DNA of 64,000 nt. Origin: Planctomycetota bacterium. GTDB taxonomy: Bacteria; Planctomycetota; SZUA-567; H5-PLA8. Below, in pieces: positions 1 to 64,000 of the stretch. The stretch is from NCBI GenBank assembly GCA_026184295.1, contig JAHCJK010000005.1, positions 1 through 64,000 on the forward strand, given 5' to 3'. Under the pieces are notes generated by a model. That model was not told where the DNA came from. It saw only the letters and a list, made by a program, of their open reading frames with translations, and ran no database searches. The position numbers were made by a program, and so were the translations under genes. Each line of letters begins with the position of its first letter. Position 1 is the first letter of the stretch.

Positions 1-2
1 TG

Positions 3-197
3 CTTGAAGAGGTATCGGCGCAGGGGCTGCGCGCGCGCCCCGACGTGCTGGCGGCGGCCAGCCCGCTGCCCGACGGCGACGGCGTGCTGCTGCGCCTGGC
101 GGCCGTCTCGGTGGAAGAAGGCATGCGCCGGCTGCGCGCGCTGCTCGCGTTTCTGGTCCCGATGCTCGCGGACGACCCGTGGGCGCGGAAGTGGTAG
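3..197 (+). CDS. ureD: Urease accessory protein UreD, C-terminal end (5' truncated by window)
   Basis: The reading frame from base 3 to the TAG at 195-197 encodes the last 64 residues of a protein ending in DPWARKW, the typical C-terminus of UreD/UreH. UreD is the scaffold that binds the urease apoenzyme and, with UreF and UreG, delivers nickel to its active site. The gene lies 48 bp upstream of the fused gamma/beta subunit gene on the same strand, which supports the call. The rest of the gene is outside the window. A frame that opens at a TTG at base 4 and runs through this region is an overlapping shadow with arginine/cysteine-rich composition. Confidence 0.85.
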   Translation, partial: LEEVSAQGLRARPDVLAAASPLPDGDGVLLRLAAVSVEEGMRRLRALLAFLVPMLADDPWARKW

Positions 198-245
198 CCG
201 GGCGGCCCGCGAAGGGCGCTCCGGCGTGGAAAAAGGATTTCGCGC

Positions 246-1019
246 ATGCATCTGACGCCGCATGAAATCGACAAGCTGCTCCTCCACAACGCCGGCGTCG
301 TGGCGCAGAAACGCCTCGCGCGCGGGCTGCGCCTGAATTACCCCGAGGCCGTGGCGCTGATCTCCGCGCAGATCCTCGAATTCATCCGCGACGGCCGGCC
401 GGTGGCCGAACTGATGGATCTCGGACGGCGCTTCCTGGGCCGCGCCGAAGTGCTCCCCGGCGTCGCGGAGATGATCCACGAGGTCCAGATCGAAGGGACC
501 TTCCCCGACGGCACCAAACTCGTCACCGTCCACCACCCCATCGTGGCCGAGCACGGCGACCTGGCGCTCGCGCTGTACGGCAGCTTCCTGCCCGTGCCGG
601 GGCCCGACGTCTTTGCGAAGCATGCCGCCGAATGCGCGGGCCTGGATGGCGCCGTGGGCGAGGTCCTGCCTGAGGACGGCGAACTGACGCTCAACGCGGA
701 CCGCGCGACCTGCACGCTGAAGGTGGTCAACCGGGGCGACCGCCCGATTCAGGTCGGGAGCCACTACCATTTCGTCGAGACCAACCGCGCGCTGGCCTTC
801 GACCGCGGGCGCGCCTTCGGGATGCGCCTGGATATTCCCGCCGGAACGGCCGTGCGCTTCGAACCCGGCGAAAGCAAGACGGTGAAGCTGGTCGCCATCG
901 CCGGCAAGAAAGTGATCCGCGGCGGCAACGCGCTGGCCGACGGTCCGGCCGGCGCCAAGACCAAAGCGCGCGCGCTGAAGGCGGCCGCCGCGCGGAAATT
1001 CGGCCACGAGGAGGCGTAA
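246..1019 (+). CDS. ureAB: Fused urease gamma-beta subunit (UreA-UreB)
   Basis: Structural subunit of urease, the nickel enzyme that hydrolyses urea to ammonia and carbamate in the cytoplasm. The 257-residue product joins two proteins that most bacteria make separately. Residues 1-100 are UreA-like (starting [17 protein letters not shown], with [10 protein letters not shown] and [20 protein letters not shown]). A linker of about 30 residues follows. The rest is UreB-like ([26 protein letters not shown]). The fusion resembles the Helicobacter arrangement, though the sequence context does not suggest recent transfer from there. ATG at 246 is the only good start. The stop lies 1 bp before the ureC ATG, so translation is probably coupled. 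Confidence 0.95.
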
Positions 1020-1020
1020 G

Positions 1021-2736
1021 ATGAGCCACGCGATGAAACGTTCGCACTACGCGGACATCTTCGGGCCCACCACCGGCGACAAGGTGCGCCTCGGCGACAC
1101 CAACCTGGTCGCGCAGGTGGAACGCGACTGCACCGTCTACGGCGACGAATGCAAGTTCGGCGGCGGGAAAGTGCTCCGCGAAGGCATGGGCCAGGGGGCC
1201 GGCGTGAGCCAGAAGGACGCGCTCGACGTCGTCATTACCAACGCGCTGATCGTGGACTGGACCGGCATCTACAAGGCCGACATCGGCATTAAAGACGGGC
1301 GCATCGCGGGCATCGGCAAGGCCGGCAACCCCGACGTGATGGCCGGCGTAAGCAAGAAGATGATCGTCGGCGTCACCACCGAAGCCATCGCGGGCGAAGG
1401 CCTGATCTGCACCGCGGGCGGCATCGATTCGCACATCCACTTCATCTGCCCGCAGCAGGTCTACGACGCGCTGGCCAGCGGCGTCACGACCTTTATCGGC
1501 GGCGGCACGGGCCCCGCGACCGGCACCAACGCGACCACCTGCACGCCCGGCGCGCGCCACATCGAACTGATGCTCCAGGCCACCGACGCCCTGCCGATGA
1601 ACTTCGGCTTTACCGGCAAGGGCAACACGTCCCTGCCCGCCGGCCTGGAAGAACAGATCGCGGCCGGCGCCATCGGCCTGAAGCTGCACGAAGACTGGGG
1701 CACCACGCCCGCCGCCATCGACTGCTGCCTGAGCGCCGCCGAGAAGCACGACGTCCAGGTGACGATCCACACCGACACGCTCAACGAGTCCGGCTACGTG
1801 GACGATTCGATCGCCGCCTTTAAAGGCCGCACGATCCACACCTACCACACCGAAGGCGCGGGCGGCGGGCACGCGCCCGACATCATCAAGGTCTGCGGCG
1901 AAGCCAATGTCCTGCCCAGTTCCACCAATCCCACGCGCCCGCTGACGGTGAACACGCTCGACGAACACCTCGACATGCTGATGGTCTGCCACCATCTCGA
2001 TAAAAACATCCCCGAAGACGTCGCCTTTGCCGAAAGCCGCATTCGCGAAGAGACCATCGCGGCGGAAGACATCCTGCACGACCTCGGCGCGATCAGCATG
2101 ATCTCGAGCGACAGCCAGGCCATGGGGCGCGTGGGCGAAGTGATCTGCCGCACCTGGCAGACCGCCCACAAGATGCGCGAACAGCGCGGGCGCCTGCCCG
2201 GCGAGCAGGGCGCGAACGACAACCTGCGCATCAAGCGCTACGTGGCCAAGTACACCGTCAACCCCGCCGTCGCGCACGGCGTGGACGGCGAGATCGGTTC
2301 GGTCGAGACGGGCAAGTGGGCCGACCTGGTGCTCTGGAAACCGGCCTTCTTCGGCGTCAAACCCGAACTGGTGATCAAGGGCGGCTTCATCGCCTGGGCG
2401 CAGATGGGCGATGCGAACGCGTCCATCCCCACGCCGCAGCCGCTCTTCATGCGCCCGATGTTCGGCGCGTACGGGCGGGCGACGCCCCGCACGAGCCTCG
2501 CGTTCGTCTCCAAAGCCGCGCTGAAGAAGAAGGCCGGCAAGCGCTACGGGCTCGAAAAGAACCTCGTCGCCGTGCGCGGCTGCCGCTCGGTGACCAAGAA
2601 GGACATGAAGCTCAACGACGCGCTGCCCAAGATCACCGTGGACGCCGAGACCTACATCGTCACCGCGGACGGCGAAGCCCTGACCTGCGCGCCGGCCAAG
2701 GTGTTGCCTCTGGCCCAAAGGTACTTCCTCTTTTGA
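1021..2736 (+). CDS. ureC: Urease alpha subunit
   Basis: Catalytic subunit of urease, 571 residues, normal for the family. The nickel ligands are all visible: H138 and H140 (DSHIHF), the carbamylated lysine K221 (GLKLHEDWG), H250 (VTIHTD), H276 (TYHTEG) and D364 (ISSDSQAMG). The mobile-flap residues are present in MVCHHLD (C323-H324). The protein should therefore be active if the accessory proteins load nickel. The gene starts 1 bp after ureAB and its TGA overlaps the TTG start of ureF, so the urease genes are one transcript with coupled translation. The reverse strand carries a 663-codon open frame here, an artefact of GC-rich codon bias. Confidence 0.98.
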
Positions 2737-3419
2737 TCGCGCCGCGCGAACCCTCGGGCACGCCCTGGCTGCTCTGGCAGTTGGCCGACTCGGCCTTTCC
2801 GGCCGGCGGCTACGCGCATTCGGGCGGGCTGGAAGCCGCCGTGCAGCAGGGCGAAGTGGCCGGCGCCGCCGGCCTGCACGCCTACGCGCGCGCGATGCTC
2901 GGCCAGGCGGGCCGCGCCTCGCTCCCGTACGTCAACGCCGCGCACGCCGAACCTGAACGCCTGCCCGAATGGGACCGGCACTGCCACGTCTTCCTGACCA
3001 ACCACGTAGCCAACCGCGCCAGCCGCGGGCAGGGTCGCACGCTCTTGGCCGCCTTCGAAAAGTCTTTTCCCAATTCGGGCGTGCAGGAAGTCGCGAAGAC
3101 GTTCCGCGCACACAAGCTGCACGCGCACTACGCGCCGATGCAGGGCGCTTTGCTGCGCGTGCTCGAGGTCCCCCCGCGCCAGGCACAGGAACTCTGCCTC
3201 TTCCTCACGCTGCGCGGGACGCTTTCCGCCGCCGTGCGCCTGGGCGTCGTCGGGCCGTTTCAGGCGCAGCAGATCCAGAAGGACCTGGCGCCCGAACTCG
3301 ACGCGGTGCTCGAACGCTGCGCGGACCTGCACGCCGGCTGCGTGGCCCAGACCGCGCCGCTCGCCGATCTCTGGCAGGCCACGCACGACCGGCTCTACTC
3401 GCGGCTCTTTCAGGCATAG
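2733..3419 (+). CDS. ureF: Urease accessory protein UreF
   Basis: UreF sits between UreD and UreG in the nickel-delivery complex and gates GTP hydrolysis by UreG. The 228-residue product begins close to the family signature ([24 protein letters not shown]), with no longer N-terminal extension that makes sense. I chose the TTG at 2733 because it overlaps the ureC stop (TTGA), has AAAGG 11 bp upstream, and gives a family-sized protein. The frame stays open further upstream only inside ureC. The TTG start may lower the yield relative to the structural subunits. The gene lies 8 bp before ureG. Confidence 0.93.
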
Positions 3420-3427
3420 GAGTCACC

Positions 3428-4192
3428 ATGGGACCTTCCGGCTCGCACGACCACGGACACAGCCACGGCCACGATCACGGCCATAGCCACGGCCACGACC
3501 ACGGGCATTCGCACGAACACTGGCCGCACGCGGGCCTCTTTCACGAACGCGACGCGCCGCTCGACCGCGATTACGCGAAGCGTTCGTTCACCGTCGGCAT
3601 CGGCGGGCCGGTGGGCAGCGGCAAGACCGCGCTGCTCTTGGCGCTCTGCCGGAAGTTGCGCGAGGAATTCCAACTGGGCGTCGTGACCAACGACATCTTC
3701 ACCAAGGAAGACGCCGAGTTCCTGATCCGCAACCAGGCCCTCCCGGCCGAACGCATCCGCGCCGTCGAGACCGGCGGCTGCCCGCACGCGGCGATCCGCG
3801 AGGACATCACGCCCAACCTGGTCGCGCTGGAACAACTGATGGAAGACCTGCGCCCCGAACTGCTCTTCGTCGAAAGCGGCGGCGACAACCTGGCCGCGCA
3901 GTACAGCCGCGAACTGGTGGACTACACGATCTACGTGATCGACGTCTCCGGCGGCGACAAGATTCCGCGCAAGGGCGGCCCGGGCATCACGCAGTCCGAC
4001 CTGCTGGTGATCAACAAGACCGACCTCGCCCCGCTCGTCGGCGCCGACCTGGGCGTGATGGACCGCGACGCGCGCAAGATGCGCGGCGACGGCCCCTTCC
4101 TTTTCACCCAGATCAACAAAGGCCTGGGCCTCAACGAGATCGTTGAACACATCCTCGCCACCTGGCGCCACGCGGTGAAGAAGGGCGCGTAG
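3428..4192 (+). CDS. ureG: Urease accessory GTPase UreG with His-rich N-terminus
   Basis: UreG is the GTPase that carries nickel to the UreD-UreF-apoenzyme complex. The 254-residue protein has an N-terminal stretch of about 25 residues (7-31) made mostly of HDHGHSHG repeats. After it come the P-loop GPVGSGKT (60-67), the metal-binding CPH motif (118-120), ESGGDNLAA and the guanine-specificity motif NKTD. Typical UreG is about 205 residues, so the His tail is an addition. It probably stores or captures nickel, a role usually played by the His-rich C-terminus of UreE, which is not encoded in the visible part of this operon. The ATG at 3428 has AGGAG upstream. Confidence 0.95.
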
Positions 4193-4293
4193 CCGGATTT
4201 TGCCGTACGCTGTGCGTCGCTTTGGTCGTATCCACACCATAAGCTATTGAAAAATAAGAGGATTATGAGATAGGACATTTTCCATCAAACTTT

Positions 4294-4307
4294 ACCGGTT
4301 AACCGGT
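4294..4307. promoter_or_regulatory. 14-bp perfect palindrome, probable operator of the downstream GntR-LacI regulator
   Basis: The sequence ACCGGTTAACCGGT is a perfect inverted repeat that ends 12 bp before the ATG of the regulator at 4320. It lies in an AT-rich gap (4193-4319) unlike the flanking coding DNA. LacI- and GntR-type repressors bind such short palindromes and often control their own gene. The position so close to the start would block transcription or early elongation. I saw no second copy in the window. Confidence 0.6.
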
Positions 4308-4319
4308 GTAATTGGTCTT

Positions 4320-5555
4320 ATGGTAACCGAACAGGCCCTCCCGAAGTTTGCGGCGATCACCGAGACCCTTCGCCGGCGCATTCTCGAAGGCGTCTACGCA
4401 CCCGGGTCCCGTTTGCCTTCCAGCAACGACCTCCCCGCGGAATTCGGCGTCGGCAAGCAGACCATCGTGCGCGTGCTGAGCGACCTTTCGCGCGAAGGCC
4501 TGATCGTCAGCCGCCAGGGGCGGGGCACGTTTGTGGCGACGGTCCTGCCTACGTCGAACGATCGCGAGGCAAAGACCAAAGCGCTGACGATCGCCGTGAT
4601 CTTCCGCCGCACGCTAAGCCCCGAGGCGTATCAGATGCGCGGCTGGTTCGGCGGCGTCGTGGCCGGCGTCCTGAACTACCTGGGGATGTCGCCCGCGCAG
4701 GTTCAGACATCGATCGAATCCGGCGACCGCAACGCACCCGGGCGCGTCCGCCTGGGGCAGCCGGGCATCCCGCATCGCGTGGAACTCCTGGGCGAGCCGC
4801 CGTCGCTCGACACCGGCGTGCCTATTCCGGAAATCTTCGCGCTGCGCCCCGACGCGATCCTGCCGGTCTCGATCTTCGACGACGCGTACCTGCAGCGCTT
4901 GCTCGACGCGGCGGACGTGCACGGCGTTCCGGCGGTCCTGGTCGATTACTGGACGCGCCGCCTGGGCGCGCGCACCGATTGCGTGGTCGTGGACAATCAC
5001 CCCGGCTACCACGCCGCCACCGAAGACCTGCTCGGCCGCGGCCTCGCGCGCATCCATTTCGTGGGGGCCTACAGCGCCTCGCACACGCCCGGTCACTTTC
5101 GCGACGGGAACACCCGGCACGGGCGCGTGGACCCCGACAGTTACCTGCGCATGGCCGCCTGGCGGCAGGCCCTCGACGAGGCCGGCGTCGAGGCGCCGGC
5201 GTCGTGGAGCCACTTTTCCACCAGCATGCCCGCGGACCTCGACCGCCTGGCCGAACGGCTCTGGTCGTTGCCCGCGGAAGAACGCCCGCAGGCCGTGGTC
5301 TGCCACAACATGCCCATGGCCGAACGGCTGCGCGAAGGCTTCGCGCGGCGAGGTACCTCGCTGGCCGCGGTCGGCGTCGGCGAACCCGGCAGCGGCGCCC
5401 GCCTGACCGTTTCCGCCGAGGACATCGGGCGCACGGCCGCGGACCTGGCGCGGCAGCGCCTGCGAGAACCTCAGGCGGACCAGCCGCGCCGGCCCTTTGT
5501 AAAGGCGGCCGTGCCCACGCTCTTTCAACTTCCTTCCGGAGGTACCCTGTCATGA
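4320..5555 (+). CDS. GntR-LacI chimeric sugar-responsive transcriptional regulator
   Basis: 411 residues. Residues about 8-75 form a GntR-type winged helix (RRRILEGVYAPGSRLPSSND, then GVGKQTIVRVLSDLSREGLI and RQGRGTFV). Residues about 90-400 look like the periplasmic-binding-protein fold used by LacI-family repressors to sense sugars. AraR of Bacillus has the same architecture. A 14-bp palindrome ends 12 bp upstream, suggesting autoregulation. No clear ribosome-binding site precedes the ATG, so the transcript may be nearly leaderless. Its TGA overlaps the ATG of the kelch gene at 5552, so the two are co-expressed. The likely job is to sense a sugar released by the proteins encoded downstream; the ligand cannot be read from the sequence. 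Confidence 0.88.
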   Translation: MVTEQALPKFAAITETLRRRILEGVYAPGSRLPSSNDLPAEFGVGKQTIVRVLSDLSREGLIVSRQGRGTFVATVLPTSNDREAKTKALTIAVIFRRTLSPEAYQMRGWFGGVVAGVLNYLGMSPAQVQTSIESGDRNAPGRVRLGQPGIPHRVELLGEPPSLDTGVPIPEIFALRPDAILPVSIFDDAYLQRLLDAADVHGVPAVLVDYWTRRLGARTDCVVVDNHPGYHAATEDLLGRGLARIHFVGAYSASHTPGHFRDGNTRHGRVDPDSYLRMAAWRQALDEAGVEAPASWSHFSTSMPADLDRLAERLWSLPAEERPQAVVCHNMPMAERLREGFARRGTSLAAVGVGEPGSGARLTVSAEDIGRTAADLARQRLREPQADQPRRPFVKAAVPTLFQLPSGGTLS

Positions 5556-8047
5556 GAGCGCTTGCCCTTACCGTCGTGCTCGCCGTGGTTGCCGCGGCGC
5601 TTCCGGCCGGCGACGCGCCGGCTCCGAATCGCTGGACGCAGGTGGACGACGAGCACGCCGGCGTGCGCGATCAACACCTCCTGGTGTGGTCGCCCTTTCT
5701 AAAGCGCGCGCTGATGCTCGGCGGTGCCCCGGCCGCGGGAAACCCGTACGTCATGGCCTTCGACCCCGAAGCGCGCGCGTGGGCGCCGTTCACCGAGGCC
5801 AAGCCGGAAGTGGGCAAGGCGATTCCGCAGGCCGCGGTGTGCGACGCCGCCGGCAAACATGTCTACCTCCTGGTGGGAACGCAAATCTTCGACCTGGACC
5901 TCGAAGCCAAGGCCTGGAAAAAACTGGGCGAGCCCATGAAAGACCTGGGCCTTACCGCGCTGACGCTGTCCTTCGATCCCGTACGCAACACGCTGCTCGT
6001 GCTGGGCGCGGAGAGCGCGCTCGAAAAAGTGGGCTGGATGGGCGGGTACGCCGTCGCGCCCGCGACCGGCGCCTGGACACCGTTGACCTTCGGCGACGAA
6101 GCCGCGCGAAAGGCCCACGCCGATCGCTGCGCGGCGCTGAACGCGTTGAGCGACCTCGTCGGCCGCGCCCGCCACGCCTGGTTCCGCGACCCGAAGGGCG
6201 AAGGCAGCGACGCCGAACGGAAGGACCTGGCAGAACGTTGCGCCGCGCTGAGCGCGCTGCCGGGGGCCGCGAGCATCAAGGCCGAGATCCCCAAGGTCCA
6301 GGACCTCGTCGCGAAAAAGACCCTGCTGGACGCGCTCAAGGCCGCCCGCGGGCTGTACCGCGCGCTCGAGGAAACGGCCGAGGCCGCCAGTCCCGTGCCG
6401 CCGGCGCGCCGGCATTCGCCGCCCGCGTGCGACCCGGAGCGAAAGCTCCTGGTCCTCTTCGGCGGCGATCACGACGACTACACCACCAGCGACACGTGGC
6501 TGCTCGACCTCGAAAAATACCAGTGGCGCCGCGCCGCGCCCAAGCAGGCCCCGGCTCCCCGCGCCGGCCACGCCCTGGCGTACCTCCCCAAGAGCAAAAA
6601 GTTCGCGCTCTGGGACGGCTTCCGGCACAACAGCAGCACCGACTACCGTTCCTTCCAGGCCACGCTGCTGCCCGAACGCGAACTCTGGCTCTACGACGCG
6701 GGCGCGAACGCCTGGGAACGCGCGGCCGCGTGGCCGAAGGGCGAAAAAGGCCTTCCCGTGGGCCAGGGCGCGATGGGCATGGGATTCTTCGGGTACACGT
6801 CCCAGCCTTTCCCCATGGCGCTGGCGTCGGATGGTTCCGACCGCCTGATCTTCGCCGGCGGCGGTGGCAAGAAAACGGACAAGACCGTGCTGAACGGCAC
6901 CTGGATGCTGCCCGTCGAAGCGGCCTCGCCGTCCGCTACAGCCGCCGCGCCCGTGGCTCCGAACAGCCGCGCCGAACGCACCGGCCCGTTCCTCGCGTCC
7001 TTCTGCGAAGACCCCGCGCCCGCGACGCCGCTCGATCTGGATAACCTGCCCGCCAACACCTGGACGGAACTGCCCGCGCCGCCGCGCCGGCCCTACTTCG
7101 GCTGGCGCTTGTGCGATTTCGGCACGGCCACCTGGAATTCCGACGCCGAGGAGGTCCTCCACTGGGGCGGCGGGCACTGCGATTCGTCCACCAGCGTCGT
7201 GACGCACTGGTCGCTCGCCTCCAACCGGATGGCGCTCGCCTACGACCTGGACGAACCCTACGGAAGCAACGGCGGCGGTCCTTGGCCGGGCTCCCTGATG
7301 GGCCGACCCTGGGTGGATACGCACGCCTACCGCAGCTACGGCTACGACTCGAAAAACAAGGTCATGGTGCTGCTGCGGAACGGCGTGGGGAACGGTTCGC
7401 GCCTTTACGACCCCGTGGGGATGCGCTGGCTCTCGGAAACCGTCACGCAGCCGTTCGACGGACACTGCTACACCGCGCACGTCGTTCCCACGCCGCAGGG
7501 CGCCGTGGCCTGGGCGGGCACGCGCGAATACATGGGCGCCGCCGGACGCGGGCTGTGGCTCCTGGAACGCGGAAAAGGCTGGCAGGAACTGCTCAAGCCC
7601 GGCGCCGCCCCGCCGTGCCACGTGGACAACTCATGCAGCACCTACGATTCCAAGCGCGACCGAATCCTGCTGATGCCCGGACGGGACCATGCCGGAACAG
7701 TGTACGCCTTCGGCATGAAGGACAAGGCCCTCGCGAAGCTCACCCCCGGCAACCCCGGCTTCGGACAGGTGACGCGCAAGGAAGCGGTGTACGTCGCGCA
7801 CTGCGATTGGGTGCTCCTGGTCCATGCCGTCGTCAAAGACGGCGTGGCGTACCATGTCGTCTACGATTGCGCGCAGGACCGCTGGATCCTTTATCAGGCC
7901 GGCCCCAAGACCGAGAAGATGCCCAGCCCCGGCCGCGGCCTGATGTACGACGCCAAACGCGGCGTGGTCCTCCTGATCACCGAAGGCGGAGGCACCTACG
8001 CGCTGCGGATCGATCCCAAGAGCGCCACGGTGCTTGAGAAGGAGTAA
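5552..8047 (+). CDS. Secreted kelch-type double beta-propeller protein
   Basis: 831 residues with a signal peptide (about 1-20, MRALALTVVLAVVAAALPAG). Kelch-type motifs repeat through the chain, for example LLVLFGGDHDDYTTSDTW near residue 300. A second module opens with LPANTWTELP near residue 500. Between the blades lies a largely helical, Ala/Lys/Glu-rich insertion (about 182-285), also present in the paralogue at 8189. Kelch propellers in this setting usually bind ligands or oxidise carbohydrate or alcohol groups (galactose oxidase fold), but I see no oxidase copper-ligand pattern that I would trust. GGAGG at 5538-5542 supports the ATG. It overlaps the regulator by 4 bp. Role inferred: extracellular glycan binding or processing. 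Confidence 0.7.
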   Translation: MRALALTVVLAVVAAALPAGDAPAPNRWTQVDDEHAGVRDQHLLVWSPFLKRALMLGGAPAAGNPYVMAFDPEARAWAPFTEAKPEVGKAIPQAAVCDAAGKHVYLLVGTQIFDLDLEAKAWKKLGEPMKDLGLTALTLSFDPVRNTLLVLGAESALEKVGWMGGYAVAPATGAWTPLTFGDEAARKAHADRCAALNALSDLVGRARHAWFRDPKGEGSDAERKDLAERCAALSALPGAASIKAEIPKVQDLVAKKTLLDALKAARGLYRALEETAEAASPVPPARRHSPPACDPERKLLVLFGGDHDDYTTSDTWLLDLEKYQWRRAAPKQAPAPRAGHALAYLPKSKKFALWDGFRHNSSTDYRSFQATLLPERELWLYDAGANAWERAAAWPKGEKGLPVGQGAMGMGFFGYTSQPFPMALASDGSDRLIFAGGGGKKTDKTVLNGTWMLPVEAASPSATAAAPVAPNSRAERTGPFLASFCEDPAPATPLDLDNLPANTWTELPAPPRRPYFGWRLCDFGTATWNSDAEEVLHWGGGHCDSSTSVVTHWSLASNRMALAYDLDEPYGSNGGGPWPGSLMGRPWVDTHAYRSYGYDSKNKVMVLLRNGVGNGSRLYDPVGMRWLSETVTQPFDGHCYTAHVVPTPQGAVAWAGTREYMGAAGRGLWLLERGKGWQELLKPGAAPPCHVDNSCSTYDSKRDRILLMPGRDHAGTVYAFGMKDKALAKLTPGNPGFGQVTRKEAVYVAHCDWVLLVHAVVKDGVAYHVVYDCAQDRWILYQAGPKTEKMPSPGRGLMYDAKRGVVLLITEGGGTYALRIDPKSATVLEKE

Positions 8048-8188
8048 GCGCGCGCTCTCCAACGGCCATTGACCCATAATCCATTTGAAGCGAACGAGTT
8101 GTGGAGTTGATGGAAATATTAATAGTTTAAATATAACAAAATAGCACATTGGTGTATTAAAACTATACCTTGGGGGGAACTACCCGTC
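8048..8188. promoter_or_regulatory. AT-rich intergenic region with likely promoter for the second kelch gene
   Basis: These 141 bp are strongly AT-rich in the middle (about 8105-8170), in contrast to the flanking coding DNA. They include GGTGTATTAA at 8151-8160, which matches the TGGTGTATWA that forms the -10 area of the two promoter cassettes at 16640 and 27743, but here no GGCCTAGGCC follows. A run of six G at 8172-8177 serves as the ribosome-binding site of the next gene. An independent promoter is likely. No palindrome longer than about 6 bp was seen. Confidence 0.4.
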
Positions 8189-10858
8189 ATGCGCCGACTC
8201 CTTTCTGTCTTGATACTCACCGTGGGGTTCGCGGCCCGCGCCTTCGCGGGCGAGGCGGCCCCGGAATGGGTCCGGAAGCTCCCGGCCAACGTCTGGACGA
8301 AGCTCGACCAGGCGCAATCCGGCAACCGCATCGGCGCGCGCGTCGAGTGGCTCCCCAACGAGCAGAAGCTGATTCTGATCGGCGGCCTGAACCCGAAGTC
8401 GCACCGGGAGAGCCCCAAGCCGCAGAAGATGATCTACGACGCGGCTACGGGCGTCTGGAGCGAGTACAAGGACCAGCCGGCGCTGCCCGTGCCGGCGCTG
8501 CTCAAGATACAGGATGCGACCAAGCGCCTCACGTTTTCCATCGCGCTCGACGAAGCCCTGGCGAGCCTGGCCGGGGAGAAGATCGCGAGCAACTCGCCGC
8601 TAGAAGGCGTCGCCGGGCTTGGGCTGACGATCCTGCCGCCGATGTACGGGGAGTCCTTCTTCCTCGATCCGATCCACAAAGAAATCTGGGTGCTCGCCGG
8701 CGGCTGCGGCGCCTCGCCCGAGGGCACGCTCGGCCACTGGATCTACAGCCTGGAAACGAACGCTTTTCGCCGCAGTCCGGGCGACCCGGAGCCGCTGAAG
8801 AAGCTGCGCGCCCGTGTCTCCCAGGTTCGCGAGGCGCAGAAGGACGCGGTGGCCCTGGCGCGCAACCTCTTCTATGCCGCGCAGACCTCGGAATGGAAGT
8901 CCGCGCGGGTCAAGGAGCGCCTCGCGCCGGCGCAGGCCGAAGCGGCCCAGGGTCTGGCGGCGCTGGCCGCCGAAGCCGAAAAGGCCGCGCTGGCCGCCGG
9001 CTGCGCGCCTGAAGACGCCGCGGAAGCGGCGGCGGCGCTGAAGGAAGCCGGCGCGAAGTCCGCGGAAGCCGCTCAAGCCTTTGCCGCCGGCAAACTGGAG
9101 GCCCCGGACATCGCGGCGGCCGAAGACGCCTCCTGGCGCGCCGACGAAGCCCGCGACATGCTGGCCAGCGAACCGCCCGCGCGCTACCGCGCGATGGGCC
9201 AGTTCGATCCGGAGCGCAAAGCGTACGTGCTCTACGGCGGCGACCACGGCGATTACCTTTTCAACGACACCTGGATCTACGACTGCGCGAAGAAGAAGTG
9301 GCGGCGCGTGCACGCCCCGACGGCGCCGTCGCCCCGCCTGGGCGGGCAGATGTTCTGGCTGCCGGGGACGAAGCAGATCGCGCTGCTCTCGGGCGAATCG
9401 TACCTCCGGCGCATGGCCTACCAGCGCTTCACCCATGCGCTTTCGCCGGACGTGTGGATCTTCGATCCCGCCAACGGCACGTGGACGATCGCCGTGCTGC
9501 CCGGCCCCGAGGTGCTCGAGCGGTCGAAGGACGACCAGCCCTGGTTCATCGTCAACAACCGCGTGGTGATGACGCAGTTCGGCGTGCTGCTCTGCCCGGC
9601 CGTAGGCGGCAATTCCTACCACGACTTCATGACCAGCAGCACCTGGATGCTGAAGCTCGACGCCGCCGCCGCGAAGCCCGAATTGACGCAGAAGCACGGC
9701 GCGCCCGGCGGCAAGCGCCAGTACCGCGGCGCATGCGTCGAGGCCTACCATCCGCAGTGGTACGACGCGGCGCCGGCGGCCGGTCTATCCGAGATGGAAC
9801 AGTTGATTGCCGCGCTGCCCGCCAACCAGTGGGTCGAAGTCCCGCAGGCGCCGCGCCCATGCCCCGAGCGTTCCTGGGGCACCGCGCTGTACGATCCCGA
9901 GCGCGATCAGATGTATTTCTGGACCGGCGGGCATTGCGCCGATCCGGCGGATATCGTGCACCACTTTCATCCGGGGCTGAACCGCTGGAGCATCCCGTAC
10001 GTCGCCGGCGGCGTGAACCTCGGCATCCAGTTGACCGGTCGTCCCGACTGCCAGAATCACACCTACAAGAACTACGCCTACGACTTCGTGACGAAGAAGA
10101 TGGTCGCCGCTTCCCGCGCCGGCACGTCCGTGTACGATCCGGACCGGCGCGAATGGTCCGGCTTCTCGGCCGCCCAGCCGTTCCCCTACAACTCGTATAG
10201 CTCCAAGGTCGTCGGCACGCCCGACGGCGTCGTCTGCTGGGCCGGCGGCTGCAACGACGGCGTGCAGAACGGCATTCACTTCGCGCGCTTCGACGCGAAG
10301 GCCCTTACGTGGACGCCGCTGCCGGTGAAGTCGGGCGTCGTGCCGCCCGATGTCCACGGCGACGAAGGCGGACTGACCTGGGACGCCAGGCGCAAGGTGG
10401 TCTACATCAACGCCGCCGCGAGCTACGAAAAGCCCAACGGGAAGGTGCACCGCTACGATCCCGCCACGCAGGAGATGACCGTGCTGGATCCTAAGAACCG
10501 CGCCGAGATCGGCGACAAGTTTCACCGGTACCGCGAGACCGTCTACCTGCCCGACGCGGATCTGGTGCTCTTCGGCATGGGTTTTGTCGGCGGCCGCCAG
10601 GTGGCCTACGACCCGGCGGGCAACCGCTGGGTGCTGACCAGCATCCTGAGGCAGAGCCGCAAGGCCACGTACGACGCGGCGAAGAAGCAGTGGACCTTCG
10701 ATCCGCCCAAGCCCAGCGAAGCGGTCGGCAGCATCACCTTCAGCCCCGTGCTGGACACCCGCCGGAACGTGCTCTGGGCCCCGTCCGACTACAAAGCCAT
10801 GTTCGTGATGAAACTCGACCCCAAGTCCCTGGAACTCCTCGAAGCCCCGCCGAAGTAA
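8189..10858 (+). CDS. Secreted kelch-type double beta-propeller protein (paralogue of 5552 gene)
   Basis: 889 residues with a signal peptide (about 1-21, ending AFAGEAA). Its plan matches its neighbour: a first module opening with LPANVWTKLD, a long helical Ala/Glu/Lys-rich insertion (about residues 204-330), a kelch blade YGGDHGDYLFNDTWIYDC near 348, and a second module opening LPANQWVEVP near 544. The two genes are an old tandem duplication, since identity is limited to motifs. The helical insert has heptad-like spacing and may form a coiled coil projecting from the propeller. Function is unknown beyond extracellular binding or carbohydrate processing. The stop lies 10 bp from the end of a convergent gene. 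Confidence 0.7.
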   Translation: MRRLLSVLILTVGFAARAFAGEAAPEWVRKLPANVWTKLDQAQSGNRIGARVEWLPNEQKLILIGGLNPKSHRESPKPQKMIYDAATGVWSEYKDQPALPVPALLKIQDATKRLTFSIALDEALASLAGEKIASNSPLEGVAGLGLTILPPMYGESFFLDPIHKEIWVLAGGCGASPEGTLGHWIYSLETNAFRRSPGDPEPLKKLRARVSQVREAQKDAVALARNLFYAAQTSEWKSARVKERLAPAQAEAAQGLAALAAEAEKAALAAGCAPEDAAEAAAALKEAGAKSAEAAQAFAAGKLEAPDIAAAEDASWRADEARDMLASEPPARYRAMGQFDPERKAYVLYGGDHGDYLFNDTWIYDCAKKKWRRVHAPTAPSPRLGGQMFWLPGTKQIALLSGESYLRRMAYQRFTHALSPDVWIFDPANGTWTIAVLPGPEVLERSKDDQPWFIVNNRVVMTQFGVLLCPAVGGNSYHDFMTSSTWMLKLDAAAAKPELTQKHGAPGGKRQYRGACVEAYHPQWYDAAPAAGLSEMEQLIAALPANQWVEVPQAPRPCPERSWGTALYDPERDQMYFWTGGHCADPADIVHHFHPGLNRWSIPYVAGGVNLGIQLTGRPDCQNHTYKNYAYDFVTKKMVAASRAGTSVYDPDRREWSGFSAAQPFPYNSYSSKVVGTPDGVVCWAGGCNDGVQNGIHFARFDAKALTWTPLPVKSGVVPPDVHGDEGGLTWDARRKVVYINAAASYEKPNGKVHRYDPATQEMTVLDPKNRAEIGDKFHRYRETVYLPDADLVLFGMGFVGGRQVAYDPAGNRWVLTSILRQSRKATYDAAKKQWTFDPPKPSEAVGSITFSPVLDTRRNVLWAPSDYKAMFVMKLDPKSLELLEAPPK

Positions 10859-10868
10859 CGCGCCGCGT

Positions 10869-11675
10869 TTAGTGAATCCGGTACATCCTGGCGTTGGCTT
10901 CCAGGAGTTCCGGGTAGGTCTTGGCGGGGTCGGCGTAGCGGTTGATGCCGTAGTCTTTGCCGCGGGCGTGGTAGAGGCGCAGGCGGTCTTCGACCGTGGG
11001 GCTCAGGCGCGTGGAACTTTTCACGAACCGCATGGTGAAGCCGCAGCGGCGGAGCGCGCTCGTGTTCGGCGGGCTGCCGTGCATCATGCGGGCGTCGTGC
11101 AGGCTGCACTGGTTGGGTTGGAGTTCGATCGCGACGGACGCGCGGCCCTTGCGGTCGTCCTGCACGATCTCGGTCCCGAAGACGTTCGCGCGCAGATCGA
11201 CGTTCTCGTAGCGCGAAAACCCGTTCGCGTGCGTGCGCGGAATCACGTGCATGCAGCCGTTTTCCTGCGTCGAAGGATCGATGGCCAGCCAGACGGTCAG
11301 CGCTTCCATCGGGTCCAGCAGGCCCTTCCAATACGCGGAGTCCTCGTGCCAGGGCACGCGCTTGCCGTCGCCTTTGGGCTTGCAGATGAAGTGGGTCGAA
11401 AAGAGCGCCAGGTCCGGGCCGAGGATCGACTCGGCCAGGCCGAGGATTTCGTCCGAGAAGACCCAGCGGAAGAGTTCCGGGTGCATGAAGTGCGGCTTGT
11501 CCATCGCTTCCGGGCGGTCGCCCGCGGGCAGGTCGGCCAGCAGGCCTTCGAAGAAGGCTCTCAAGGCCTCGAATTCGGCCGGCGGCAGGACCGGTTCCCG
11601 GTAGGTCAGGTACCCTTCCTGCCGGAAGAACGCCACTTCGCCGGCCGTCAGCCGTCCCAGCGCCTGCGTGGTCAT
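10869..11675 (-). CDS. Phytanoyl-CoA dioxygenase (PhyH) family Fe(II)/2-oxoglutarate oxygenase
   Basis: 268 residues. The iron-binding facial triad is visible: WHEDSAYW supplies His-x-Asp and HDARMMHGSPPNTS supplies the distal His. An Arg about 10 residues later (RCGFTMRF) is placed to bind 2-oxoglutarate. PhyH proteins hydroxylate small molecules in the cytoplasm; the substrate cannot be predicted. The gene is divergent from the AraC-type regulator at 11784 across 108 bp, the usual layout for a regulator and its target. A second AraC/PhyH divergent pair occurs at 51694/52631. It is convergent with the kelch gene with only 10 bp between stops. Confidence 0.85.
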   Translation of the reverse strand: MTTQALGRLTAGEVAFFRQEGYLTYREPVLPPAEFEALRAFFEGLLADLPAGDRPEAMDKPHFMHPELFRWVFSDEILGLAESILGPDLALFSTHFICKPKGDGKRVPWHEDSAYWKGLLDPMEALTVWLAIDPSTQENGCMHVIPRTHANGFSRYENVDLRANVFGTEIVQDDRKGRASVAIELQPNQCSLHDARMMHGSPPNTSALRRCGFTMRFVKSSTRLSPTVEDRLRLYHARGKDYGINRYADPAKTYPELLEANARMYRIH

Positions 11676-11783
11676 GGGATTCCCTCCATTTCCGATACAA
11701 TAGCTCCTTGGACAGGCCTTTTCTTCTGATCGAATGACATTATCTTACGTTTTATTGATATTTGTTCCGTCGGAGACGAACCC

Positions 11784-12620
11784 GTGAAGCACCTGCGCTG
11801 GAAGGACATCTGCCCGAAGGGCGAGACCCACCTGGTCTCGGCGCTCACCTGGAGCCGCCGCGAGACCACCTTCGACCACGATCACGATTTCCCGGAACTC
11901 TTCCTGATGGAGCGCGGGCGCGCGATCCATCGCATCAACGGAAGGGAACAGGAACTGCGCGAGGGCGACCTCGTGCTGATCCGGCCGCCCGACCGGCACT
12001 GCTTCCACGCGCCCGCGGGCGAACCCTTCCGCTACGCGAACGTCGCGTTCGCGCGCGCGACGCTGGCCTATTTGCGCGCGCGCTATTTCTCACGCGAACG
12101 GGGCTTCTGGGGCGCGCGGAACCCCTTGCCGGCGGTCCACCGGCTCCCGGCGCGGGTGGCGAAGCCGGTCTCGGAAGCGATCGAGCGGCTGAGCCGCCGG
12201 CCGAAGACGCGCTTCGAGATCGAACGGTTTCTCCTGTTCGTGCTGGGCGAACTGGCGGCCCCGGCGCGCGCGGACGCCGAAGGCGCGCCGCCGGAATGGC
12301 TCCTGCGCGCCTGCGAACGGATCCAGCGGCCGGAGCACTTCGGCCGGGGCGTGGACGAGTTCGTGCGGCTTGCGGGCCGTTCGGCCGAACACGCCTCGCG
12401 CGTGACGCGCCGGCTTACCGGGCGCACGCCGACCGACTGGGTCAACGACGCGCGCATGGACTACGCGGCGCAGTTGCTCAGCGTCGGCGACCGGAAGATC
12501 GCCGAGATCGCGCTCGACTGCGGCGTGGCCAACCTCGGGCACTTTTACGCGCTTTTCAGGAAACGCCACGGCTGCGCGCCGCGGCGGTACCGGATGCAAA
12601 GCCGCGCGGCCACGCCTTGA
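11784..12620 (+). CDS. AraC-family transcriptional regulator
   Basis: 278 residues from a GTG start. The N-terminal cupin sensor domain (about 1-120) has HDHDFPELFLMERGRAIHRI and GDLVLIRPPDRHCF. The C-terminal double helix-turn-helix (about 180-275) shows the family's end motif as AEIALDCGVANLGHFYALFRKRHGCAPRRYR. The sensor has the His-rich cupin pattern common in regulators of sugar-use genes. It is divergent from the PhyH gene, its most likely target, across an AT-rich intergenic region (11676-11783). The GTG is preceded by GGAG at 11772-11775. The stop is 4 bp from the end of the convergent gene at 12625. Confidence 0.88.
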   Translation: MKHLRWKDICPKGETHLVSALTWSRRETTFDHDHDFPELFLMERGRAIHRINGREQELREGDLVLIRPPDRHCFHAPAGEPFRYANVAFARATLAYLRARYFSRERGFWGARNPLPAVHRLPARVAKPVSEAIERLSRRPKTRFEIERFLLFVLGELAAPARADAEGAPPEWLLRACERIQRPEHFGRGVDEFVRLAGRSAEHASRVTRRLTGRTPTDWVNDARMDYAAQLLSVGDRKIAEIALDCGVANLGHFYALFRKRHGCAPRRYRMQSRAATP

Positions 12621-12624
12621 ACCT

Positions 12625-13044
12625 TCACTGGGGAAGTTTGACGCGAATCTCGAGCGGCAGTTCTTCGAAGGAACTCAAGACGACGATGTTCTTCGGTTCG
12701 ACTTCGGTCTTCAGCGCGTACATGCGCGCCATGCCGTAGCTGAGCGCCGTGTGGCCGATCAGGTAGCCGATCGAATTCGGATAGCGGGCCTTCACCTGGG
12801 CGCCCCACTTCGAGATGCGGTCGATGCAGGCGGCGGTGAGCTTGAACTGGTCGGCCGGCACGCCGCGGACATCCGTGATGCGTATGGGGTCGCCGGGAAA
12901 ATGTTCGAGCAGCTTGTCGAGGCGCGCGATCAGGGCGTGGGCCACGTCGTCGGTATACACGCCGAAGACGCGGATGTAGACGATCTGCTCGATGACGCCG
13001 ATGTCGATGCGCGCGCGTTCGAAATCAAGCGTGATCGTGTTCAT
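12625..13044 (-). CDS. Small STAS/SpoIIAA-like protein, function unknown
   Basis: 139 residues, beginning MNTITLDFERARIDIGVIEQ. The alternating strands and helices (EQIVYIRVFGVYTDDVAHAL, a central ITDVRGVPADQFKL, and a C-terminal IVVLSSFEELPLEIRV) resemble the SpoIIAA/STAS-like fold proteins that many environmental bacteria carry as single genes. No catalytic residues stand out. I preferred the ATG at 13044 over an upstream in-frame ATG at 13101 because the extra residues (NRPPPNCFLCVGTHPRR) look like translated leader. Within the 248-bp divergent region to the next gene (13045-13292) I see GC-rich sequence without a clear promoter. Fold assignment is tentative. Confidence 0.6.
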   Translation of the reverse strand: MNTITLDFERARIDIGVIEQIVYIRVFGVYTDDVAHALIARLDKLLEHFPGDPIRITDVRGVPADQFKLTAACIDRISKWGAQVKARYPNSIGYLIGHTALSYGMARMYALKTEVEPKNIVVLSSFEELPLEIRVKLPQ

Positions 13045-13237
13045 GCTGCGCCTTGGATGGGTTCCGACGCATAAAAAACAGTTCGGCGGAGGTCGATTCA
13101 ACGGAGGCGCCGCGGGCCGGGGAAGACTCTTTCACGCCGCGGAGAAGGATAGCAGCACCGTCGTCAAAACCAACCTCCGTTCGGCCGGATCTCCGGAGGC
13201 CAATTGCGCCTGCCGGGGGGCGCGGCTTCTGGTATGA

Positions 13238-16483
<3,246 letters not shown>

Positions 16484-16498
16484 CGTAGGCTCCCATCG

Positions 16499-16551
16499 CC
16501 CGGTTCAGCGGATGGCCTAGGCCTCCGTTGAATCGGGCTTCTTTATTATAT
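16499..16551 (+). terminator. Rho-independent terminator of katG with GGCCTAGGCC apex
   Basis: Bases 16499-16537 fold into a long stem. The left arm CCCGGTTCAGCGGA pairs with TCCGTTGAATCGGG (two G-T wobbles, one bulged T), closed by GGCCTAGGCC at the apex. The T-rich run CTTCTTTATTATAT follows immediately, 15 bp after the katG stop. The apex is the same 10-mer as the operator at 16646-16655, 132 bp downstream centre to centre, so a secondary role as a repressor site is possible but unproven. Confidence 0.85.
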
Positions 16552-16617
16552 CCACATAAAATTCAATGATTTATGAGTCGAACTTCGCCGGGCGAAGGAT
16601 TTCGCGGCGAATTCCTG

Positions 16618-16668
16618 TTGCCAGGGCTCAGCCGTGGTGTATTATGGCCTAGGCCACTAAAGAGTGGC
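16618..16668 (+). promoter_or_regulatory. Promoter-operator-5' hairpin cassette driving the glycan locus
   Basis: A -35 box TTGCCA (16618-16623), a 16-bp spacer and a -10 box TATTAT (16640-16645) are followed directly by the palindrome GGCCTAGGCC (16646-16655). That position would let a repressor cover the -10 to +4 region. Transcription should begin near 16652-16653, where a stem-loop starts: GCCACT (16653-16658), loop AAAG, AGTGGC (16663-16668). The same order of elements is found upstream of the minus-strand gene at 27674. It controls the operon starting at 16703. The candidate repressor is the GntR-LacI protein encoded within the operon at 20077. Confidence 0.75.
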
Positions 16669-16702
16669 TCCTCTTACAGGCCAACTACGGAAGGAGCGCG
16701 GC

Positions 16703-19345
16703 ATGTCCCTGTCCATCGGCGCGGAAGCGGCTCGCCCTTACGACCGCGCGTGCGACGACAACCGCTGCATCAACTACCGCCCGGCCGACGGCAGCCGCGC
16801 GCTCTTGAATCCGCCGCGCTTCTCGTGGCCGTACCTGCCCGGCGTCTACCCCGGGCCGGACGACGCCCTGGAGCCCTACGATACTACCGGATTTTCCGTC
16901 GCCCCGGCACTCTTTACGTTGGAAGTCGCGCGCACCGAACGCTTCCGCCCGGAAGACCTGCTCTTCAAGGTCGAACGGACACCCTTCAACTTCTACAACG
17001 CGCTTCCGGTGCTGCCGGTCGGCCAGCCGCTCTTTTGGCGGGTGGCCTACCTGACGGAAGCGGGCGCGCACCGCGCCTGGAGCCCCACGCACGGATTCAC
17101 GATCGAAGCCCACGCGGCGACGTGGGACCGCGCGCGCATGCTGGAGCGCACGCCTCCGGCGCGCCCGCGGCTGCTGGCGCATCTTGGGTCGCGGGACGAG
17201 ATCCGCCGCCGTGGCGAAGCGAACGAGGACGGGCGGGAGATCCTCGCGCAGGCCGCTCGATGGAATGAACTTTCCTCGAGGAGCTGGTGGCGGAACCTGC
17301 CGGAGACGGACCGCCTGACGCGGCAGGCCTTTATCGAACGGCACCCCGACGCGGGCGGGAACAACTTCACCAACATCTGCGACGAACTGGCGCATCTGGC
17401 CTTCGCGCGGGTCCTGAACGGCCAGGGCGGCCTGGACGAGATCGCGGCGCACGCGGCCAAGATCGCTTCGTATCCGCTGGGCGGGCTGAGCGGTCCGGAG
17501 GGCGCGCCGGGCAGCTTCGGGGCCGACGTCGCGCAGCTGCCCGAGTTCCTCGCGGTGATCTACGACCTCTGCCACGGCGCGGCGAAGGAAGCGGACCTGG
17601 CCGCGATCCGCGCGGGCATCGCCTGGCGGCTTGCGTTCACGCACGACAATTTCGCCTGCCGCTGCCACGGAGGGCGGCGGGTGCAGGGGTATTCGCTGGC
17701 GCTGAGCGGGTCGAGCCACCCGGTCGAGTCCGGCATGGGGATGTTCTCGGCGGCGGCGCTGCTCGACGGCGACCCGGACCTGGCGCCCGGCGACCGCGAA
17801 AAGATCGAACGCATCTACGAGTACGGCCTGCACTGGCTGACCGGCGTGACCAACGGCTTCGGCACCGAGGAAAGCTGGAACGAAGGCCCCGGCTACGGCA
17901 ATTCCAAGATGCAGTGGCTGCTGAACGCGGTCTGCTACTACGACCTGGCGCGCCCCGAACTGCGCATGGGCCGCAACCCGGCGCTGAAGGCCATCGGGGA
18001 CTTCTTCCTCTACACCTCGCCGCTGGGCCTGCGCGGCGCGCCCTACGGCAACGGCGCGTCCAAGCGCGATTACGTCCTGCGCAACCGCATGTCCGGCGCG
18101 CTGCGGCTCGCGTATCTGCTCGAAGACGGAACCTTCCGGCGCACGTGGTCGCAGAGCCTGCCGGCGCTGGCCGCGCTGGGGCGCCCGGGGCAGGCGGAAG
18201 CGAAGATGTTCTGGCGTCCGTGGCTCGCCTTTGCCCTGGCGGCGCGCGGGCCGTCTGTGCGGGAAACCGACGCGCCCGCGGGCACGCGGCTCTTCGCGCA
18301 CGCCGGCTGGCTGTGCGCGAGCACGAAAGCACCGAACGATCTCGAGGCCTTCCGCGACTCGGCGGGCATGGTGGTGCAGGCGCGCCCGGTGGGCGGGTAC
18401 CAGCATGCGTTCTATTCCGACGGCAGCCCGCAACTGTGGGCCTTCGGCGAGGCGATCAACTACGGCTCCGGGACCACCGGCAACGGCGAACCCTTCGCGT
18501 ACGCCGCCATGAGCACCAACAACGTGATGGTGAACGGGATCGGCCAGCGCCATCTCTGCCACTGGGACCGCGAGCACTTCCGGCAGCGCCGCGTGCCCGC
18601 GCAGATCGCGCGCTTCGCCGCCTACCGCGAACTTTCCGAGGGCGGCGTGTACGCGCTGGCCGACCTCACGAACGGCTTCTCGGCGCACGCGGGCCCGGCG
18701 GGCCACTGGTGGGGCGACCAGACGGGTCCGTACCAGGACGGTCCGCTGCCGTCGGTGGCGCGCGCGCTGCGGCACATCCTGTTCGTGCGCGGGCGGTACT
18801 TCGTCTTCCTGGATGATTACGCGCTCGCGAAGGGGCAGCCGCCGGCGGCCTTCTCGTGGCTCTGGCACGTGCTCCAGCCGGGCCCGGTCGAACGCCTGGG
18901 CGCGGGGCGCATCCGCTACGCCGCGGGCAGCACGCGGGTGGACCTGGCGCACCTGCACGAACCCGAGGACCTGGCGCTCGACGACCGCGAGGGCCTGCAG
19001 GGCGCGCTGAATCCATTCACCGGCGAGGACTACCGCGCGGCAGTGGAGAAGCACTGTGCCCGGGGCGGCGGCGAGGCGCTGGTCATGGCGCACAACTTCT
19101 GGTTCACGGCGAAGAAGCGGGCGGCAAGCCGGCGCTTCCTCACGGTGGTCTATCCGACGCGTCAGGAAGAACCCGCGCCTCGCATCGAATCGGCGGGCCC
19201 GCTGGCGGTGCGCGTCGCGGGGCCGCACGGCGAAGACACGATCGACTTCGGCGGAACGCTGAAGGCCGCGGACCTGGCGATCGACGCCGAGGCGCTGGCC
19301 GAGGCCGCGGACCGCACGCGCCGGACGGGGAAGGGAGGGGCGTGA
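16703..19345 (+). CDS. Heparinase II/III-like polysaccharide lyase (DUF4962-type N-terminus)
   Basis: 880 residues. The N-terminal part (about 1-150) is a beta-rich domain of the DUF4962 kind (RFSWPYLPGVYPGPDDALEP, PLFWRVAYLTEAGA). Then comes an (alpha/alpha) toroid (about 170-520, with GTEESWNEGPGYGNSKMQWL). The C-terminal beta-sandwich (about 560-880) has YQHAFYSDGSPQLWAFGE and FVRGRYFVFLDDYAL, as in heparinase II/III and alginate lyase families. Such enzymes cleave uronate-containing chains by beta-elimination. No signal peptide is visible, so it may act on imported oligosaccharides. GGAAGGAG precedes the ATG. It is the first gene of a seven-gene operon, and its TGA overlaps the next ATG by 1 bp. 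Family membership is fairly sure, substrate unknown. Confidence 0.75.
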   Translation: MSLSIGAEAARPYDRACDDNRCINYRPADGSRALLNPPRFSWPYLPGVYPGPDDALEPYDTTGFSVAPALFTLEVARTERFRPEDLLFKVERTPFNFYNALPVLPVGQPLFWRVAYLTEAGAHRAWSPTHGFTIEAHAATWDRARMLERTPPARPRLLAHLGSRDEIRRRGEANEDGREILAQAARWNELSSRSWWRNLPETDRLTRQAFIERHPDAGGNNFTNICDELAHLAFARVLNGQGGLDEIAAHAAKIASYPLGGLSGPEGAPGSFGADVAQLPEFLAVIYDLCHGAAKEADLAAIRAGIAWRLAFTHDNFACRCHGGRRVQGYSLALSGSSHPVESGMGMFSAAALLDGDPDLAPGDREKIERIYEYGLHWLTGVTNGFGTEESWNEGPGYGNSKMQWLLNAVCYYDLARPELRMGRNPALKAIGDFFLYTSPLGLRGAPYGNGASKRDYVLRNRMSGALRLAYLLEDGTFRRTWSQSLPALAALGRPGQAEAKMFWRPWLAFALAARGPSVRETDAPAGTRLFAHAGWLCASTKAPNDLEAFRDSAGMVVQARPVGGYQHAFYSDGSPQLWAFGEAINYGSGTTGNGEPFAYAAMSTNNVMVNGIGQRHLCHWDREHFRQRRVPAQIARFAAYRELSEGGVYALADLTNGFSAHAGPAGHWWGDQTGPYQDGPLPSVARALRHILFVRGRYFVFLDDYALAKGQPPAAFSWLWHVLQPGPVERLGAGRIRYAAGSTRVDLAHLHEPEDLALDDREGLQGALNPFTGEDYRAAVEKHCARGGGEALVMAHNFWFTAKKRAASRRFLTVVYPTRQEEPAPRIESAGPLAVRVAGPHGEDTIDFGGTLKAADLAIDAEALAEAADRTRRTGKGGA

Positions 19346-20064
19346 TGCGAACGGCGATTCTAGTGGCGTGGGTTCTGGCCGCGGCCGGGACGGCGCTGCT
19401 GCAAGCGGAGGAGAAACCCGCGATGAACGAGGCTCAAGCCCCCGCGCCGGTGGCCCCCGAAAGCGAATGGGCGCGCAAGATGGACGCGCTGCGCAGGAAA
19501 CTCCAGGGCGGCGAGGTGCTCCTGCGGGATGCCTTCGACCGCGAGGCGCTCGGCGACGATTGGGTGCCCGAAGAAGGTACGTGGAAGACCGGCGGCGCGG
19601 ACGGCGGCGTGACGGGCACGCCCGGCACGAAGTACCCCGACTCGTTCCTGTGGACGAAGCAGTCGTTCAAAGGCGATCTGGTGGTCGAATTCGAGGCCGA
19701 GTGCCTCAGCGCGCCCGCGCACGACATCAACGTGGTGCTGAACGGGCGCGCGCCGAACTACCCCGACGAGAAGCCCATGTACCTGATGGGCGTGGGCGGC
19801 TGGGACAACACGCAGTCGGGCATCGAGCGCGCGCCCGAGTACAAGCTCAAGGCGCTGACCGAACTCTTCACCATCGAGAAGGCGCGCGTATACAAGGTCC
19901 TCGCCGCGCGCCTGGGTTCCAAGCTCTACCTTTTCGTGGACGGCAAGCTGATCGTCTCGGCGGGCGACCCCGACCCGCTGCCGGCCGAGGGGCAGGTGGC
20001 GCTGCACGTCTACAAGAGCACCGTGAAGTTCCGCAACGTCGTGATCCGCAGGCCCGCGAAATAA
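19345..20064 (+). CDS. Secreted LamG/DUF1080-like beta-sandwich protein
   Basis: 239 residues with a signal peptide (about 1-22, MRTAILVAWVLAAAGTALLQAEE). After a short charged helix, the rest is a concanavalin-like jelly roll (LLRDAFDREALGDDWVPEEG, GDLVVEFEAECLSAPAHDIN, KLYLFVDGKLIVSAGDPDPL, VRNVVIRR-type end), as in DUF1080 and laminin-G-like domains. These modules bind or hydrolyse carbohydrate chains. It overlaps the heparinase-like gene (TGATG) and is 12 bp before the regulator, so all are one transcript. Probably an extracellular glycan-binding partner of the DUF4091 glycosidase and lyase. Confidence 0.7.
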   Translation: MRTAILVAWVLAAAGTALLQAEEKPAMNEAQAPAPVAPESEWARKMDALRRKLQGGEVLLRDAFDREALGDDWVPEEGTWKTGGADGGVTGTPGTKYPDSFLWTKQSFKGDLVVEFEAECLSAPAHDINVVLNGRAPNYPDEKPMYLMGVGGWDNTQSGIERAPEYKLKALTELFTIEKARVYKVLAARLGSKLYLFVDGKLIVSAGDPDPLPAEGQVALHVYKSTVKFRNVVIRRPAK

Positions 20065-20076
20065 CCCGGAGCCCCC

Positions 20077-21282
20077 ATGCGAAAAGCCCGGCCGGCCGAA
20101 CATCCCGTCCCCGTCCTCGGCGACGCCGACTCCAAGGTCTCGCTCTGCGAACGCGTGCGTGAAGGCCTGCGCCTGCAGATCGTGCAGGGGCAGCTCAAAC
20201 CCGGCGACGCGGTGATGCCGGTTCGGCAGCTCTGCAAGGCGCTCAAGATCAACCGCGTCACCGCCGACCAGGCGATCCGCGACCTGGTGATGGAAGGGCT
20301 CCTGCGCAGCGAACACGGGCGCGGCGTCTTCGTGAACGACCTCTCGCCCTACCGCGTCGCGCTGCTCCCGCGGATGCGCTCCGAACACGCCGAAGCGCCC
20401 GGCGGCTACGCCGCGATGCTGGCCGCCGCGCAGGACGCGCTCACGCGCGCGAACGTGGTGGCGCAGATCGTCTTCCGCAAAGAGGGCGAACGCTTCGGCC
20501 CGTCGCTCGACGAGGCCCTGGCGCTGAACGCCGACGGCTACCTGCCCATCGGGATTCAGAACGAGGAATACCTCGCGCGGCTGGCCGAAACCGGCAAGCC
20601 GGTGGTGGCGGTGGACGCCGCGCCGCTGCGCTGCTCCTTCGACGGCGTGGTGCACGATTCGTTCCGCACCGGCTACCTGGCCGCGCGCCATTTGCTGGAA
20701 CGCGGGCACCGGCGCATCCTCTTTATCGGCTACGACCGCGGGCCGCATCCGGGGGATCCGACCGGGCGCGCGCGCATTCCGGAGCCCGACAGCGAACGCA
20801 TGGCCGCGGGCTTCGTCCACGCGCTCAAGGAGGCCGCCGTGCCGCGCGAGGAGGCGAAGTTCTTCGATTTTCTGCCGCGCGAAGGCGACGCGAAGTTCGC
20901 GCTGGCCCGCGACCTGCGCGGCGGCGCGTACACCGGCGCGGTGATGGCCCAGTCCCACGCGGAAGGCCTGAAGGCCCGGGGCGAACTGCCCGCCGAGCTG
21001 AGCGTCGTGATCACCGAAGCCGAGGCGGGTTCGGCTTCCGCGCGCGCGTGGACGCGCGTGGAACTGGACGAGAAGGAATTCGGGCGGCAGGGCGCCGCGC
21101 GGATGCTGCAGCGCCTGCCGAACGCGCGCAAGGGCCTGCCCGGGCCCGCGGGCGGATCGCTGATCACCATCGAACCGGTGCTCGTGGACGGCCCCAGCAC
21201 CCGGCGCGTCGGGCCGCCGCCGGAGCTGTACGAGTTCCTCAAGGCGCACCCCGAGGGCGCGCAGAAGGAGGTCCTGCGATGA
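20077..21282 (+). CDS. GntR-LacI chimeric regulator, candidate controller of the glycan locus
   Basis: 401 residues. A GntR winged helix occupies about 20-90 (RLQIVQGQLKPGDAVMPVRQ, then INRVTADQAIRDLVMEGLLR and EHGRGVFVND). The remainder is LacI-like and sugar-sensing (GYLAARHLLERGHRRILFIG near residue 200 is the typical strand-helix motif). It sits inside the operon whose promoter carries GGCCTAGGCC, and the convergent gene at 27674 has the same operator, so this protein is the most economical candidate to bind it. Its TGA overlaps the ATG of the next gene, with AAGGAGG upstream for that start. The ligand is probably a breakdown product of the glycan. Confidence 0.87.
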   Translation: MRKARPAEHPVPVLGDADSKVSLCERVREGLRLQIVQGQLKPGDAVMPVRQLCKALKINRVTADQAIRDLVMEGLLRSEHGRGVFVNDLSPYRVALLPRMRSEHAEAPGGYAAMLAAAQDALTRANVVAQIVFRKEGERFGPSLDEALALNADGYLPIGIQNEEYLARLAETGKPVVAVDAAPLRCSFDGVVHDSFRTGYLAARHLLERGHRRILFIGYDRGPHPGDPTGRARIPEPDSERMAAGFVHALKEAAVPREEAKFFDFLPREGDAKFALARDLRGGAYTGAVMAQSHAEGLKARGELPAELSVVITEAEAGSASARAWTRVELDEKEFGRQGAARMLQRLPNARKGLPGPAGGSLITIEPVLVDGPSTRRVGPPPELYEFLKAHPEGAQKEVLR

Positions 21283-22160
21283 AGACCCTGCTGGTGACCG
21301 GCGCGGCCGGACGGCTGGGAAGGGCGGTCTGCGCGGCGGCGGCGGGGCGGTACCGCGTCGTCGGCTTCGACCAGGCGGCCTGCGCGCCGGCCGAACACGT
21401 GCGCCCCGTGGCGGGCGACCTGCGCGACCCCGAGGCGCTCGCGCGCGCGGCCGAAGGCTGCGACGCGATCGTCCACACCGGCGCGCTGCTCGACCGCTTT
21501 ATCGGCAAGCGCCCGCGCAGCGAGTTCTTCGAGACCAACGTGACGGGGACGGACCACGTCTTCCAGGCCGCGCTCGCGCACGGCATCCGCACGGTGGTCT
21601 TTTCGTCCAGCACGGAAGTCTACGGGACGCGCTGGGAGGACTTCGGCGCGACGGTGATCGACGAGAGCCACCCGATCGCGCCGCAGACGATCTACGCGCT
21701 GACCAAGTTCCTGGGCGAAGGCATCGCGCAGAGCTACGCCGCGCGCCACGGCATCCGTTCGGCCTGCCTGCGCTACATGACCTTCAACGACAAGCCGCCC
21801 GAATCGATGAAGACGGGGCTGGTCGCGCGTTACCTGTGGGCGCGGGACGCGGCCGAGGCCAACCTGGCCTGCGTCGAGAGCGAGGGCTTCGAGCACGAGG
21901 TCTTTCTCGTCGGCCCGGAGACGCCGCTTACGAAGGCGGACGTCGTGGAAGCGGTCTGGAATCCCCAGGCGGTGCTGGAGCGCCACTGGCCCGGCAGCGT
22001 CGCGTTGCTCGCGCGCGCCGGCGTGAAGGTGGGCCCGAACGAACTTTACCCGGTCGTCTCCATCGCCAAGGCGCGGCGGATGCTCGGCTGGAAGCCCGCG
22101 TACACGTTCGCGGATTACCTGCGGCACGCGGCGGCGGCGTTGAACGAACAGGCGGCCTGA
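21279..22160 (+). CDS. NAD(P)-dependent sugar epimerase/dehydrogenase (extended SDR)
   Basis: 293 residues, extended short-chain dehydrogenase. The nucleotide-binding glycine motif is TGAAGRLG at residues 8-15. The catalytic residues are in FSSSTEVYG and YALTK (the YxxxK pair). Substrate-side sequence shows CLRYMTFNDKPPESMK. The family includes UDP-sugar epimerases and uronate dehydrogenase-like enzymes. In this context, oxidation of a free sugar or amino sugar to an acid, ahead of the ammonia-lyase-like fusion, is a reasonable guess. The start overlaps the regulator's stop (ATGA), with AAGGAGG at 21265-21271. Cytoplasmic. Confidence 0.82.
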   Translation: MKTLLVTGAAGRLGRAVCAAAAGRYRVVGFDQAACAPAEHVRPVAGDLRDPEALARAAEGCDAIVHTGALLDRFIGKRPRSEFFETNVTGTDHVFQAALAHGIRTVVFSSSTEVYGTRWEDFGATVIDESHPIAPQTIYALTKFLGEGIAQSYAARHGIRSACLRYMTFNDKPPESMKTGLVARYLWARDAAEANLACVESEGFEHEVFLVGPETPLTKADVVEAVWNPQAVLERHWPGSVALLARAGVKVGPNELYPVVSIAKARRMLGWKPAYTFADYLRHAAAALNEQAA

Positions 22161-22171
22161 AGGAGCGTGGC

Positions 22172-23701
22172 ATGAAGACGGCGATCGGCGGTCCCGACGT
22201 GGTCCAGCCCACCGGCGCGTACAGCGCGGGGGTTCGCGCGGGCGATTTTATCTACGTCGCGGGCCAGGGCCCGCTCGATCCGGCCACGGGCGAGATCGTG
22301 GGCGCGGACATCGAGGCCCAGACGCGCAAGACGCTCGAGAACGTGCGCGCGGTGCTGCGCGCGGCCGGCGCGGAGATGGACGCGTGCGTGAGCGTGACCG
22401 TGCACCTGGCCGACATCGGCGAGTTCGAACGCTTCAACCTCGTGTACGAGACCTTTTTCGCGGACCCGAAGCCCGCGCGCATCACGGTGGCCTCGGGCCT
22501 GGAAGGCATTCGCGTGGAGATCGGCGCGGTGGCCTACAGCCCGATGCGGCGCGCGGAGCAGGAGACGCCGGGGGTGCTCGCGCGCCTGGGCGTGCGCCCG
22601 CTGGTGAACGCGATGGGTTCCTACACCAAGTACGGCGGGCAACTGCTCGCGCCCGAGGCGCTCCAGGCGATGAACGAGGCCGCCGCGTGCAGCCTCGACC
22701 TGCTCGACCTTCAGCGCAAGGCCGGCGCGTACATCGCGCGGCGCCTGGGCGTGGAAGCCGCCTTTGTCAGTTCCGGGGCCGCGGGCGGGCTCTTCGTCGC
22801 CATGGCCGCGTGCCTGGCCGGGACGGACGTGGAGCGCATCGAACGCCTGCCGCGGACCGACGGCCCGAATGAGTGCATCGTGCTGCGCGCGCACCGCGAG
22901 TACTACCACCAGGGCCTGCGCGCCGCGGGCGCGACCGTGATCGAGGTGGGCGGCGAGGACGGGGCGAGCCTGGACGAGCTGCGCCGCGCGCTGAACGACC
23001 GCACGGCCGCGCTGGTGTACTACGCCTCGCACGAACGCAAGGGCCGCATCGCGCTCGAGGACTTCGTCGCCTGCGCCCGCGCGCTCGGCGAACGCCTGGG
23101 CCGGCGCATCCCGGTGATCGTCGATTCCGCCGCGGAGATCCCGCCGGTGGAGAACCTCACGCTTCCCCTGCAGCGCGGCGCGGACCTGAACGTCGTGAGC
23201 GGCGGGAAGCAGCTGCGCGGGCCGCAGGGCTCGGGCCTGGTGCTGGGCCTGCGCGGTCTGATCGAGGCGTGCATCGCGAACGGTTCGCCCAACGACGCGA
23301 TCGGCCGCCCGTGCAAGGTGACGAAGGAAGAGATCGCGGGCCTCGTCGCGGCGCTCGACCGCTTCCTGGCGCTCGACCACGCCGCCGAATGGCGCTCCTG
23401 GGAGGCACGCTGCGCGCGGATCGAACGGGCGCTGGCCGGCGTGCCGGGCCTGCGCGCGCGCGCCGGGCAGGTCGGCGAAGAGGAACACTTCCGCCCGATC
23501 CTGCCGTGCGTGCGCATCGCGTGGGACCGCGAGGCCTGCGCGAAGTCGCCCGAGGCCGCCTGGGCCGAGCTGACGCACGGCGACCCCGCGGTGCTGCTGC
23601 GCCTGGCCGGCGACGCGCTGGTCTACAGCCCGCAAGTGCTGCCCGAATCGCAGGACGAGATCGTGATTGCGCAGGTCCGCTCGGTCCTGCGCCAACCCTG
23701 A
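22172..23701 (+). CDS. RidA imine deaminase fused to SelA-like PLP-dependent lyase
   Basis: 509 residues in one uninterrupted frame. Residues 1-124 are a complete Rid/YjgF domain (PTGAYSAGVRAGDFIYVAGQ, then PARITVASGLEGIRVEIGAV), keeping R103 and E116, the counterparts of E. coli RidA R105 and E120 used for imine hydrolysis. From residue 130 the chain is SelA-like (VLARLGVRPLVNAMGSYTKY), with the aspartate D318 (IVDSAAE) and the PLP lysine K346 (SGGKQLRGPQGSG). SelA-like family members include D-glucosaminate-6-phosphate ammonia lyase. Such beta-eliminations release an enamine/imine, which RidA would hydrolyse to keto acid plus ammonia, so the fusion makes chemical sense. AAGGAG precedes the ATG. 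Substrate inferred: an amino sugar acid. Confidence 0.88.
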   Translation: MKTAIGGPDVVQPTGAYSAGVRAGDFIYVAGQGPLDPATGEIVGADIEAQTRKTLENVRAVLRAAGAEMDACVSVTVHLADIGEFERFNLVYETFFADPKPARITVASGLEGIRVEIGAVAYSPMRRAEQETPGVLARLGVRPLVNAMGSYTKYGGQLLAPEALQAMNEAAACSLDLLDLQRKAGAYIARRLGVEAAFVSSGAAGGLFVAMAACLAGTDVERIERLPRTDGPNECIVLRAHREYYHQGLRAAGATVIEVGGEDGASLDELRRALNDRTAALVYYASHERKGRIALEDFVACARALGERLGRRIPVIVDSAAEIPPVENLTLPLQRGADLNVVSGGKQLRGPQGSGLVLGLRGLIEACIANGSPNDAIGRPCKVTKEEIAGLVAALDRFLALDHAAEWRSWEARCARIERALAGVPGLRARAGQVGEEEHFRPILPCVRIAWDREACAKSPEAAWAELTHGDPAVLLRLAGDALVYSPQVLPESQDEIVIAQVRSVLRQP

Positions 23702-23717
23702 CAGAAAGGAACGCCGC

Positions 23718-24392
23718 ATGCCCCGCTGGAACTCCGACGCCGAACTCTTCGAACTGGTCGAGAAGGAACTGCGCACCGCGCTGCTGTGCGACGCGATGGA
23801 CGGCCTGGGCCGCCTGAACCAGGCGATGGAAGAATGCATCCGCCCGATGCAGCCCGACGCCGCGCGCGTGATCGCCGGGCGCGCCGCGACGGCGCTCTTC
23901 GTCGATGTTCACTACCGCCGCGCGAATCCGTACGAGTTCGAGATTCCCTACGTGGACGCGCTGAAGCCGGGCGACATCGCGGTCGTGGCCAGCAACCGCA
24001 GCCGTTCCAACGGCATCTGGGGCGAACTGATGTCCACTGCCGCCCAGTGCCGCGGGGCGAAGGCGACCGTCACCGACGGCATCTGCCGCGACTTCCGCCA
24101 GATCGTGGAACTCGGCTTTCCCGTCTACTGCGCGGGCCTGAAGCCGCAGGATTCCGCTCCGCGCGGGATGCTGACGGAGCACGCCGTGCCCGTGCGCTGC
24201 GGCGGCGTGCTGGTCAACCCCGGCGACCTGGTGGTGATGGACATCGACGGCGTCTGCGTCGTGCCGCGCGAGATCGAAGCCGAGACGGTGGCTTCGGCGC
24301 TGGACCGCGCCAGCCGCGAGAGCCATTCCAAGCGCGAACTGCTGGCCGGCGCCCTGCTGAGCGATGTGTACGCGCGCCACGGCGTGCTGTAG
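23718..24392 (+). CDS. RraA-like aldolase (HMG/KDG-type oxo-acid aldolase family)
   Basis: 224 residues of the RraA/HMG-aldolase family. The diagnostic motif is WGELMSTAAQCRGAKATVTD followed by GICRD: the Arg and Asp at the end bind the metal and the carboxylate of the substrate, and their presence points to an aldolase or decarboxylase rather than the RNase E inhibitor. It follows the RidA-PLP lyase by 16 bp (AGAAAGGA upstream of the ATG). In the pathway I propose it would split the 2-keto-3-deoxy acid into pyruvate and an aldehyde. Cytoplasmic; metal-dependent in known members. Confidence 0.83.
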   Translation: MPRWNSDAELFELVEKELRTALLCDAMDGLGRLNQAMEECIRPMQPDAARVIAGRAATALFVDVHYRRANPYEFEIPYVDALKPGDIAVVASNRSRSNGIWGELMSTAAQCRGAKATVTDGICRDFRQIVELGFPVYCAGLKPQDSAPRGMLTEHAVPVRCGGVLVNPGDLVVMDIDGVCVVPREIEAETVASALDRASRESHSKRELLAGALLSDVYARHGVL

Positions 24393-24455
24393 GCTGTGGC
24401 GGGTGGCTCGGAGCGGGACGTCGGGCAAGCGCGGCCGCGCGGGAGGCCTGCTGCC

Positions 24456-25568
24456 GTGGAATTCTACTTCTGCGAGACCTGCGGCAAGCGCGTGACCGGG
24501 AAAGACCTGGAAGCGGGCCTTGCGCGCAACAAGAAGCTGAACGGCGTCTTTTGCGCGCAGTGTGCGGCCGGCGTGATGACCATGGAGACGCTCCCGGTCA
24601 GCGAGGCCGAGGCGCGCAAGGTCCTGGCCGAGGCCGCCGCGAGCGAGAAGCCCGCGCCCGCGCCGCCGACGGGCGAACAACCGGCCGCCAAGAACCGCCC
24701 GCCGCGCTCCGCGGCCAAGGCGCAGCATAAAAACGAACGCGCGCGCGAGCGCGCCGGGCAGGCGGTCTGGCTCTACATGGCCGTGGGCCTGGTGGTGGCG
24801 CTGGCGGGCTTCTTTCTGTTTCTAAAAAGAGAGGACCGGCCCGCGGAGCGCACCCACGCGCCCGCGCCGCCGGCCAAGCCCGTTCCGCCGGCCGTGGAGA
24901 CGAAGCCCGAGCGCGTAGTTTCGCAGCCGCCCGTGCCGCCCGCTCCGCCTCCGGCGCTGCCGGTTCCGCCCGCGCGCATCGAGAAGACTCTCGAGCCGCC
25001 CGTGGAAGCGAAGTCGCCCGAGCCGGTGGTGGCGGAAGCCAAGAGCCCCGAGCCCGCGGTGGAAGCGAAGACCCCCGAGGCGATCGTTGAAAAGCCGCCC
25101 GAAAAGCCGCCGGCCGAGGCGCCGCCGCGGCCCGGCGCGTGGGTGGCGCTCTTCAACGGGCGCGACCTGACCGGCAGCCAGAAGGGCAAGAAGTCCGGCA
25201 GCGTCGGCGTCGCCAACGGCGCCTTTCACGGCGATCCCAGCGCGAGCGCGGACATCGTGTTCCCGCTGCCCGCCGCGAAGAACCTGGACATCGCCTGCGA
25301 AGTCTACGCGGAAAAGGACGTAAACATCGACCTCACGACGCCCTTCGGCAGCCTGGTGATCAACGGCGGCGCGCGGGATTTTCCCGCCGGCCAATGGGTG
25401 GCGATCGAGATCTCGGTGCGCGGGAGCCACATCAGCGCGCGGCGCGGCCAGGAAGCCATGGACTGCGACGAGAACTTCAAATCGCAGGCCGAGACGATGC
25501 GCTTTTATTTCCGCAAGGACGCGAAGCCCGGGCGCGTGCGCGGGCTGAAGGTTCGCACCGTCGAATAA
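24456..25568 (+). CDS. Membrane protein: N-terminal zinc ribbon, one TM helix, Pro-rich linker, LamG-like domain
   Basis: 370 residues from a GTG start with GGGAGG 9 bp upstream; an upstream in-frame GTG at 24396 adds only disordered residues. The N-terminus is a zinc ribbon (C6, C9, C33, C36). A single membrane helix follows near 108-130 (VWLYMAVGLVVALAGFFLFL), then about 100 residues rich in Pro, Glu and Ala with repeated EAKSPEP units. The C-terminal 140 residues are a DUF1080-like beta-sandwich (GAWVALFNGRDLTGSQKGKK). The ribbon is thus cytoplasmic and the sandwich outside the membrane. The same ribbon pattern occurs in the proteins at 34964 and 41942. Last gene of the operon; role perhaps glycan sensing. 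Confidence 0.72.
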   Translation: MEFYFCETCGKRVTGKDLEAGLARNKKLNGVFCAQCAAGVMTMETLPVSEAEARKVLAEAAASEKPAPAPPTGEQPAAKNRPPRSAAKAQHKNERARERAGQAVWLYMAVGLVVALAGFFLFLKREDRPAERTHAPAPPAKPVPPAVETKPERVVSQPPVPPAPPPALPVPPARIEKTLEPPVEAKSPEPVVAEAKSPEPAVEAKTPEAIVEKPPEKPPAEAPPRPGAWVALFNGRDLTGSQKGKKSGSVGVANGAFHGDPSASADIVFPLPAAKNLDIACEVYAEKDVNIDLTTPFGSLVINGGARDFPAGQWVAIEISVRGSHISARRGQEAMDCDENFKSQAETMRFYFRKDAKPGRVRGLKVRTVE

Positions 25569-25570
25569 CG

Positions 25571-25607
25571 CGCGCGGATCGAAGGCCCGGGGCCCTCGAT
25601 CCGCGCG
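25571..25607. terminator. Bidirectional hairpin between convergent genes
   Basis: CGCGCGGATCGA (25571-25582) pairs perfectly with TCGATCCGCGCG (25596-25607) across a GC-rich 13-nt loop. It lies 2 bp after the stop of the plus-strand operon and 24 bp before the end of the minus-strand gene at 25632. No T-run follows on either side, so termination may be weak or factor-assisted, but the position between convergent units fits. Confidence 0.65.
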
Positions 25608-25631
25608 AACACGTCCTTGAACTTTCCGCGA

Positions 25632-27674
25632 TCAATCGAAGTTGGTGATCTGGTCTTCCGACGGCCCGCCGGTGTAGTCCTTGCTCGGCCCCTGAATCTC
25701 GATCTCCTTGTTCACCGGGCCGGCGACGATCTCGGCGAGCTTGACCTTGGCGGCGGTCAGGTCTTCGGGGTTGTTGGTGAAGTGGAATTCGCGGAACGGC
25801 GCATCCCCGCCGCTCTGGCCGATGGAGGTCATCTTCTTGACGACGGCGTCGGCGGCTTCGGCGTTCTTGGCGCGGGCGAGCAGGATGTATTCGTAGTCGT
25901 TCACCGAATTGCGCCAGAGCTTGAGGCGGTGCGAAGGCAGCGCGCCGGAAAAGCCCATGGTCGCGCCGCTGTACACGCAGTTGTCGGCCAGGCCGCCGGA
26001 TTCCTGCTTGTTCGGGTCCGCGGAATCGAGGCCGAGCTTGAACATGATCTGCCCCACCAGGCCCATGCGCGCGTGGACGTACCCGCGGCTCTGGCAGCCG
26101 ACGTAGGACGAGGCGATCTCGTCGTTGCCCGTCGTCCCGTAGGTCATCATCTTGATGCCGGGGCCTTCGTAGTCTTTGATCTGGTGCTGCGCGCCGTTGA
26201 TGTGCCCCCAGTTGATGACCCAGTGGTCCACGGCGCCCTTGAGGTACTTGTCGGCGTGGTCGCGGTCGTAGGCTTTGTCCTTCACGCAGCCGGTGGGCTT
26301 GCCGTCGGCCTTCAGGAAGGTGCTGCAGTGCCAGTGGCCGATGTCGATGCGGTTGACGACCTGGACGTTCTTCTCCTTCGCGCCGGCAAAGGCCCAGCGG
26401 TTGACGTTGAAGAGGTAGCCCAGGCCCATGTAGTCGGGCCCGTCGGTCGGTTCGTCCAGTTTCCAGGGCGACGTGTTGCGTTCGCCGCGCCCGCCGAAGC
26501 CGCTGGGCTTCTGGTTGCTGTACAGTTCGAAGCGCGTGCGCGTCCAGCCCTTCTCGGCGATGTGGGTGATGTACTGTTCGGCGATGGCCTTGTACGAGTC
26601 CTCGAAGACCTTCAGCTTCGCGTTCTTGCCCGGGCCGTCGGGGATGGTGGTCTTGAACGGGCGGAAATCGAACTGCTTGTTGGGATCGCTCTCGCAGTTG
26701 TACGGGTAGTTGATGTTGAAGCCGAGCGTGAAGTGCGCGGGGGGCGCGCCGAACTTGTTGGCCTTGCCGTTCAGGATGTCGCCGAAGCGGTCGTCCCATT
26801 CCTCCCAGCTCATCACGCGCGCCTTCTCGCCGGAGCCTTCGACCGGGGCGCAGTACTTGGGGTTGCCGCGCTGGCTGTGGTAGGGCAGCACGTTCACGAA
26901 ACAGCGGTGGTCGGCGGCGAGCTTGAAGACCTGCAGGTCGATCTGCTTCGATTTCTCCGGCGTCTTGACGGCCGGCTGGCCGAGGCCGTTGCCGTTCAGG
27001 TAGGCGGTGGCGCCGAACTTTTCGCTGGGCATGCCGTAGTCGAGCAGGTCGAAGGCGTAGGTGGGGGCGTCGGGGAGCGCGAAGCCGAAGACGGTCAGTT
27101 CCAGGTTCAGCGCGGCCAGTTCCTTTTCGCCTTCCATCACGTGCAGGGTGCCCTTGTGGAGCCCGGCCTGCGCGTCCTTGGGAATCCAGACTTCGAAGAA
27201 GAGCACGCCCACCTTGTTGTCCGGCTTGGGCAGGCCCTCGAAGGACAGCGGAATGTCGAAGCGGGTGATGCCTTTCACGCTGCCGTCGAGCGGGACGATC
27301 AGGTCCGGCCCGAGGCCCGCTTTGACGTGGTTGACGTACGCCAGCACGCCGAACGAGGCGCGCTCGGCCGGGATCGTGCTGGGGCCCTTCAGGTCGGACA
27401 TCTTGGCCGCGAAGCCCTTGCCCGCCTGCGGGATCACCACCTGCACGGCCACGTCTTCGTTCTTGGCGCCGTAGAGCTTGATCGTTTTGGTCGCGGCGTC
27501 CCAGTGGAGGTTCTTCTGCTTGCGCGGGCCGAAGTCGCCGCCCGTGACTTCAAAGCAGGTGCCGTCGGGCTTGATGCCGTAAGCATCGCCGACGACGAAG
27601 AGGTCTTCCGCCCAGGCGGCCGCGCCGGCCAGCATTCCCCACGCGAGCAAGGCCACCGTGATCGTTCGATTCAT
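25632..27674 (-). CDS. Secreted DUF4091 / GH123-like glycosidase
   Basis: 680 residues with a signal peptide (about 1-23, MNRTITVALLAWGMLAGAAAWA). The C-terminus has the DUF4091 hallmark (SHRLKLWRNSVNDYEYILLA). The middle looks like a TIM barrel of GH123 type, and the N-terminal 200 residues are beta-rich. GH123 enzymes remove beta-N-acetylgalactosamine, though many DUF4091 members have untested activity. AAAGGAG precedes the ATG at 27674; a longer frame upstream runs through the promoter and hairpin and is not coding. Its promoter cassette at 27743-27715 matches the one at 16618, so it shares control with the heparinase-like operon, to which it is convergent. Confidence 0.75.
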   Translation of the reverse strand: MNRTITVALLAWGMLAGAAAWAEDLFVVGDAYGIKPDGTCFEVTGGDFGPRKQKNLHWDAATKTIKLYGAKNEDVAVQVVIPQAGKGFAAKMSDLKGPSTIPAERASFGVLAYVNHVKAGLGPDLIVPLDGSVKGITRFDIPLSFEGLPKPDNKVGVLFFEVWIPKDAQAGLHKGTLHVMEGEKELAALNLELTVFGFALPDAPTYAFDLLDYGMPSEKFGATAYLNGNGLGQPAVKTPEKSKQIDLQVFKLAADHRCFVNVLPYHSQRGNPKYCAPVEGSGEKARVMSWEEWDDRFGDILNGKANKFGAPPAHFTLGFNINYPYNCESDPNKQFDFRPFKTTIPDGPGKNAKLKVFEDSYKAIAEQYITHIAEKGWTRTRFELYSNQKPSGFGGRGERNTSPWKLDEPTDGPDYMGLGYLFNVNRWAFAGAKEKNVQVVNRIDIGHWHCSTFLKADGKPTGCVKDKAYDRDHADKYLKGAVDHWVINWGHINGAQHQIKDYEGPGIKMMTYGTTGNDEIASSYVGCQSRGYVHARMGLVGQIMFKLGLDSADPNKQESGGLADNCVYSGATMGFSGALPSHRLKLWRNSVNDYEYILLARAKNAEAADAVVKKMTSIGQSGGDAPFREFHFTNNPEDLTAAKVKLAEIVAGPVNKEIEIQGPSKDYTGGPSEDQITNFD

Positions 27675-27714
27675 GGGATTCGCTCCTTTACCTGCGCCGC
27701 TGCCTCGTTGAAGA

Positions 27715-27743
27715 GCCACCTCAAAGTGGCCTAGGCCTTTATA
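27715..27743 (-). promoter_or_regulatory. Second copy of the promoter-operator-5' hairpin cassette
   Basis: Read on the minus strand: -10 box TATAAA (27743-27738), then GGCCTAGGCC (27737-27728), overlapping a stem-loop made of GCCACT (27730-27725), loop TTGA and GGTGGC (27720-27715), with one T-G wobble. The cassette at 16640-16668 has the same order and spacing, and both are preceded by TGGTG. The arms keep base pairing while the loop and one arm base differ, which points to selection on structure. A -35 box is weak here. It drives the DUF4091 gene at 27674. Confidence 0.72.
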
Positions 27744-27766
27744 CACCAGCTCACGCGGGCGAAGGC

Positions 27767-27787
27767 ATGAAATCTATACGATTTCAT
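27767..27787. promoter_or_regulatory. Perfect 8-5-8 inverted repeat, candidate operator
   Basis: ATGAAATC (27767-27774), a 5-bp spacer and GATTTCAT (27780-27787) form a perfect inverted repeat in the 356-bp region between the divergent genes at 27674 and 28031. It lies 24-44 bp upstream of the -10 box of the minus-strand promoter, a position where an activator could act. No T-run follows, so it is not a terminator. No second copy was seen. The rest of the region (27788-28030) holds no recognisable gene. Confidence 0.5.
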
Positions 27788-28030
27788 AACCATTTTCTTT
27801 ACATCATATTATGCGAATACTATTGCTGGGCGTGAGTGCTTTGGGACGGCGACCGTGGCGAACGCTGCGGGGATTTGGGGTGGACCGGAAAGGCCCCTGC
27901 CACGCGGATCCGTGCTTCGAGAAGAATGAAACAGGTGCAAGGGCGGTGCATTGCTTTCCAAGCTCCGGTGCTACCATGCTCGCACGCGCGCGGGTGGGTG
28001 CCTGCCGCGCGTGTATCGAACGGAGGTTCT

Positions 28031-29617
28031 ATGAAACGCGGTCTGCCCCTGCATGTGCTGTGCGTCCTGGCGTGCGCGGCGGCGCTCGCCGCGGCCTGCG
28101 CGGAAGAGAAGACCCCCGAGCAACTCGAGGCCGAACGCCAGAAGCCGATCGAAGCCTCCAACTTCAACGACATCGTCGAGAACATGGGGTACCTGCTGGG
28201 CGGCGTGGACCGCGTCGTGTGGGTGCTCGACCAGAGCCCCTCGATGGAAGACGACATCGCCGAAGTGCGCACCCGCATGGACGACTGGTTCAAGAACCTC
28301 GACCCCGGCGTGCAGGTGGGCGTCATCGCGTTCAGCCAGAAGCCGCTGCTGCTGCAGCCGCTGACCAAGGACCGCGCGGCGATCAAGAAGGCGTTCGAGA
28401 ACTACAAAACCCGCGAGTCCGGCCTGGAGAACGTGTACAGCGCCATCGGCGAGGCCTTGAAGATGCTGCAGGGGACGAAGACCGCCTCGGCCATCGTCAT
28501 CGCGACCGACGAGGCCGGCGACGACGACAAGTTTCTGGCCGCGACGCTGCAGGCCTGCAAGACCCTGCCCGTGCAGGTCTACGTGATCTCGCCGCAGGCG
28601 ACGTTCATCAACAAGATCTGGAAGTGGTCGGAAGACGACCGCGTGAAGCAGTCCACCAAGTTTTACCAGTCCTGCAACGGGCCCGAGAGCTACACGACCG
28701 AAGGGCTGTACAGCATGCACTTCGTCCAGCGCACGTACTGGCACGCGCACGATTACCCTCGAAATATGCGGCAATGGGCGATCAAGAGCGGCTGGGCGCC
28801 GTTCGGCCTGCAGGTGCTCTCGCAGGCCACCAGCGGGCGCATCTACGAACTCAAGACCGACACGTTCTTCCGCGAACTGGTCATGGACGAGAAGAAACGC
28901 CCGCGCTACGCGCCGGATTTCGACACGCCCAACCTGCTCCGCAACATCCAGCGCACGCCCTGGCGCCTGGCGCTCCAGCAGGTTTCCGAATACTGGACCA
29001 AGAACTTCAAGGACATCGAACGCGTCTGCCCCGGCGCGGGACAGAAGAGCCTCGTCAGCGCCTGTTCGCGGCAGGTACCCACGATCCAGGCCAACATGAA
29101 GGTCGCCGAGACGGTGCTCGAACAGATGGCCGCGGCGCTGAAGAACAAGGCGGGCATGCGTTCGACGGACGAATCCGCCGACAGCCTGCCGCACCTGCGC
29201 TGGCGCGCCAATCTCGAACTGGCCTACGCGAGCGCCTCGGTGGCGCGCTTCCACCTCAACCAGTACCTGGCCGATCTCGCGCGCTTTAAAGACCCGCAGT
29301 ACGTCCCGCCGGGCCCGGCCACCGGCGTGTACGGCTACACGATTCAAGTGCACTCGGATGCGAACCTGAACCCGGCCGATTTGCCCACGGCCGACGCGGA
29401 CGGCTTCCGCGAGATGCTCGCCGTGGCCCCTCACGCCCCGGCCAAGACCCTGGAACAGATGCGCAAGCAGGCCGAAACGGCCCTCGACGTCGTCATCGCC
29501 AACCACGCCGATACGCCGTGGGCCGCGATGGCCACGCTGCTGAAAGTCGGCATGGGCAAGTACGAACCCGAGGTGATCATGATCGGCCCGTGGTCGCACA
29601 GCAGCGGGAGCAAGTAA
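28031..29617 (+). CDS. Secreted or lipid-anchored von Willebrand factor A domain protein
   Basis: 528 residues with a signal-like N-terminus (MKRGLPLHVLCVLACAAALA, then AACAEE); the AAC could be a lipobox. A VWA domain (about 60-270) carries the metal-site DxSxS motif as VWVLDQSPSMED and the later ATDEAGDDD. The C-terminal half is alpha-helical with no family I know; it ends with VVIANHADTPWAAMATLLKV, similar to segments that follow TPR-like regions. VWA domains mediate metal-dependent protein binding in envelope complexes. GGAGG precedes the ATG at 28031. It is followed by a 307-bp noncoding stretch. Confidence 0.8.
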   Translation: MKRGLPLHVLCVLACAAALAAACAEEKTPEQLEAERQKPIEASNFNDIVENMGYLLGGVDRVVWVLDQSPSMEDDIAEVRTRMDDWFKNLDPGVQVGVIAFSQKPLLLQPLTKDRAAIKKAFENYKTRESGLENVYSAIGEALKMLQGTKTASAIVIATDEAGDDDKFLAATLQACKTLPVQVYVISPQATFINKIWKWSEDDRVKQSTKFYQSCNGPESYTTEGLYSMHFVQRTYWHAHDYPRNMRQWAIKSGWAPFGLQVLSQATSGRIYELKTDTFFRELVMDEKKRPRYAPDFDTPNLLRNIQRTPWRLALQQVSEYWTKNFKDIERVCPGAGQKSLVSACSRQVPTIQANMKVAETVLEQMAAALKNKAGMRSTDESADSLPHLRWRANLELAYASASVARFHLNQYLADLARFKDPQYVPPGPATGVYGYTIQVHSDANLNPADLPTADADGFREMLAVAPHAPAKTLEQMRKQAETALDVVIANHADTPWAAMATLLKVGMGKYEPEVIMIGPWSHSSGSK

Positions 29618-29924
29618 GGCTCGCGGCAAACGCGCCGTCGCGCTCTTGACGGCTTCCAACGGACCTCCAATTTTACCTGCATTTAAAGTGGATAAAGGTG
29701 GCTTATTTTATCCAGAATATGGGTCATACGTTCGATATCGTAGTTTCAATCGGCGTCAATCCGACTTGAATCGGTGTGGCGTTGCGTGGCAGTTTTTCTT
29801 GCCGCGCGGGGCGCAATCTCCTAACTGCAACGCCATGGGCTGGATACCGCCTGCCGCTTTTAGGCGCAATTCTGACGTATTTTGGTCCTCAAATTGCTTT
29901 TTAAATCGACAGGAGGCGCGTGCC
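29618..29924. other. 307-bp noncoding region with inverted repeats
   Basis: This AT-richer gap has no protein-like frame. It holds a direct repeat (TCAATCGGCGT and TGAATCGGTGT near 29750 and 29768). A 9-bp perfect inverted repeat, TGGCGTTGC (29777-29785) with GCAACGCCA (29827-29835), encloses a 6-bp stem (GTGGCA 29786-29791, TGCCGC 29800-29805) with a T-rich loop. This could be a structured RNA, a 3' element of the VWA transcript or binding sites for an activator. A sigma54-like promoter lies at its right end (29882). Confidence 0.4.
29882..29897 (+). promoter_or_regulatory. Sigma54-like promoter upstream of the 29925 gene
   Basis: TTGGTCCTCAAATTGC has the invariant GG (29884-29885), exactly 10 bp, and GC (29896-29897) of sigma54 promoters, with the preferred TTGG and TTGC flanks; the -24 element is GGTCC, not the ideal GGCAC. 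Predicted start near 29909, 16 bp before the ATG and just ahead of AGGAGG. One of four such sites in the window. Confidence 0.5.
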
Positions 29925-30833
29925 ATGAACACTCTGCGGATGTATGCCACGATCATGTTGCTCCTGTCGGCCGCCGGGGTTGCTTGCGCGGCGGAACCCA
30001 CCGAGCTGGAAGTGCGCAACGAATTCCTGAAGGCCTACAACTGGAAGAAGGCCAACGAGCGCCTGGCGTCGCTGGGCTACCTGACGCAGGCGACGGAGGA
30101 CTACTCCTACCAGATGCTGTTTCTGGTGAGCTGGAAGGACCCGGACCCCGAGGTGCGCTCGCGCGCCTTCACGATTCTGTGCAAGCGCCCGGACAAAGTC
30201 GGCTACGTGGCGTACCTGGCCGCGGCGAGTTTTCGCGAAGAGCGCGAGCTGGGCGTCAAGATCGAGAAGGCCACGGCGATGGCCGGCCTGAAGTACCGCT
30301 GGTCGGCGCTGAACGAACTCGTCAACTTCCTCAAGACGCTGCGCTGGTACCACGACTGGTACTGGTGGAACACGCGCCACCCCACGGGGTACATCGCCGG
30401 CGGCACGCCTCCGGGCGAACCGGGCAGCGGGACCGAGAGCGGGGGCGGCAGCAAGGAAGGCCGCGCGCGCGAGCCGCAGCGCTGGCGGAGCGAGCGCGAA
30501 CTCATGCAGCACGTCTGCGGCGTGATCAACAAGCTGGCCAACACGAACATCGAGTCCCGCCCGCGGATCGACCAGGAGATCGTGAAGTGGTGGGAACGCA
30601 AGAGCGACCTCTGGGAGGATTACGACCGCAAGCTGCGCACGCAGGCGCTGGGGATCCAGAAGGAGCCCGACTTCGGCGAGAAGCTGGTGCGGATCAAGCC
30701 GGAGGTCCACCAGCCGCAGGAGGAGGTCGACGAGATGGAGGCGGACATCCGGAAGTTCCTGGAAGCCCAAAAGAAGGAGGAGCCCGCCCGCGCCGCCGTC
30801 CCGGCCGGAACGAGCGTCAAGGACCTGGAATGA
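29925..30833 (+). CDS. Secreted protein of unknown function
   Basis: 302 residues with a clear signal peptide (about 1-23, MYATIMLLLSAAGVACAAEP inside it). The mature part is mostly alpha-helical (NEFLKAYNWKKANERLASLG, SWKDPDPEVRSRAFTILCKR), the second segment resembling a HEAT-like repeat. A Gly/Ser-rich loop follows (GTPPGEPGSGTESGGGSKEG), then a charged helical C-terminus (EEVDEMEADIRKFLEAQKKE) with coiled-coil character. AGGAGG at 29911-29916 supports the ATG. I do not recognise the family. Its last codon region overlaps a possible start of the PEP synthase gene, so the two may be co-transcribed. Confidence 0.75.
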   Translation: MNTLRMYATIMLLLSAAGVACAAEPTELEVRNEFLKAYNWKKANERLASLGYLTQATEDYSYQMLFLVSWKDPDPEVRSRAFTILCKRPDKVGYVAYLAAASFREERELGVKIEKATAMAGLKYRWSALNELVNFLKTLRWYHDWYWWNTRHPTGYIAGGTPPGEPGSGTESGGGSKEGRAREPQRWRSERELMQHVCGVINKLANTNIESRPRIDQEIVKWWERKSDLWEDYDRKLRTQALGIQKEPDFGEKLVRIKPEVHQPQEEVDEMEADIRKFLEAQKKEEPARAAVPAGTSVKDLE

Positions 30834-30865
30834 CCGTGCGGCAGGCGGGCGGAAGGGAGCATGCC

Positions 30866-33298
30866 ATGTTCGGCGAACCCGAGACGAGACCCGAACCGGC
30901 GGCGAGCGGCCCGCGCGCGGAGCCCCTCGTGGTGACGTTCGGCGAGGTGGGCAACGACCAGGTCGGCCTGGTGGGCGGCAAGAACGCCTCGCTGGGCGAA
31001 CTGCTCCGCACGCTGCGCTGCAAGGGCATCCGCGTGCCGGACGGCTACGCGACGACCTCCTTCGCGTACGAGCGCCTGCTGGACTCGGGCGGGCTGCGCG
31101 CGAAGATCGCCGAAGCGCTGGGGCGCTTCCATGGCGGCCTGGCGACCCTGGAGGCGACCGGGGCCGCGATCCGGAGCGCGATGCTCGCGACGGAGTTCCC
31201 CGGGGACCTCGCCCGCGCGATCGTCGAAGCCTACCGCGCGCTGTGCAAGCAGTACGGCGGCGGCGAGACCGACGTGGCGGTGCGCAGCAGCGCGACGGCC
31301 GAGGACCTGCCCGAGGCCAGTTTCGCCGGGCAGCAGGAGAGCTTCCTGAACGTGCGCGGCGAGGCCGAACTGCTCGGCGCGTGCCGCCGCTGCTACGCCT
31401 CGCTCTTTACCGACCGCGCGATCGCCTACCGCAAGGCGAAGGGCTTCGACGACCTGAAGGTCGCGCTCTCCATCGGCGTGCAGAAGATGGTGCGCGCCGA
31501 CAAGGGCAGTTCGGGCGTGATCTTCACCATCGACACCGAGACCGGGTTCCCGAACGCGGCGATCGTCAACGCGGCGTGGGGGCTGGGCGAATACGTCGTG
31601 AAGGGCACGATCACGCCCGACCAGTACACGGTCTTCAAGCCGCTGCTCAACGACCTGCGCCTGAAGCCGATCGTGGAGAAGAAGCTGGGCAGCAAGGAGA
31701 AGAAGCTCGTCTACGCTTCGGGCGGCGCGCAATCGACCGTGGGCGTGGAGACGACCGAGGCGGAGCGGCGGGCCTGGGCGCTCGGCGACGAGGACATTCT
31801 CCAGCTCGCCTACTGGGCGTGCCTGATCGAGCGGCACTACTGCAAGCCGATGGACATCGAGTTCGCCAAGGACGGCGAGACCGGCGAACTCTTTATCGTG
31901 CAGGCGCGCCCCGAGACCGTGCAGTCGCGGCGCAGCGCGGGCTCGCTGCTGACCTACACGCTGAAGGCGAAGGGCCGGGAACTGGTCTCTGGGATCAGCG
32001 TCGGCGAGCGCATCGCTTCGGGCAGGATCTGCCGCGTGCTGAAGGCCGAGGACATCGGCCAGGTCGCGCCGGGGTCGATCCTGGTCACGGAGATGACCGA
32101 TCCCGACTGGGTGCCCGCGATGAAGAAGGTGGCGGGCATCGTGACCGACTGCGGCGGGCGCACGTGCCACGCCGCGATCGTCAGCCGCGAACTGGGCATT
32201 CCCGCCATCGTCGGGACCGGCGTCGCGACGCGCGTGCTGGCCACGGGGCAGGAAGCGACGCTCTCCTGCGCCGAAGGCGACAAGGGCCACGTGTACGAAG
32301 GCCTGCTGCCGTTCGAGGCCGCCGAGACCGACCTGAGCACGCTGCCGCCCACGCGCACGCGCATCATGCTGAACGTGGGTTCGCCCGAGGAGGCCTTCCG
32401 CTGGTGGCGCCTGCCCGCCCAGGGCGTGGGGCTGGCGCGCATGGAATTCATCATCGGAAACCACATCAAAATCCATCCGATGGCGCTGCGGAAGTTCGAG
32501 GCCGTGACCGACGAACGCGCGCGCCGCGAGATTCTGGACCGCACGCGCGGGTACGAAGACATGAGCGGCTACTTCGTGGACCTGCTGGCCCGGGGCATCG
32601 CGAAGATCGCGGCGTCCCAGTATCCGCATCCGGCCATCGTGCGGCTGAGCGACTTCAAGACCAACGAGTACGCCAACCTGATCGGCGGGACGGCGTTCGA
32701 GCCCAGCGAGGAGAACCCGATGCTCGGCTTCCGCGGGGCCTCGCGCTACTACAGCCCGCGTTACCGCGAAGGCTTCGACCTCGAATGCCGCGCGATCCGG
32801 AAGGTGCGCAGCGAGATGGGCTTTACCAACGTGAAGGTGATGGTCCCGTTCTGCCGCACGCCCGAGGAGGCCGACAAGGTGCTGGCGGCGATGGCCGAGA
32901 ACGGGCTCAAGCGCGGCGCGGACGGCCTGAGCGTGTACGTGATGTGCGAGATTCCTTCCAACGCGATCCTGGCCGACGAGTTCGCGCGGCGCTTCGACGG
33001 CTTCTCGATCGGCAGCAACGACCTGACCCAACTGGTGCTGGGCGTGGACCGCGACTCCCCCGGGCTCGCGTACCTTTTCGACGAACGCCACGAAGCGGTG
33101 AAGCGCACGATCCGCGAGGTGGTCCGGAAGGCGCACGAGGCCGGGAAGCACGTGGGCATCTGCGGGCAGGCGCCCAGCGACTTCCCCGATTTCGCCGCGT
33201 TCCTGGTCGAATGCGGGATCGATTCGATCTCGCTCAATCCCGACAGCCTGGCCCAGGCGATCCCACGCATCGCCGAGGCCGAACGTTCCGCGACCTGA
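30866..33298 (+). CDS. ppsA: Phosphoenolpyruvate synthase (pyruvate, water dikinase)
   Basis: Converts pyruvate plus ATP to PEP, AMP and phosphate; needed for gluconeogenesis from pyruvate-yielding substrates. 810 residues. The N-terminal ATP-grasp part starts at VGGKNASLGELLR with VRSSATAEDLPEASFAGQQE. The phosphohistidine domain has GGRTCHAAIVSRELGIPA with the catalytic His at residue 435. The C-terminal barrel has IGSNDLTQLVLGVDRDS and the catalytic Cys in GICGQAPSDFP. Motifs and length fit PpsA, not PPDK. I chose ATG 30866 because GGGAG lies 6 bp upstream; an in-frame ATG at 30830 overlapping the previous stop adds 12 residues and is possible. It suits the pyruvate-yielding pathway proposed at 21279-24392. 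Confidence 0.94.
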   Translation: MFGEPETRPEPAASGPRAEPLVVTFGEVGNDQVGLVGGKNASLGELLRTLRCKGIRVPDGYATTSFAYERLLDSGGLRAKIAEALGRFHGGLATLEATGAAIRSAMLATEFPGDLARAIVEAYRALCKQYGGGETDVAVRSSATAEDLPEASFAGQQESFLNVRGEAELLGACRRCYASLFTDRAIAYRKAKGFDDLKVALSIGVQKMVRADKGSSGVIFTIDTETGFPNAAIVNAAWGLGEYVVKGTITPDQYTVFKPLLNDLRLKPIVEKKLGSKEKKLVYASGGAQSTVGVETTEAERRAWALGDEDILQLAYWACLIERHYCKPMDIEFAKDGETGELFIVQARPETVQSRRSAGSLLTYTLKAKGRELVSGISVGERIASGRICRVLKAEDIGQVAPGSILVTEMTDPDWVPAMKKVAGIVTDCGGRTCHAAIVSRELGIPAIVGTGVATRVLATGQEATLSCAEGDKGHVYEGLLPFEAAETDLSTLPPTRTRIMLNVGSPEEAFRWWRLPAQGVGLARMEFIIGNHIKIHPMALRKFEAVTDERARREILDRTRGYEDMSGYFVDLLARGIAKIAASQYPHPAIVRLSDFKTNEYANLIGGTAFEPSEENPMLGFRGASRYYSPRYREGFDLECRAIRKVRSEMGFTNVKVMVPFCRTPEEADKVLAAMAENGLKRGADGLSVYVMCEIPSNAILADEFARRFDGFSIGSNDLTQLVLGVDRDSPGLAYLFDERHEAVKRTIREVVRKAHEAGKHVGICGQAPSDFPDFAAFLVECGIDSISLNPDSLAQAIPRIAEAERSAT

Positions 33299-33368
33299 TC
33301 CGCCGTCCGTCCCGCTGCTCTAATAAGGAGCATCGGGGCCGCGTCGCCCAATTCCTCGCTCACACCGT

Positions 33369-33392
33369 GCCCGCGCGAGCCCACGCGCGGGC
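33369..33392 (+). terminator. GC-rich hairpin after ppsA
   Basis: GCCCGCGCG (33369-33377) pairs with CGCGCGGGC (33384-33392) around a 6-nt loop, followed by GCGCTTGTTTCTT. The 9-bp stem and nearby T-rich tail are consistent with a rho-independent terminator 70 bp after the ppsA stop, though the T-run is interrupted. Confidence 0.6.
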
Positions 33393-33412
33393 GCGCTTGT
33401 TTCTTCGGGCGA

Positions 33413-33430
33413 TTGGCATAGCTCTTGCAT
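33413..33430 (+). promoter_or_regulatory. Sigma54 promoter upstream of the DUF4832-type gene
   Basis: TTGGCATAGCTCTTGCAT matches the -24/-12 consensus closely: TTGGCA, then GG (33415-33416) and GC (33427-33428) separated by exactly 10 bp, then TTGCAT. It is the best of the four sigma54-like sites seen. Predicted start near 33440, about 80 bp before the ATG at 33521. A sigma54 activator gene lies just downstream at 34964-36241. Confidence 0.72.
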
Positions 33431-33520
33431 CTTGTGCAATTGAAACACGGGTCGTTTTTAGTTTGCTTCGGCGAGAATAAACAAGGAGACGAGCTACTTC
33501 TGCCATGCAGGAGACAGCTT

Positions 33521-34876
33521 ATGGTTGAAACCATGCGAAAAGTCCGCCCCACGCCCACGCAACGGTTCCTGGCCAACCCCCACCGAGGGTGCTGCACCTT
33601 CCATGCGTTCAACGGCGATCCGCTGTACCTGCTCTTTCAAGAGGTCGATGCGATGCCGCCGCACACGCCGGCCGGCGACTGGTTCGTGGCCGACGGCTAC
33701 CTGCCGAGCACCGTGGCGTACTTCCGCTGGCACTGGACCTCGCTGCAGCCGGAGGAGAATCGCTTCGACTTTTCGCTGGTGGAGTCCGCGCTGGAGCACG
33801 CGCGCAAGTCGGGCCAGACGCTGGCCCTGCGCATCATGCCGTACGGCGGGCGCGGGACGCCGCAACTGCCCGAATGGTACGCGCGCCAGTACCCGGTGGA
33901 ACGCGTGGACCCCAACGACCCCGAGGTGCTGCGGCCGAACCACGATTCGCCCGAGTACCTGGACAAGTTCGGGACGATGATCCGCGCGCTGGGCGAACGC
34001 TTCGACGGGCATCCGCAGTTCGAGAGCATCGACCTCTCGTACATCGGGCCGTGGGGCGAAGGCGGGATTCCCTGCCAGGTCGATCAGTGCGAACGCTTTG
34101 CGAAGGTCTACCAGGAGGCCTTTCCGCGCGCGTTCCGCTTCGCGATCACCGAATACAACCACATTGTCACGGCCATTCCCACCGGCGCGGGCTGGCGCGG
34201 CGACGCGCTGGGCGACATGAGCACGCGCGGGAGTTCCACGGTCACGCAGGACGTGAGCTGGAACCACATGTTCGACCTGTACCCGAAGGAAGTCTCCGAG
34301 GGCGGCGCGTCGGAGGTCTGGCGCACGGCTCCGGTCTTTCTCGACGCGCACCACGCCCCGAAGTTCTGGTTCGAGAAACGCCTCAACGCCGAGTTCATCC
34401 TCCAGCAGGGCCTGAAGTACCACGCGTCGTACTTCAACCCCAAGTCGGTGGCGATCCCGCCGCCGCTGATGCCGGCGGTGGAGGCCTTCTGCGAGCGCAT
34501 CGGCTACCGCTTCGTGTACCGGCAGGCGTGCTACCAGGCGTCGGCGCGCAAGGACACGTCCTTCCGCTTCACGACCTGGATCGAGAACACCGGGGTCGCG
34601 CCGCTTTACCGGCACTACGAGTTCGCGCTGCGCCTGCGCCAGGGCGACCGCGAGGAGATTCTGGTGCTGGAGGGCATCGATCCGCGCACGTGGCTGCCGG
34701 GCGACGTCTGGATCAACCGCGAGATTCCGCTGCCGCAGGGCCTGCGCCCGGGCGTGGCCGAACTGGCCGCGGGGCTGATCGATCCGCAGAGCGGCGAGAC
34801 GCGCGTGAGCTTCGCGGTCGAAGAGAGCTTCAGCGACCGCTGGCTCTCGCTGGGGTACCTCGAGATCGTCGAATAG
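33521..34876 (+). CDS. DUF4832-type (beta/alpha)-barrel glycosidase-like protein
   Basis: 451 residues. The N-terminal two thirds resemble a glycoside hydrolase TIM barrel of the DUF4874/DUF4832 kind: it opens ANPHRGCCTFHAFNGDPLYL and has YFRWHWTSLQPEENRFDFS, LALRIMPYGGRGTPQLPEWY and IDLSYIGPWGEGG, where acidic residues could be catalytic. The C-terminal part is a beta-sandwich (RFTTWIENTGVAPLYRHYEF). No signal peptide is visible. AGGAG lies before the ATG at 33521. Its promoter appears sigma54-dependent. It is convergent with the activator gene at 34964, 87 bp apart. Activity untested for the family. Confidence 0.7.
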   Translation: MVETMRKVRPTPTQRFLANPHRGCCTFHAFNGDPLYLLFQEVDAMPPHTPAGDWFVADGYLPSTVAYFRWHWTSLQPEENRFDFSLVESALEHARKSGQTLALRIMPYGGRGTPQLPEWYARQYPVERVDPNDPEVLRPNHDSPEYLDKFGTMIRALGERFDGHPQFESIDLSYIGPWGEGGIPCQVDQCERFAKVYQEAFPRAFRFAITEYNHIVTAIPTGAGWRGDALGDMSTRGSSTVTQDVSWNHMFDLYPKEVSEGGASEVWRTAPVFLDAHHAPKFWFEKRLNAEFILQQGLKYHASYFNPKSVAIPPPLMPAVEAFCERIGYRFVYRQACYQASARKDTSFRFTTWIENTGVAPLYRHYEFALRLRQGDREEILVLEGIDPRTWLPGDVWINREIPLPQGLRPGVAELAAGLIDPQSGETRVSFAVEESFSDRWLSLGYLEIVE

Positions 34877-34963
34877 CCGCGACGGGCGGGCCGTAGCCTG
34901 GCGCCCGGCAGCCGTGGAAGACACGGAGGCCGGGCGCCTTGCTTTGGGTTCCGTGCGCGCGGA

Positions 34964-36241
34964 TCACGCCTCCAGGAGGCGGAAGTAGTGCGTGCGCGGG
35001 GAAGCGGACGGTTCGACGCGTTCCAGAAACGCCTCGTCCCGGAGGGTCTGCAGGTCCGAGGTGGCGGTGTTGGGCGAGATGCCGAGCAGGCGGATCAGTT
35101 CGCTGCGCGTGAGAATCTTGTGTTCGCGGAAGAGGTTGCGGATGCGTTCGAGGCGCCGCAGGCGGTGCACGCCCTGCTCGATCACCTGTTCGACGTCCTC
35201 GCGCGAGACCGGCACCGAGGAGCGGATGCCGCTGCCGCCCGCGCCGTTGGTGACGCCCGAGAACGAGACGGGCACGCGCACGACCGTGCGGCGCGTGGGC
35301 GGGACGTCGCGCGCGGTCTGCGTCGGGCGCCCTTCGTATTCCGCCAGGCCGTAGGCGGCGCAGTTGGGGAAGAGCAGGGCCATGCGTTCGACCGCGTGGC
35401 GCAGTTCGCGGATGTTGCCCGGCCAGTCGTGCTGCTCGAGCTTGCGGGCGAGTTCCGGCGCGATGCCCGGGGCGCTGTCGTTGTGGCGGCGTTCGGAGCG
35501 CAGGAAGTGCAGGGCGAGCGCCTCGACGTCCTCGCGCCGTTCGCGCAGCGGCGGGCTGTAGATTTCGAGCTGCTTCAGCCGGTAGAGCAGGTCGCGGCGG
35601 AAGCGCCCTTCGTGGCAGAGCTTTTCGAGGTTGGCGTTGGAGGCCGCGAGCACGCGGCACTGCACGGGCACGTCGCGGTCGGCGCCGACGGGGCGGACGA
35701 CGCGGGTTTCGAGCACGCGCAGCAGGGCCACCTGGATCATCGGCGAGGTGTCGCCGATCTCGTCGAGCAGGATGGTGCCGTTGCCGGCCTGGATGAAGAA
35801 GCCGTCGTGCGAGTACATCGCGCCGGTAAACGCGCCGCGCTTGTGCCCGAAGAGTTCGGACTGGAGCAGCGTGTCGCTGATGGCTCCGCAGTTGAAGGCC
35901 ACGAACGGCAGCCGCCGGCGCGGGCCTTCTTCGTGAAGCGCGCGCGCGATCAGTTCCTTGCCCGTGCCGGTCTCGCCGGTGATGAAGACCGGCGCGTCCA
36001 CGGACGCGTACTGCTTCACCATCGCGCGCACCTGCCGCACGGCCTCGCTGGAACCCAGCAGGCGGAAGACGCCGATGCGCTCGGTCGCGCGCTCCGCGGC
36101 CTGCGGCGTCGAACTCTTCGTCGCGCAGAGCAGGCAGACCGGACCCTTGGCGGTGGTTTCCACGCCGCCCTGGGTCAGCACCCCCGGATCGATGGGGCGC
36201 GCGCAAACGGCGCAAACGTGAGTGGGTGTTTCCAAAGTCAT
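34964..36241 (-). CDS. Sigma54-dependent activator with N-terminal zinc ribbon and C-terminal winged helix
   Basis: 425 residues. The AAA+ domain (about 58-290) has Walker A GETGTGKE (89-96), the sigma54-contacting GAFTGA loop (136-141), Walker B TILLDEIGD and the arginine region RFRRDLLYRL. The N-terminus is a zinc ribbon (C10, C13, C36, C39), not a response-regulator, GAF or PAS domain. The C-terminus (about 365-425) is a DeoR-like winged helix (HKILTRSELIRLLGISPNTA) where most family members have a Fis helix-turn-helix. It should hydrolyse ATP to open sigma54 promoters such as that at 36367, upstream of the divergent pseudopilin operon. Input signal unknown; the ribbon may bind a partner protein. 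Confidence 0.9.
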   Translation of the reverse strand: MTLETPTHVCAVCARPIDPGVLTQGGVETTAKGPVCLLCATKSSTPQAAERATERIGVFRLLGSSEAVRQVRAMVKQYASVDAPVFITGETGTGKELIARALHEEGPRRRLPFVAFNCGAISDTLLQSELFGHKRGAFTGAMYSHDGFFIQAGNGTILLDEIGDTSPMIQVALLRVLETRVVRPVGADRDVPVQCRVLAASNANLEKLCHEGRFRRDLLYRLKQLEIYSPPLRERREDVEALALHFLRSERRHNDSAPGIAPELARKLEQHDWPGNIRELRHAVERMALLFPNCAAYGLAEYEGRPTQTARDVPPTRRTVVRVPVSFSGVTNGAGGSGIRSSVPVSREDVEQVIEQGVHRLRRLERIRNLFREHKILTRSELIRLLGISPNTATSDLQTLRDEAFLERVEPSASPRTHYFRLLEA

Positions 36242-36262
36242 GCTTCAACCCCGAGTAAGCCC

Positions 36263-36291
36263 ATTATACGCCCAATTTAGGCGTTAGCGAA
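36263..36291 (-). promoter_or_regulatory. Sigma70-type promoter of the activator gene
   Basis: On the minus strand a perfect -10 box TATAAT (36268-36263) lies 22 bp upstream of the ATG at 36241, with TTCGCT (36291-36286) as a weak -35 box at 17 bp. The activator thus seems to be made constitutively from a vegetative promoter, while its target operon reads in the other direction. Confidence 0.55.
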
Positions 36292-36293
36292 GC

Positions 36294-36303
36294 GGCACGT
36301 GCC
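36294..36303. promoter_or_regulatory. Palindrome, candidate activator-binding site
   Basis: GGCACGTGCC is a perfect 10-bp palindrome, followed by TACGTGCACG, which repeats part of it. It lies about 95 bp upstream of the start predicted from the sigma54 promoter at 36367, the normal range for enhancer-like sites of sigma54 activators. AGCGGCACGT, its left flank, recurs at 36400-36409. Confidence 0.5.
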
Positions 36304-36366
36304 TACGTGCACGCTTAACCCCTGTTGTTTCCAGTCTTTATCAAAAATTCGGCCATCCGTGAGGTT

Positions 36367-36382
36367 TTGGTGCAGCGATTGC
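36367..36382 (+). promoter_or_regulatory. Sigma54-like promoter of the pseudopilin operon
   Basis: TTGGTGCAGCGATTGC has GG (36369-36370) and GC (36381-36382) exactly 10 bp apart in TTGG/TTGC context. Predicted start near 36394, 42 bp before the first ATG. Type IV pilus and type II pseudopilin genes are often under sigma54 control, and a sigma54 activator is encoded divergently 128 bp away. Confidence 0.62.
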
Positions 36383-36435
36383 CAAGTTTTGAGACATGTA
36401 GCGGCACGTTTGTTTTGGGCGAGCGGGAGGGCAGC

Positions 36436-37008
36436 ATGCGGAAAGGACGCGGGATGACGATGCTGGAAGTGCTCATCGTCATGGGCATCATCGCGCTGCT
36501 GATGTCGGCGCTCGCCGCCGCGACCCTGCGCCTGCGCGAACGCGCCGCGCTCAACAAGACCCGCGCCCTGCTCGAGAAGGTGCTGAACGGGCTCGAGACG
36601 TACAAGCTGCATTTCCGAGGTTATCCTCCCCACGACGACGGCACGCACGCAAACGCCGAAGCGCTCATGTATTACCTTTCGACTTCATTCCGCATTTCCC
36701 CCGATCTTTCCAGGAACGAGGTCCAGGCTTCCGCCGACGTCGGCCCGATCGTCACGTTCGAGAAAGAAGAGGCCGCGAACGGCCGCGTCGTGGACGCGTG
36801 GTACTCGCCGCTGGGCTACGAACGCGTGCAGCAGGAAGACCTGGCCAAGGCGCAGAAGCTCGACGTGCCCGCGTGGTACGACCCGACGCGTTCGACGTCC
36901 ACCGGCGCGCGCGTGCTCGTCGGCTCCCAGTTCTGCAAGCTCTACTCGTACGGCCCGAACCGCAAGAACGACGGAGGAGGGGGCGATGACCTGCAACCGG
37001 GCAAGTAG
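36436..37008 (+). CDS. Type II secretion pseudopilin, GspG-like
   Basis: 190 residues. The prepilin signal is MRKGRG|MTMLEVLIVMGII: the prepilin peptidase cuts after Gly6, leaving methylated Met1 and the conserved Glu5, then a hydrophobic helix. Further on, NGLETYKLHFRGYPPHDDG is the GspG-like stretch that in known major pseudopilins leads to the calcium site. GGGAGG precedes the ATG at 36436; the frame is open further upstream, through the sigma54 promoter, and is not coding there. First of five prepilin-like genes. It overlaps the next gene by 23 bp. Confidence 0.82.
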   Translation: MRKGRGMTMLEVLIVMGIIALLMSALAAATLRLRERAALNKTRALLEKVLNGLETYKLHFRGYPPHDDGTHANAEALMYYLSTSFRISPDLSRNEVQASADVGPIVTFEKEEAANGRVVDAWYSPLGYERVQQEDLAKAQKLDVPAWYDPTRSTSTGARVLVGSQFCKLYSYGPNRKNDGGGGDDLQPGK

Positions 37009-37777
37009 CCGGACCTCGGCGCGCGCCTTCACGCTCGTCGAGATGCTGGTCGTGCTGACGATCATCCTGCTCCTGGCGGGCGTGGCCGCGCCGGTCTTCT
37101 CCGCGTTCGCGAAGTCCTCGACGCTCGACCAGGCGACGAAGGTGGTCTTCTCCGCGCTGCGCCAGGCGCGCGTCACCGCGATCAACGACCGCCGCGTCAC
37201 CGCCGTCATGTACGGCGACGACCTGGCCGGCATCGAGCCCAAGCCGCTGGCCGGCGTGCTGCCTTCCCGCAACCAGATCGAGGTCTGGACGGTGCTCGAC
37301 GCGGGGCACTTCTCCTACCCGTACATGCCGGATCTGCCGAGCGCGCAGCATTGGACCAGCCCCTGGTATCCGTACCGCTTCAAGGACGTGCCGGTGACGC
37401 CCGAGCCGATGACGATTCCGGAGGGCGCGCGCGTGATCGCGGGGCTGTACGACAAGAACACGGCGAACTTCCATTTCGGCGGCGGCGGCTGGACCTGCTA
37501 CAAAAAGGATTCCATCGGCGAGATTCTGCGCCACCAGACCGTCTTCGATCCCACCGGCTGCAAGCCGCTTCACGGCGGCTACGGCGGCTTCGACCACGTG
37601 CTCGTCTTCGTGCCGTCCACGGGCGCGCTCGCGGTCATCCAGACCTCGGCGAGCTGGTACAACGGCTATTTCCGGCCCCGCGTCGTCTCGCAGCGGCTCG
37701 ACCGCGTCGGCGGTCTGGCGCTCACGCGCCCGCAGGACCTGGCCGCGCGCATCGACGGCCATCCGGGCACCAACTAG
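36986..37777 (+). CDS. Type II secretion minor pseudopilin, GspH-like
   Basis: 263 residues. The signal is RTSARA|FTLVEMLVVLTII with cleavage before Phe and Glu5 in place. After the helix comes AVFSAFAKSSTLDQATKVVF-like spacing typical of GspH (here APVFSAFAKSS and ALRQARVTAINDRR), then a long beta-rich domain with GGGGWTCYKK. It is about 90 residues longer than a common GspH. The cleavage residue is Ala instead of Gly, which prepilin peptidases accept less often. Overlaps the previous gene by 23 bp with GGAGGAGGGGG upstream of its ATG. Confidence 0.8.
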   Translation: MTCNRASSRTSARAFTLVEMLVVLTIILLLAGVAAPVFSAFAKSSTLDQATKVVFSALRQARVTAINDRRVTAVMYGDDLAGIEPKPLAGVLPSRNQIEVWTVLDAGHFSYPYMPDLPSAQHWTSPWYPYRFKDVPVTPEPMTIPEGARVIAGLYDKNTANFHFGGGGWTCYKKDSIGEILRHQTVFDPTGCKPLHGGYGGFDHVLVFVPSTGALAVIQTSASWYNGYFRPRVVSQRLDRVGGLALTRPQDLAARIDGHPGTN

Positions 37778-37791
37778 CCCAGGGAGCACGC

Positions 37792-38325
37792 ATGTCCGCA
37801 TCCAACATCCGGAGGCCCGTCGGTTCGCGCGGCGTGACGCTGATCGAGATCATGGTCGCGATGTTCGTCTTCCTGATCGGCGTCGTGGGGGTGCTCGCCG
37901 CGCTGCCGACCGGCATCGACTCGGCCGCGCTGGTGATCTTCCAGGACGCCGCGATCCACCTCAGCGCCAGCAAGTTCGCGGAGTTCCGCCGCGACCGCAT
38001 CGACCCCGCCGCCGACCTGCAGGACGGCAGCGCGTACATGGCTTCCTCGCAGGAACCCAAGAACGGCTCGGCGGGCGGCTACCGGGATTTCGCGCACGCA
38101 TCGGGGCAGGCGTACGAATACTTCTCCGACGTCGAACGCTACGAATGGCGCGTCGTCGAGAGCGAACTGACGAACGTCGGCGTGGGGACCGACGCGCTGG
38201 GCAAGCCCGCGCCCGTGGAAGGCGGCGGCGATGCGCTGCCGGTCACGCGCGTCGCGCTGGATCTGCATCTGAAAGGCACCAAACGGAATTTCCGCTTCGT
38301 TCAGTACATGTTGAACCTCAAGTGA
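37792..38325 (+). CDS. Minor pseudopilin, GspI/PilV-like
   Basis: 177 residues with prepilin signal NIRRPVGSRG|VTLIEIMVAMFVFLIG (Glu5 present). The rest of the helix and AALPTGIDSAALVIFQDAAI, with later alpha/beta segments ending RFVQYMLNLK, fit the GspI/PilV group, which caps pseudopili together with GspJ and GspK. GGGAG lies before the ATG at 37792, 14 bp after the previous stop. Third in the operon. Confidence 0.8.
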   Translation: MSASNIRRPVGSRGVTLIEIMVAMFVFLIGVVGVLAALPTGIDSAALVIFQDAAIHLSASKFAEFRRDRIDPAADLQDGSAYMASSQEPKNGSAGGYRDFAHASGQAYEYFSDVERYEWRVVESELTNVGVGTDALGKPAPVEGGGDALPVTRVALDLHLKGTKRNFRFVQYMLNLK

Positions 38326-38363
38326 TCCGCCGGCCGGATCGCGGTTTGAACGGGACTCGCAAT

Positions 38364-39326
38364 ATGCGCATGCATCGTGTGCCCTGGGCGCGACCCGGGG
38401 CGGGTTTTACGCTGCTGGAGATGATGGTCACCGTCGCCATCTGCCTGATGATGATGGCGATGGTCGTGCCCGTCTTCCAGGTCGTGACCCGGTCCACCTC
38501 GCGCATCGAACGCAAGCTGGCCGTCCATGAAGCCGCGCGCATGGTGCTCGATTTCTACGACGCCGAGATTCAGTCGGCCGTCTACGACAGCCGCGGCAAC
38601 CACTTCGGCATCAAGAGCGTCGCGTACGACGACGGCGACTCCTTCACTCCCGCGGGCGCGGCGACGCGCTACGGCCATTCGCAGCGCCACGGCAGCGAAC
38701 TGAGCTACCTGCGCATGCCCTCGTTCTCGGCCAACACCGCCTACGCCAGCCACGACCTCGGCATGGCGCTCTTCAATTACTCCTGGGACGAGGACGTCAA
38801 CCTGGTGGCGCTCGGCCACGTGCTGGCCTCCTCCGACTACGCTTACGAGCGCGCCGGCGCGCTCGCCGACGTCTCCCAGGGCCGCACGACCGGGTACCTT
38901 TCGCGCGCCCATTACCGCGCCACGAGCGCCGGGCGCGACATGCCCGCCAAGGCGCTTGGGCCGGGCTTCGAATGGGGCGCCGGCGGGCTGTGCGACGACG
39001 AAGCCGGCCACGGCCGGGGCCTCTCGGCGCTCGACGTCGTCGATTTCGAGGTCGCCTACTGGGACGACGCGGCGCGCGCGTTCAAGAACCTGCCGGACTT
39101 CACCGCCGTCTACTTCGCCCCGCCGCCCAAGGCCATCCGCATCACCGTCACCGTCGCGGACGCCAACAAGCGCGAGACGCTGACCTTCTCCCGCATCACC
39201 CGCGTCCCCGGCGGCACCGCGAGCGGCGCGCTGCCCTCCGGGGCGCCCGACGCCTCGAACACCGACCCGTCGCCCTACAACCGGCTGAAGGACCTGAAGG
39301 CCCTGTACCCGTGGCGCGGCTATTGA
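38364..39326 (+). CDS. Minor pseudopilin, GspJ-like
   Basis: 320 residues with signal WARPGAG|FTLLEMMVTVAICLMM (Glu5 present) and the following GspJ-like helix VTRSTSRIERKLAVHEAARM. The C-terminal domain is beta-rich and larger than usual (ALDVVDFEVAYWDDAARAFK, AIRITVTVADANKRETLTFS). The last part resembles the typical GspJ ending in which a strand pair precedes the stop. The ribosome-binding site is weak (CGGGACTCGCAAT), suggesting low expression or coupling. The gap to the previous gene is 38 bp. Confidence 0.8.
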   Translation: MRMHRVPWARPGAGFTLLEMMVTVAICLMMMAMVVPVFQVVTRSTSRIERKLAVHEAARMVLDFYDAEIQSAVYDSRGNHFGIKSVAYDDGDSFTPAGAATRYGHSQRHGSELSYLRMPSFSANTAYASHDLGMALFNYSWDEDVNLVALGHVLASSDYAYERAGALADVSQGRTTGYLSRAHYRATSAGRDMPAKALGPGFEWGAGGLCDDEAGHGRGLSALDVVDFEVAYWDDAARAFKNLPDFTAVYFAPPPKAIRITVTVADANKRETLTFSRITRVPGGTASGALPSGAPDASNTDPSPYNRLKDLKALYPWRGY

Positions 39327-39342
39327 CGCGGAGGATTCCGGC

Positions 39343-41874
39343 ATGACCAAGGCGAACCTGTCCGGCGCGCGGCGGCGCGGCTTCATCCTGCTGGTGATGG
39401 TCGGGCTGATGGCCGTGATCCTGATCCTCTGCACCGGCTTCCTCTCGTTCACGCGCAGCGAGATGACCTACGTCAGCGGGTTGCGCAACCAGACCGAATG
39501 CAACAACGCGCTCGCGAGCGCCCTCGATTTCGTCAGCGGCGCGATCGTGAAGGACACCTTCAACGGCAACCAGTTCGACGACGGCAAGGCCGTCGCCATC
39601 GCGCGCGACCCAGGCAGCGCCTTCCACCGCTGGTGGTACAAGCCCAGCATCGAGATGAAGCAGGGTTCGCTCGGCAGCATCGAGGACGAGGCCGGCTGGT
39701 TCTACCTGCCCGCGAACTTCACCACCGACGGCACGACGCGGGTGCGCGTGCGCGTGCAGGTCTCCGACACCAACGGCAGCATCAACGTCAACGACGCCAT
39801 CGACGACGGCATTCCCACCCAGGCGCAACTCGCCTGCATGCTCTGCGAAGCCTGCGACTACTCCTTCGCCGAGCGCGAACGCGCCGCGAAACTGACGATC
39901 TATTCCGCGAGCGCGCCGTTCAACGGCGGCTCGATCCTGCATTACAGCAAGTACGCGGGGTACAACTGCCCCGGCAACGGGCACGCGGGCTTCAACCCCG
40001 CCGCGCCGGCGGCCAAGTGCCCGTACCATGCGTACCCGCTCGAACCGCGCCGCTACCTCGACGGCTGGCGCGCGGCCTCGCGCACGATCTCGAACATCGA
40101 CCACTCCTACAAGAATTATTACAAGTGGCGCACCACCAACGAGCCGTACTTCACCGACATCGCGATTCCGGGCGGCTCCAAGAGCGTCACGCTCGAGACG
40201 ATCTTTTCGGCGAGCCAGTCGGAGCACGGCATCTCGGGCGACTTCGCCGGCGGGGACATCGGCTACTACCTTTTTCAGGAGGGGCGCTACGCGGTCTACA
40301 ACGCCTGCTACGTCGATCCCGACACCGGTCGCAGCCCGGTGAACGTGAACACCGGCGTCCCGCCGGGCACCTACACGCCGGGCACGACCTGGAACAACGT
40401 CGGCCTCGAGAACTACTACACGTTCGTGCACTTCGACCGCGTGATGAAAGGCGTCTTCAACGTCGCTTCGCTGAAGCACCTGATCCGCATCGGGACCTTT
40501 CCGTTTCTGCGCGGGGGCGTGACGCACCGCATCCAGGCGAAGTGGCTGTACGAGCAGCCGCTTTCCAACGTCGAACCCGCCGCCGCGCCGCTGGACACCT
40601 GGACGCCCGACGAGATCGAAGCCGCGCGCAAGAAGGCCGAGGAGTACCGCTGCAAGGTTGCGTACCAGTATCAGGAGACGCTCGTCCGCTACTTCGCGGG
40701 GATGTACGACAACTACGCGACGTGGTACTCGGGCAATTACCCGTACACCGCGCCGGGCTACACGAGCAAATGGCACAACTACCAGCAGCGCTACGGCGCC
40801 ACGCTGGGCGCCGCGAACACCGGGACCGGCCAGGTGAAGTATTTCTGCCCGGGCCTGCGCCTCGACAAGCCGCGCTTTCCCTTCGGGCTCGACGAGTTCC
40901 GCGCCAACATCAAGGCCGACCTGACCGCGATGACCGTGCACAGCCGCAACGCGGCCTTTAACGACGGGACGCCGGCGGCGACGGAATCCGAATCGGGCTA
41001 CGTGAGCATCGACGACAGCGAGGTCTTCGAGATCGCGCCCGGCAAGCTCGACCGGCGCGTCGCCACCGCGATTTACGACAACGCCGTGCCCGGTTCGGCG
41101 ACGCTGTGGAACGCGGTCGAAGCCGGCAAGTACCCGCTCACGCCCGAGGAACGCTACCCGATCCGCCAGTTGTACGAGATGCGCCTGGGCCGCGACGAGA
41201 ACACCGCGGTCTGGCACGAGTTTCCGCAACGCGAAGGCGAAGGCACGATCCCCGTCGGCGTCTACACGCCGGCCTCCGACGGCTTCCCGAAAAAAGTGAC
41301 GAAGGAGATGGGCCGAATCATCGCGCTCTCGGGCGCGCCCGGCGCCGGAACCGCGGGCCAGGAACTGGGGCCCTGGGAAATCCGCAACCACGTGCCCGAA
41401 CGCCAGCTCCTCTTCACCGCCGACTGCTTTTCGACCGAACTGACGACGACGACCACGACCTACGCGATGGTCGTCGCCGCGCAGCTCGTCGATCCATCCA
41501 AGAGCCTCGCGCAGCCCGACATTCTCTTTTCGCGCCACGTCGCGTACGTGGTGGAGCTGGCGCCCGACGTGAAGAACGAGACCGGCGGCGCGACCGACTG
41601 GAGTTCCACGGGCCTCGGGTACTACAAGACTGCGCGCCCGCGCGCGCGCGTTACCGACGCGAACTACACCGACGACAATCTCGCCACGCCGCCGCTCGTG
41701 CGCACCGACCGCAACGGCAACGCGATCCGCGGCACCGACACCAGCGCGGCGCTGGAATGGTTCGATTACCGCGGCGTGCCGAAGGGCCAGGAAGACGCGT
41801 TCTACGACACGGCGTGGCAGACGCGGCGGCGCTTCCAGATCCGGCGCGTCGTCGATTTCAGCTTCAACGAATAG
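39343..41874 (+). CDS. GspK-like outsized minor pseudopilin
   Basis: 843 residues. The N-terminus ARRRG|FILLVMVGLMAVILILCTGF is a prepilin-like signal without Glu5, as in GspK, whose position 5 is not Glu because it caps the tip. RSEMTYVSGLRNQTECNNAL is the expected helix. GspK is normally about 330 residues, so this protein carries some 500 extra residues, rich in Tyr, Asn and Trp (for example KYFCPGLRLDKPRFPFGLDE) with no family I recognise. The extra part may be a binding or adhesive domain at the pseudopilus tip. It lies 16 bp after the GspJ-like gene. Confidence 0.72.
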   Translation: MTKANLSGARRRGFILLVMVGLMAVILILCTGFLSFTRSEMTYVSGLRNQTECNNALASALDFVSGAIVKDTFNGNQFDDGKAVAIARDPGSAFHRWWYKPSIEMKQGSLGSIEDEAGWFYLPANFTTDGTTRVRVRVQVSDTNGSINVNDAIDDGIPTQAQLACMLCEACDYSFAERERAAKLTIYSASAPFNGGSILHYSKYAGYNCPGNGHAGFNPAAPAAKCPYHAYPLEPRRYLDGWRAASRTISNIDHSYKNYYKWRTTNEPYFTDIAIPGGSKSVTLETIFSASQSEHGISGDFAGGDIGYYLFQEGRYAVYNACYVDPDTGRSPVNVNTGVPPGTYTPGTTWNNVGLENYYTFVHFDRVMKGVFNVASLKHLIRIGTFPFLRGGVTHRIQAKWLYEQPLSNVEPAAAPLDTWTPDEIEAARKKAEEYRCKVAYQYQETLVRYFAGMYDNYATWYSGNYPYTAPGYTSKWHNYQQRYGATLGAANTGTGQVKYFCPGLRLDKPRFPFGLDEFRANIKADLTAMTVHSRNAAFNDGTPAATESESGYVSIDDSEVFEIAPGKLDRRVATAIYDNAVPGSATLWNAVEAGKYPLTPEERYPIRQLYEMRLGRDENTAVWHEFPQREGEGTIPVGVYTPASDGFPKKVTKEMGRIIALSGAPGAGTAGQELGPWEIRNHVPERQLLFTADCFSTELTTTTTTYAMVVAAQLVDPSKSLAQPDILFSRHVAYVVELAPDVKNETGGATDWSSTGLGYYKTARPRARVTDANYTDDNLATPPLVRTDRNGNAIRGTDTSAALEWFDYRGVPKGQEDAFYDTAWQTRRRFQIRRVVDFSFNE

Positions 41875-41941
41875 CGCGGCGGAGGCGATCTCCGCGCGAT
41901 TCCGCGGCCGCAGGGCCGCCGGTTATTCAGGATAACGAACG

Positions 41942-43333
41942 GTGGCAGGAATAATGACCGAAGACATGCGCATAAGCAGGAAGGGGCCGGCGGAGGGCCG
42001 CGCCCCTTCGGAGAATTCCGGTTCCATGCACGTGCTGGCCTGCGAAAAATGCGCGCGCCCCGTCCCCATGGCGCACCTGGCGGAAGGCCGCGCGCTTCAG
42101 ACGAGCGCGAACAAAGTCATCTGCGCGGTCTGCTGCAAGCACGCGCACCCGCCGCGCCGCCGCATCTCCGGCGCGATCACGCTTCCGAAAAGTCAGTCGT
42201 CGAACCGCATCCAGCGCGTGCCGTCGCAGACGCCGCCGCCGCGCCCCAAGATCACCGCCGAGACCGCGATCCTGCCGCGCGCGAAGCCCGCGACCGAACG
42301 CAAAGCGGCCACGGCGCGCACGGCGACGTCCCTGCGCATCGAACGCCACTGGGTCTGCCACGTCTGCGGCGTGCCCGTCGATCCCAAGGAAGTCGCCGCC
42401 GGAGGCGCGGAACTCCGCGACGGCAGGCTCTGGTGCCGCGCGTGCTTCAAGAAGCAGGACGCGCCCGCGCCGAAGCGCCGCTGGATCGTGCCCGCCGCGG
42501 CCGCGGGCCTGGCCGCCGTCGGCGTATCGCTCGCGGTGCCCGGCGCGGCGCTGATCGTCCTGGCGCTCGGCTGCGCCGCGGCCGCGCTCTTCGTGCTCCT
42601 GAGCGGCGAGATGCCGTGGGCCTTCCGCGCCGGCGTGACCACGGTCGCGCTCTTTGCCGCGGGCGCCTGCGTCGCGCTGCTGGCGATGCTGCAGGATCAT
42701 TCGAGCGCGGCGAAGACGACCGGCGACCTGTCCGGATTCGGCGCGCGTATCGAGGCCGCGCTGGCGCAGAACAAGGTCCGCGACGCGCTTGCCGAATTGC
42801 AGAAGCTCAAGGCCGCCGCGGCGCGCCGGCCCGGCGAGTTCGCCACGCCCGCCGCGGAAGAACGCCTTGCGTCCGCCCGCAAGGCGATCAACGCCTGGCT
42901 GGCGGACAAGTATCCGGATTCGAACGAGATCGGCCGGCAACTGGTGCTCGCCTTCGCCGAGGCCTTTCCCGGCGAAGACGACGAACGCTTCGAGCGCATC
43001 GTCGTCGAGGGCGACTCCCTGCGCGCCGCGCTGCGGGTGGCCGGCGACGCCGAGCGCGTCCATCCCGGACAGGGGCCGGAAGAGGATCGCCGCTATACGC
43101 AAAGCAGTCTCGACGCGTGGCTGGTCGCGACGTACGTCTTCGACCGCATCGGCGCGATCGACCGCCTGCATCTCGACCTCAAGATCGCCGGCGGGACGGC
43201 GCGGGAGCTCGACCTTACGCGCGCGCAGTATCAGGCGCTGCGGCGGCAGCCGTTGCCGCAGGCCATGCTCAGCCGGAAGGACTGGGCCAGGCGCCTCGAA
43301 CCGGGCGCCGTGGCCGGCGCCGAAAGCCGCTGA
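41942..43333 (+). CDS. Membrane protein with two zinc ribbons
   Basis: 463 residues from GTG 41942 (AGGA 9 bp upstream); ATG 41954 is an alternative. Two zinc ribbons lie at C34/C37/C61/C64 and C139/C142/C165/C168, with the same CxxC-22/23-CxxC spacing as in the activator at 34964 and the protein at 24456. They are joined by a Pro/Arg-rich linker. Hydrophobic segments follow at about 182-222 and 232-255 (VTTVALFAAGACVALLAM). The C-terminal 210 residues are helical, with FGARIEAALAQNKVRDALAE and ERLASARKAINAWLADKYPD resembling repeats. Located between pseudopilins and glycosidases in the operon, it may couple membrane assembly to the activator. Function inferred only. Confidence 0.72.
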   Translation: MAGIMTEDMRISRKGPAEGRAPSENSGSMHVLACEKCARPVPMAHLAEGRALQTSANKVICAVCCKHAHPPRRRISGAITLPKSQSSNRIQRVPSQTPPPRPKITAETAILPRAKPATERKAATARTATSLRIERHWVCHVCGVPVDPKEVAAGGAELRDGRLWCRACFKKQDAPAPKRRWIVPAAAAGLAAVGVSLAVPGAALIVLALGCAAAALFVLLSGEMPWAFRAGVTTVALFAAGACVALLAMLQDHSSAAKTTGDLSGFGARIEAALAQNKVRDALAELQKLKAAAARRPGEFATPAAEERLASARKAINAWLADKYPDSNEIGRQLVLAFAEAFPGEDDERFERIVVEGDSLRAALRVAGDAERVHPGQGPEEDRRYTQSSLDAWLVATYVFDRIGAIDRLHLDLKIAGGTARELDLTRAQYQALRRQPLPQAMLSRKDWARRLEPGAVAGAESR

Positions 43334-43359
43334 TTCGATTCACATCCGGGAGGAGCCGC

Positions 43360-43800
43360 ATGGAAACGTTCGAAGTCCGCTACCCCGTCGCCGCCGACGA
43401 GCACCTCGTCTTCGACGGGAAGTCCTGGTTCATCCTCTGGCAGGGCACGCGCCTGAACCTGGAAGACCACGAGGCCGTCGCGATGGCGCTCCCTTCCGTC
43501 GGGCGCTCGCACACCGTCGCCGACCTGCTCGTCCGCATCGCGCTCTCCAAGGCGCGGTTCGTGCGCGTGGCTTGCGCGGGCGCGCAGCTTCCGCCGCGAT
43601 CGTACGAAGGCAGCACCTTCGCGAGACATCTGCGCCTGAAGGCGCTGGCCGCGGGCGTGCACGTGCTCGATCCCGTGCGCGCGCTGCTCGACCGTCTTCA
43701 GAGCGAAGGCGGGCTGGGCGCGGAGTACCAGGTCGAACAGCCCGGCGGCCCGGCGCTGAGCCTGGCCGATTGGATCGGCCGCGAATTCCTCCGGAACTGA
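43360..43800 (+). CDS. Small protein of unknown function
   Basis: 146 residues, beginning METFEVRYPVAADEHLVFDG. Mixed alpha/beta, with RLNLEDHEAVAMALPSVGRS and VADLLVRIALSKARFVRVAC, ending SLADWIGREFLRN. No signal peptide, membrane helix or metal motif is visible. GGGAGGAG at 43348-43355 supports the ATG at 43360. It lies 26 bp after the double-zinc-ribbon gene and 16 bp before the next, so it belongs to the same operon. I do not recognise the family. Confidence 0.7.
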   Translation: METFEVRYPVAADEHLVFDGKSWFILWQGTRLNLEDHEAVAMALPSVGRSHTVADLLVRIALSKARFVRVACAGAQLPPRSYEGSTFARHLRLKALAAGVHVLDPVRALLDRLQSEGGLGAEYQVEQPGGPALSLADWIGREFLRN

Positions 43801-43816
43801 GCCGCGAAGATTCTCC

Positions 43817-46243
43817 GTGCACATGACCCAGGGCGAACCCCCCATTCCCGAGAGCATCGGCCAGGCCCATTGGCAACTGGACGGCGGCACGCCGGCCATC
43901 TCGGCCGCGCGCATCTTCCGGTTCCACCGCGAAATCGAGGCGCGCGCGCTGACCTTGAACGCCGGGATCCAAAGCGGCGGGCTGCGCCAGCGGCACGCGC
44001 CCGCGTGGGTGCGCGTGCACGCCTGGGACGATGCGCGCGCGCGCTGGAGCGTTGTCGCGGAACGGAAGACCGCCCGCGCGGCGCGCGCGTTCCGCATGGA
44101 CCTCGGCGGCCGGCGCACGCGGACGCTCCTGGCCGAATGCCTGCGACAGCACCCGCCGGAGCCGAACTGCCGCGAGCAGTGGTCGAACCCGCGCAACGTC
44201 CCGTACTTCATCTTCGACAAGGCCGCGTGGGACGTGCGCGCGCGGACGCCCTTCGCGTGCGAAGTGCCCGTCGCGCCGGCACTGCGCGTCGGTTCGTGCC
44301 GGCCCAGGGCCGCGCGCGGCCAGCGGGTCTTCGCCGAAAACGACGCGGTGCATTTCTCGTCGCCGAGGTTCTCCGCGAGCTTCAGCCTTCGGCGGCCGCT
44401 ACTAATGCATCTGGGCTGGGACGCGGCCGCGGGCGGAAAATCGTCGCAGAACCTCCTCTTTCACCGCACTGCCTGGGCGGAATGCTGCCATCTGCGGCTC
44501 GCCTCCGGCCCGCTCTGGAACAGCCTCGACTGGGAAGTCCCCGCGCGCCTGTGGGGCGGGCGCGTGGACGTGCTGGGCAATGTCGTTCGCTACCGCGGCC
44601 TGCACCCGAACGGGGAACTCGAACTCGACGCGACGTTCGAGGTGCGGCCCGACGGCATGGACCTGCGGCTGCGCCAGCGGACGAAGTCGGCGCGCGCGAC
44701 CGTTGACCTTGAAGCCTGGCGCTTCGTATGGAACGGGCGCGTCAGCGCCGTCGCGACGTGCGGCCTGCCGGTGGTCGCGCCCGGACGAACCGGCGCGGTG
44801 CGCCTGCCGGCCTACTGGACCGCGCCGGGTTTCGGGAATCTGGCGTGCACGCTCACGAAGGGCGGGCCCGCGCGTTTGCAGGTCGATACCTGGCGCGCGC
44901 ACGAGATCGGCTGGGCGGGCGTGGTGCTCGGCCACGACGATCCGCTGCCCGCGACCTTTGTGCCGCCCGAGGGCGAATGTTCCGCGGAGCTTTCGATGCG
45001 CGTGCTTGCGATCGAACCAAACCGCGCGACCGGGGCGAAGCTGCATCCTGAACTGCTTCGAAACTGGGGCGCAGGCCTGATGTTCCGCCCGGAACTCGGC
45101 GGGTTTTCCAACAACGCGATCTCCTGCAACTGCCACCTCTCGCAGACGGGCGTCACGGACCTGGCCGCGGCGACGCGCCCGCCCGCGGCCGGGCCCGACC
45201 CGGTGGAACTTGCGCGGCACACGGTGACGCTGGCCCTGAAGGACGGGCGCGGCTACGGCGACAGCCGGGACATCTACCTCGATTCCGATCCGTCGCTGCT
45301 GAACGCGGCGGGGCGCGTGGAACAGGTTCGCCCCGACGCCGCGTGGCTGCGCGAAGTCTGGCCGTTTGCGCGAGCCGCGATGGAACGCATCCTCGCCAAG
45401 ATCGACCGGACGGGGCTGATGGCCGCGCCGAAGGCCAGCGGCAACTACGGCGCCGAACCGACGATCGCGAATGCCTTCGATACGATCAACTTCGGGCACT
45501 ACGACGCCTACAGCAACGCCGAAGCCTACCGCGCGCTGCGCAACGCCGCGGGCCTCGCCTCGGCCGCGAACGACGAAGAGGTGCTTCGGCGCGCGCAGGC
45601 CGCGGCCCGCGCGCTTGCCCGCGCCTATGCGCGCTGCTTCTACAATCCGCGCACCGGCTGGCTCGGTTCCTGGCGCAGCCGCGACGGCGAACTGCACGAC
45701 TACGGCCTGCTCTGCTCCAACGCCGCGGCCTGCCTGTACGGGCTCGTGCCGCGCGCGCGCGCGAAGCGCATCCTCGGGGCGCTCGAACGCAAACGGCGCG
45801 CGCTGAAGCTCGACAATTTCCGCTGGGGGCTGCCGATGCTGCTGCTGCCCGTGCGGCGCGGCGACCACCAGCGCCCGCAGATCGGCGCCGGGCTGCGCGA
45901 AGACGGGCGCGACGCCTTCGGCATCTTCTGCAACGGCTCGCTGACGCTGGGGCTCGCGCAGTACTACATCCGCGCGCTCAGCCTCTTTGGTTTCACGCGC
46001 GTCGCGGATCGCATCGCGAAGGAAGTGCTGGAAGGCCACGCGCTCGGCCGGCTGGTCGGCGGCGTGGGCAGCGGGCTGGAATTCCACACGCCCGAAGGGA
46101 TCGCGTGCGGCTACGAAGGCGCGTACGTGCTTCAGTTCCCCGCGTTGCTCGCCATCGCGCAGCACCTGGGGCTCGCCGAACTCCCGCAGCCCGAATTCTG
46201 GCTCGAACCCCGCGCGCGCGAGCCGCACGGGAGGCGCGCATGA
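43817..46243 (+). CDS. Six-hairpin (alpha/alpha)-barrel glycosidase-like protein
   Basis: 808 residues from GTG 43817 (ATG 43823 also in frame). The first 450 residues are beta-rich (RVDVLGNVVRYRGLHPNGEL, LDLEAWRF-type strands). The last 350 form a helical toroid (FDTINFGHYDAYSNAEAYRA, LLCSNAAACLYGLVPRARAK, DNFRWGLPMLLLPVRRGDHQ), as in six-hairpin glycosidases. No signal peptide is visible, so it may act on imported oligosaccharides, like the lyase at 16703. The last codons overlap the next ATG (ATGA). Specific GH family not identified. Confidence 0.68.
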   Translation: MHMTQGEPPIPESIGQAHWQLDGGTPAISAARIFRFHREIEARALTLNAGIQSGGLRQRHAPAWVRVHAWDDARARWSVVAERKTARAARAFRMDLGGRRTRTLLAECLRQHPPEPNCREQWSNPRNVPYFIFDKAAWDVRARTPFACEVPVAPALRVGSCRPRAARGQRVFAENDAVHFSSPRFSASFSLRRPLLMHLGWDAAAGGKSSQNLLFHRTAWAECCHLRLASGPLWNSLDWEVPARLWGGRVDVLGNVVRYRGLHPNGELELDATFEVRPDGMDLRLRQRTKSARATVDLEAWRFVWNGRVSAVATCGLPVVAPGRTGAVRLPAYWTAPGFGNLACTLTKGGPARLQVDTWRAHEIGWAGVVLGHDDPLPATFVPPEGECSAELSMRVLAIEPNRATGAKLHPELLRNWGAGLMFRPELGGFSNNAISCNCHLSQTGVTDLAAATRPPAAGPDPVELARHTVTLALKDGRGYGDSRDIYLDSDPSLLNAAGRVEQVRPDAAWLREVWPFARAAMERILAKIDRTGLMAAPKASGNYGAEPTIANAFDTINFGHYDAYSNAEAYRALRNAAGLASAANDEEVLRRAQAAARALARAYARCFYNPRTGWLGSWRSRDGELHDYGLLCSNAAACLYGLVPRARAKRILGALERKRRALKLDNFRWGLPMLLLPVRRGDHQRPQIGAGLREDGRDAFGIFCNGSLTLGLAQYYIRALSLFGFTRVADRIAKEVLEGHALGRLVGGVGSGLEFHTPEGIACGYEGAYVLQFPALLAIAQHLGLAELPQPEFWLEPRAREPHGRRA

Positions 46244-46917
46244 ACGGCGTGAAGGGCGAGAAGACGGCCACGTTTTCCATCGTGGCGTGCGACCCGGCCA
46301 AAGGCGTGGTCGGCGCGGCGGTGGCGAGCCGCTGCAAAGGCGTCGGGCACATTGTTCCAGACGTTCGCGCGGGCGTGGGCGCCATCTGCACGCAGCACTG
46401 GCGGCATCCTCATTTCGGCAAGCGCGGCCTGGACCTGCTCGAACGGGGCCACGAACCAGAGGCCGTCTTCGCGCGGCTGTTGAAGAACGACAAGCACCGC
46501 GACAAGCGCCAGCTCGGCATCGTCGATGCCCGCGGGCGCGCGCTGGCGCGCAACCTGGCGGCGCCCGACCGCTCGGGCGGGTACTTCGGCGCGTACAGCG
46601 GGCGGAACTTCGCCTGCCAGGGCAACACGCTGGCGGGGCAGCGCGTGATTCTGGCGATGGCCGCCGCGTTCGAACAGACGCGCGGGAGCCTGGCCGACCG
46701 GCTTGTCGCGGCCCTGCAGGCCGGCGACGCCGCGGGTGGCGATTACCGCGGCAAGCTGGGCGCGGGCCTGCGCGTGGCGCGCGCGGGCGTAAAGGGCGAT
46801 TGGCTTTGCCTGTTCATCGACGAGAGCCGCGACGCGGTGCGCGACCTGGCGGAAGCCTACGCGGCGCTGCGGCACCCGGCGAAAGGCCGCGCGCGTCGCG
46901 GCCGGCGTCGCGATTGA
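46240..46917 (+). CDS. DUF1028 (Ntn-hydrolase-like) protein
   Basis: 225 residues. The N-terminal TFSIVACDPAKGVVGAAVAS, with VGHIVPDVRAGVGAICTQHW, is the DUF1028 signature; members fold like Ntn hydrolases and have unknown substrates. QGNTLAGQRVILAMAAAFEQ and LGAGLRVARAGVKGDW also fit the family. The Arg/Lys-rich C-terminus is variable. The ATG at 46240 overlaps the previous stop and has GGGAGG upstream, so the product is made together with the six-hairpin glycosidase-like protein. Cytoplasmic. Confidence 0.85.
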   Translation: MNGVKGEKTATFSIVACDPAKGVVGAAVASRCKGVGHIVPDVRAGVGAICTQHWRHPHFGKRGLDLLERGHEPEAVFARLLKNDKHRDKRQLGIVDARGRALARNLAAPDRSGGYFGAYSGRNFACQGNTLAGQRVILAMAAAFEQTRGSLADRLVAALQAGDAAGGDYRGKLGAGLRVARAGVKGDWLCLFIDESRDAVRDLAEAYAALRHPAKGRARRGRRRD

Positions 46918-46943
46918 CGGAACCTAAGGAGAGGAGCAAACGC

Positions 46944-49898
46944 ATGCGCAGGATGGGATGGGTGGCAGGCATGATCGCGGCGGCGGCACTGGCGTGGAAC
47001 GCGCACGCGGCCGAACGCACGGAGGTCCGGGCGCTCTTCGATTTCGAAGACGTCGCCGAAGCGGCGCTGCTGAAGTCGCACAGCCAGCACGCGGAACTCG
47101 ACATCGTCCAGGATTACGGCGTCACGCACGGCAAGAACTGTCTGCGCGTCGTCGGGCGTCCCGACGCCGAATGGACGACGCTGGAACTGAGCGGCGAGCA
47201 ACTGAAGGACTGGGACAAGTTCGAGTTCTTCGCGCTGGATGTCTACCTGGAACGCGAGACGCCGCTGACCATCGTCGTCGAACTGTGGGACAAGGACTCG
47301 GTCAACTACGCGACGCGTTGCACCTACGAGACCAAGCGCACGCACGTCGGCGCGAACCGCATGCTCTGGCGCATCGACCAGTCGAAGCGCAACAACAAGG
47401 AAGGCGCGGAATGGAGCGAGGTGGACGCGAAGGACAAGATCGACCGCGCGGCGCTTTCGAAGGTGAAGATCTTCTTCGCGCCGTTCAGGGACGGCGGCGA
47501 CACGGTGCTGTGGATCGACCACCTGCGCCTGATGCAGGAAGACGCCGTCGGCGGCAAGCTGCACGTCAAGCTACCGCCCGGCGCGAAGGCCTGGGACTTC
47601 GGCAATCCCGCGAACACGACGCCCGGCTTCGAACCGATCGGACTCGAGGAAGGCGTCAAAGGCGTGCGCGAGGCCGGCGTGCGCTCGGTGAAGGGCGTGG
47701 TCGGCGCGGGCATGACCGTGACCGGGCGCGCCTGGCCCGACCCGCTCAGCGGCGACGGCATCGCGAGCGTCGGCGGCGACTTCACCTTTCAAGCTCCGCT
47801 GCCGGACGGCGAGTACTTCGTCTGGATCAGCGCGACGCGTTCGATCGACCCGTTCACCTGGTCGGTGCCGTGGCTGCTCAAGGCCGGCGGCGTGACGCTC
47901 TTTGAAGAGACGCTCGACGAGCGCGGCTTCTACGGCGAGAAGGGCCTCTTCCGGCACCTGCGCACGCAGTACTCGCAGCGCCCGAACGCGCTCTGGTTCG
48001 ATTACGTGGACCCCGAGGCCGCCACGTACACCGCGAAGGTGAAGGTCTCCGGCGGCTCGCTGCCGGTGCAGGTGAGCAACTTCCGCCTCGCCGCGCTGAT
48101 CGCGGTGCCCGCGAACGAGGAGGCCGCGTTCAAGGCGCTCTGCGACGATATTCGCGAGCAGCGCATCAAGATCTTCAACAATCAGAACTACGTCGCGCCG
48201 CCCGTCGCGCCGAAGAAGGGCGCGAACGACGGCGCGTACGTGCTGTGGGTGCCGCGCAAGAACGAGGAAATCCGGCCGTCGTCGTCGCCGGACGAGGCCG
48301 AGCGCGCGGTGAAGACGCTCGCGCTGGCCGGCGCGCCGGGGCAGCGGCTGGCCGCGCGCGTCTGCGTCACCGCCTTCGAGGACCTCGGGCGCGGGGAACT
48401 TCGGATCGGCGACCTGGCCGGGCCGTCCGCGATTTCGGCGAAGAACATCCGCCTGTACTACCAGAACTACCGCGTGCAGGACTCGGTCGTGGACGAGATG
48501 GGCCTGCTGCCGTGGACGAACATCCGCTTCGAGAAGGACCTGACGTGGGCCTACTGGCTGTGGGTCGCGATCCCCGCGGACGCCGCGCCCGGCACGTACA
48601 AGGGCACGCTTGCCTTCAAGCCCGAACGCGGCGGCGCCGCCGAACTGCCCGTCGAACTTGAGGTCTACCCGTTCAAGCTCGTCGAAAACCTCCCGCTCAG
48701 CCTCGGGATGTACTACAAGCCGTGGGACTACACGCCGTCCACGCCTCCGCCGGGGCAGAACGCCGAACAGTGGAAGCAGGCGCTGGCGCTCGAGCAGTTC
48801 AAATTCATGCGCGAGATCGGCTTCACGGCGGTCACGCTGCCTTCGCCGCTGCTCGTGGAAGGCGACATGCGCACGCGGCAGATCGAATGGGCCTGGCGCG
48901 CCGCCAAGGACGCGGGCTTCGGGAAGACGCCGGAGCAGCAGCAGATGACGACGACGCTCACCTTCGGGCGGCGCATCGGCAACGAACTCTTCTACTTCGA
49001 CGACGAGGTGCTGTACGGCCGGCGCTACGTGGACCGGCATCCGGGCATCGAGTTCACGCGCCCCGAACTGCGCTGGCTCTATACGCAGGCGATCCGGCAG
49101 TACCGCGATTGGTTCGGCGCCTTCGGGATGCCGGTGGCCCTGGAAGTCATCGACGAACCGCGCGAGACGCCCAACCCGTGGAACCGCCGGCGCGACGAGA
49201 CGATCCGCTACGCCGACTGGCAGAAGCAGGCGGGCGGCGGCTTCAGCAACTTCGTCACCTTCATGTCCGACCGCAACGCGGACAAGGATTACACCATGGT
49301 CGTCGATCACATCGACATCGTGGCGACGCACGCGACGCAAAATTCCGCGGGCCTGATCCGGAAGGCGCGCGAGGCCCGCAAGCCGCTGTGGCTCTACAAC
49401 AACGGCATGGACCGGCTCTCGTGGGGCTTCTACGTCTGGCGGATGAACGCGAAGGGCCGCTGGGAATGGCATTTCTGCTTCACCGACGACGCTCAAAAGA
49501 TCGAGGGATTCCCAAATCCTCACGAATGGTACACGCCCTTTACCGGGAACAATTTCCTCGCCAATCACGCGCCTTATTACGAAGTGCCCGGCGGCTTCCT
49601 GTTCAAGTCGGCGTACTTCAACGTGATGGAAGGCATCAACGACCTCGCGTACATGCTCACCCTGGAAAAGGCCGCCGAAGCCGCCAAGGGCGACGCGGCG
49701 AAGGCGCAGGCCGCGGCCGAAGCCGCCGCGTTCCTGGAAAAGATTCGCGCGTCGATCCCTGAATTTCCCGGGGTGAAGAACCTCGAATCGTCCGACGCCG
49801 GCGCGCTGGTGGGCAAGGGCGTCGCCGAACCGGCCGGCGCGAATCTCGATGCGTGGAGGCGACAGGCGGCCGAACTGCTCCGCCGGCTCGCCCACTAG
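46944..49898 (+). CDS. Large secreted GH123/DUF4091-like protein
   Basis: 984 residues with a signal peptide (about 1-23, MGWVAGMIAAAALAWNAHAA within it). An N-terminal carbohydrate-binding-like beta-sandwich (about 30-200, DKFEFFALDVYLERETPLTI) is followed by further beta modules (WISATRSIDPFTWSVPWLLK) and, from about 480, a GH123-like region. That region has AAPGTYKGTLAFKPERGG, LPLSLGMYYKPWDYTPSTPP and an acidic barrel motif LEVIDEPRETPNPW, where an Asp-Glu pair could be catalytic. GGAGAGGAG precedes the ATG. It is the last gene of the pseudopilin operon and a natural candidate cargo of the secretion machine, though this is untested. Confidence 0.72.
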   Translation: MRRMGWVAGMIAAAALAWNAHAAERTEVRALFDFEDVAEAALLKSHSQHAELDIVQDYGVTHGKNCLRVVGRPDAEWTTLELSGEQLKDWDKFEFFALDVYLERETPLTIVVELWDKDSVNYATRCTYETKRTHVGANRMLWRIDQSKRNNKEGAEWSEVDAKDKIDRAALSKVKIFFAPFRDGGDTVLWIDHLRLMQEDAVGGKLHVKLPPGAKAWDFGNPANTTPGFEPIGLEEGVKGVREAGVRSVKGVVGAGMTVTGRAWPDPLSGDGIASVGGDFTFQAPLPDGEYFVWISATRSIDPFTWSVPWLLKAGGVTLFEETLDERGFYGEKGLFRHLRTQYSQRPNALWFDYVDPEAATYTAKVKVSGGSLPVQVSNFRLAALIAVPANEEAAFKALCDDIREQRIKIFNNQNYVAPPVAPKKGANDGAYVLWVPRKNEEIRPSSSPDEAERAVKTLALAGAPGQRLAARVCVTAFEDLGRGELRIGDLAGPSAISAKNIRLYYQNYRVQDSVVDEMGLLPWTNIRFEKDLTWAYWLWVAIPADAAPGTYKGTLAFKPERGGAAELPVELEVYPFKLVENLPLSLGMYYKPWDYTPSTPPPGQNAEQWKQALALEQFKFMREIGFTAVTLPSPLLVEGDMRTRQIEWAWRAAKDAGFGKTPEQQQMTTTLTFGRRIGNELFYFDDEVLYGRRYVDRHPGIEFTRPELRWLYTQAIRQYRDWFGAFGMPVALEVIDEPRETPNPWNRRRDETIRYADWQKQAGGGFSNFVTFMSDRNADKDYTMVVDHIDIVATHATQNSAGLIRKAREARKPLWLYNNGMDRLSWGFYVWRMNAKGRWEWHFCFTDDAQKIEGFPNPHEWYTPFTGNNFLANHAPYYEVPGGFLFKSAYFNVMEGINDLAYMLTLEKAAEAAKGDAAKAQAAAEAAAFLEKIRASIPEFPGVKNLESSDAGALVGKGVAEPAGANLDAWRRQAAELLRRLAH

Positions 49899-49909
49899 TT
49901 CCCCAGGCC

Positions 49910-49985
49910 CGTGCGGTGTGTGCCGCACGGTGGAAGGGCCTCGCGCCGCGCCAATCCCCTGGCACGGTTGCGAGGCCTTTCGTAT
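49910..49985 (+). terminator. Two consecutive hairpins ending the pseudopilin/glycosidase operon
   Basis: First hairpin: CGTGCGG (49910-49916), loop TGTGTG, CCGCACG (49923-49929). Second: GGCCTCGC (49937-49944) with GCGAGGCC (49970-49977), a 25-nt loop, then TTTCGTATTT. The second has the T-rich tail of a rho-independent terminator. They begin 12 bp after the stop of the GH123-like gene. The remaining gap to 50174 (49986-50173) holds a sigma54-like promoter and no gene. Confidence 0.72.
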
Positions 49986-50122
49986 TTCGCGGCGAACGGT
50001 AAGCGCAAGATAAGCGCAGGATGCGCGGCATGCATTCCGCGCGGCTTCCCGGAATCTTTTCGCCCGTCTCCGCAATGGTAGCTCAAGCGAACGGTTAGGG
50101 ATTCGTGCCGCGCCGTTCGCCG

Positions 50123-50138
50123 CTGGTGCGGGCTTTGC
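50123..50138 (+). promoter_or_regulatory. Sigma54-like promoter upstream of the 50174 gene
   Basis: CTGGTGCGGGCTTTGC has GG (50125-50126) and GC (50137-50138) exactly 10 bp apart, with TTGC at -12 and TGG at -24. An overlapping register (GG 50130-50131, GC 50142-50143) also has the spacing. Predicted start near 50150, 24 bp before the ATG. This is weaker than the site at 33413 because the C-rich -24 element is imperfect. Confidence 0.45.
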
Positions 50139-50173
50139 TTTGCACCACGCACGGCCCCAGGGAGGAGACCCGC

Positions 50174-51715
50174 ATGCGCATGGAGACTCGCCGCGAAATG
50201 GAAACCGAACCCGCCGAAGTCTTCCCTCCCGTCGGCGCGCCCGGCGAGAACCTGGAACTCGAAGGCACCTTTACCGAGTCGCTGATCGCGCGGATGGGCG
50301 GCGCGCCGTGGTGGATCATCTCCGGCGCCTTCCACGCGCTGCTGCTCCTGCTGCTGACGCTCATCGGCATGGCGGTGATGCGCTCGGGCACGCAGGACAT
50401 CGTGATCACGACCAATCTCGAGAAACAGAAGCCGCCCGAATACGAAGAGACCCGGCCGCGCGACGTCTTCAAGAACCCCGTGCCCGTCGAGAGCGAACTG
50501 CCGCCGGTCGAGCATCCCGTCGTGACGCACGAGGAGGTGGAAGTCGCGGACCATCGCGAGACCGCCGACGAGATGGAAGATTCGAAGGCGCGCGGCGACG
50601 AGAACTCGATCAGCGACGTGCCGCTGGGCGGGACGGGCGTCTCGGCCTCGATCGGGGTCGGCGGGGGCGGGGGAGGCGCGTTCGGGCAGCGCGGCGTGGG
50701 CGGGCGGCGGCGCCTGGCGGCCAAGGGCGGCGGCGGACAGGCCACCGAATCGGCGGTGGACGCGGCGCTGCGCTGGCTGGCGCGCCACCAGGAGGCCGAC
50801 GGCCGCTGGGACTGCGCCAAGCACGGCGGCAAGATGAACGACCTCGCCGTCACCGGCCTTGCGCTGCTCGCGTTTCTCGGCGCGGGCCACACGGAAAAAG
50901 TCGGCATATACAAAGACCACGTGAAGCGCGCCGCGGCGTGGATTCGCACGACGCAGATGCCGAACGGGTACTACCACCAGGCCGGTACGAGCAACGGGTA
51001 CGCGCACGCGATCGCTTCGCTGGCCATGGCGGAAGCCGCCGGCATGGGGCGCGTGGCCGACACCGTGCAGTCGGCGCAGAAGGCCGTCACGTACAGTTGC
51101 GAGATCCACCAGCAGGGCGAGGGCTCGGGGAAGCTCGGTTGGCGCTACGGGCCGAAGGAACCCGGCGACCTCTCGGTCACCGGCTGGTTCGTGATGGCGC
51201 TGAAGTCGGCCAAGGTCGCGGGCCTGAAGGTTCCGACGCAGAGCATCGACGGCGCGGTCTCCTTCCTCGATCTGTGCGAACAGAAGGGCAACGCCAACGA
51301 CCCGTACGGCGGGCACCGCTACGGATATCTTGGGCCGGGCGCGGGCGTGCGCACCACCGCCATCGGCTGCCTCTGCCGCCAGTTCCTGGGCTGGAAGAAG
51401 GAGGAACTCCAGGGCGGCGTCGAATTCTTCGTTGCGCAGGGCGGCACGCCCGCGTGGGCCCAGAACGGGAGCGTGGACCTGTACTATTGGTACTACGGAA
51501 CGCTATGCGTATTCCAGCAGGGCGGCGACGCGTGGAAGCGCTGGAACGAAGCGCTGAAGAAGGCGCTGTGCGAAAACCAGCGCAAAGGCGGCGACGAGGA
51601 CGGCTCGTGGGACCCCATCGGCCACTTCGCCGACGAATGGGGCCGCGCCGGCCAGACCGCCATGGGCTGCCTCTGCCTGGAAGTATATTACCGCTACCTG
51701 CCGCTGTACCGGTAA
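50174..51715 (+). CDS. TonB-like N-terminus fused to squalene-cyclase-like (alpha/alpha) toroid
   Basis: 513 residues. After about 50 polar residues there is one membrane helix (WWIISGAFHALLLLLLTLIG, then MAV), then a Pro/Glu/Val-rich region (RPRDVFKNPVPVESELPPVE), a TonB-like periplasmic stretch, and a Gly-rich linker (GVGGGGGGAFGQRGVGG). The C-terminal 320 residues repeat a squalene/prenyltransferase-like unit (AALRWLARHQEADGRWDCAK, RAAAWIRTTQMPNGYYHQAG, SVDLYYWYYGTLCVFQQGG). The toroid would lie outside the inner membrane, so sterol or hopanoid synthesis is unlikely; a protein- or glycan-binding role is likelier. GGAGGAG precedes the ATG. Its end overlaps the convergent AraC gene by 22 bp. 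Confidence 0.75.
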   Translation: MRMETRREMETEPAEVFPPVGAPGENLELEGTFTESLIARMGGAPWWIISGAFHALLLLLLTLIGMAVMRSGTQDIVITTNLEKQKPPEYEETRPRDVFKNPVPVESELPPVEHPVVTHEEVEVADHRETADEMEDSKARGDENSISDVPLGGTGVSASIGVGGGGGGAFGQRGVGGRRRLAAKGGGGQATESAVDAALRWLARHQEADGRWDCAKHGGKMNDLAVTGLALLAFLGAGHTEKVGIYKDHVKRAAAWIRTTQMPNGYYHQAGTSNGYAHAIASLAMAEAAGMGRVADTVQSAQKAVTYSCEIHQQGEGSGKLGWRYGPKEPGDLSVTGWFVMALKSAKVAGLKVPTQSIDGAVSFLDLCEQKGNANDPYGGHRYGYLGPGAGVRTTAIGCLCRQFLGWKKEELQGGVEFFVAQGGTPAWAQNGSVDLYYWYYGTLCVFQQGGDAWKRWNEALKKALCENQRKGGDEDGSWDPIGHFADEWGRAGQTAMGCLCLEVYYRYLPLYR

Positions 51716-52524
51716 CGCGCGCGCCGCCAGGCGCGGGGGCCGTGGCCCATTTCCGCTTTGAAAACGCGGTGGAATTGCGGGTAACTCCCGAAGCCGGCGC
51801 GCAGGGCGGCGTCGAGCATCCCCAGGCGCTGCCCGTCTCCGTACAGTTCCAGAAAACGCTGCATGCGCAGCCGGTTGCGGAACTGCGCGAGCGATAATCC
51901 CATCTGGCGCTTGAAGAGTCGGCTCAGCCGGTCCGCGCTCAGCCCCGCTTGCTTGGCCAGCACCGGGACATCCAGCGCGCCGTGGCGGTCGCGCAGAATC
52001 CACGCGGCGCGCTCCACCGCCGGATGCACGTCTTTGGCGTGCGGGCGTTCGTCCGCTTGAAGGAACGCGCGCCAGACGGCCTTCAGGGCGAAGCCCGCTC
52101 CGTAATTGAATTGCACCGCGTCGTCGAAGGCGGACCGCACCTGCCGCAGCAGCGCGTCCAGTTCGACCAGCGCGCCTTCCGCCAGCCTGCGCGAGTACGT
52201 TCCGGGCGGGTCGGGGTCCAGGAGCACGCGTGCCGCGGCGTCCCGGCAGGCGCGCTTCACCAGGTCCGGGCGGAAGCACATGATCCATCCGGCGTAGTCG
52301 GGCGAGGTGTCCAGCAAGACGTGGTCCTGGCGCGTGAAGAGCCAGAGGAGCGAGCCGCGGCGCAGGTCGTAGCGCCGTTCGCCCACCAGGTAACGTCCGG
52401 TGCCGCGCATGACGAGGTTGAATTCCAGTTCGTCATGATGATGAACCGGGTGCACGTAGCCGCGCGGTTCGTGCAGCCAGAGCCGCCCGTCGCGGCCTTC
52501 GGGCATCCGAAGTTCCATCTTCAT
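51694..52524 (-). CDS. AraC-family transcriptional regulator
   Basis: 276 residues from the ATG at 52524. The cupin sensor opens HPVHHHDELEFNLVMRGTGR with GSLLWLFTRQDHVLLD. The C-terminal DNA-binding domain has VPVLAKQAGLSADRLSRLFK and LDAALRAGFGSYPQFHRVFK, the usual last AraC motif. An upstream in-frame ATG at 52632 would overlap the divergent gene's start region and is less likely. It is divergent from the PhyH gene at 52631 across 106 bp, repeating the arrangement at 10869/11784. The proteins of the two pairs are only distantly similar. Confidence 0.86.
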   Translation of the reverse strand: MKMELRMPEGRDGRLWLHEPRGYVHPVHHHDELEFNLVMRGTGRYLVGERRYDLRRGSLLWLFTRQDHVLLDTSPDYAGWIMCFRPDLVKRACRDAAARVLLDPDPPGTYSRRLAEGALVELDALLRQVRSAFDDAVQFNYGAGFALKAVWRAFLQADERPHAKDVHPAVERAAWILRDRHGALDVPVLAKQAGLSADRLSRLFKRQMGLSLAQFRNRLRMQRFLELYGDGQRLGMLDAALRAGFGSYPQFHRVFKAEMGHGPRAWRRARYRYSGR

Positions 52525-52630
52525 TTCGACGGAAAATGATAACTCCAGGCACGCCGTTCGAGAAGTTCTTTCCGATGGCATGGGGGATAATGCTTTCGCG
52601 TACCCAACGACCACCGGAAAAGGAGCAGAC

Positions 52631-53389
52631 ATGCAAACCCTGGCCCTCCCCGAGATCGCCGCGGACCTGCGCAGGCAGTACGCCGAGCAGGGCTACTTCA
52701 TCCTCCCCGGCGCGCTGAGCGCGGAAGAACTGGACCTCCTGCGCGATGAATGCGCGCGCGGCATCGCCGAACGCGACGCGGAACTCGACCGGCTCGGCAA
52801 AGACGTGGATGGACTGACCCACCGGAACAAGCGCTACTTCATCCGGCAGTCCTCGCTCGCGTCCGCGCGCCTGCTGCGCTTCTTCCTGGGCGAACGGATG
52901 GGCGAGATCGCGCGCGCGACGGTCGGGCCGGAGGCGTACGCGTTTTACGAACAGTTCGTGGTGAAGTGCGGCGAGCAGGGGATGAAGTTCGGCTGGCACC
53001 AGGACGGCGGGTACGTCAAGAGTTTCGCCCACTGTACCTACGTCACCTGCTGGTGCGCGCTGGACGACGTGAGCGAGGCGAACGGCACCGCGTACATCCT
53101 GCCTTACGAGCGCGCCGGCACGCGCGAACTGGTGGACCACGTGCGCGAGCCCGGCACCAACGACCTGGTCGGCTACCACGGGTCCGACCCGGGCATCCCG
53201 GTCGTCGGTCCGGCCGGCACCGTCGCGGTCTTTTCCAGCACGACCTTCCACCGCAGCGGCGCCAACACCACGTCGCGCCCGCGCCGCGCGTACGTCGCGC
53301 AGTATGCTCCGGAAATCATCCGCACGCCGGACGGACGCCCGTTGCATCGCAGCGAACCGCTGTTGCGCGGAGGACAACGTGCGCGCTGA
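52631..53389 (+). CDS. Phytanoyl-CoA dioxygenase (PhyH) family oxygenase
   Basis: 252 residues. The triad is clear: GWHQDGGY gives His-x-Asp and TFHRSGANTT gives the distal His; RPRRAYVAQY has Arg to bind 2-oxoglutarate. PhyH enzymes are cytoplasmic Fe(II)/2-oxoglutarate hydroxylases; the substrate is unknown. AAAAGGAG precedes the ATG at 52631. A possible -10 box GATAAT lies at 52586-52591. Convergent with the GntR gene at 53413, 23 bp apart. The AraC regulator on the other side is its most likely controller. Confidence 0.87.
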   Translation: MQTLALPEIAADLRRQYAEQGYFILPGALSAEELDLLRDECARGIAERDAELDRLGKDVDGLTHRNKRYFIRQSSLASARLLRFFLGERMGEIARATVGPEAYAFYEQFVVKCGEQGMKFGWHQDGGYVKSFAHCTYVTCWCALDDVSEANGTAYILPYERAGTRELVDHVREPGTNDLVGYHGSDPGIPVVGPAGTVAVFSSTTFHRSGANTTSRPRRAYVAQYAPEIIRTPDGRPLHRSEPLLRGGQRAR

Positions 53390-53412
53390 CGATTCGGAAC
53401 AGAGCGCGGCGG

Positions 53413-54117
53413 TCAGGTGGCGGCAGGCTTGTAGGCGGCGAGGGCCTTGTGGAGGTCCGCGGGGGTCAGGCGCTGGGTGGCGGTCTTCTGGACGTCGCCG
53501 CACTTCTCGGTCTGGAGGCGCAGCAGGCGGCCGGCGGTCTCGCCGTCGCCGCGGCTGAAGGCCTCGATGATCGGTTCGCACGACTTCACGCCGTTCAGCA
53601 TCACCGAGTACGCCGCCTTCTGCGCGCACAGGCGCGACTTCGCTTCGAACGCGAGCGATTCCCAGACGCTGATCAGCACCTGGTTGCCGCTGGCGTGGAC
53701 GATGGCGCGGTGGAAGTTGACGTTGTGCTTGGCGACGGCGACGAAGTTGCCCTTCTCGAGCGCGTCCAGCATGCCCTGAACTTCGGCGCGCAGGTCGTCG
53801 AGCTTATCCTTTAAGGCATGGACGGCGTGGCGGGCGGCGGCCTCTTCCAGGTACCCACGCACCATGGTGCTTTCGCCCATCTCGCAGTCGGTGATCTCGC
53901 GGACGCGGGTGCCCTTGTGGGGTTCGCTTTCGAGGATGCGCATGGCCACGAGCTGCTGAAAGGCCTCACGGACCGGCGCCTGGCTGACCCCCAGGTCCTT
54001 GGCCACGGCCAGCTCAATTAACCTCTCGCCGCCCTTGTACTTACCTTCAATGATCCGGTTGATCAGAATCTCTTTGACCTGCTCGGCCAGCGAGGCACGT
54101 TCGACTTTCAGGCTCAT
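53413..54117 (-). CDS. FadR-type GntR regulator (FCD domain)
   Basis: 234 residues. Residues about 6-70 are the winged helix (INRIIEGKYKGGERLIELAV, then GVSQAPVREAFQQL and HKGTRV). The C-terminal FCD effector domain (about 80-215) has VAKHNVNFHRAIVHASGNQV, in which the His residues match the metal site of this class; the usual ligands are organic acids. AAGGAGG 7 bp before the ATG at 54117 fixes the start. Palindromic ATTATCGATAAT elements precede the divergent RND gene and the MFP gene, and a degenerate copy precedes this gene, so it likely represses the efflux system and itself. Confidence 0.9.
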   Translation of the reverse strand: MSLKVERASLAEQVKEILINRIIEGKYKGGERLIELAVAKDLGVSQAPVREAFQQLVAMRILESEPHKGTRVREITDCEMGESTMVRGYLEEAAARHAVHALKDKLDDLRAEVQGMLDALEKGNFVAVAKHNVNFHRAIVHASGNQVLISVWESLAFEAKSRLCAQKAAYSVMLNGVKSCEPIIEAFSRGDGETAGRLLRLQTEKCGDVQKTATQRLTPADLHKALAAYKPAAT

Positions 54118-54150
54118 CGCACACCTCCTTATAGCGAGTAAACCGCTCTT

Positions 54151-54162
54151 TATATCGATAGT
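54151..54162. promoter_or_regulatory. Degenerate copy of the ATTATCGATAAT operator near the GntR gene
   Basis: TATATCGATAGT matches 9 of 12 positions of ATTATCGATAAT, keeps its central ATCGAT and lies 33 bp upstream of the GntR start. Probably the autoregulatory site. It is weaker than the two perfect copies. Confidence 0.45.
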
Positions 54163-54200
54163 CAATAATATTTTTTATTTGAAGAAATCCCTGGAATTTC

Positions 54201-54214
54201 GATTATCGATAATC
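54201..54214. promoter_or_regulatory. Operator GATTATCGATAATC upstream of the RND pump gene
   Basis: A perfect 14-bp palindrome directly followed by a candidate -10 box TATATT (54215-54220), 36 bp before the RND ATG. A repressor bound here would block RNA polymerase. The inner 12 bases and the next CTA are identical to the site at 57694-57708 upstream of the membrane-fusion gene, 3.5 kb away. Confidence 0.72.
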
Positions 54215-54250
54215 TATATTACAGATCAGACCTGGAGGAGGAACCAACCC

Positions 54251-57200
54251 ATGTGGATCGTCCGACTCGCGCTCAAGCGCCCCCATACGATCGCGGTGCT
54301 CGCGGTCTTTATCCTGGTGATGGGGGTCTTTTCCATCCGTCGCATGTCCACGGACATCTTTCCCGAGATCGACATTCCCGTCATCACCATGATCTGGACC
54401 TACCGCGGCCTTTCGGCCGACGAGATGGAACGGCGCGTCACGACGTTCAGCGAGTACGCGACGAGTTCGAACGTGAACGACATCAAGAAGATCGAGTCGC
54501 AGACGGTGAACGGCGTCGCGATCGTGAAGATCTTCTTCCACCAGGGCGTGAACGTCGGCAACGCGCTCTCGCAGGTGACCGCGGTCGGGCAGGCGATCCG
54601 GCAGATCATGCCGCCGGGCATCCAGCCGCCCATCATCCTGCGCTTCAACGCGTCGAGCGTGCCGATCGTGCAGCTCAGCCTCAGCAGCAAGACGTTGTCC
54701 GAGAGCGAAGTGTACGACTACGCGCTGTGGCGCCTGCGCACGCAGCTTTCGGTCGTCCAGGGCCTGACGCTGCCGTCGCCCTACGGCGGGAAGGAACGCC
54801 AGATCATGGTGGACCTGCGGCCGGAGGAGATGCAGGCGCGCGGGATCTCGCCGAAGGAAATCTCGGAGGCGATCAACGCGTACAACCTCGCGTTTCCCAC
54901 CGGAACCGCGCGCATCGACACGCAGCAGTACCCCGTGAGCATGAACAACACGCCGATGAACGTGGACGACTTCAACAACATCCCGATCAAGAGCGCGAAC
55001 GGCAAGATGGTCTACATGCGCGACGTGGCGCACGTGCGCGACGGTTTCGCGGCGCAGACGACGGTGGTGCGGCGCGACGGCCAGCGCGGGGCGCTGGTGA
55101 CGATCCTCAAGAACGGCGGCGCCTCGACGCTCGACATCGTCAACCAGGTCAAGGAACTCCTGCCGAGCCTGCGGGCCTCGGCGCCTCCCGGCCTGGACAT
55201 CGACGTGCTCTTCGACCAGTCGCTCTTCGTCGAAGCGGCCGTCAGCGGCGTGGTGCACGAAAGCATCATCGCCGGGCTGCTGACCGCGGCGATGATCCTG
55301 CTCTTCCTGGCGAGCTGGCGCAGCACGCTGATCGTGGCGGTCTCCATCCCGCTCTCGATCCTGGCCTCGCTGACCGCGCTCTACGCCCTCGGCTACACGC
55401 TCAACGTGATGACGCTGGGCGGCCTGGCGCTGGCCGTCGGCATCCTGGTGGACGACGCGACGGTGGAGATCGAGAACATCCACCGCAACCTGGGCATGGG
55501 GAAGGGGCTGGTGCAGGCGATCCTGGACGGCGCGGAGCAGATCGCGGCGCCGACCTTCGTCGCGACGCTGACCATCTGCATCGTCTTCGTCAGCGTGATC
55601 TTCCTCGAAGGCCCCGCGCGCTACCTCTTCGTGCCCATGGCGCTCTCCGTCGTCTTCGCCATGCTGGCCAGCTACCTGCTCTCCCGCACGCTGGTGCCGA
55701 TGATGGCCAAGTTCCTCCTCCCGGCCGAAGCCGCCGCGATCCGCCTGGAACACGCCGGCCGCGCGCCGGAAGCCAAGGGCGTCTTCGCGCGGATCAGCCG
55801 CGCCTTCGAGGCCGGCTTCGAAGGGCTGCGGGGCGCGTACGTTTCCGTGCTGGGCTGGAACCTGCGCCACCGCGCAGCGGTCTTCGCCGGGTTCGCCGCG
55901 GTGCTGGCGGCGGCGGCGCTGCTGCTCCCGCGCGTGGGCCAGGACTTCTTCCCCAGCGTGGACGCGGGGCAGTTCCGCCTGCACGTCCGCGCGCCGGCCG
56001 GGACGCGCCTGGAAGAGACCGAGCGCTACTTCTCCGAAGTCGAGGCCGAGATCCGCAAGACGATCGCGCCCCAGGACCTGGAACTGATGATCGACAACAT
56101 CGGCCTGCCGAACCGCTCGTACAGCATGGCCTTCGGGGACAGCTCCACGACGGGCATGGGCGACGGCGAAATCCTGGTGGCGCTGAAGCACGAGCGCTCG
56201 AAGCCGACGCCCGAATACATCGCCGAACTGCGCCGCGAACTGCCCCGGAAGTTCCCGAACCTGACCTTCTACTTCCAGGCGGCGGACATCGTGAGCCAGA
56301 TCCTCAACTTCGGCGTGCCGGCCCCGATCGACATCCAGTTCGCGGGCTTCCACACCCAGCAGAACTACGCCTTCGCGACCGAGGTCGCCGAGCGCATCAA
56401 GAAGATTCGCGGCGTCACCGACGTGCACCTCCACCAGGTGACCGACGTGCCGAAGCTGAACGTGAGCGTGGACCAGACGCGCGCCCTGCAGCTCGGCTTC
56501 ACGCAGCGCGACGTGGCCCAGGACCTGCTGGTCTCCCTGAGCGGCAGCCAGCAGGTGAACCCGAACTTCTGGGTCGATCCGAAGAACGGGATCTCCTACG
56601 CGGTGGAGACGCGCACGCCGGTCTACGCGGTGGACTCGATCGACCGCATCAACGCGATCCCGGTCTCGCAGCCGAACGGCGCCGCCCCGCAGCTCCTGGC
56701 CAACATGGCGCGCATCGAACGCGGCGTGACGCCGGAGAACATCACCCACGTGAACGTGCAGTCCACCTTCGACGTGTACGCGAACGTGGAGGGGCGCGAC
56801 CTGGGCAGCGTCGCCCGCGAGATCGAGCCGATCCTGGCCGAATACCGCGCCAAGCTCGCCCCGGGCGACAGCGTGATGCTGCGCGGGCAGGTGGAAAGCA
56901 TGCAGTCGGCCTTCCTGCGCCTGGGCCTGGGGATTCTCTTCGCCGCGGTGCTGGTCTACCTGCTGATGGTGATCAACTTCCAGAGCTGGCTCGACCCGTT
57001 CATCATCATCACCGCGCTGCCGGGCGCGATGGCGGGCATCGTCTTCATGCTGCTGGCGACGCACACGACCTTCAGCGTGCCGAGCCTGATGGGGACGATC
57101 ATGGCCATCGGCGTCGCGACCGCGAACAGCATCCTGCTCGTCACCTTCGCCAACGAAGTGCGCGCGCACGGCAAGGACGCCCTGGAGGCCGCCCTGGAAG

Positions 57201-57481
57201 CCGGCCGCACGCGCATGCGCCCGGTGCTGATGACCGCGCTGGCCATGATCATCGGCATGCTCCCGATGGCCCTGGGCCTCGGCGAAGGCGGCGAACAGAA
57301 CGCGCCGCTCGGCCGCGCCGTGATCGGCGGGCTGATCCTGGCGACGCTGACCACGCTGCTCTTCGTCCCGGTGGTGTACTCGGTGCTGCGCCGCAAGGCC
57401 CCCGTCGAAGCGACGCTCGACGAGGCCGGCGAGGCCGAACCGCACGCCGCTCCGGAAGCACCCGCGCACGCGCAGGCCTAA
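54251..57481 (+). CDS. RND-type efflux transporter (HAE1/MdtB-like)
   Basis: 1076 residues, the normal size for an inner-membrane RND pump with 12 helices and two large periplasmic loops. The N-terminus WIVRLALKRPHTIAVLAVFI is typical. TM4 has GILVDDATVEIENI with the proton-relay pair D401-D402. In TM10 the usual Lys is absent (GVATANSILLVTFANE), as in some transporters whose partner subunit or substrate differs. GGAGGAGG precedes the ATG. The operator at 54201 suggests repression by the divergent GntR protein. It acts with the membrane-fusion protein at 57786; no outer-membrane channel is encoded in the window. Confidence 0.93.
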   Translation: MWIVRLALKRPHTIAVLAVFILVMGVFSIRRMSTDIFPEIDIPVITMIWTYRGLSADEMERRVTTFSEYATSSNVNDIKKIESQTVNGVAIVKIFFHQGVNVGNALSQVTAVGQAIRQIMPPGIQPPIILRFNASSVPIVQLSLSSKTLSESEVYDYALWRLRTQLSVVQGLTLPSPYGGKERQIMVDLRPEEMQARGISPKEISEAINAYNLAFPTGTARIDTQQYPVSMNNTPMNVDDFNNIPIKSANGKMVYMRDVAHVRDGFAAQTTVVRRDGQRGALVTILKNGGASTLDIVNQVKELLPSLRASAPPGLDIDVLFDQSLFVEAAVSGVVHESIIAGLLTAAMILLFLASWRSTLIVAVSIPLSILASLTALYALGYTLNVMTLGGLALAVGILVDDATVEIENIHRNLGMGKGLVQAILDGAEQIAAPTFVATLTICIVFVSVIFLEGPARYLFVPMALSVVFAMLASYLLSRTLVPMMAKFLLPAEAAAIRLEHAGRAPEAKGVFARISRAFEAGFEGLRGAYVSVLGWNLRHRAAVFAGFAAVLAAAALLLPRVGQDFFPSVDAGQFRLHVRAPAGTRLEETERYFSEVEAEIRKTIAPQDLELMIDNIGLPNRSYSMAFGDSSTTGMGDGEILVALKHERSKPTPEYIAELRRELPRKFPNLTFYFQAADIVSQILNFGVPAPIDIQFAGFHTQQNYAFATEVAERIKKIRGVTDVHLHQVTDVPKLNVSVDQTRALQLGFTQRDVAQDLLVSLSGSQQVNPNFWVDPKNGISYAVETRTPVYAVDSIDRINAIPVSQPNGAAPQLLANMARIERGVTPENITHVNVQSTFDVYANVEGRDLGSVAREIEPILAEYRAKLAPGDSVMLRGQVESMQSAFLRLGLGILFAAVLVYLLMVINFQSWLDPFIIITALPGAMAGIVFMLLATHTTFSVPSLMGTIMAIGVATANSILLVTFANEVRAHGKDALEAALEAGRTRMRPVLMTALAMIIGMLPMALGLGEGGEQNAPLGRAVIGGLILATLTTLLFVPVVYSVLRRKAPVEATLDEAGEAEPHAAPEAPAHAQA

Positions 57482-57519
57482 GTACAACCGCCCGGCGCTC
57501 GAACGCGCCCCGCCGCACG

Positions 57520-57550
57520 CAAGGCCCTCCCGACCTCCGGGAGGGCCTTG
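57520..57550 (+). terminator. Perfect hairpin after the RND gene
   Basis: CAAGGCCCTCCC (57520-57531) pairs with GGGAGGGCCTTG (57539-57550) around a 7-nt loop, 38 bp after the stop. The stem is very stable but no T-run follows, so termination may need Rho or may attenuate. Between here and the next promoter (57551-57683) I see no gene. Confidence 0.6.
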
Positions 57551-57683
57551 TGCATGAAGGGCCGCCCTCACTTGATGGATGCGAAAAGGAGTTTAGGATA
57601 CACGAAGTTGGCCCGCAGGCATGCATGCAATTCTTTTAATGAAAAGGACTTGCCGCATGATCGAAAAATCTGATTCTCGATGC

Positions 57684-57712
57684 TTGACTTTATATTATCG
57701 ATAATCTAGTAT
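57684..57712 (+). promoter_or_regulatory. Promoter with embedded ATTATCGATAAT operator for the membrane-fusion gene
   Basis: A -35 box TTGACT (57684-57689) and a -10 box TAGTAT (57707-57712) are 17 bp apart, and the palindrome ATTATCGATAAT (57694-57705) fills the spacer. This is a classic repressor position. The same element lies before the RND gene. The MFP ATG is 73 bp downstream. Confidence 0.72.
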
Positions 57713-57785
57713 GTAGGTGTAGGGCAGAAAAGAACGCGGGCTCAACCGACAGGGCCCGCAGGACCTTAAGCCAGGAGTGGATGCC

Positions 57786-59183
57786 ATGGACACGACCTAC
57801 GGAAGCATCAACCGAGCGCACGTGGTTCAAGCCGTTGCGGCGCTCACCGCCCGCCACCCTTCAGCGGCCAAGCCGAAGCAGGCGCGCTGGTACTACGTGG
57901 CGCCGGCGGCGGTGGTGCTGGGCGTCTCCGCGCTGGCCTGGTCCGGCTTTTCGAAAGCCCAACCTGCCGCCGCCGCGCCGGCGATGGAACCGCAGCCCGA
58001 TCTGCGCAGCGTTTCCGTCGCCCGGCCGGTCCGCGGCTCGACCTCTTCCGAGATTCTGCTTCCCGCCGACGTCGAGCCCTACCAGGCGACGGCCATCCAC
58101 GCGCGCATTGGCGGCTACCTGAAGGCCTGGCACGTGGACCGGGGCGCGCGCGTCAAGGCCGGGCAGGTGCTGGCCGAGATCGACGCGCCGGAGTTCGACC
58201 AGGCGTTGCGCCAGGCCCGCTCGCAACTCGACGAAGGCCGCGCGCAGCTCGAACAGGCCCGCACCGAACGCGAGCAGTCCGTCGCGAACCTCGCCGCCGG
58301 CCGCGCCAACGTCCAGAAGGCGCAGGCCACCCTGGAACTCGCGGCCAAGACCGTCGAACGCTTCAAGGACCTGGAAGAAAAGTGGGCCGCGACCCGCCAG
58401 CAGTACGACGAGGCCGTGCGCAACCACGAGGCCGCGCGCGCCGAACTGGAAGCCGCCAAGGCCGACGCCGGCGCGCTGGAAGCCGCCGTGGCCACCAAGG
58501 CGGCCGCGATCCGCACGGCCGAAGCGCGCGTGGCGAGCTTGAACGCAAACGTGCGCCGCCTGGAGGAAACCGAGAGCTTCAAGACCCTGGTCGCGCCCTT
58601 CGACGGGATCGTGACGCGCCGCGAAGCCGACGTCGGCGCGCTGGTGCCCGCGGACGGCTCGAAGGAACTCTTCGCGATCGACCAGGACGACACGCTGCGC
58701 GTGAAGGTGAACGTGCCGCAGACGTACGCCGGACAGATTCGCGCCGGGCAGGAGGCCGACGTCGTGGCGCGCGAGTTCTCCAACGAGGACTGGGCGGCCA
58801 AGGTCGCGCGCACCTCCGGCGCGATCGATTCCGCCGCGCGCACCCTGACCGTCGAGCTGGAGCTGAACAACCGGGACCACCGCCTCCTGCCCGGGGCCTA
58901 CGCCCAGGTCCGCTTCCGCATGAACGACGAACGTTCCGCGCTGCGCGTGGCCGCGAGCACCCTGCGCTTCACCAAGGAAGGCCCGCAGGTCGTGGCCGTG
59001 GACGCGCGCGGGCGCCTGAGCGTCGCGCCCGTGAAGCTGGGCCGCGACTTCGGCGCGCAGGTGGAAGTGACCTCCGGCCTGAACGGCGGCGAACTCCTGG
59101 TCGTCAATCCGACCGACAGCATGCACGCCGGCGAAGAAGTGCGGATCGCCCCCGAGGCTCCCGCGAAGAACCCCGCCCGCTAA
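57786..59183 (+). CDS. RND membrane-fusion (periplasmic adaptor) protein
   Basis: 465 residues. One membrane anchor (about 38-56, APAAVVLGVSALAWSGF) is followed by the lipoyl-like/barrel parts (ATAIHARIGGYLKAWHVDRG, VKAGQVLAEIDAPEF). A long coiled coil (about 135-265) has regular heptads (QARTEREQSVANLAAGRANV), then comes a second barrel (TLVAPFDGIVTRREADVGAL). It joins the RND pump to an outer-membrane channel. I chose ATG 57786 (AGGAG 8 bp upstream); a GTG at 57777 overlaps that ribosome-binding site. The promoter carries the same operator as the RND gene. A strong terminator follows. Confidence 0.92.
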   Translation: MDTTYGSINRAHVVQAVAALTARHPSAAKPKQARWYYVAPAAVVLGVSALAWSGFSKAQPAAAAPAMEPQPDLRSVSVARPVRGSTSSEILLPADVEPYQATAIHARIGGYLKAWHVDRGARVKAGQVLAEIDAPEFDQALRQARSQLDEGRAQLEQARTEREQSVANLAAGRANVQKAQATLELAAKTVERFKDLEEKWAATRQQYDEAVRNHEAARAELEAAKADAGALEAAVATKAAAIRTAEARVASLNANVRRLEETESFKTLVAPFDGIVTRREADVGALVPADGSKELFAIDQDDTLRVKVNVPQTYAGQIRAGQEADVVAREFSNEDWAAKVARTSGAIDSAARTLTVELELNNRDHRLLPGAYAQVRFRMNDERSALRVAASTLRFTKEGPQVVAVDARGRLSVAPVKLGRDFGAQVEVTSGLNGGELLVVNPTDSMHAGEEVRIAPEAPAKNPAR

Positions 59184-59209
59184 GGCCGGCCCCCGGCCCC
59201 CGGCCATCC

Positions 59210-59247
59210 GCCGGCGTGACGCGCGATCGTCACGCCGGCTTTTTTTT
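59210..59247 (+). terminator. Rho-independent terminator of the membrane-fusion gene
   Basis: GCCGGCGTGACG (59210-59221) pairs perfectly with CGTCACGCCGGC (59228-59239) around loop CGCGAT, followed at once by eight T (59240-59247). Textbook form, 26 bp after the stop. Confidence 0.95.
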
Positions 59248-59312
59248 CGCGCCCAAGGCGAGCACGCCGATCCCTGGCGGGCTGCGCCGCGGCATCGCGT
59301 GGCGCCCGCGGG

Positions 59313-60551
59313 CTATTGGGCCGGCGCGGGAACCTTGCCGCTGCGCCAAACCCACACGGCGTTCTCGCCCGCTTTGATCATCAGCACGTTATGCGCGGGG
59401 TTGTGGCAGAGCATGCCGTTGGGAGGCGCGGGGCCTTCGGGCGCGTGCTTCGTCCACGCCTTCTCGCCCACGGCGTAGCTCCACAGACCGGCGCCGTCCA
59501 CCAGGAAACAGCGGTTGGACGCCGCGTCGTAGGTCATCGATGCGCGCATGTCGAGGCCTTCCGGGCCGTCCGTGGAGGTCAGGACCGCCTTCCATTCCCT
59601 GGCGGCAAGGTCGAAGGTGTACGTGGTCTGCGTCTGCGGCTTGCCGTCGCGGGTGAGGCCTCCGTGCTGCGCGACCAGGATCTTCCGTCCGGCATCGTAC
59701 GCGGCGACGGCTTCGGGGCCCGGGCACTGGGCGTTGTCCTTGATCTCCTTGCCGCCCAGAAGGTGCGTCCAGCTCCGGTCCTTCGGATCGAAGAGGCTGG
59801 CGGCGTGGCCCCGCCAGGTGTTGGTGAACCAGAGCGACTGCGCGCGGTCGGGGATGTACTCCAGGATCGAAGCGTTGTGGCCGGGCGGCGACTTTTCCGT
59901 GGGGCGGATGTATTCCCAGCGCTTTTCGAACGGGAAATAGGCGAACATTTCGAGCTTGCCCCAGGGGATCTCCTGCTTGTGCGGGAAGCCGCACTTGTTG
60001 TAGTTGCCGATCGCCCAGAGCAGCGCGTGCATGTTCGGGTCGTAGGCGATCTGCCACCACGCATGCACCGGGTCGTACGGGGCGCCCGTCCGGGTGGTGA
60101 GAATGCCGTCCTTGACCAGCGCGACCTCCGCTTTGCCCTGGGCCGAAAGCTTGAGAAAGTCCGCGTCGGGTTCGTGGAGCAGCACCCAGGTGTTGGAGGC
60201 GAGGTCGTACTCCCAGACATCGTTGAGGCGATGCGGCGCGCCGGCGTTTTCGCCGCAGAAGAGCGCCCGCTTGCGGTCGGCGGCCCACACCCACTTCCGG
60301 CAGTAGTCGCGCGGCTGGGGGCCTTTCACGTCCATCTTGAAGGCCTTCAACGTGTCGTTGATGGGGCCGGCGGTCTTGACCGGCGGAAGCCAGGCCGACT
60401 GGTTTTCGCCCAGGGCTTCGAGCTGCTTCAGGACGGCGGGGTCGGGCGCGAGCGCGGGCAGCACCTGCCGGGGGGCCTCTTCCGCCCGCGCCCCCGGCCC
60501 GGCGGCGGCGCAGCACAGGACGGCCAGATGCGCGAACGGTGCGAGCTTCAT
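59313..60551 (-). CDS. Secreted kelch-like protein
   Basis: 412 residues with a signal peptide (about 1-23, LAVLCCAAAGPGARA). Kelch-type blades include LFCGENAGAPHRLNDVWEYD near residue 97 and SLWFTNTWRGHAASLFDPKD near 237. It resembles the blades of the two large proteins at 5552 and 8189 but lacks their helical insertion and second module. A possible -10 box TATACT lies at 60597-60592. It is divergent from the GntR/LacI-type regulator at 60699 across 147 bp, the same partnership seen at 4320/5552. Probably an extracellular sugar-binding or oxidising protein. Confidence 0.7.
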   Translation of the reverse strand: MKLAPFAHLAVLCCAAAGPGARAEEAPRQVLPALAPDPAVLKQLEALGENQSAWLPPVKTAGPINDTLKAFKMDVKGPQPRDYCRKWVWAADRKRALFCGENAGAPHRLNDVWEYDLASNTWVLLHEPDADFLKLSAQGKAEVALVKDGILTTRTGAPYDPVHAWWQIAYDPNMHALLWAIGNYNKCGFPHKQEIPWGKLEMFAYFPFEKRWEYIRPTEKSPPGHNASILEYIPDRAQSLWFTNTWRGHAASLFDPKDRSWTHLLGGKEIKDNAQCPGPEAVAAYDAGRKILVAQHGGLTRDGKPQTQTTYTFDLAAREWKAVLTSTDGPEGLDMRASMTYDAASNRCFLVDGAGLWSYAVGEKAWTKHAPEGPAPPNGMLCHNPAHNVLMIKAGENAVWVWRSGKVPAPAQ

Positions 60552-60698
60552 CGGTGGAATCCTCTCCGGGCGCCTTCGTTCAGCCCTGCGCCAGTATACA
60601 CCCGCGCCATGCCCTGGGAACGCGGCCAGCGGTCGGTTGAGCTATTTTGCGCCATAAATGTTGCGGGAGGCCCGCGGCGCTCGTATGCTCCCGGCCGC

Positions 60699-61790
60699 AT
60701 GGCCAAACCAAGGCGCGGGCCGGGCCGGCCGCGCAACCCGAAAGCGCTTTACCTCGGCCTGGCCCACGCGTTTCGAACGGCGATCCGTTCGGGGGCCTGG
60801 CCCCTGGGGTCGCGCGTGCCCGCGCAGCGCCTGCTGGCCCGCCGGCACGGCGTGAGCCAGCACACGATCCGCTGGGCCCTGGACGTGCTCGCGCGGGAAG
60901 GGCGGATCGCGCCCAACGCCCGGCGCGGCTGGCTGGTCAAGCAGGCGCCCCGGTCGGGCCTGGCCGGCGCGGACTACGTCCTGGAAGCCTTGGGCATGGG
61001 CTTCGAGACCTGCCTGCGCGGGGCCGATTCGTGCGCGCTGCACCGCGGCATCGAACAGGGCGTCGCGCAGCTCGAGCGCGCGCTGATCTGCCTGCCGTCG
61101 TACCGCCTGACCGAACACCTTCCTTCGCCGCACGTGCTGGCGCAGCCCCTGGCCGGCATCGTGCTGGTCGGCCTGCTCAAACACGCGGTGCTCCGGCAGT
61201 ACGAGCGCTTGAACGTGCCGGTGGTCCTGGCCGACCGCCCCGGCGAAGCGTGGAACCTGCATGCGATCGCGGTGGACAACGAAAAGGCCGCGCACGACGC
61301 CACGAAACGCATGATCGCCTGGGGCCACCGGCGCATCGCCTTCGTGCGGCGGCTTCAACCGAGTCTGCTGAGCGTGGACGAGGACGGACGCGAACGTCAA
61401 AAAGGATACGAAGCCGCCTGCCGCGAGGCCGGCCTGCCGTTTCGCCCGGACTGGATCTTCAACAGCCTCTCCAGGGATACCGCAAAGAGCCCCTGGACGG
61501 CGCGGCTGCTGCATGCCCGGCCGGCGTTCACGGCCGTGCTGGCGGCGGACGCTTCGCGCGCGGCGCTGGTCGAAGAGGCCGCCGCCGCCTGCGCCCGCAA
61601 GGTGCCCGAAGACCTCAGCATCGTGACGTTTCAAGGCACGTCGAACCCCGCGCCCTATGCCGGCCCGCGGTTCGACTTCTTCGAACTGGGCCGCCGCGCG
61701 GTCCACCTCCTGACGCAACCCCGCCAACCCGCGCGCCACGAACGCCTCGCCTTCACCTGGTCGTCGCAACGCTCCCTCGCGCCCGCGTAG
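60699..61790 (+). CDS. GntR-LacI-type transcriptional regulator
   Basis: 363 residues. A basic N-terminus MAKPRRGPGRPRNPKALYLG has an AT-hook-like GPGRPRNP. Then comes a GntR winged helix (about 22-90, RSGAWPLGSRVPAQRLLARR, HGVSQHTIRWALDVLAREGR). The remainder is LacI-like (ATKRMIAWGHRRIAFVRRLQ, TAVLAADASRAALVEEAAAA). The family senses sugars. The ATG at 60699 lacks a good ribosome-binding site, so the start is uncertain. The kelch-like gene across the 147-bp gap is the likely target. This is the third regulator of the kind in the window, each next to glycan-related genes. Confidence 0.82.
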   Translation: MAKPRRGPGRPRNPKALYLGLAHAFRTAIRSGAWPLGSRVPAQRLLARRHGVSQHTIRWALDVLAREGRIAPNARRGWLVKQAPRSGLAGADYVLEALGMGFETCLRGADSCALHRGIEQGVAQLERALICLPSYRLTEHLPSPHVLAQPLAGIVLVGLLKHAVLRQYERLNVPVVLADRPGEAWNLHAIAVDNEKAAHDATKRMIAWGHRRIAFVRRLQPSLLSVDEDGRERQKGYEAACREAGLPFRPDWIFNSLSRDTAKSPWTARLLHARPAFTAVLAADASRAALVEEAAAACARKVPEDLSIVTFQGTSNPAPYAGPRFDFFELGRRAVHLLTQPRQPARHERLAFTWSSQRSLAPA

Positions 61791-62088
61791 AGCGGAGCAC
61801 GCGGCGGATGCACGCTGCTTCCGGAACGTAACCTATTTCCGACGGATTCTAGAAGGGTGCATCGCCGTGTGGATGGGCGAGAAGCGACCTAAGTCGAAGG
61901 TATCGAACAAACTGCGTCTAGGACGTGCCGAAACGATATACGCCTGCGCGTTGGGCATTCGTGTCATGGATGAAACAGAAATGTGCGGCCTTGCGGAACA
62001 TGAACTTGAGTCCCGCCGTTTACCTACGTAGAACAAGATACGCAAAGTACTCATTTCTCAAAACGCTACTTCCAACGCGAGGATTCCT
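61791..62088. other. 298-bp intergenic region
   Basis: The base composition is more even than in coding DNA and short open frames here (for example a 69-codon one at 61925-62134) lack ribosome-binding sites and family resemblance. I see no strong hairpin or palindrome. GAGGA at 62079-62083 is the ribosome-binding site of the next gene, whose promoter must lie in this region but could not be assigned. Confidence 0.5.
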
Positions 62089-64000
62089 ATGCGAATTGCA
62101 CTTGTGCCTCTGGTTATTTTCTTCGTTTCGTTGAATGCGATGGCCGCGGAAAATCTGACCGTACAAGTCAATCCAAGCGCGACGCAGGTGACCGAAGGCG
62201 AGTCCGTCACCTTTACCGTGAGCGTCAAGAATTCCAAGAATGGGAAGCCGGCCAATCTCGCCGGGCGGCGAGTCGATGCGACGTTCCCCACGTCGCAGGA
62301 CGCGGTGACGCTTACCGGTTCGGGAAGCAGCACCTATTCCTACACGGCTGCGACGCATGGAACGGGAACCCAGACGCTCACCGCGACTGTCCGCCTGAAC
62401 ACGCCGCAGTTGGAGGCCGCGCTGCTGCAGGCCATCACGGAGACGCGGAATCGGATTTCGGCACTCACGGCGGAACTTGCCCAGACCTCGCAGTTCCTGC
62501 GCAGGCTGCTGCTGCAGGTCGAGATCGCCGTGAATAACGCGCTGCTGCAGACGCTGGAGCAGCAACTTGTGGCCTTGCGGACGCCGCTTGCCGAAGGCTC
62601 CGCGAGCATCACCGTCGTGCCGCGGCCACAGGGCGTGACGCTGCGCCTGACGGCTCCCGCGGCCAACGCCTTCGTGACCGGCACGGTGACGCTGTCCGTC
62701 GAGAGCAACGCGGCCGTGCCTGGTTCGGCGGCGATCGTCGTCGATGGCACGGCGGGGGCTTTTCAGCAGGTTCCCGCCGGCAATTTCACCTTGCCTTGGG
62801 ATTCCGCCACGGCTGCCGAGGGTGCTCACCAGATCGTGGTGCAGTTCAAGCCCGACGGCCAGGCGCAGACGTATGCCACGCCGTCCCTGTCGTTGCGTGC
62901 GGACCATCTCGCGCCCACGGTCTCGAACCTTCTGCCCGAGGATGGAAGCGCCGGCGATCAGGCGCGCCCGGGCATTTCGGGCCAACTGGCCGACGCCGGG
63001 AGCGGCGTCGATCCAATTTCCGTGACGCTTTTCGTGGACGACCAGCAGGTCGATGTGTCCGTCGTCGGCGACGGGTTCCTGTACACGCCGGCCGCCGATC
63101 TGGCCGTGGGTTCGCATGCCGTTCGGCTGGAGGTCCGGGACCTGGTGGGGAATCTGAAAGCCGTCACCTGGAGTTTCCGGGTCACCGGCGACCAGCCGGC
63201 TTTCGAGAACTTCATGCCCGCCGACGGCAAGTGGGTGAAGGAGAAGCGTCCGATCCTGTTCACGCATGTCGTCGGCAACGGGATCGATCCTGAAAGCATG
63301 AGTCTTTCGATTTCGAAACTGACGGACGCCGGCCGCGTGGCGCTCGCCGGCGTGTCGCCCATCTACTACAACGGAGGCATCACGGCCGAGGTTCCGTACG
63401 ACTTGGAAGAACGGGAGTACGAGGTCACCGCGGAGATTTCGAATCTCGCGGGGCAGGCGGGTTCCGCCACCTGGCGATTCAAGACAGACTACGTTCCGCC
63501 CGCCGTCACCGGACTGGCGGCGGCCTGGACGACCGACGATTTCTTCCCGGAAATTCTGGCGGATTTGAGCGACGCGCGCTCCGGGGTCAACGTTGCGAGC
63601 GTGCGGTTCGAGCTGGACGGGACCGATCTCACCGCTTCGGCCGAGATTTCCGCGGACCGGGTTCGGTATCAGCCCGTGGAACCCCTGAGCGCCGGCACGC
63701 ACGCGCTTGCCGTAAGGGTCGCGGACCTGGCCGGCAACACCACGGTCTTCGAGAGCTTTCTGACCGTCAAGGATCCCGATGCGGACCAGACGGCGCCGCT
63801 CCTCGCGCTTGTCGCGCCCGCCCCAGGGCAATACGTGTCCACCCTGATCCCTCGCGTCGCGTACGTGGACGTCCAATTCGTGGATGTGTCGGGCGTCGAT
63901 CTTTCCAGCGTCGTCCTGAAAATTGACGGCGCGGCAGTGGCGCTGCCGGAAGGGAGCCTGACGGCTGCCGGGCTGCGCTATCCCTTGCCCGCGCTCTTCC
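62089..64000 (+). CDS. Large secreted protein with Ig-like repeats (3' end beyond window)
   Basis: 637 codons are visible with no stop. The first 22 residues are a signal peptide (MRIALVPLVIFFVSLNAMAA). The next 90 form an Ig-like domain (ENLTVQVNPSATQVTEGESV). Then comes a helical stretch (about 105-165, ALLQAITETRNRISALTAEL), which may be a coiled coil. After this, Ig-like modules of about 100 residues repeat, each opening with a PEDGSAG- or PADGKW-like turn and containing SGVDPISVTLFVDD or SGVNVASVRFELD and ending in DLxGN. Such proteins act as cell-surface adhesins or structural filaments. GAGGA precedes the ATG. The C-terminus, and any anchor, is not visible. Confidence 0.8.
   Translation, partial: MRIALVPLVIFFVSLNAMAAENLTVQVNPSATQVTEGESVTFTVSVKNSKNGKPANLAGRRVDATFPTSQDAVTLTGSGSSTYSYTAATHGTGTQTLTATVRLNTPQLEAALLQAITETRNRISALTAELAQTSQFLRRLLLQVEIAVNNALLQTLEQQLVALRTPLAEGSASITVVPRPQGVTLRLTAPAANAFVTGTVTLSVESNAAVPGSAAIVVDGTAGAFQQVPAGNFTLPWDSATAAEGAHQIVVQFKPDGQAQTYATPSLSLRADHLAPTVSNLLPEDGSAGDQARPGISGQLADAGSGVDPISVTLFVDDQQVDVSVVGDGFLYTPAADLAVGSHAVRLEVRDLVGNLKAVTWSFRVTGDQPAFENFMPADGKWVKEKRPILFTHVVGNGIDPESMSLSISKLTDAGRVALAGVSPIYYNGGITAEVPYDLEEREYEVTAEISNLAGQAGSATWRFKTDYVPPAVTGLAAAWTTDDFFPEILADLSDARSGVNVASVRFELDGTDLTASAEISADRVRYQPVEPLSAGTHALAVRVADLAGNTTVFESFLTVKDPDADQTAPLLALVAPAPGQYVSTLIPRVAYVDVQFVDVSGVDLSSVVLKIDGAAVALPEGSLTAAGLRYPLPALF

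Follow-up and report, generated by a model that had tools for sequence, protein, structure and literature searches.

What does a planctomycete gain by fusing RidA to a PLP enzyme inside a putative glycan-degradation locus, and what route might the eight genes around this fusion form? RidA is commonly regarded as a housekeeping protein that deals with stray enamines in general; its usual task is to remove the reactive by-product that PLP ammonia-lyases leave behind. To our knowledge, no built-in, dedicated RidA of such a kind has been described. The features of the locus, in the 64 kb stretch of DNA that was analysed (the window), are the following.

16514-16523, unstranded: possible auxiliary GGCCTAGGCC copy, lying 132 bp upstream of the main copy (exact match)
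16618-16645, plus: sigma-70-like promoter TTGCCA-16-TATTAT, overlapping GGTGTAT (10/12 matches)
16646-16668, unstranded: main predicted operator of the plus unit, GGCCTAGGCC then GCCACTaaagAGTGGC inverted repeat (genome-wide pattern search)
16703-19345, plus: PL15/heparinase II-III-like lyase, 880 aa (Pfam DUF4962 above cut-off)
19345-20064, plus: secreted LamG-like/3-keto-disaccharide-hydrolase-like protein (PF06439 2.2e-06, above cut-off; N-terminal signal-like sequence)
20077-21282, plus: regulator with GntR helix-turn-helix and LacI-type sugar-sensing domain (PF00392 4.8e-13, PF13377 4.8e-10)
21279-22160, plus: extended SDR, uronate-dehydrogenase/epimerase-like (PF01370 3.1e-30)
22172-23701, plus: fusion of RidA and a SelA/DgaE-like PLP ammonia-lyase, 509 aa (single uninterrupted frame)
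23718-24392, plus: RraA-like protein (PF03737 2.3e-34; 3noj 3.5e-26)
24396-25568, plus: protein with zinc ribbon (CxxC..CxxC), one membrane helix, proline-rich stalk and C-terminal LamG-like domain (PF06439 1.1e-04, below cut-off)
25571-25607, unstranded: hairpin common to both convergent units (folding against shuffles)
25632-27674, minus: exported GH123/DUF4091-like glycosidase with D407-E408 motif (profile and fold search)
27715-27747, minus: predicted operator of the minus unit and -10-like element (GGTGTATAAAGGCCTAGGCCACTTTGAGGTGGC)

Two convergent units and their predicted operator

All eight reading frames of the two convergent units are present where the original prediction had placed them, and seven of the eight have family support. 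Gene positions were set by homology; in these GC-rich sequences, several frames came out wrong with a simple gene caller. The units face each other at a strong hairpin, and a promoter with the palindrome GGCCTAGGCC lies at the start of each. The hairpin at 25571 is real: its folding energy is -33.1 kcal/mol, against a mean of -19.8 for shuffled sequences (z = -4.5), and no shuffle equals it. It has no T-tail or T-run and is absent from the intrinsic terminator listing. The locus holds no kinase, deacetylase or transporter gene, as had been noted; PIG-L deacetylases are encoded elsewhere in the genome.

The plus-strand promoter directly adjoins the predicted operator, and both promoters share the stretch TGGTGTATwawGGCCTAGGCCACn(4-6)GTGGCTCyTC. 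Genome-wide, the pattern GGCCTAGGCCACN{2,12}GTGGC has exactly two matches, at these two promoters (16646-16668 and 27715-27737); read backwards, it has none in the whole genome. The promoter cassette that had been said to bound both units is found in full only there. The 10-mer GGCCTAGGCC itself has six sites in the 6.39 Mb genome, three of them (16514, 16646 and 27728) in the two intergenic regions of the locus; the other copies are two within open frames and one apparently intergenic. CCTAGG occurs in the window only three times, each within a GGCCTAGGCC copy. The copy at 16514 was missing from the earlier description. Beside a one-mismatch cassette in contig C68, no regulated protein gene was seen.

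Paralogues of the GntR-LacI regulator have another recognition helix and are located behind another palindrome, GTGCACTAGTACAC, which points to the regulator of the locus as the GGCCTAGGCC binder. It would bind just downstream of both promoters and, we infer, repress them until a sugar is sensed. Such paired operators make it possible to infer a regulator, its operator and its regulon jointly from nothing but the sequence. The string GGTGTATnnnGGCCTAGGCCA is put forward, with the fused frame, as a metagenome query.

In genome G156, from another genus of the same family, the operator recurs together with an orthologous core (locus L052). The G156 orthologues of the PL15-like lyase (67%), LamG protein (66%), regulator (58%) and SDR (75%) lie behind a GH123-like gene and the operator: a regulated core of five functions (GH123-like, PL15-like, LamG, regulator and SDR) is conserved. 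Co-regulation, as proposed before, gains support from this private operator, kept with its regulator in a second genus. The whole eight-gene neighbourhood is not conserved; G156 shares the core alone, and its operon, the only orthologous one found, has neither the fusion nor the RraA-like gene. A sulfatase with an SGSH_C domain faces the G156 operon.

Predicted glycan-cutting and sugar-acid enzymes

The lyase scores 30.5 bits with DUF4962 (cut-off 28.7), and its profile matches include the oligoalginate lyase 3a0o (1.5e-27) and the exo-heparinase 6lja (7.7e-27). Residues H339, Y398 and H568 are invariant among homologues. In alignments, Y398 and H568 match the catalytic His/Tyr/His of BIexoHep (337, 390, 555); H339 is assigned only via its invariance and a manually re-set alignment gap. 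The structure model was poor (pLDDT 41) and was set aside, and no signal peptide is seen. By DUF4962, profile matches and catalytic residues, the protein originally called heparinase-like is a PL15-like enzyme, with predicted lyase activity.

The GH123-like protein matches the profile of 8k2f (2.4e-22). All 22 of the 22 best hits of a fold search, run on a model of mean pLDDT 69, are GH123/DUF4091-type β-N-acetylgalactosaminidases (E down to 7.6e-20, probability 1.00), and the DE motif D407-E408 is invariant in six homologues. The protein itself reaches 22.3 bits against the PF22680 cut-off of 27, which homologues at L052 and L021 pass. Profile match, modelled fold and DE motif agree with the glycosidase predicted earlier.

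The SDR starts at ATG 21279; its nearest solved structure is 4id9, and the uronate dehydrogenases 6mfh and 3rft are also matched. In the RraA-like protein, R124-D125 (counted from ATG 23718; GICRDF at 121) correspond to the Arg-Asp pair that class II pyruvate aldolases carry and align with 3noj; both the RraA-like domain and the pair expected of an RraA-fold HMG/CHA aldolase (Arg123-Asp124) are found. Scores lie under the equivalog cut-offs (PRK09262, 115.4 of 179 bits; TIGR02798, 102.3 of 304.5 bits). The protein need not be the pyruvate-forming aldolase of the earlier proposal: an RraA-family enzyme encoded next to an exo-lyase is known to convert 2-keto-3-deoxyglucarate to α-ketoglutaric semialdehyde (PMC8563752).

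The RidA-PLP fusion and its unfused relatives

The fusion starts at ATG 22172, with the RidA domain at about residues 1-125 and the PLP domain at about 131-509. The RidA half matches PF01042 (6.5e-29; 100.8 bits, cut-off 27.3) and RidA-type 2dyy (9.1e-29); with NCBIfam TIGR00004 it scores 105.5 bits at a cut-off of 106.25. The active-site arginine of the PAR motif is kept (residue 103, in PARIT 101-105, aligned to 2dyy), and by PF01042 and this arginine the half is assigned to the RidA subfamily.

By homology, the PLP half is distantly related to D-glucosaminate-6-P ammonia-lyase (DgaE). It matches TIGR01437 (1.4e-46) and NF047797 (4.7e-44) below both cut-offs; its scores of 150.8 and 159 bits are well under those set for DgaE (385.3 bits for TIGR01437). 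The best solved match is 7lc0 (7.6e-37). The PLP lysine is kept as Lys346 of the fusion (SGGK). This homology and the catalytic lysine support the ammonia-lyase chemistry on amino-sugar acids that had been predicted. Only a single histidine is present (SHERKG): alignments keep His162 and lose His163 of the conserved pair. On the phosphate side, arginines R301 and R346 are lost and R332 is kept (fusion columns Cys, Arg and Gln). In the tree, DGL and all His-His enzymes lie on one side of a 99/97 branch; the fusion falls beyond it, and its own branch is long.

The H163A variant of DGL releases its enamine into solution (PMC9529869), and this is the kind of compound that RidA consumes. Tentatively, and with more doubt than confidence, the fusion may be seen as a self-detoxifying ammonia-lyase, in which a β-eliminating PLP enzyme without a C3 proton donor would hand its enamine to RidA on the same chain. 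Compensation of the lost histidine by RidA is out as a general rule: rhizobial DgaE-like enzymes with an adjoining RidA keep His-His, and for several haloarchaeal enzymes that lack the pair, the stretch read around the gene shows no Rid gene.

Two overlapping draws of other genomes from the phylum, of 293 and then 391, gave no second case of the fusion. Neither did a contig scan that reaches close relatives only; it returned one distant unfused homologue. A limited literature search, no proof of absence, found no described RidA/ammonia-lyase fusion. Unfused RidA/DgaE-like gene neighbours are present in haloarchaea and rhizobia. Unfused relatives in haloarchaea adjoin deacetylase, glucose dehydrogenase, chitinase or heparinase genes. 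A Halosolutus plasmid (L045) carries together GH18, sugar ABC transporter, PIG-L deacetylase, DgaE-like, Rid, glucose dehydrogenase and lactonase genes; in Natronococcus and Halomontanus, heparinase II/III genes lie next to DgaE-like genes, the Halomontanus cluster additionally having D-aminoacylase and PIG-L. In rhizobia, RidA adjoins DgaE-like genes, and homologues form part of ABC-transporter operons that also hold ureidoglycine or asparaginase genes. Elsewhere in the phylum (L023-L026), a search with the window's proteins found no RraA, RidA or SDR neighbours of DgaE-like genes.

A possible route, its rivals and known systems

Our best explanation, in which we place about even confidence, is a regulon for oxidative, non-phosphorylated amino-sugar-acid catabolism, serving a uronic-acid/amino-sugar glycan, in which the fused RidA would remove the enamine that is set free. 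It starts from what was computed: gene families, catalytic residues, private operator, conserved core, and the loss of one histidine and two phosphate arginines. The glycan would contain uronic acid and amino sugar, probably N-acetylated and possibly sulfated. The exported GH123-like glycosidase and LamG proteins would act outside the cell; inside, imported oligosaccharides would be cut by the PL15-like exo-lyase. The SDR would oxidise a sugar at C1, and the PLP half would eliminate water across C2-C3 of a non-phosphorylated 2-amino-2-deoxy-sugar acid. Hydrolysis of the resulting enamine/imine by the fused RidA would give ammonia and a 2-keto-3-deoxy acid, such as the RraA-like enzyme may then split or dehydrate. 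Here we infer every substrate, the direction of each step and the hand-over to RidA. Several points count against this route: the fusion and RraA gene, being outside the conserved core, may serve a substrate that is not that of the lyase and SDR; a single draft assembly is the only source of the fusion; histidine loss does not track with a neighbouring RidA; deacetylase, transporter and kinase are missing from the locus; and the PLP half, well under DgaE cut-offs, does not group with the DGL clade in the tree.

Two half-pathways for one disaccharide, which we consider rather unlikely, would divide the same enzymes differently. The SDR and RraA-like enzyme would process the uronate half, through 2-keto-3-deoxyglucarate and its dehydration and decarboxylation to α-ketoglutaric semialdehyde (α-KGSA), and the RidA fusion would separately deaminate the amino-sugar half. 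In Flavobacterium UMI-01, the product of the lyase is indeed oxidised by an SDR, and the RraA-family enzyme FlDet, encoded beside an exo-alginate lyase, makes α-KGSA from 2-keto-3-deoxyglucarate (PMC8563752). For the window lyase, oligoalginate lyase and exo-heparinase are the nearest matches; the SDR looks like a uronate dehydrogenase, and G156 keeps it in the absence of the fusion. However, the locus has no α-KGSA dehydrogenase gene, and the orthologous operon lacks the RraA-like gene.

That the fusion stands outside the conserved core would also fit its chance capture, acting on a plain 2-amino-3-hydroxy acid (D-serine/D-threonine type) or an amino acid unrelated to the glycan. The analogous OngC also deaminates D-serine and D-threonine (PMC9537276), and the ureidoglycine or asparaginase context of the rhizobial homologues points the same way. 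We hold such a capture to be improbable: the fusion lies within an operator-controlled unit, between the SDR and RraA-like genes, and related haloarchaeal genes recur next to heparinase, chitinase and deacetylase genes. Two genes joined by a sequencing error, or a second half restarting at an internal start codon, are very hard to credit, since the frame stays open from one half to the other, through a linker of only some 10 residues that contains no stop, and inspection by eye revealed no clear internal ribosome site; this is so even though the fusion occurs in one assembly only and RidA and DgaE-like genes are elsewhere adjacent yet separate.

The original view that no such pathway has been described was too strong, given the Ong pathway (PMC9537276) and the GDH, DGA and RutC route predicted for GlcNAc in the haloarchaeon Natrarchaeobius (PMC12343721). 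Because comparable routes (Ong, Dga) are known, the pathway idea is not new; new here are the fusion and the private regulon. In the marine Ong pathway (oxidative chitin use in Pseudoalteromonas), comprising a deacetylase, a PLP deaminase and an essential RidA, a non-phosphorylated hexosaminate is likewise deaminated to KDG by a PLP enzyme, and the cluster encodes its RidA (OngD) and its own repressor (PMC9537276). In contrast to the fusion, OngC is of fold-type III, not SelA/DgaE-like, and RidA is a separate gene; Ong is without lyase or GH123 and has a deacetylase, KDG kinase and transporters, absent here. None of OngB deacetylase, OngC fold-III deaminase, KdgK and transporters is encoded in the locus. 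Salmonella DgaE/DgaF (PMC9529869; 7lc0) shares the PLP superfamily, the catalytic lysine and the expected kind of elimination. Its substrate is PTS-phosphorylated, however; DgaE has His162-His163 and three phosphate arginines intact, unlike the fusion, and no RidA domain, and DgaF takes the place of the RraA-like enzyme.

The Natrarchaeobius route and L045 also combine glucose dehydrogenase, DgaE-like and Rid-family (RutC) proteins with glycan-cutting genes and a regulator, but RidA is separate, a chitinase replaces PL15/GH123, the regulator is IclR, and the route is a prediction only (PMC12343721). The UMI-01 DEHU pathway resembles the locus in its exo-lyase, oxidising SDR and RraA-family enzyme (FlDet, likened by description); it lacks an amino-sugar step or PLP enzyme and uses an α-KGSA dehydrogenase (PMC8563752). 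BIexoHep (6lja) and oligoalginate lyase (3a0o) share domain layout and His/Tyr/His positions with the window lyase, to which characterised PL15 members have only distant sequence similarity; BIexoHep has the signal peptide not seen here, and the window lyase has Glu at the neutraliser position, as heparinase II (manual alignment). Fold and DE motif link the GH123-like protein to GH123/DUF4091 β-N-acetylgalactosaminidases (PMC11087588), at 11-16% identity to solved members.

Pseudoalteromonas cannot use hexosaminate without OngD, for a reason stated to be unknown (PMC9537276). If the proposed role is true, a built-in RidA would also explain this essentiality in hexosaminate pathways such as Ong: joined to one ammonia-lyase, RidA names a specific client, and the question becomes testable with one purified protein.

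Gene content and operator of the convergent locus

The two convergent transcripts predicted here, with eight genes between them and a hairpin where they meet, have all of their reading frames. Family searches return a PL15-like lyase, a secreted LamG-like protein, a GntR-LacI regulator, an SDR, a RidA and SelA/DgaE-like fusion, an RraA-like protein and a GH123-like glycosidase; the zinc-ribbon protein has a LamG-type match below threshold only. By eye, signal peptides are seen in the GH123-like protein and in the LamG protein at 19345-20064, and none in the lyase, SDR, RraA-like protein or fusion. Directly upstream of the locus, a frame at about 14300-16483 was recognised by eye, from its translation, as catalase-peroxidase-like (KatG).

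The expected matching promoter cassettes at both ends align over TGGTGTATwawGGCCTAGGCCACn(4-6)GTGGCTCyTC, a composite pattern confined in the 6.39 Mb genome to these two promoters. Of the six copies of the operator palindrome in the genome, three lie at this locus; with three elsewhere, their chance placement within about 350 intergenic bases has a probability of the order of 1e-12. One of the three, at 16514, is a possible auxiliary operator. On the plus strand, the promoter TTGCCA-16-TATTAT runs right up to the operator, the position where a repressor would classically sit. The original observation of a convergent locus with matching promoters holds and is strengthened.

The window holds four copies of the GGTGTAT element against 1.3 expected, at 8151, 16636, 27747(-) and 60602(-). 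All four stand about 30-70 bases 5' of a long open frame, so the element probably belongs to the promoter type usual in this lineage and not to the operator. A promoter-operator cassette copy with one mismatch lies near a tRNA array on contig C68 of the same genome (L071, about 1501-1521, minus strand); a strong hairpin with a T-run comes a short distance after it, and no protein gene under its control was seen.

Conserved core and predicted glycan

The eight-gene set as a whole is not conserved: in G156, a genome of another genus of the family, the orthologous row consists of GH123-like, PL15-like (67% identity), LamG (66%), regulator (58%) and SDR (75%) genes. GGTGTATGTCGGCCTAGGCCA lies 5' of the first gene of this operon, the sole match there at ≤2 mismatches. 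A different palindrome, GTGCACTAGTACAC, precedes a paralogous module made up of a regulator gene, a short LamG-like gene and a GH123-like gene.

Paralogous modules
L022 4900-9311, own genome, contig C1
L021 9371-13700, same-genus genome

The regulator's recognition helix reads NRVTADQ in the window/G156 pair versus NQVTATQ in the paralogous pair. The helix therefore differs in step with the operator, in favour of the GntR-LacI regulator as the predicted binder of the locus operator.

Facing the G156 operon is a convergent sulfatase gene with an SGSH_C domain (L052 14380-16849), whose frame appears broken near L052:16590, either as a pseudogene or through a sequence error. GGTGTAT recurs in these relatives ahead of the orthologous operon, of the paralogous modules and of the sulfatase. 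A lyase profile built from three homologues matches oligoalginate lyase at 1.5e-27 and exo-heparinase at 7.7e-27. Catalytic residues line up with Y398 and H568 directly, and with H339 if one gap is shifted (SSHPVE vs DSHAVR). For the GH123-like model (pLDDT 69), the best 22 fold matches are all GH123/DUF4091-type beta-N-acetylgalactosaminidases, and D407-E408 is invariant. These matches, with the G156 sulfatase, suggest a sulfated, GAG-like or other amino-sugar/uronate polymer as the target.

The RidA-PLP fusion and the RraA-like step

22172-23701, plus strand, RidA-PLP fusion, 509 aa

A single open frame runs through the RidA domain, a linker of about 10 residues and the PLP domain. The latter retains the PLP lysine. 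It matches the D-glucosaminate-6-P ammonia-lyase (DGL) structure 7lc0 at 7.6e-37 but scores far under the curated cut-offs and branches outside the clade of true DGLs. In DGL, arginines 301, 332 and 346 are placed near the substrate phosphate (PMC9529869); the fusion retains 332 alone, a loss consistent with there being no kinase gene at the locus. It has one histidine versus two in DGL, the alignments keeping 162 and losing 163. The H163A DGL variant lets its enamine leave, to be protonated in solution, and its authors name RidA as an agent clearing such enamines (PMC9529869). A fused RidA domain would fit an enamine-releasing enzyme of this kind. As a general rule, RidA accompanying the lost histidine does not hold among DgaE-like enzymes.

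The RraA-like protein, proposed as a pyruvate aldolase, does have the Arg-Asp pair of class II pyruvate aldolases. Pyruvate is nonetheless one option only, because an RraA-family enzyme encoded next to an exo-lyase converts 2-keto-3-deoxyglucarate to alpha-ketoglutaric semialdehyde (PMC8563752).

Comparison with DgaE-like systems

Natronococcus and Halomontanus have heparinase II/III genes next to DgaE-like PLP genes, in the latter together with D-aminoacylase and PIG-L genes. This arrangement, on haloarchaeal plasmids (L060 and L064, with an FAH-family gene too in L064), may represent an archaeal locus for an amino-uronate glycan. On rhizobial plasmids, RidA lies directly 5' of the DgaE-like gene within transporter operons. 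Pseudoalteromonas needs RidA for growth on GlcNAc1A, in a role its authors call unknown (PMC9537276). On two Sinorhizobium meliloti plasmids (L051, L066), DgaE-like sequence sits within a phosphonate-type cluster of phosphoenolpyruvate mutase, cytidylyltransferase and CDP-alcohol transferase genes; in L051 it is part of a long gene annotated as SDR oxidoreductase, possibly another PLP fusion.

A Halosolutus plasmid cluster combines DgaE-like, Rid, glucose dehydrogenase, lactonase, PIG-L deacetylase, sugar transporter and chitinase genes, matching the route predicted for Natrarchaeobius (PMC12343721). From the Halosolutus, Natronococcus, Halomontanus, rhizobial and Pseudoalteromonas associations, amino-sugar-acid deamination is the best reading of the fusion's predicted chemistry. 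The original interpretation is supported in part: the lyase and glycosidase, their co-regulation, and an ammonia-lyase of amino-sugar-acid type are well founded; conservation of the whole set and undescribed chemistry are not. What is new is the fusion, known from one draft genome, together with a private operator system readable from sequence.
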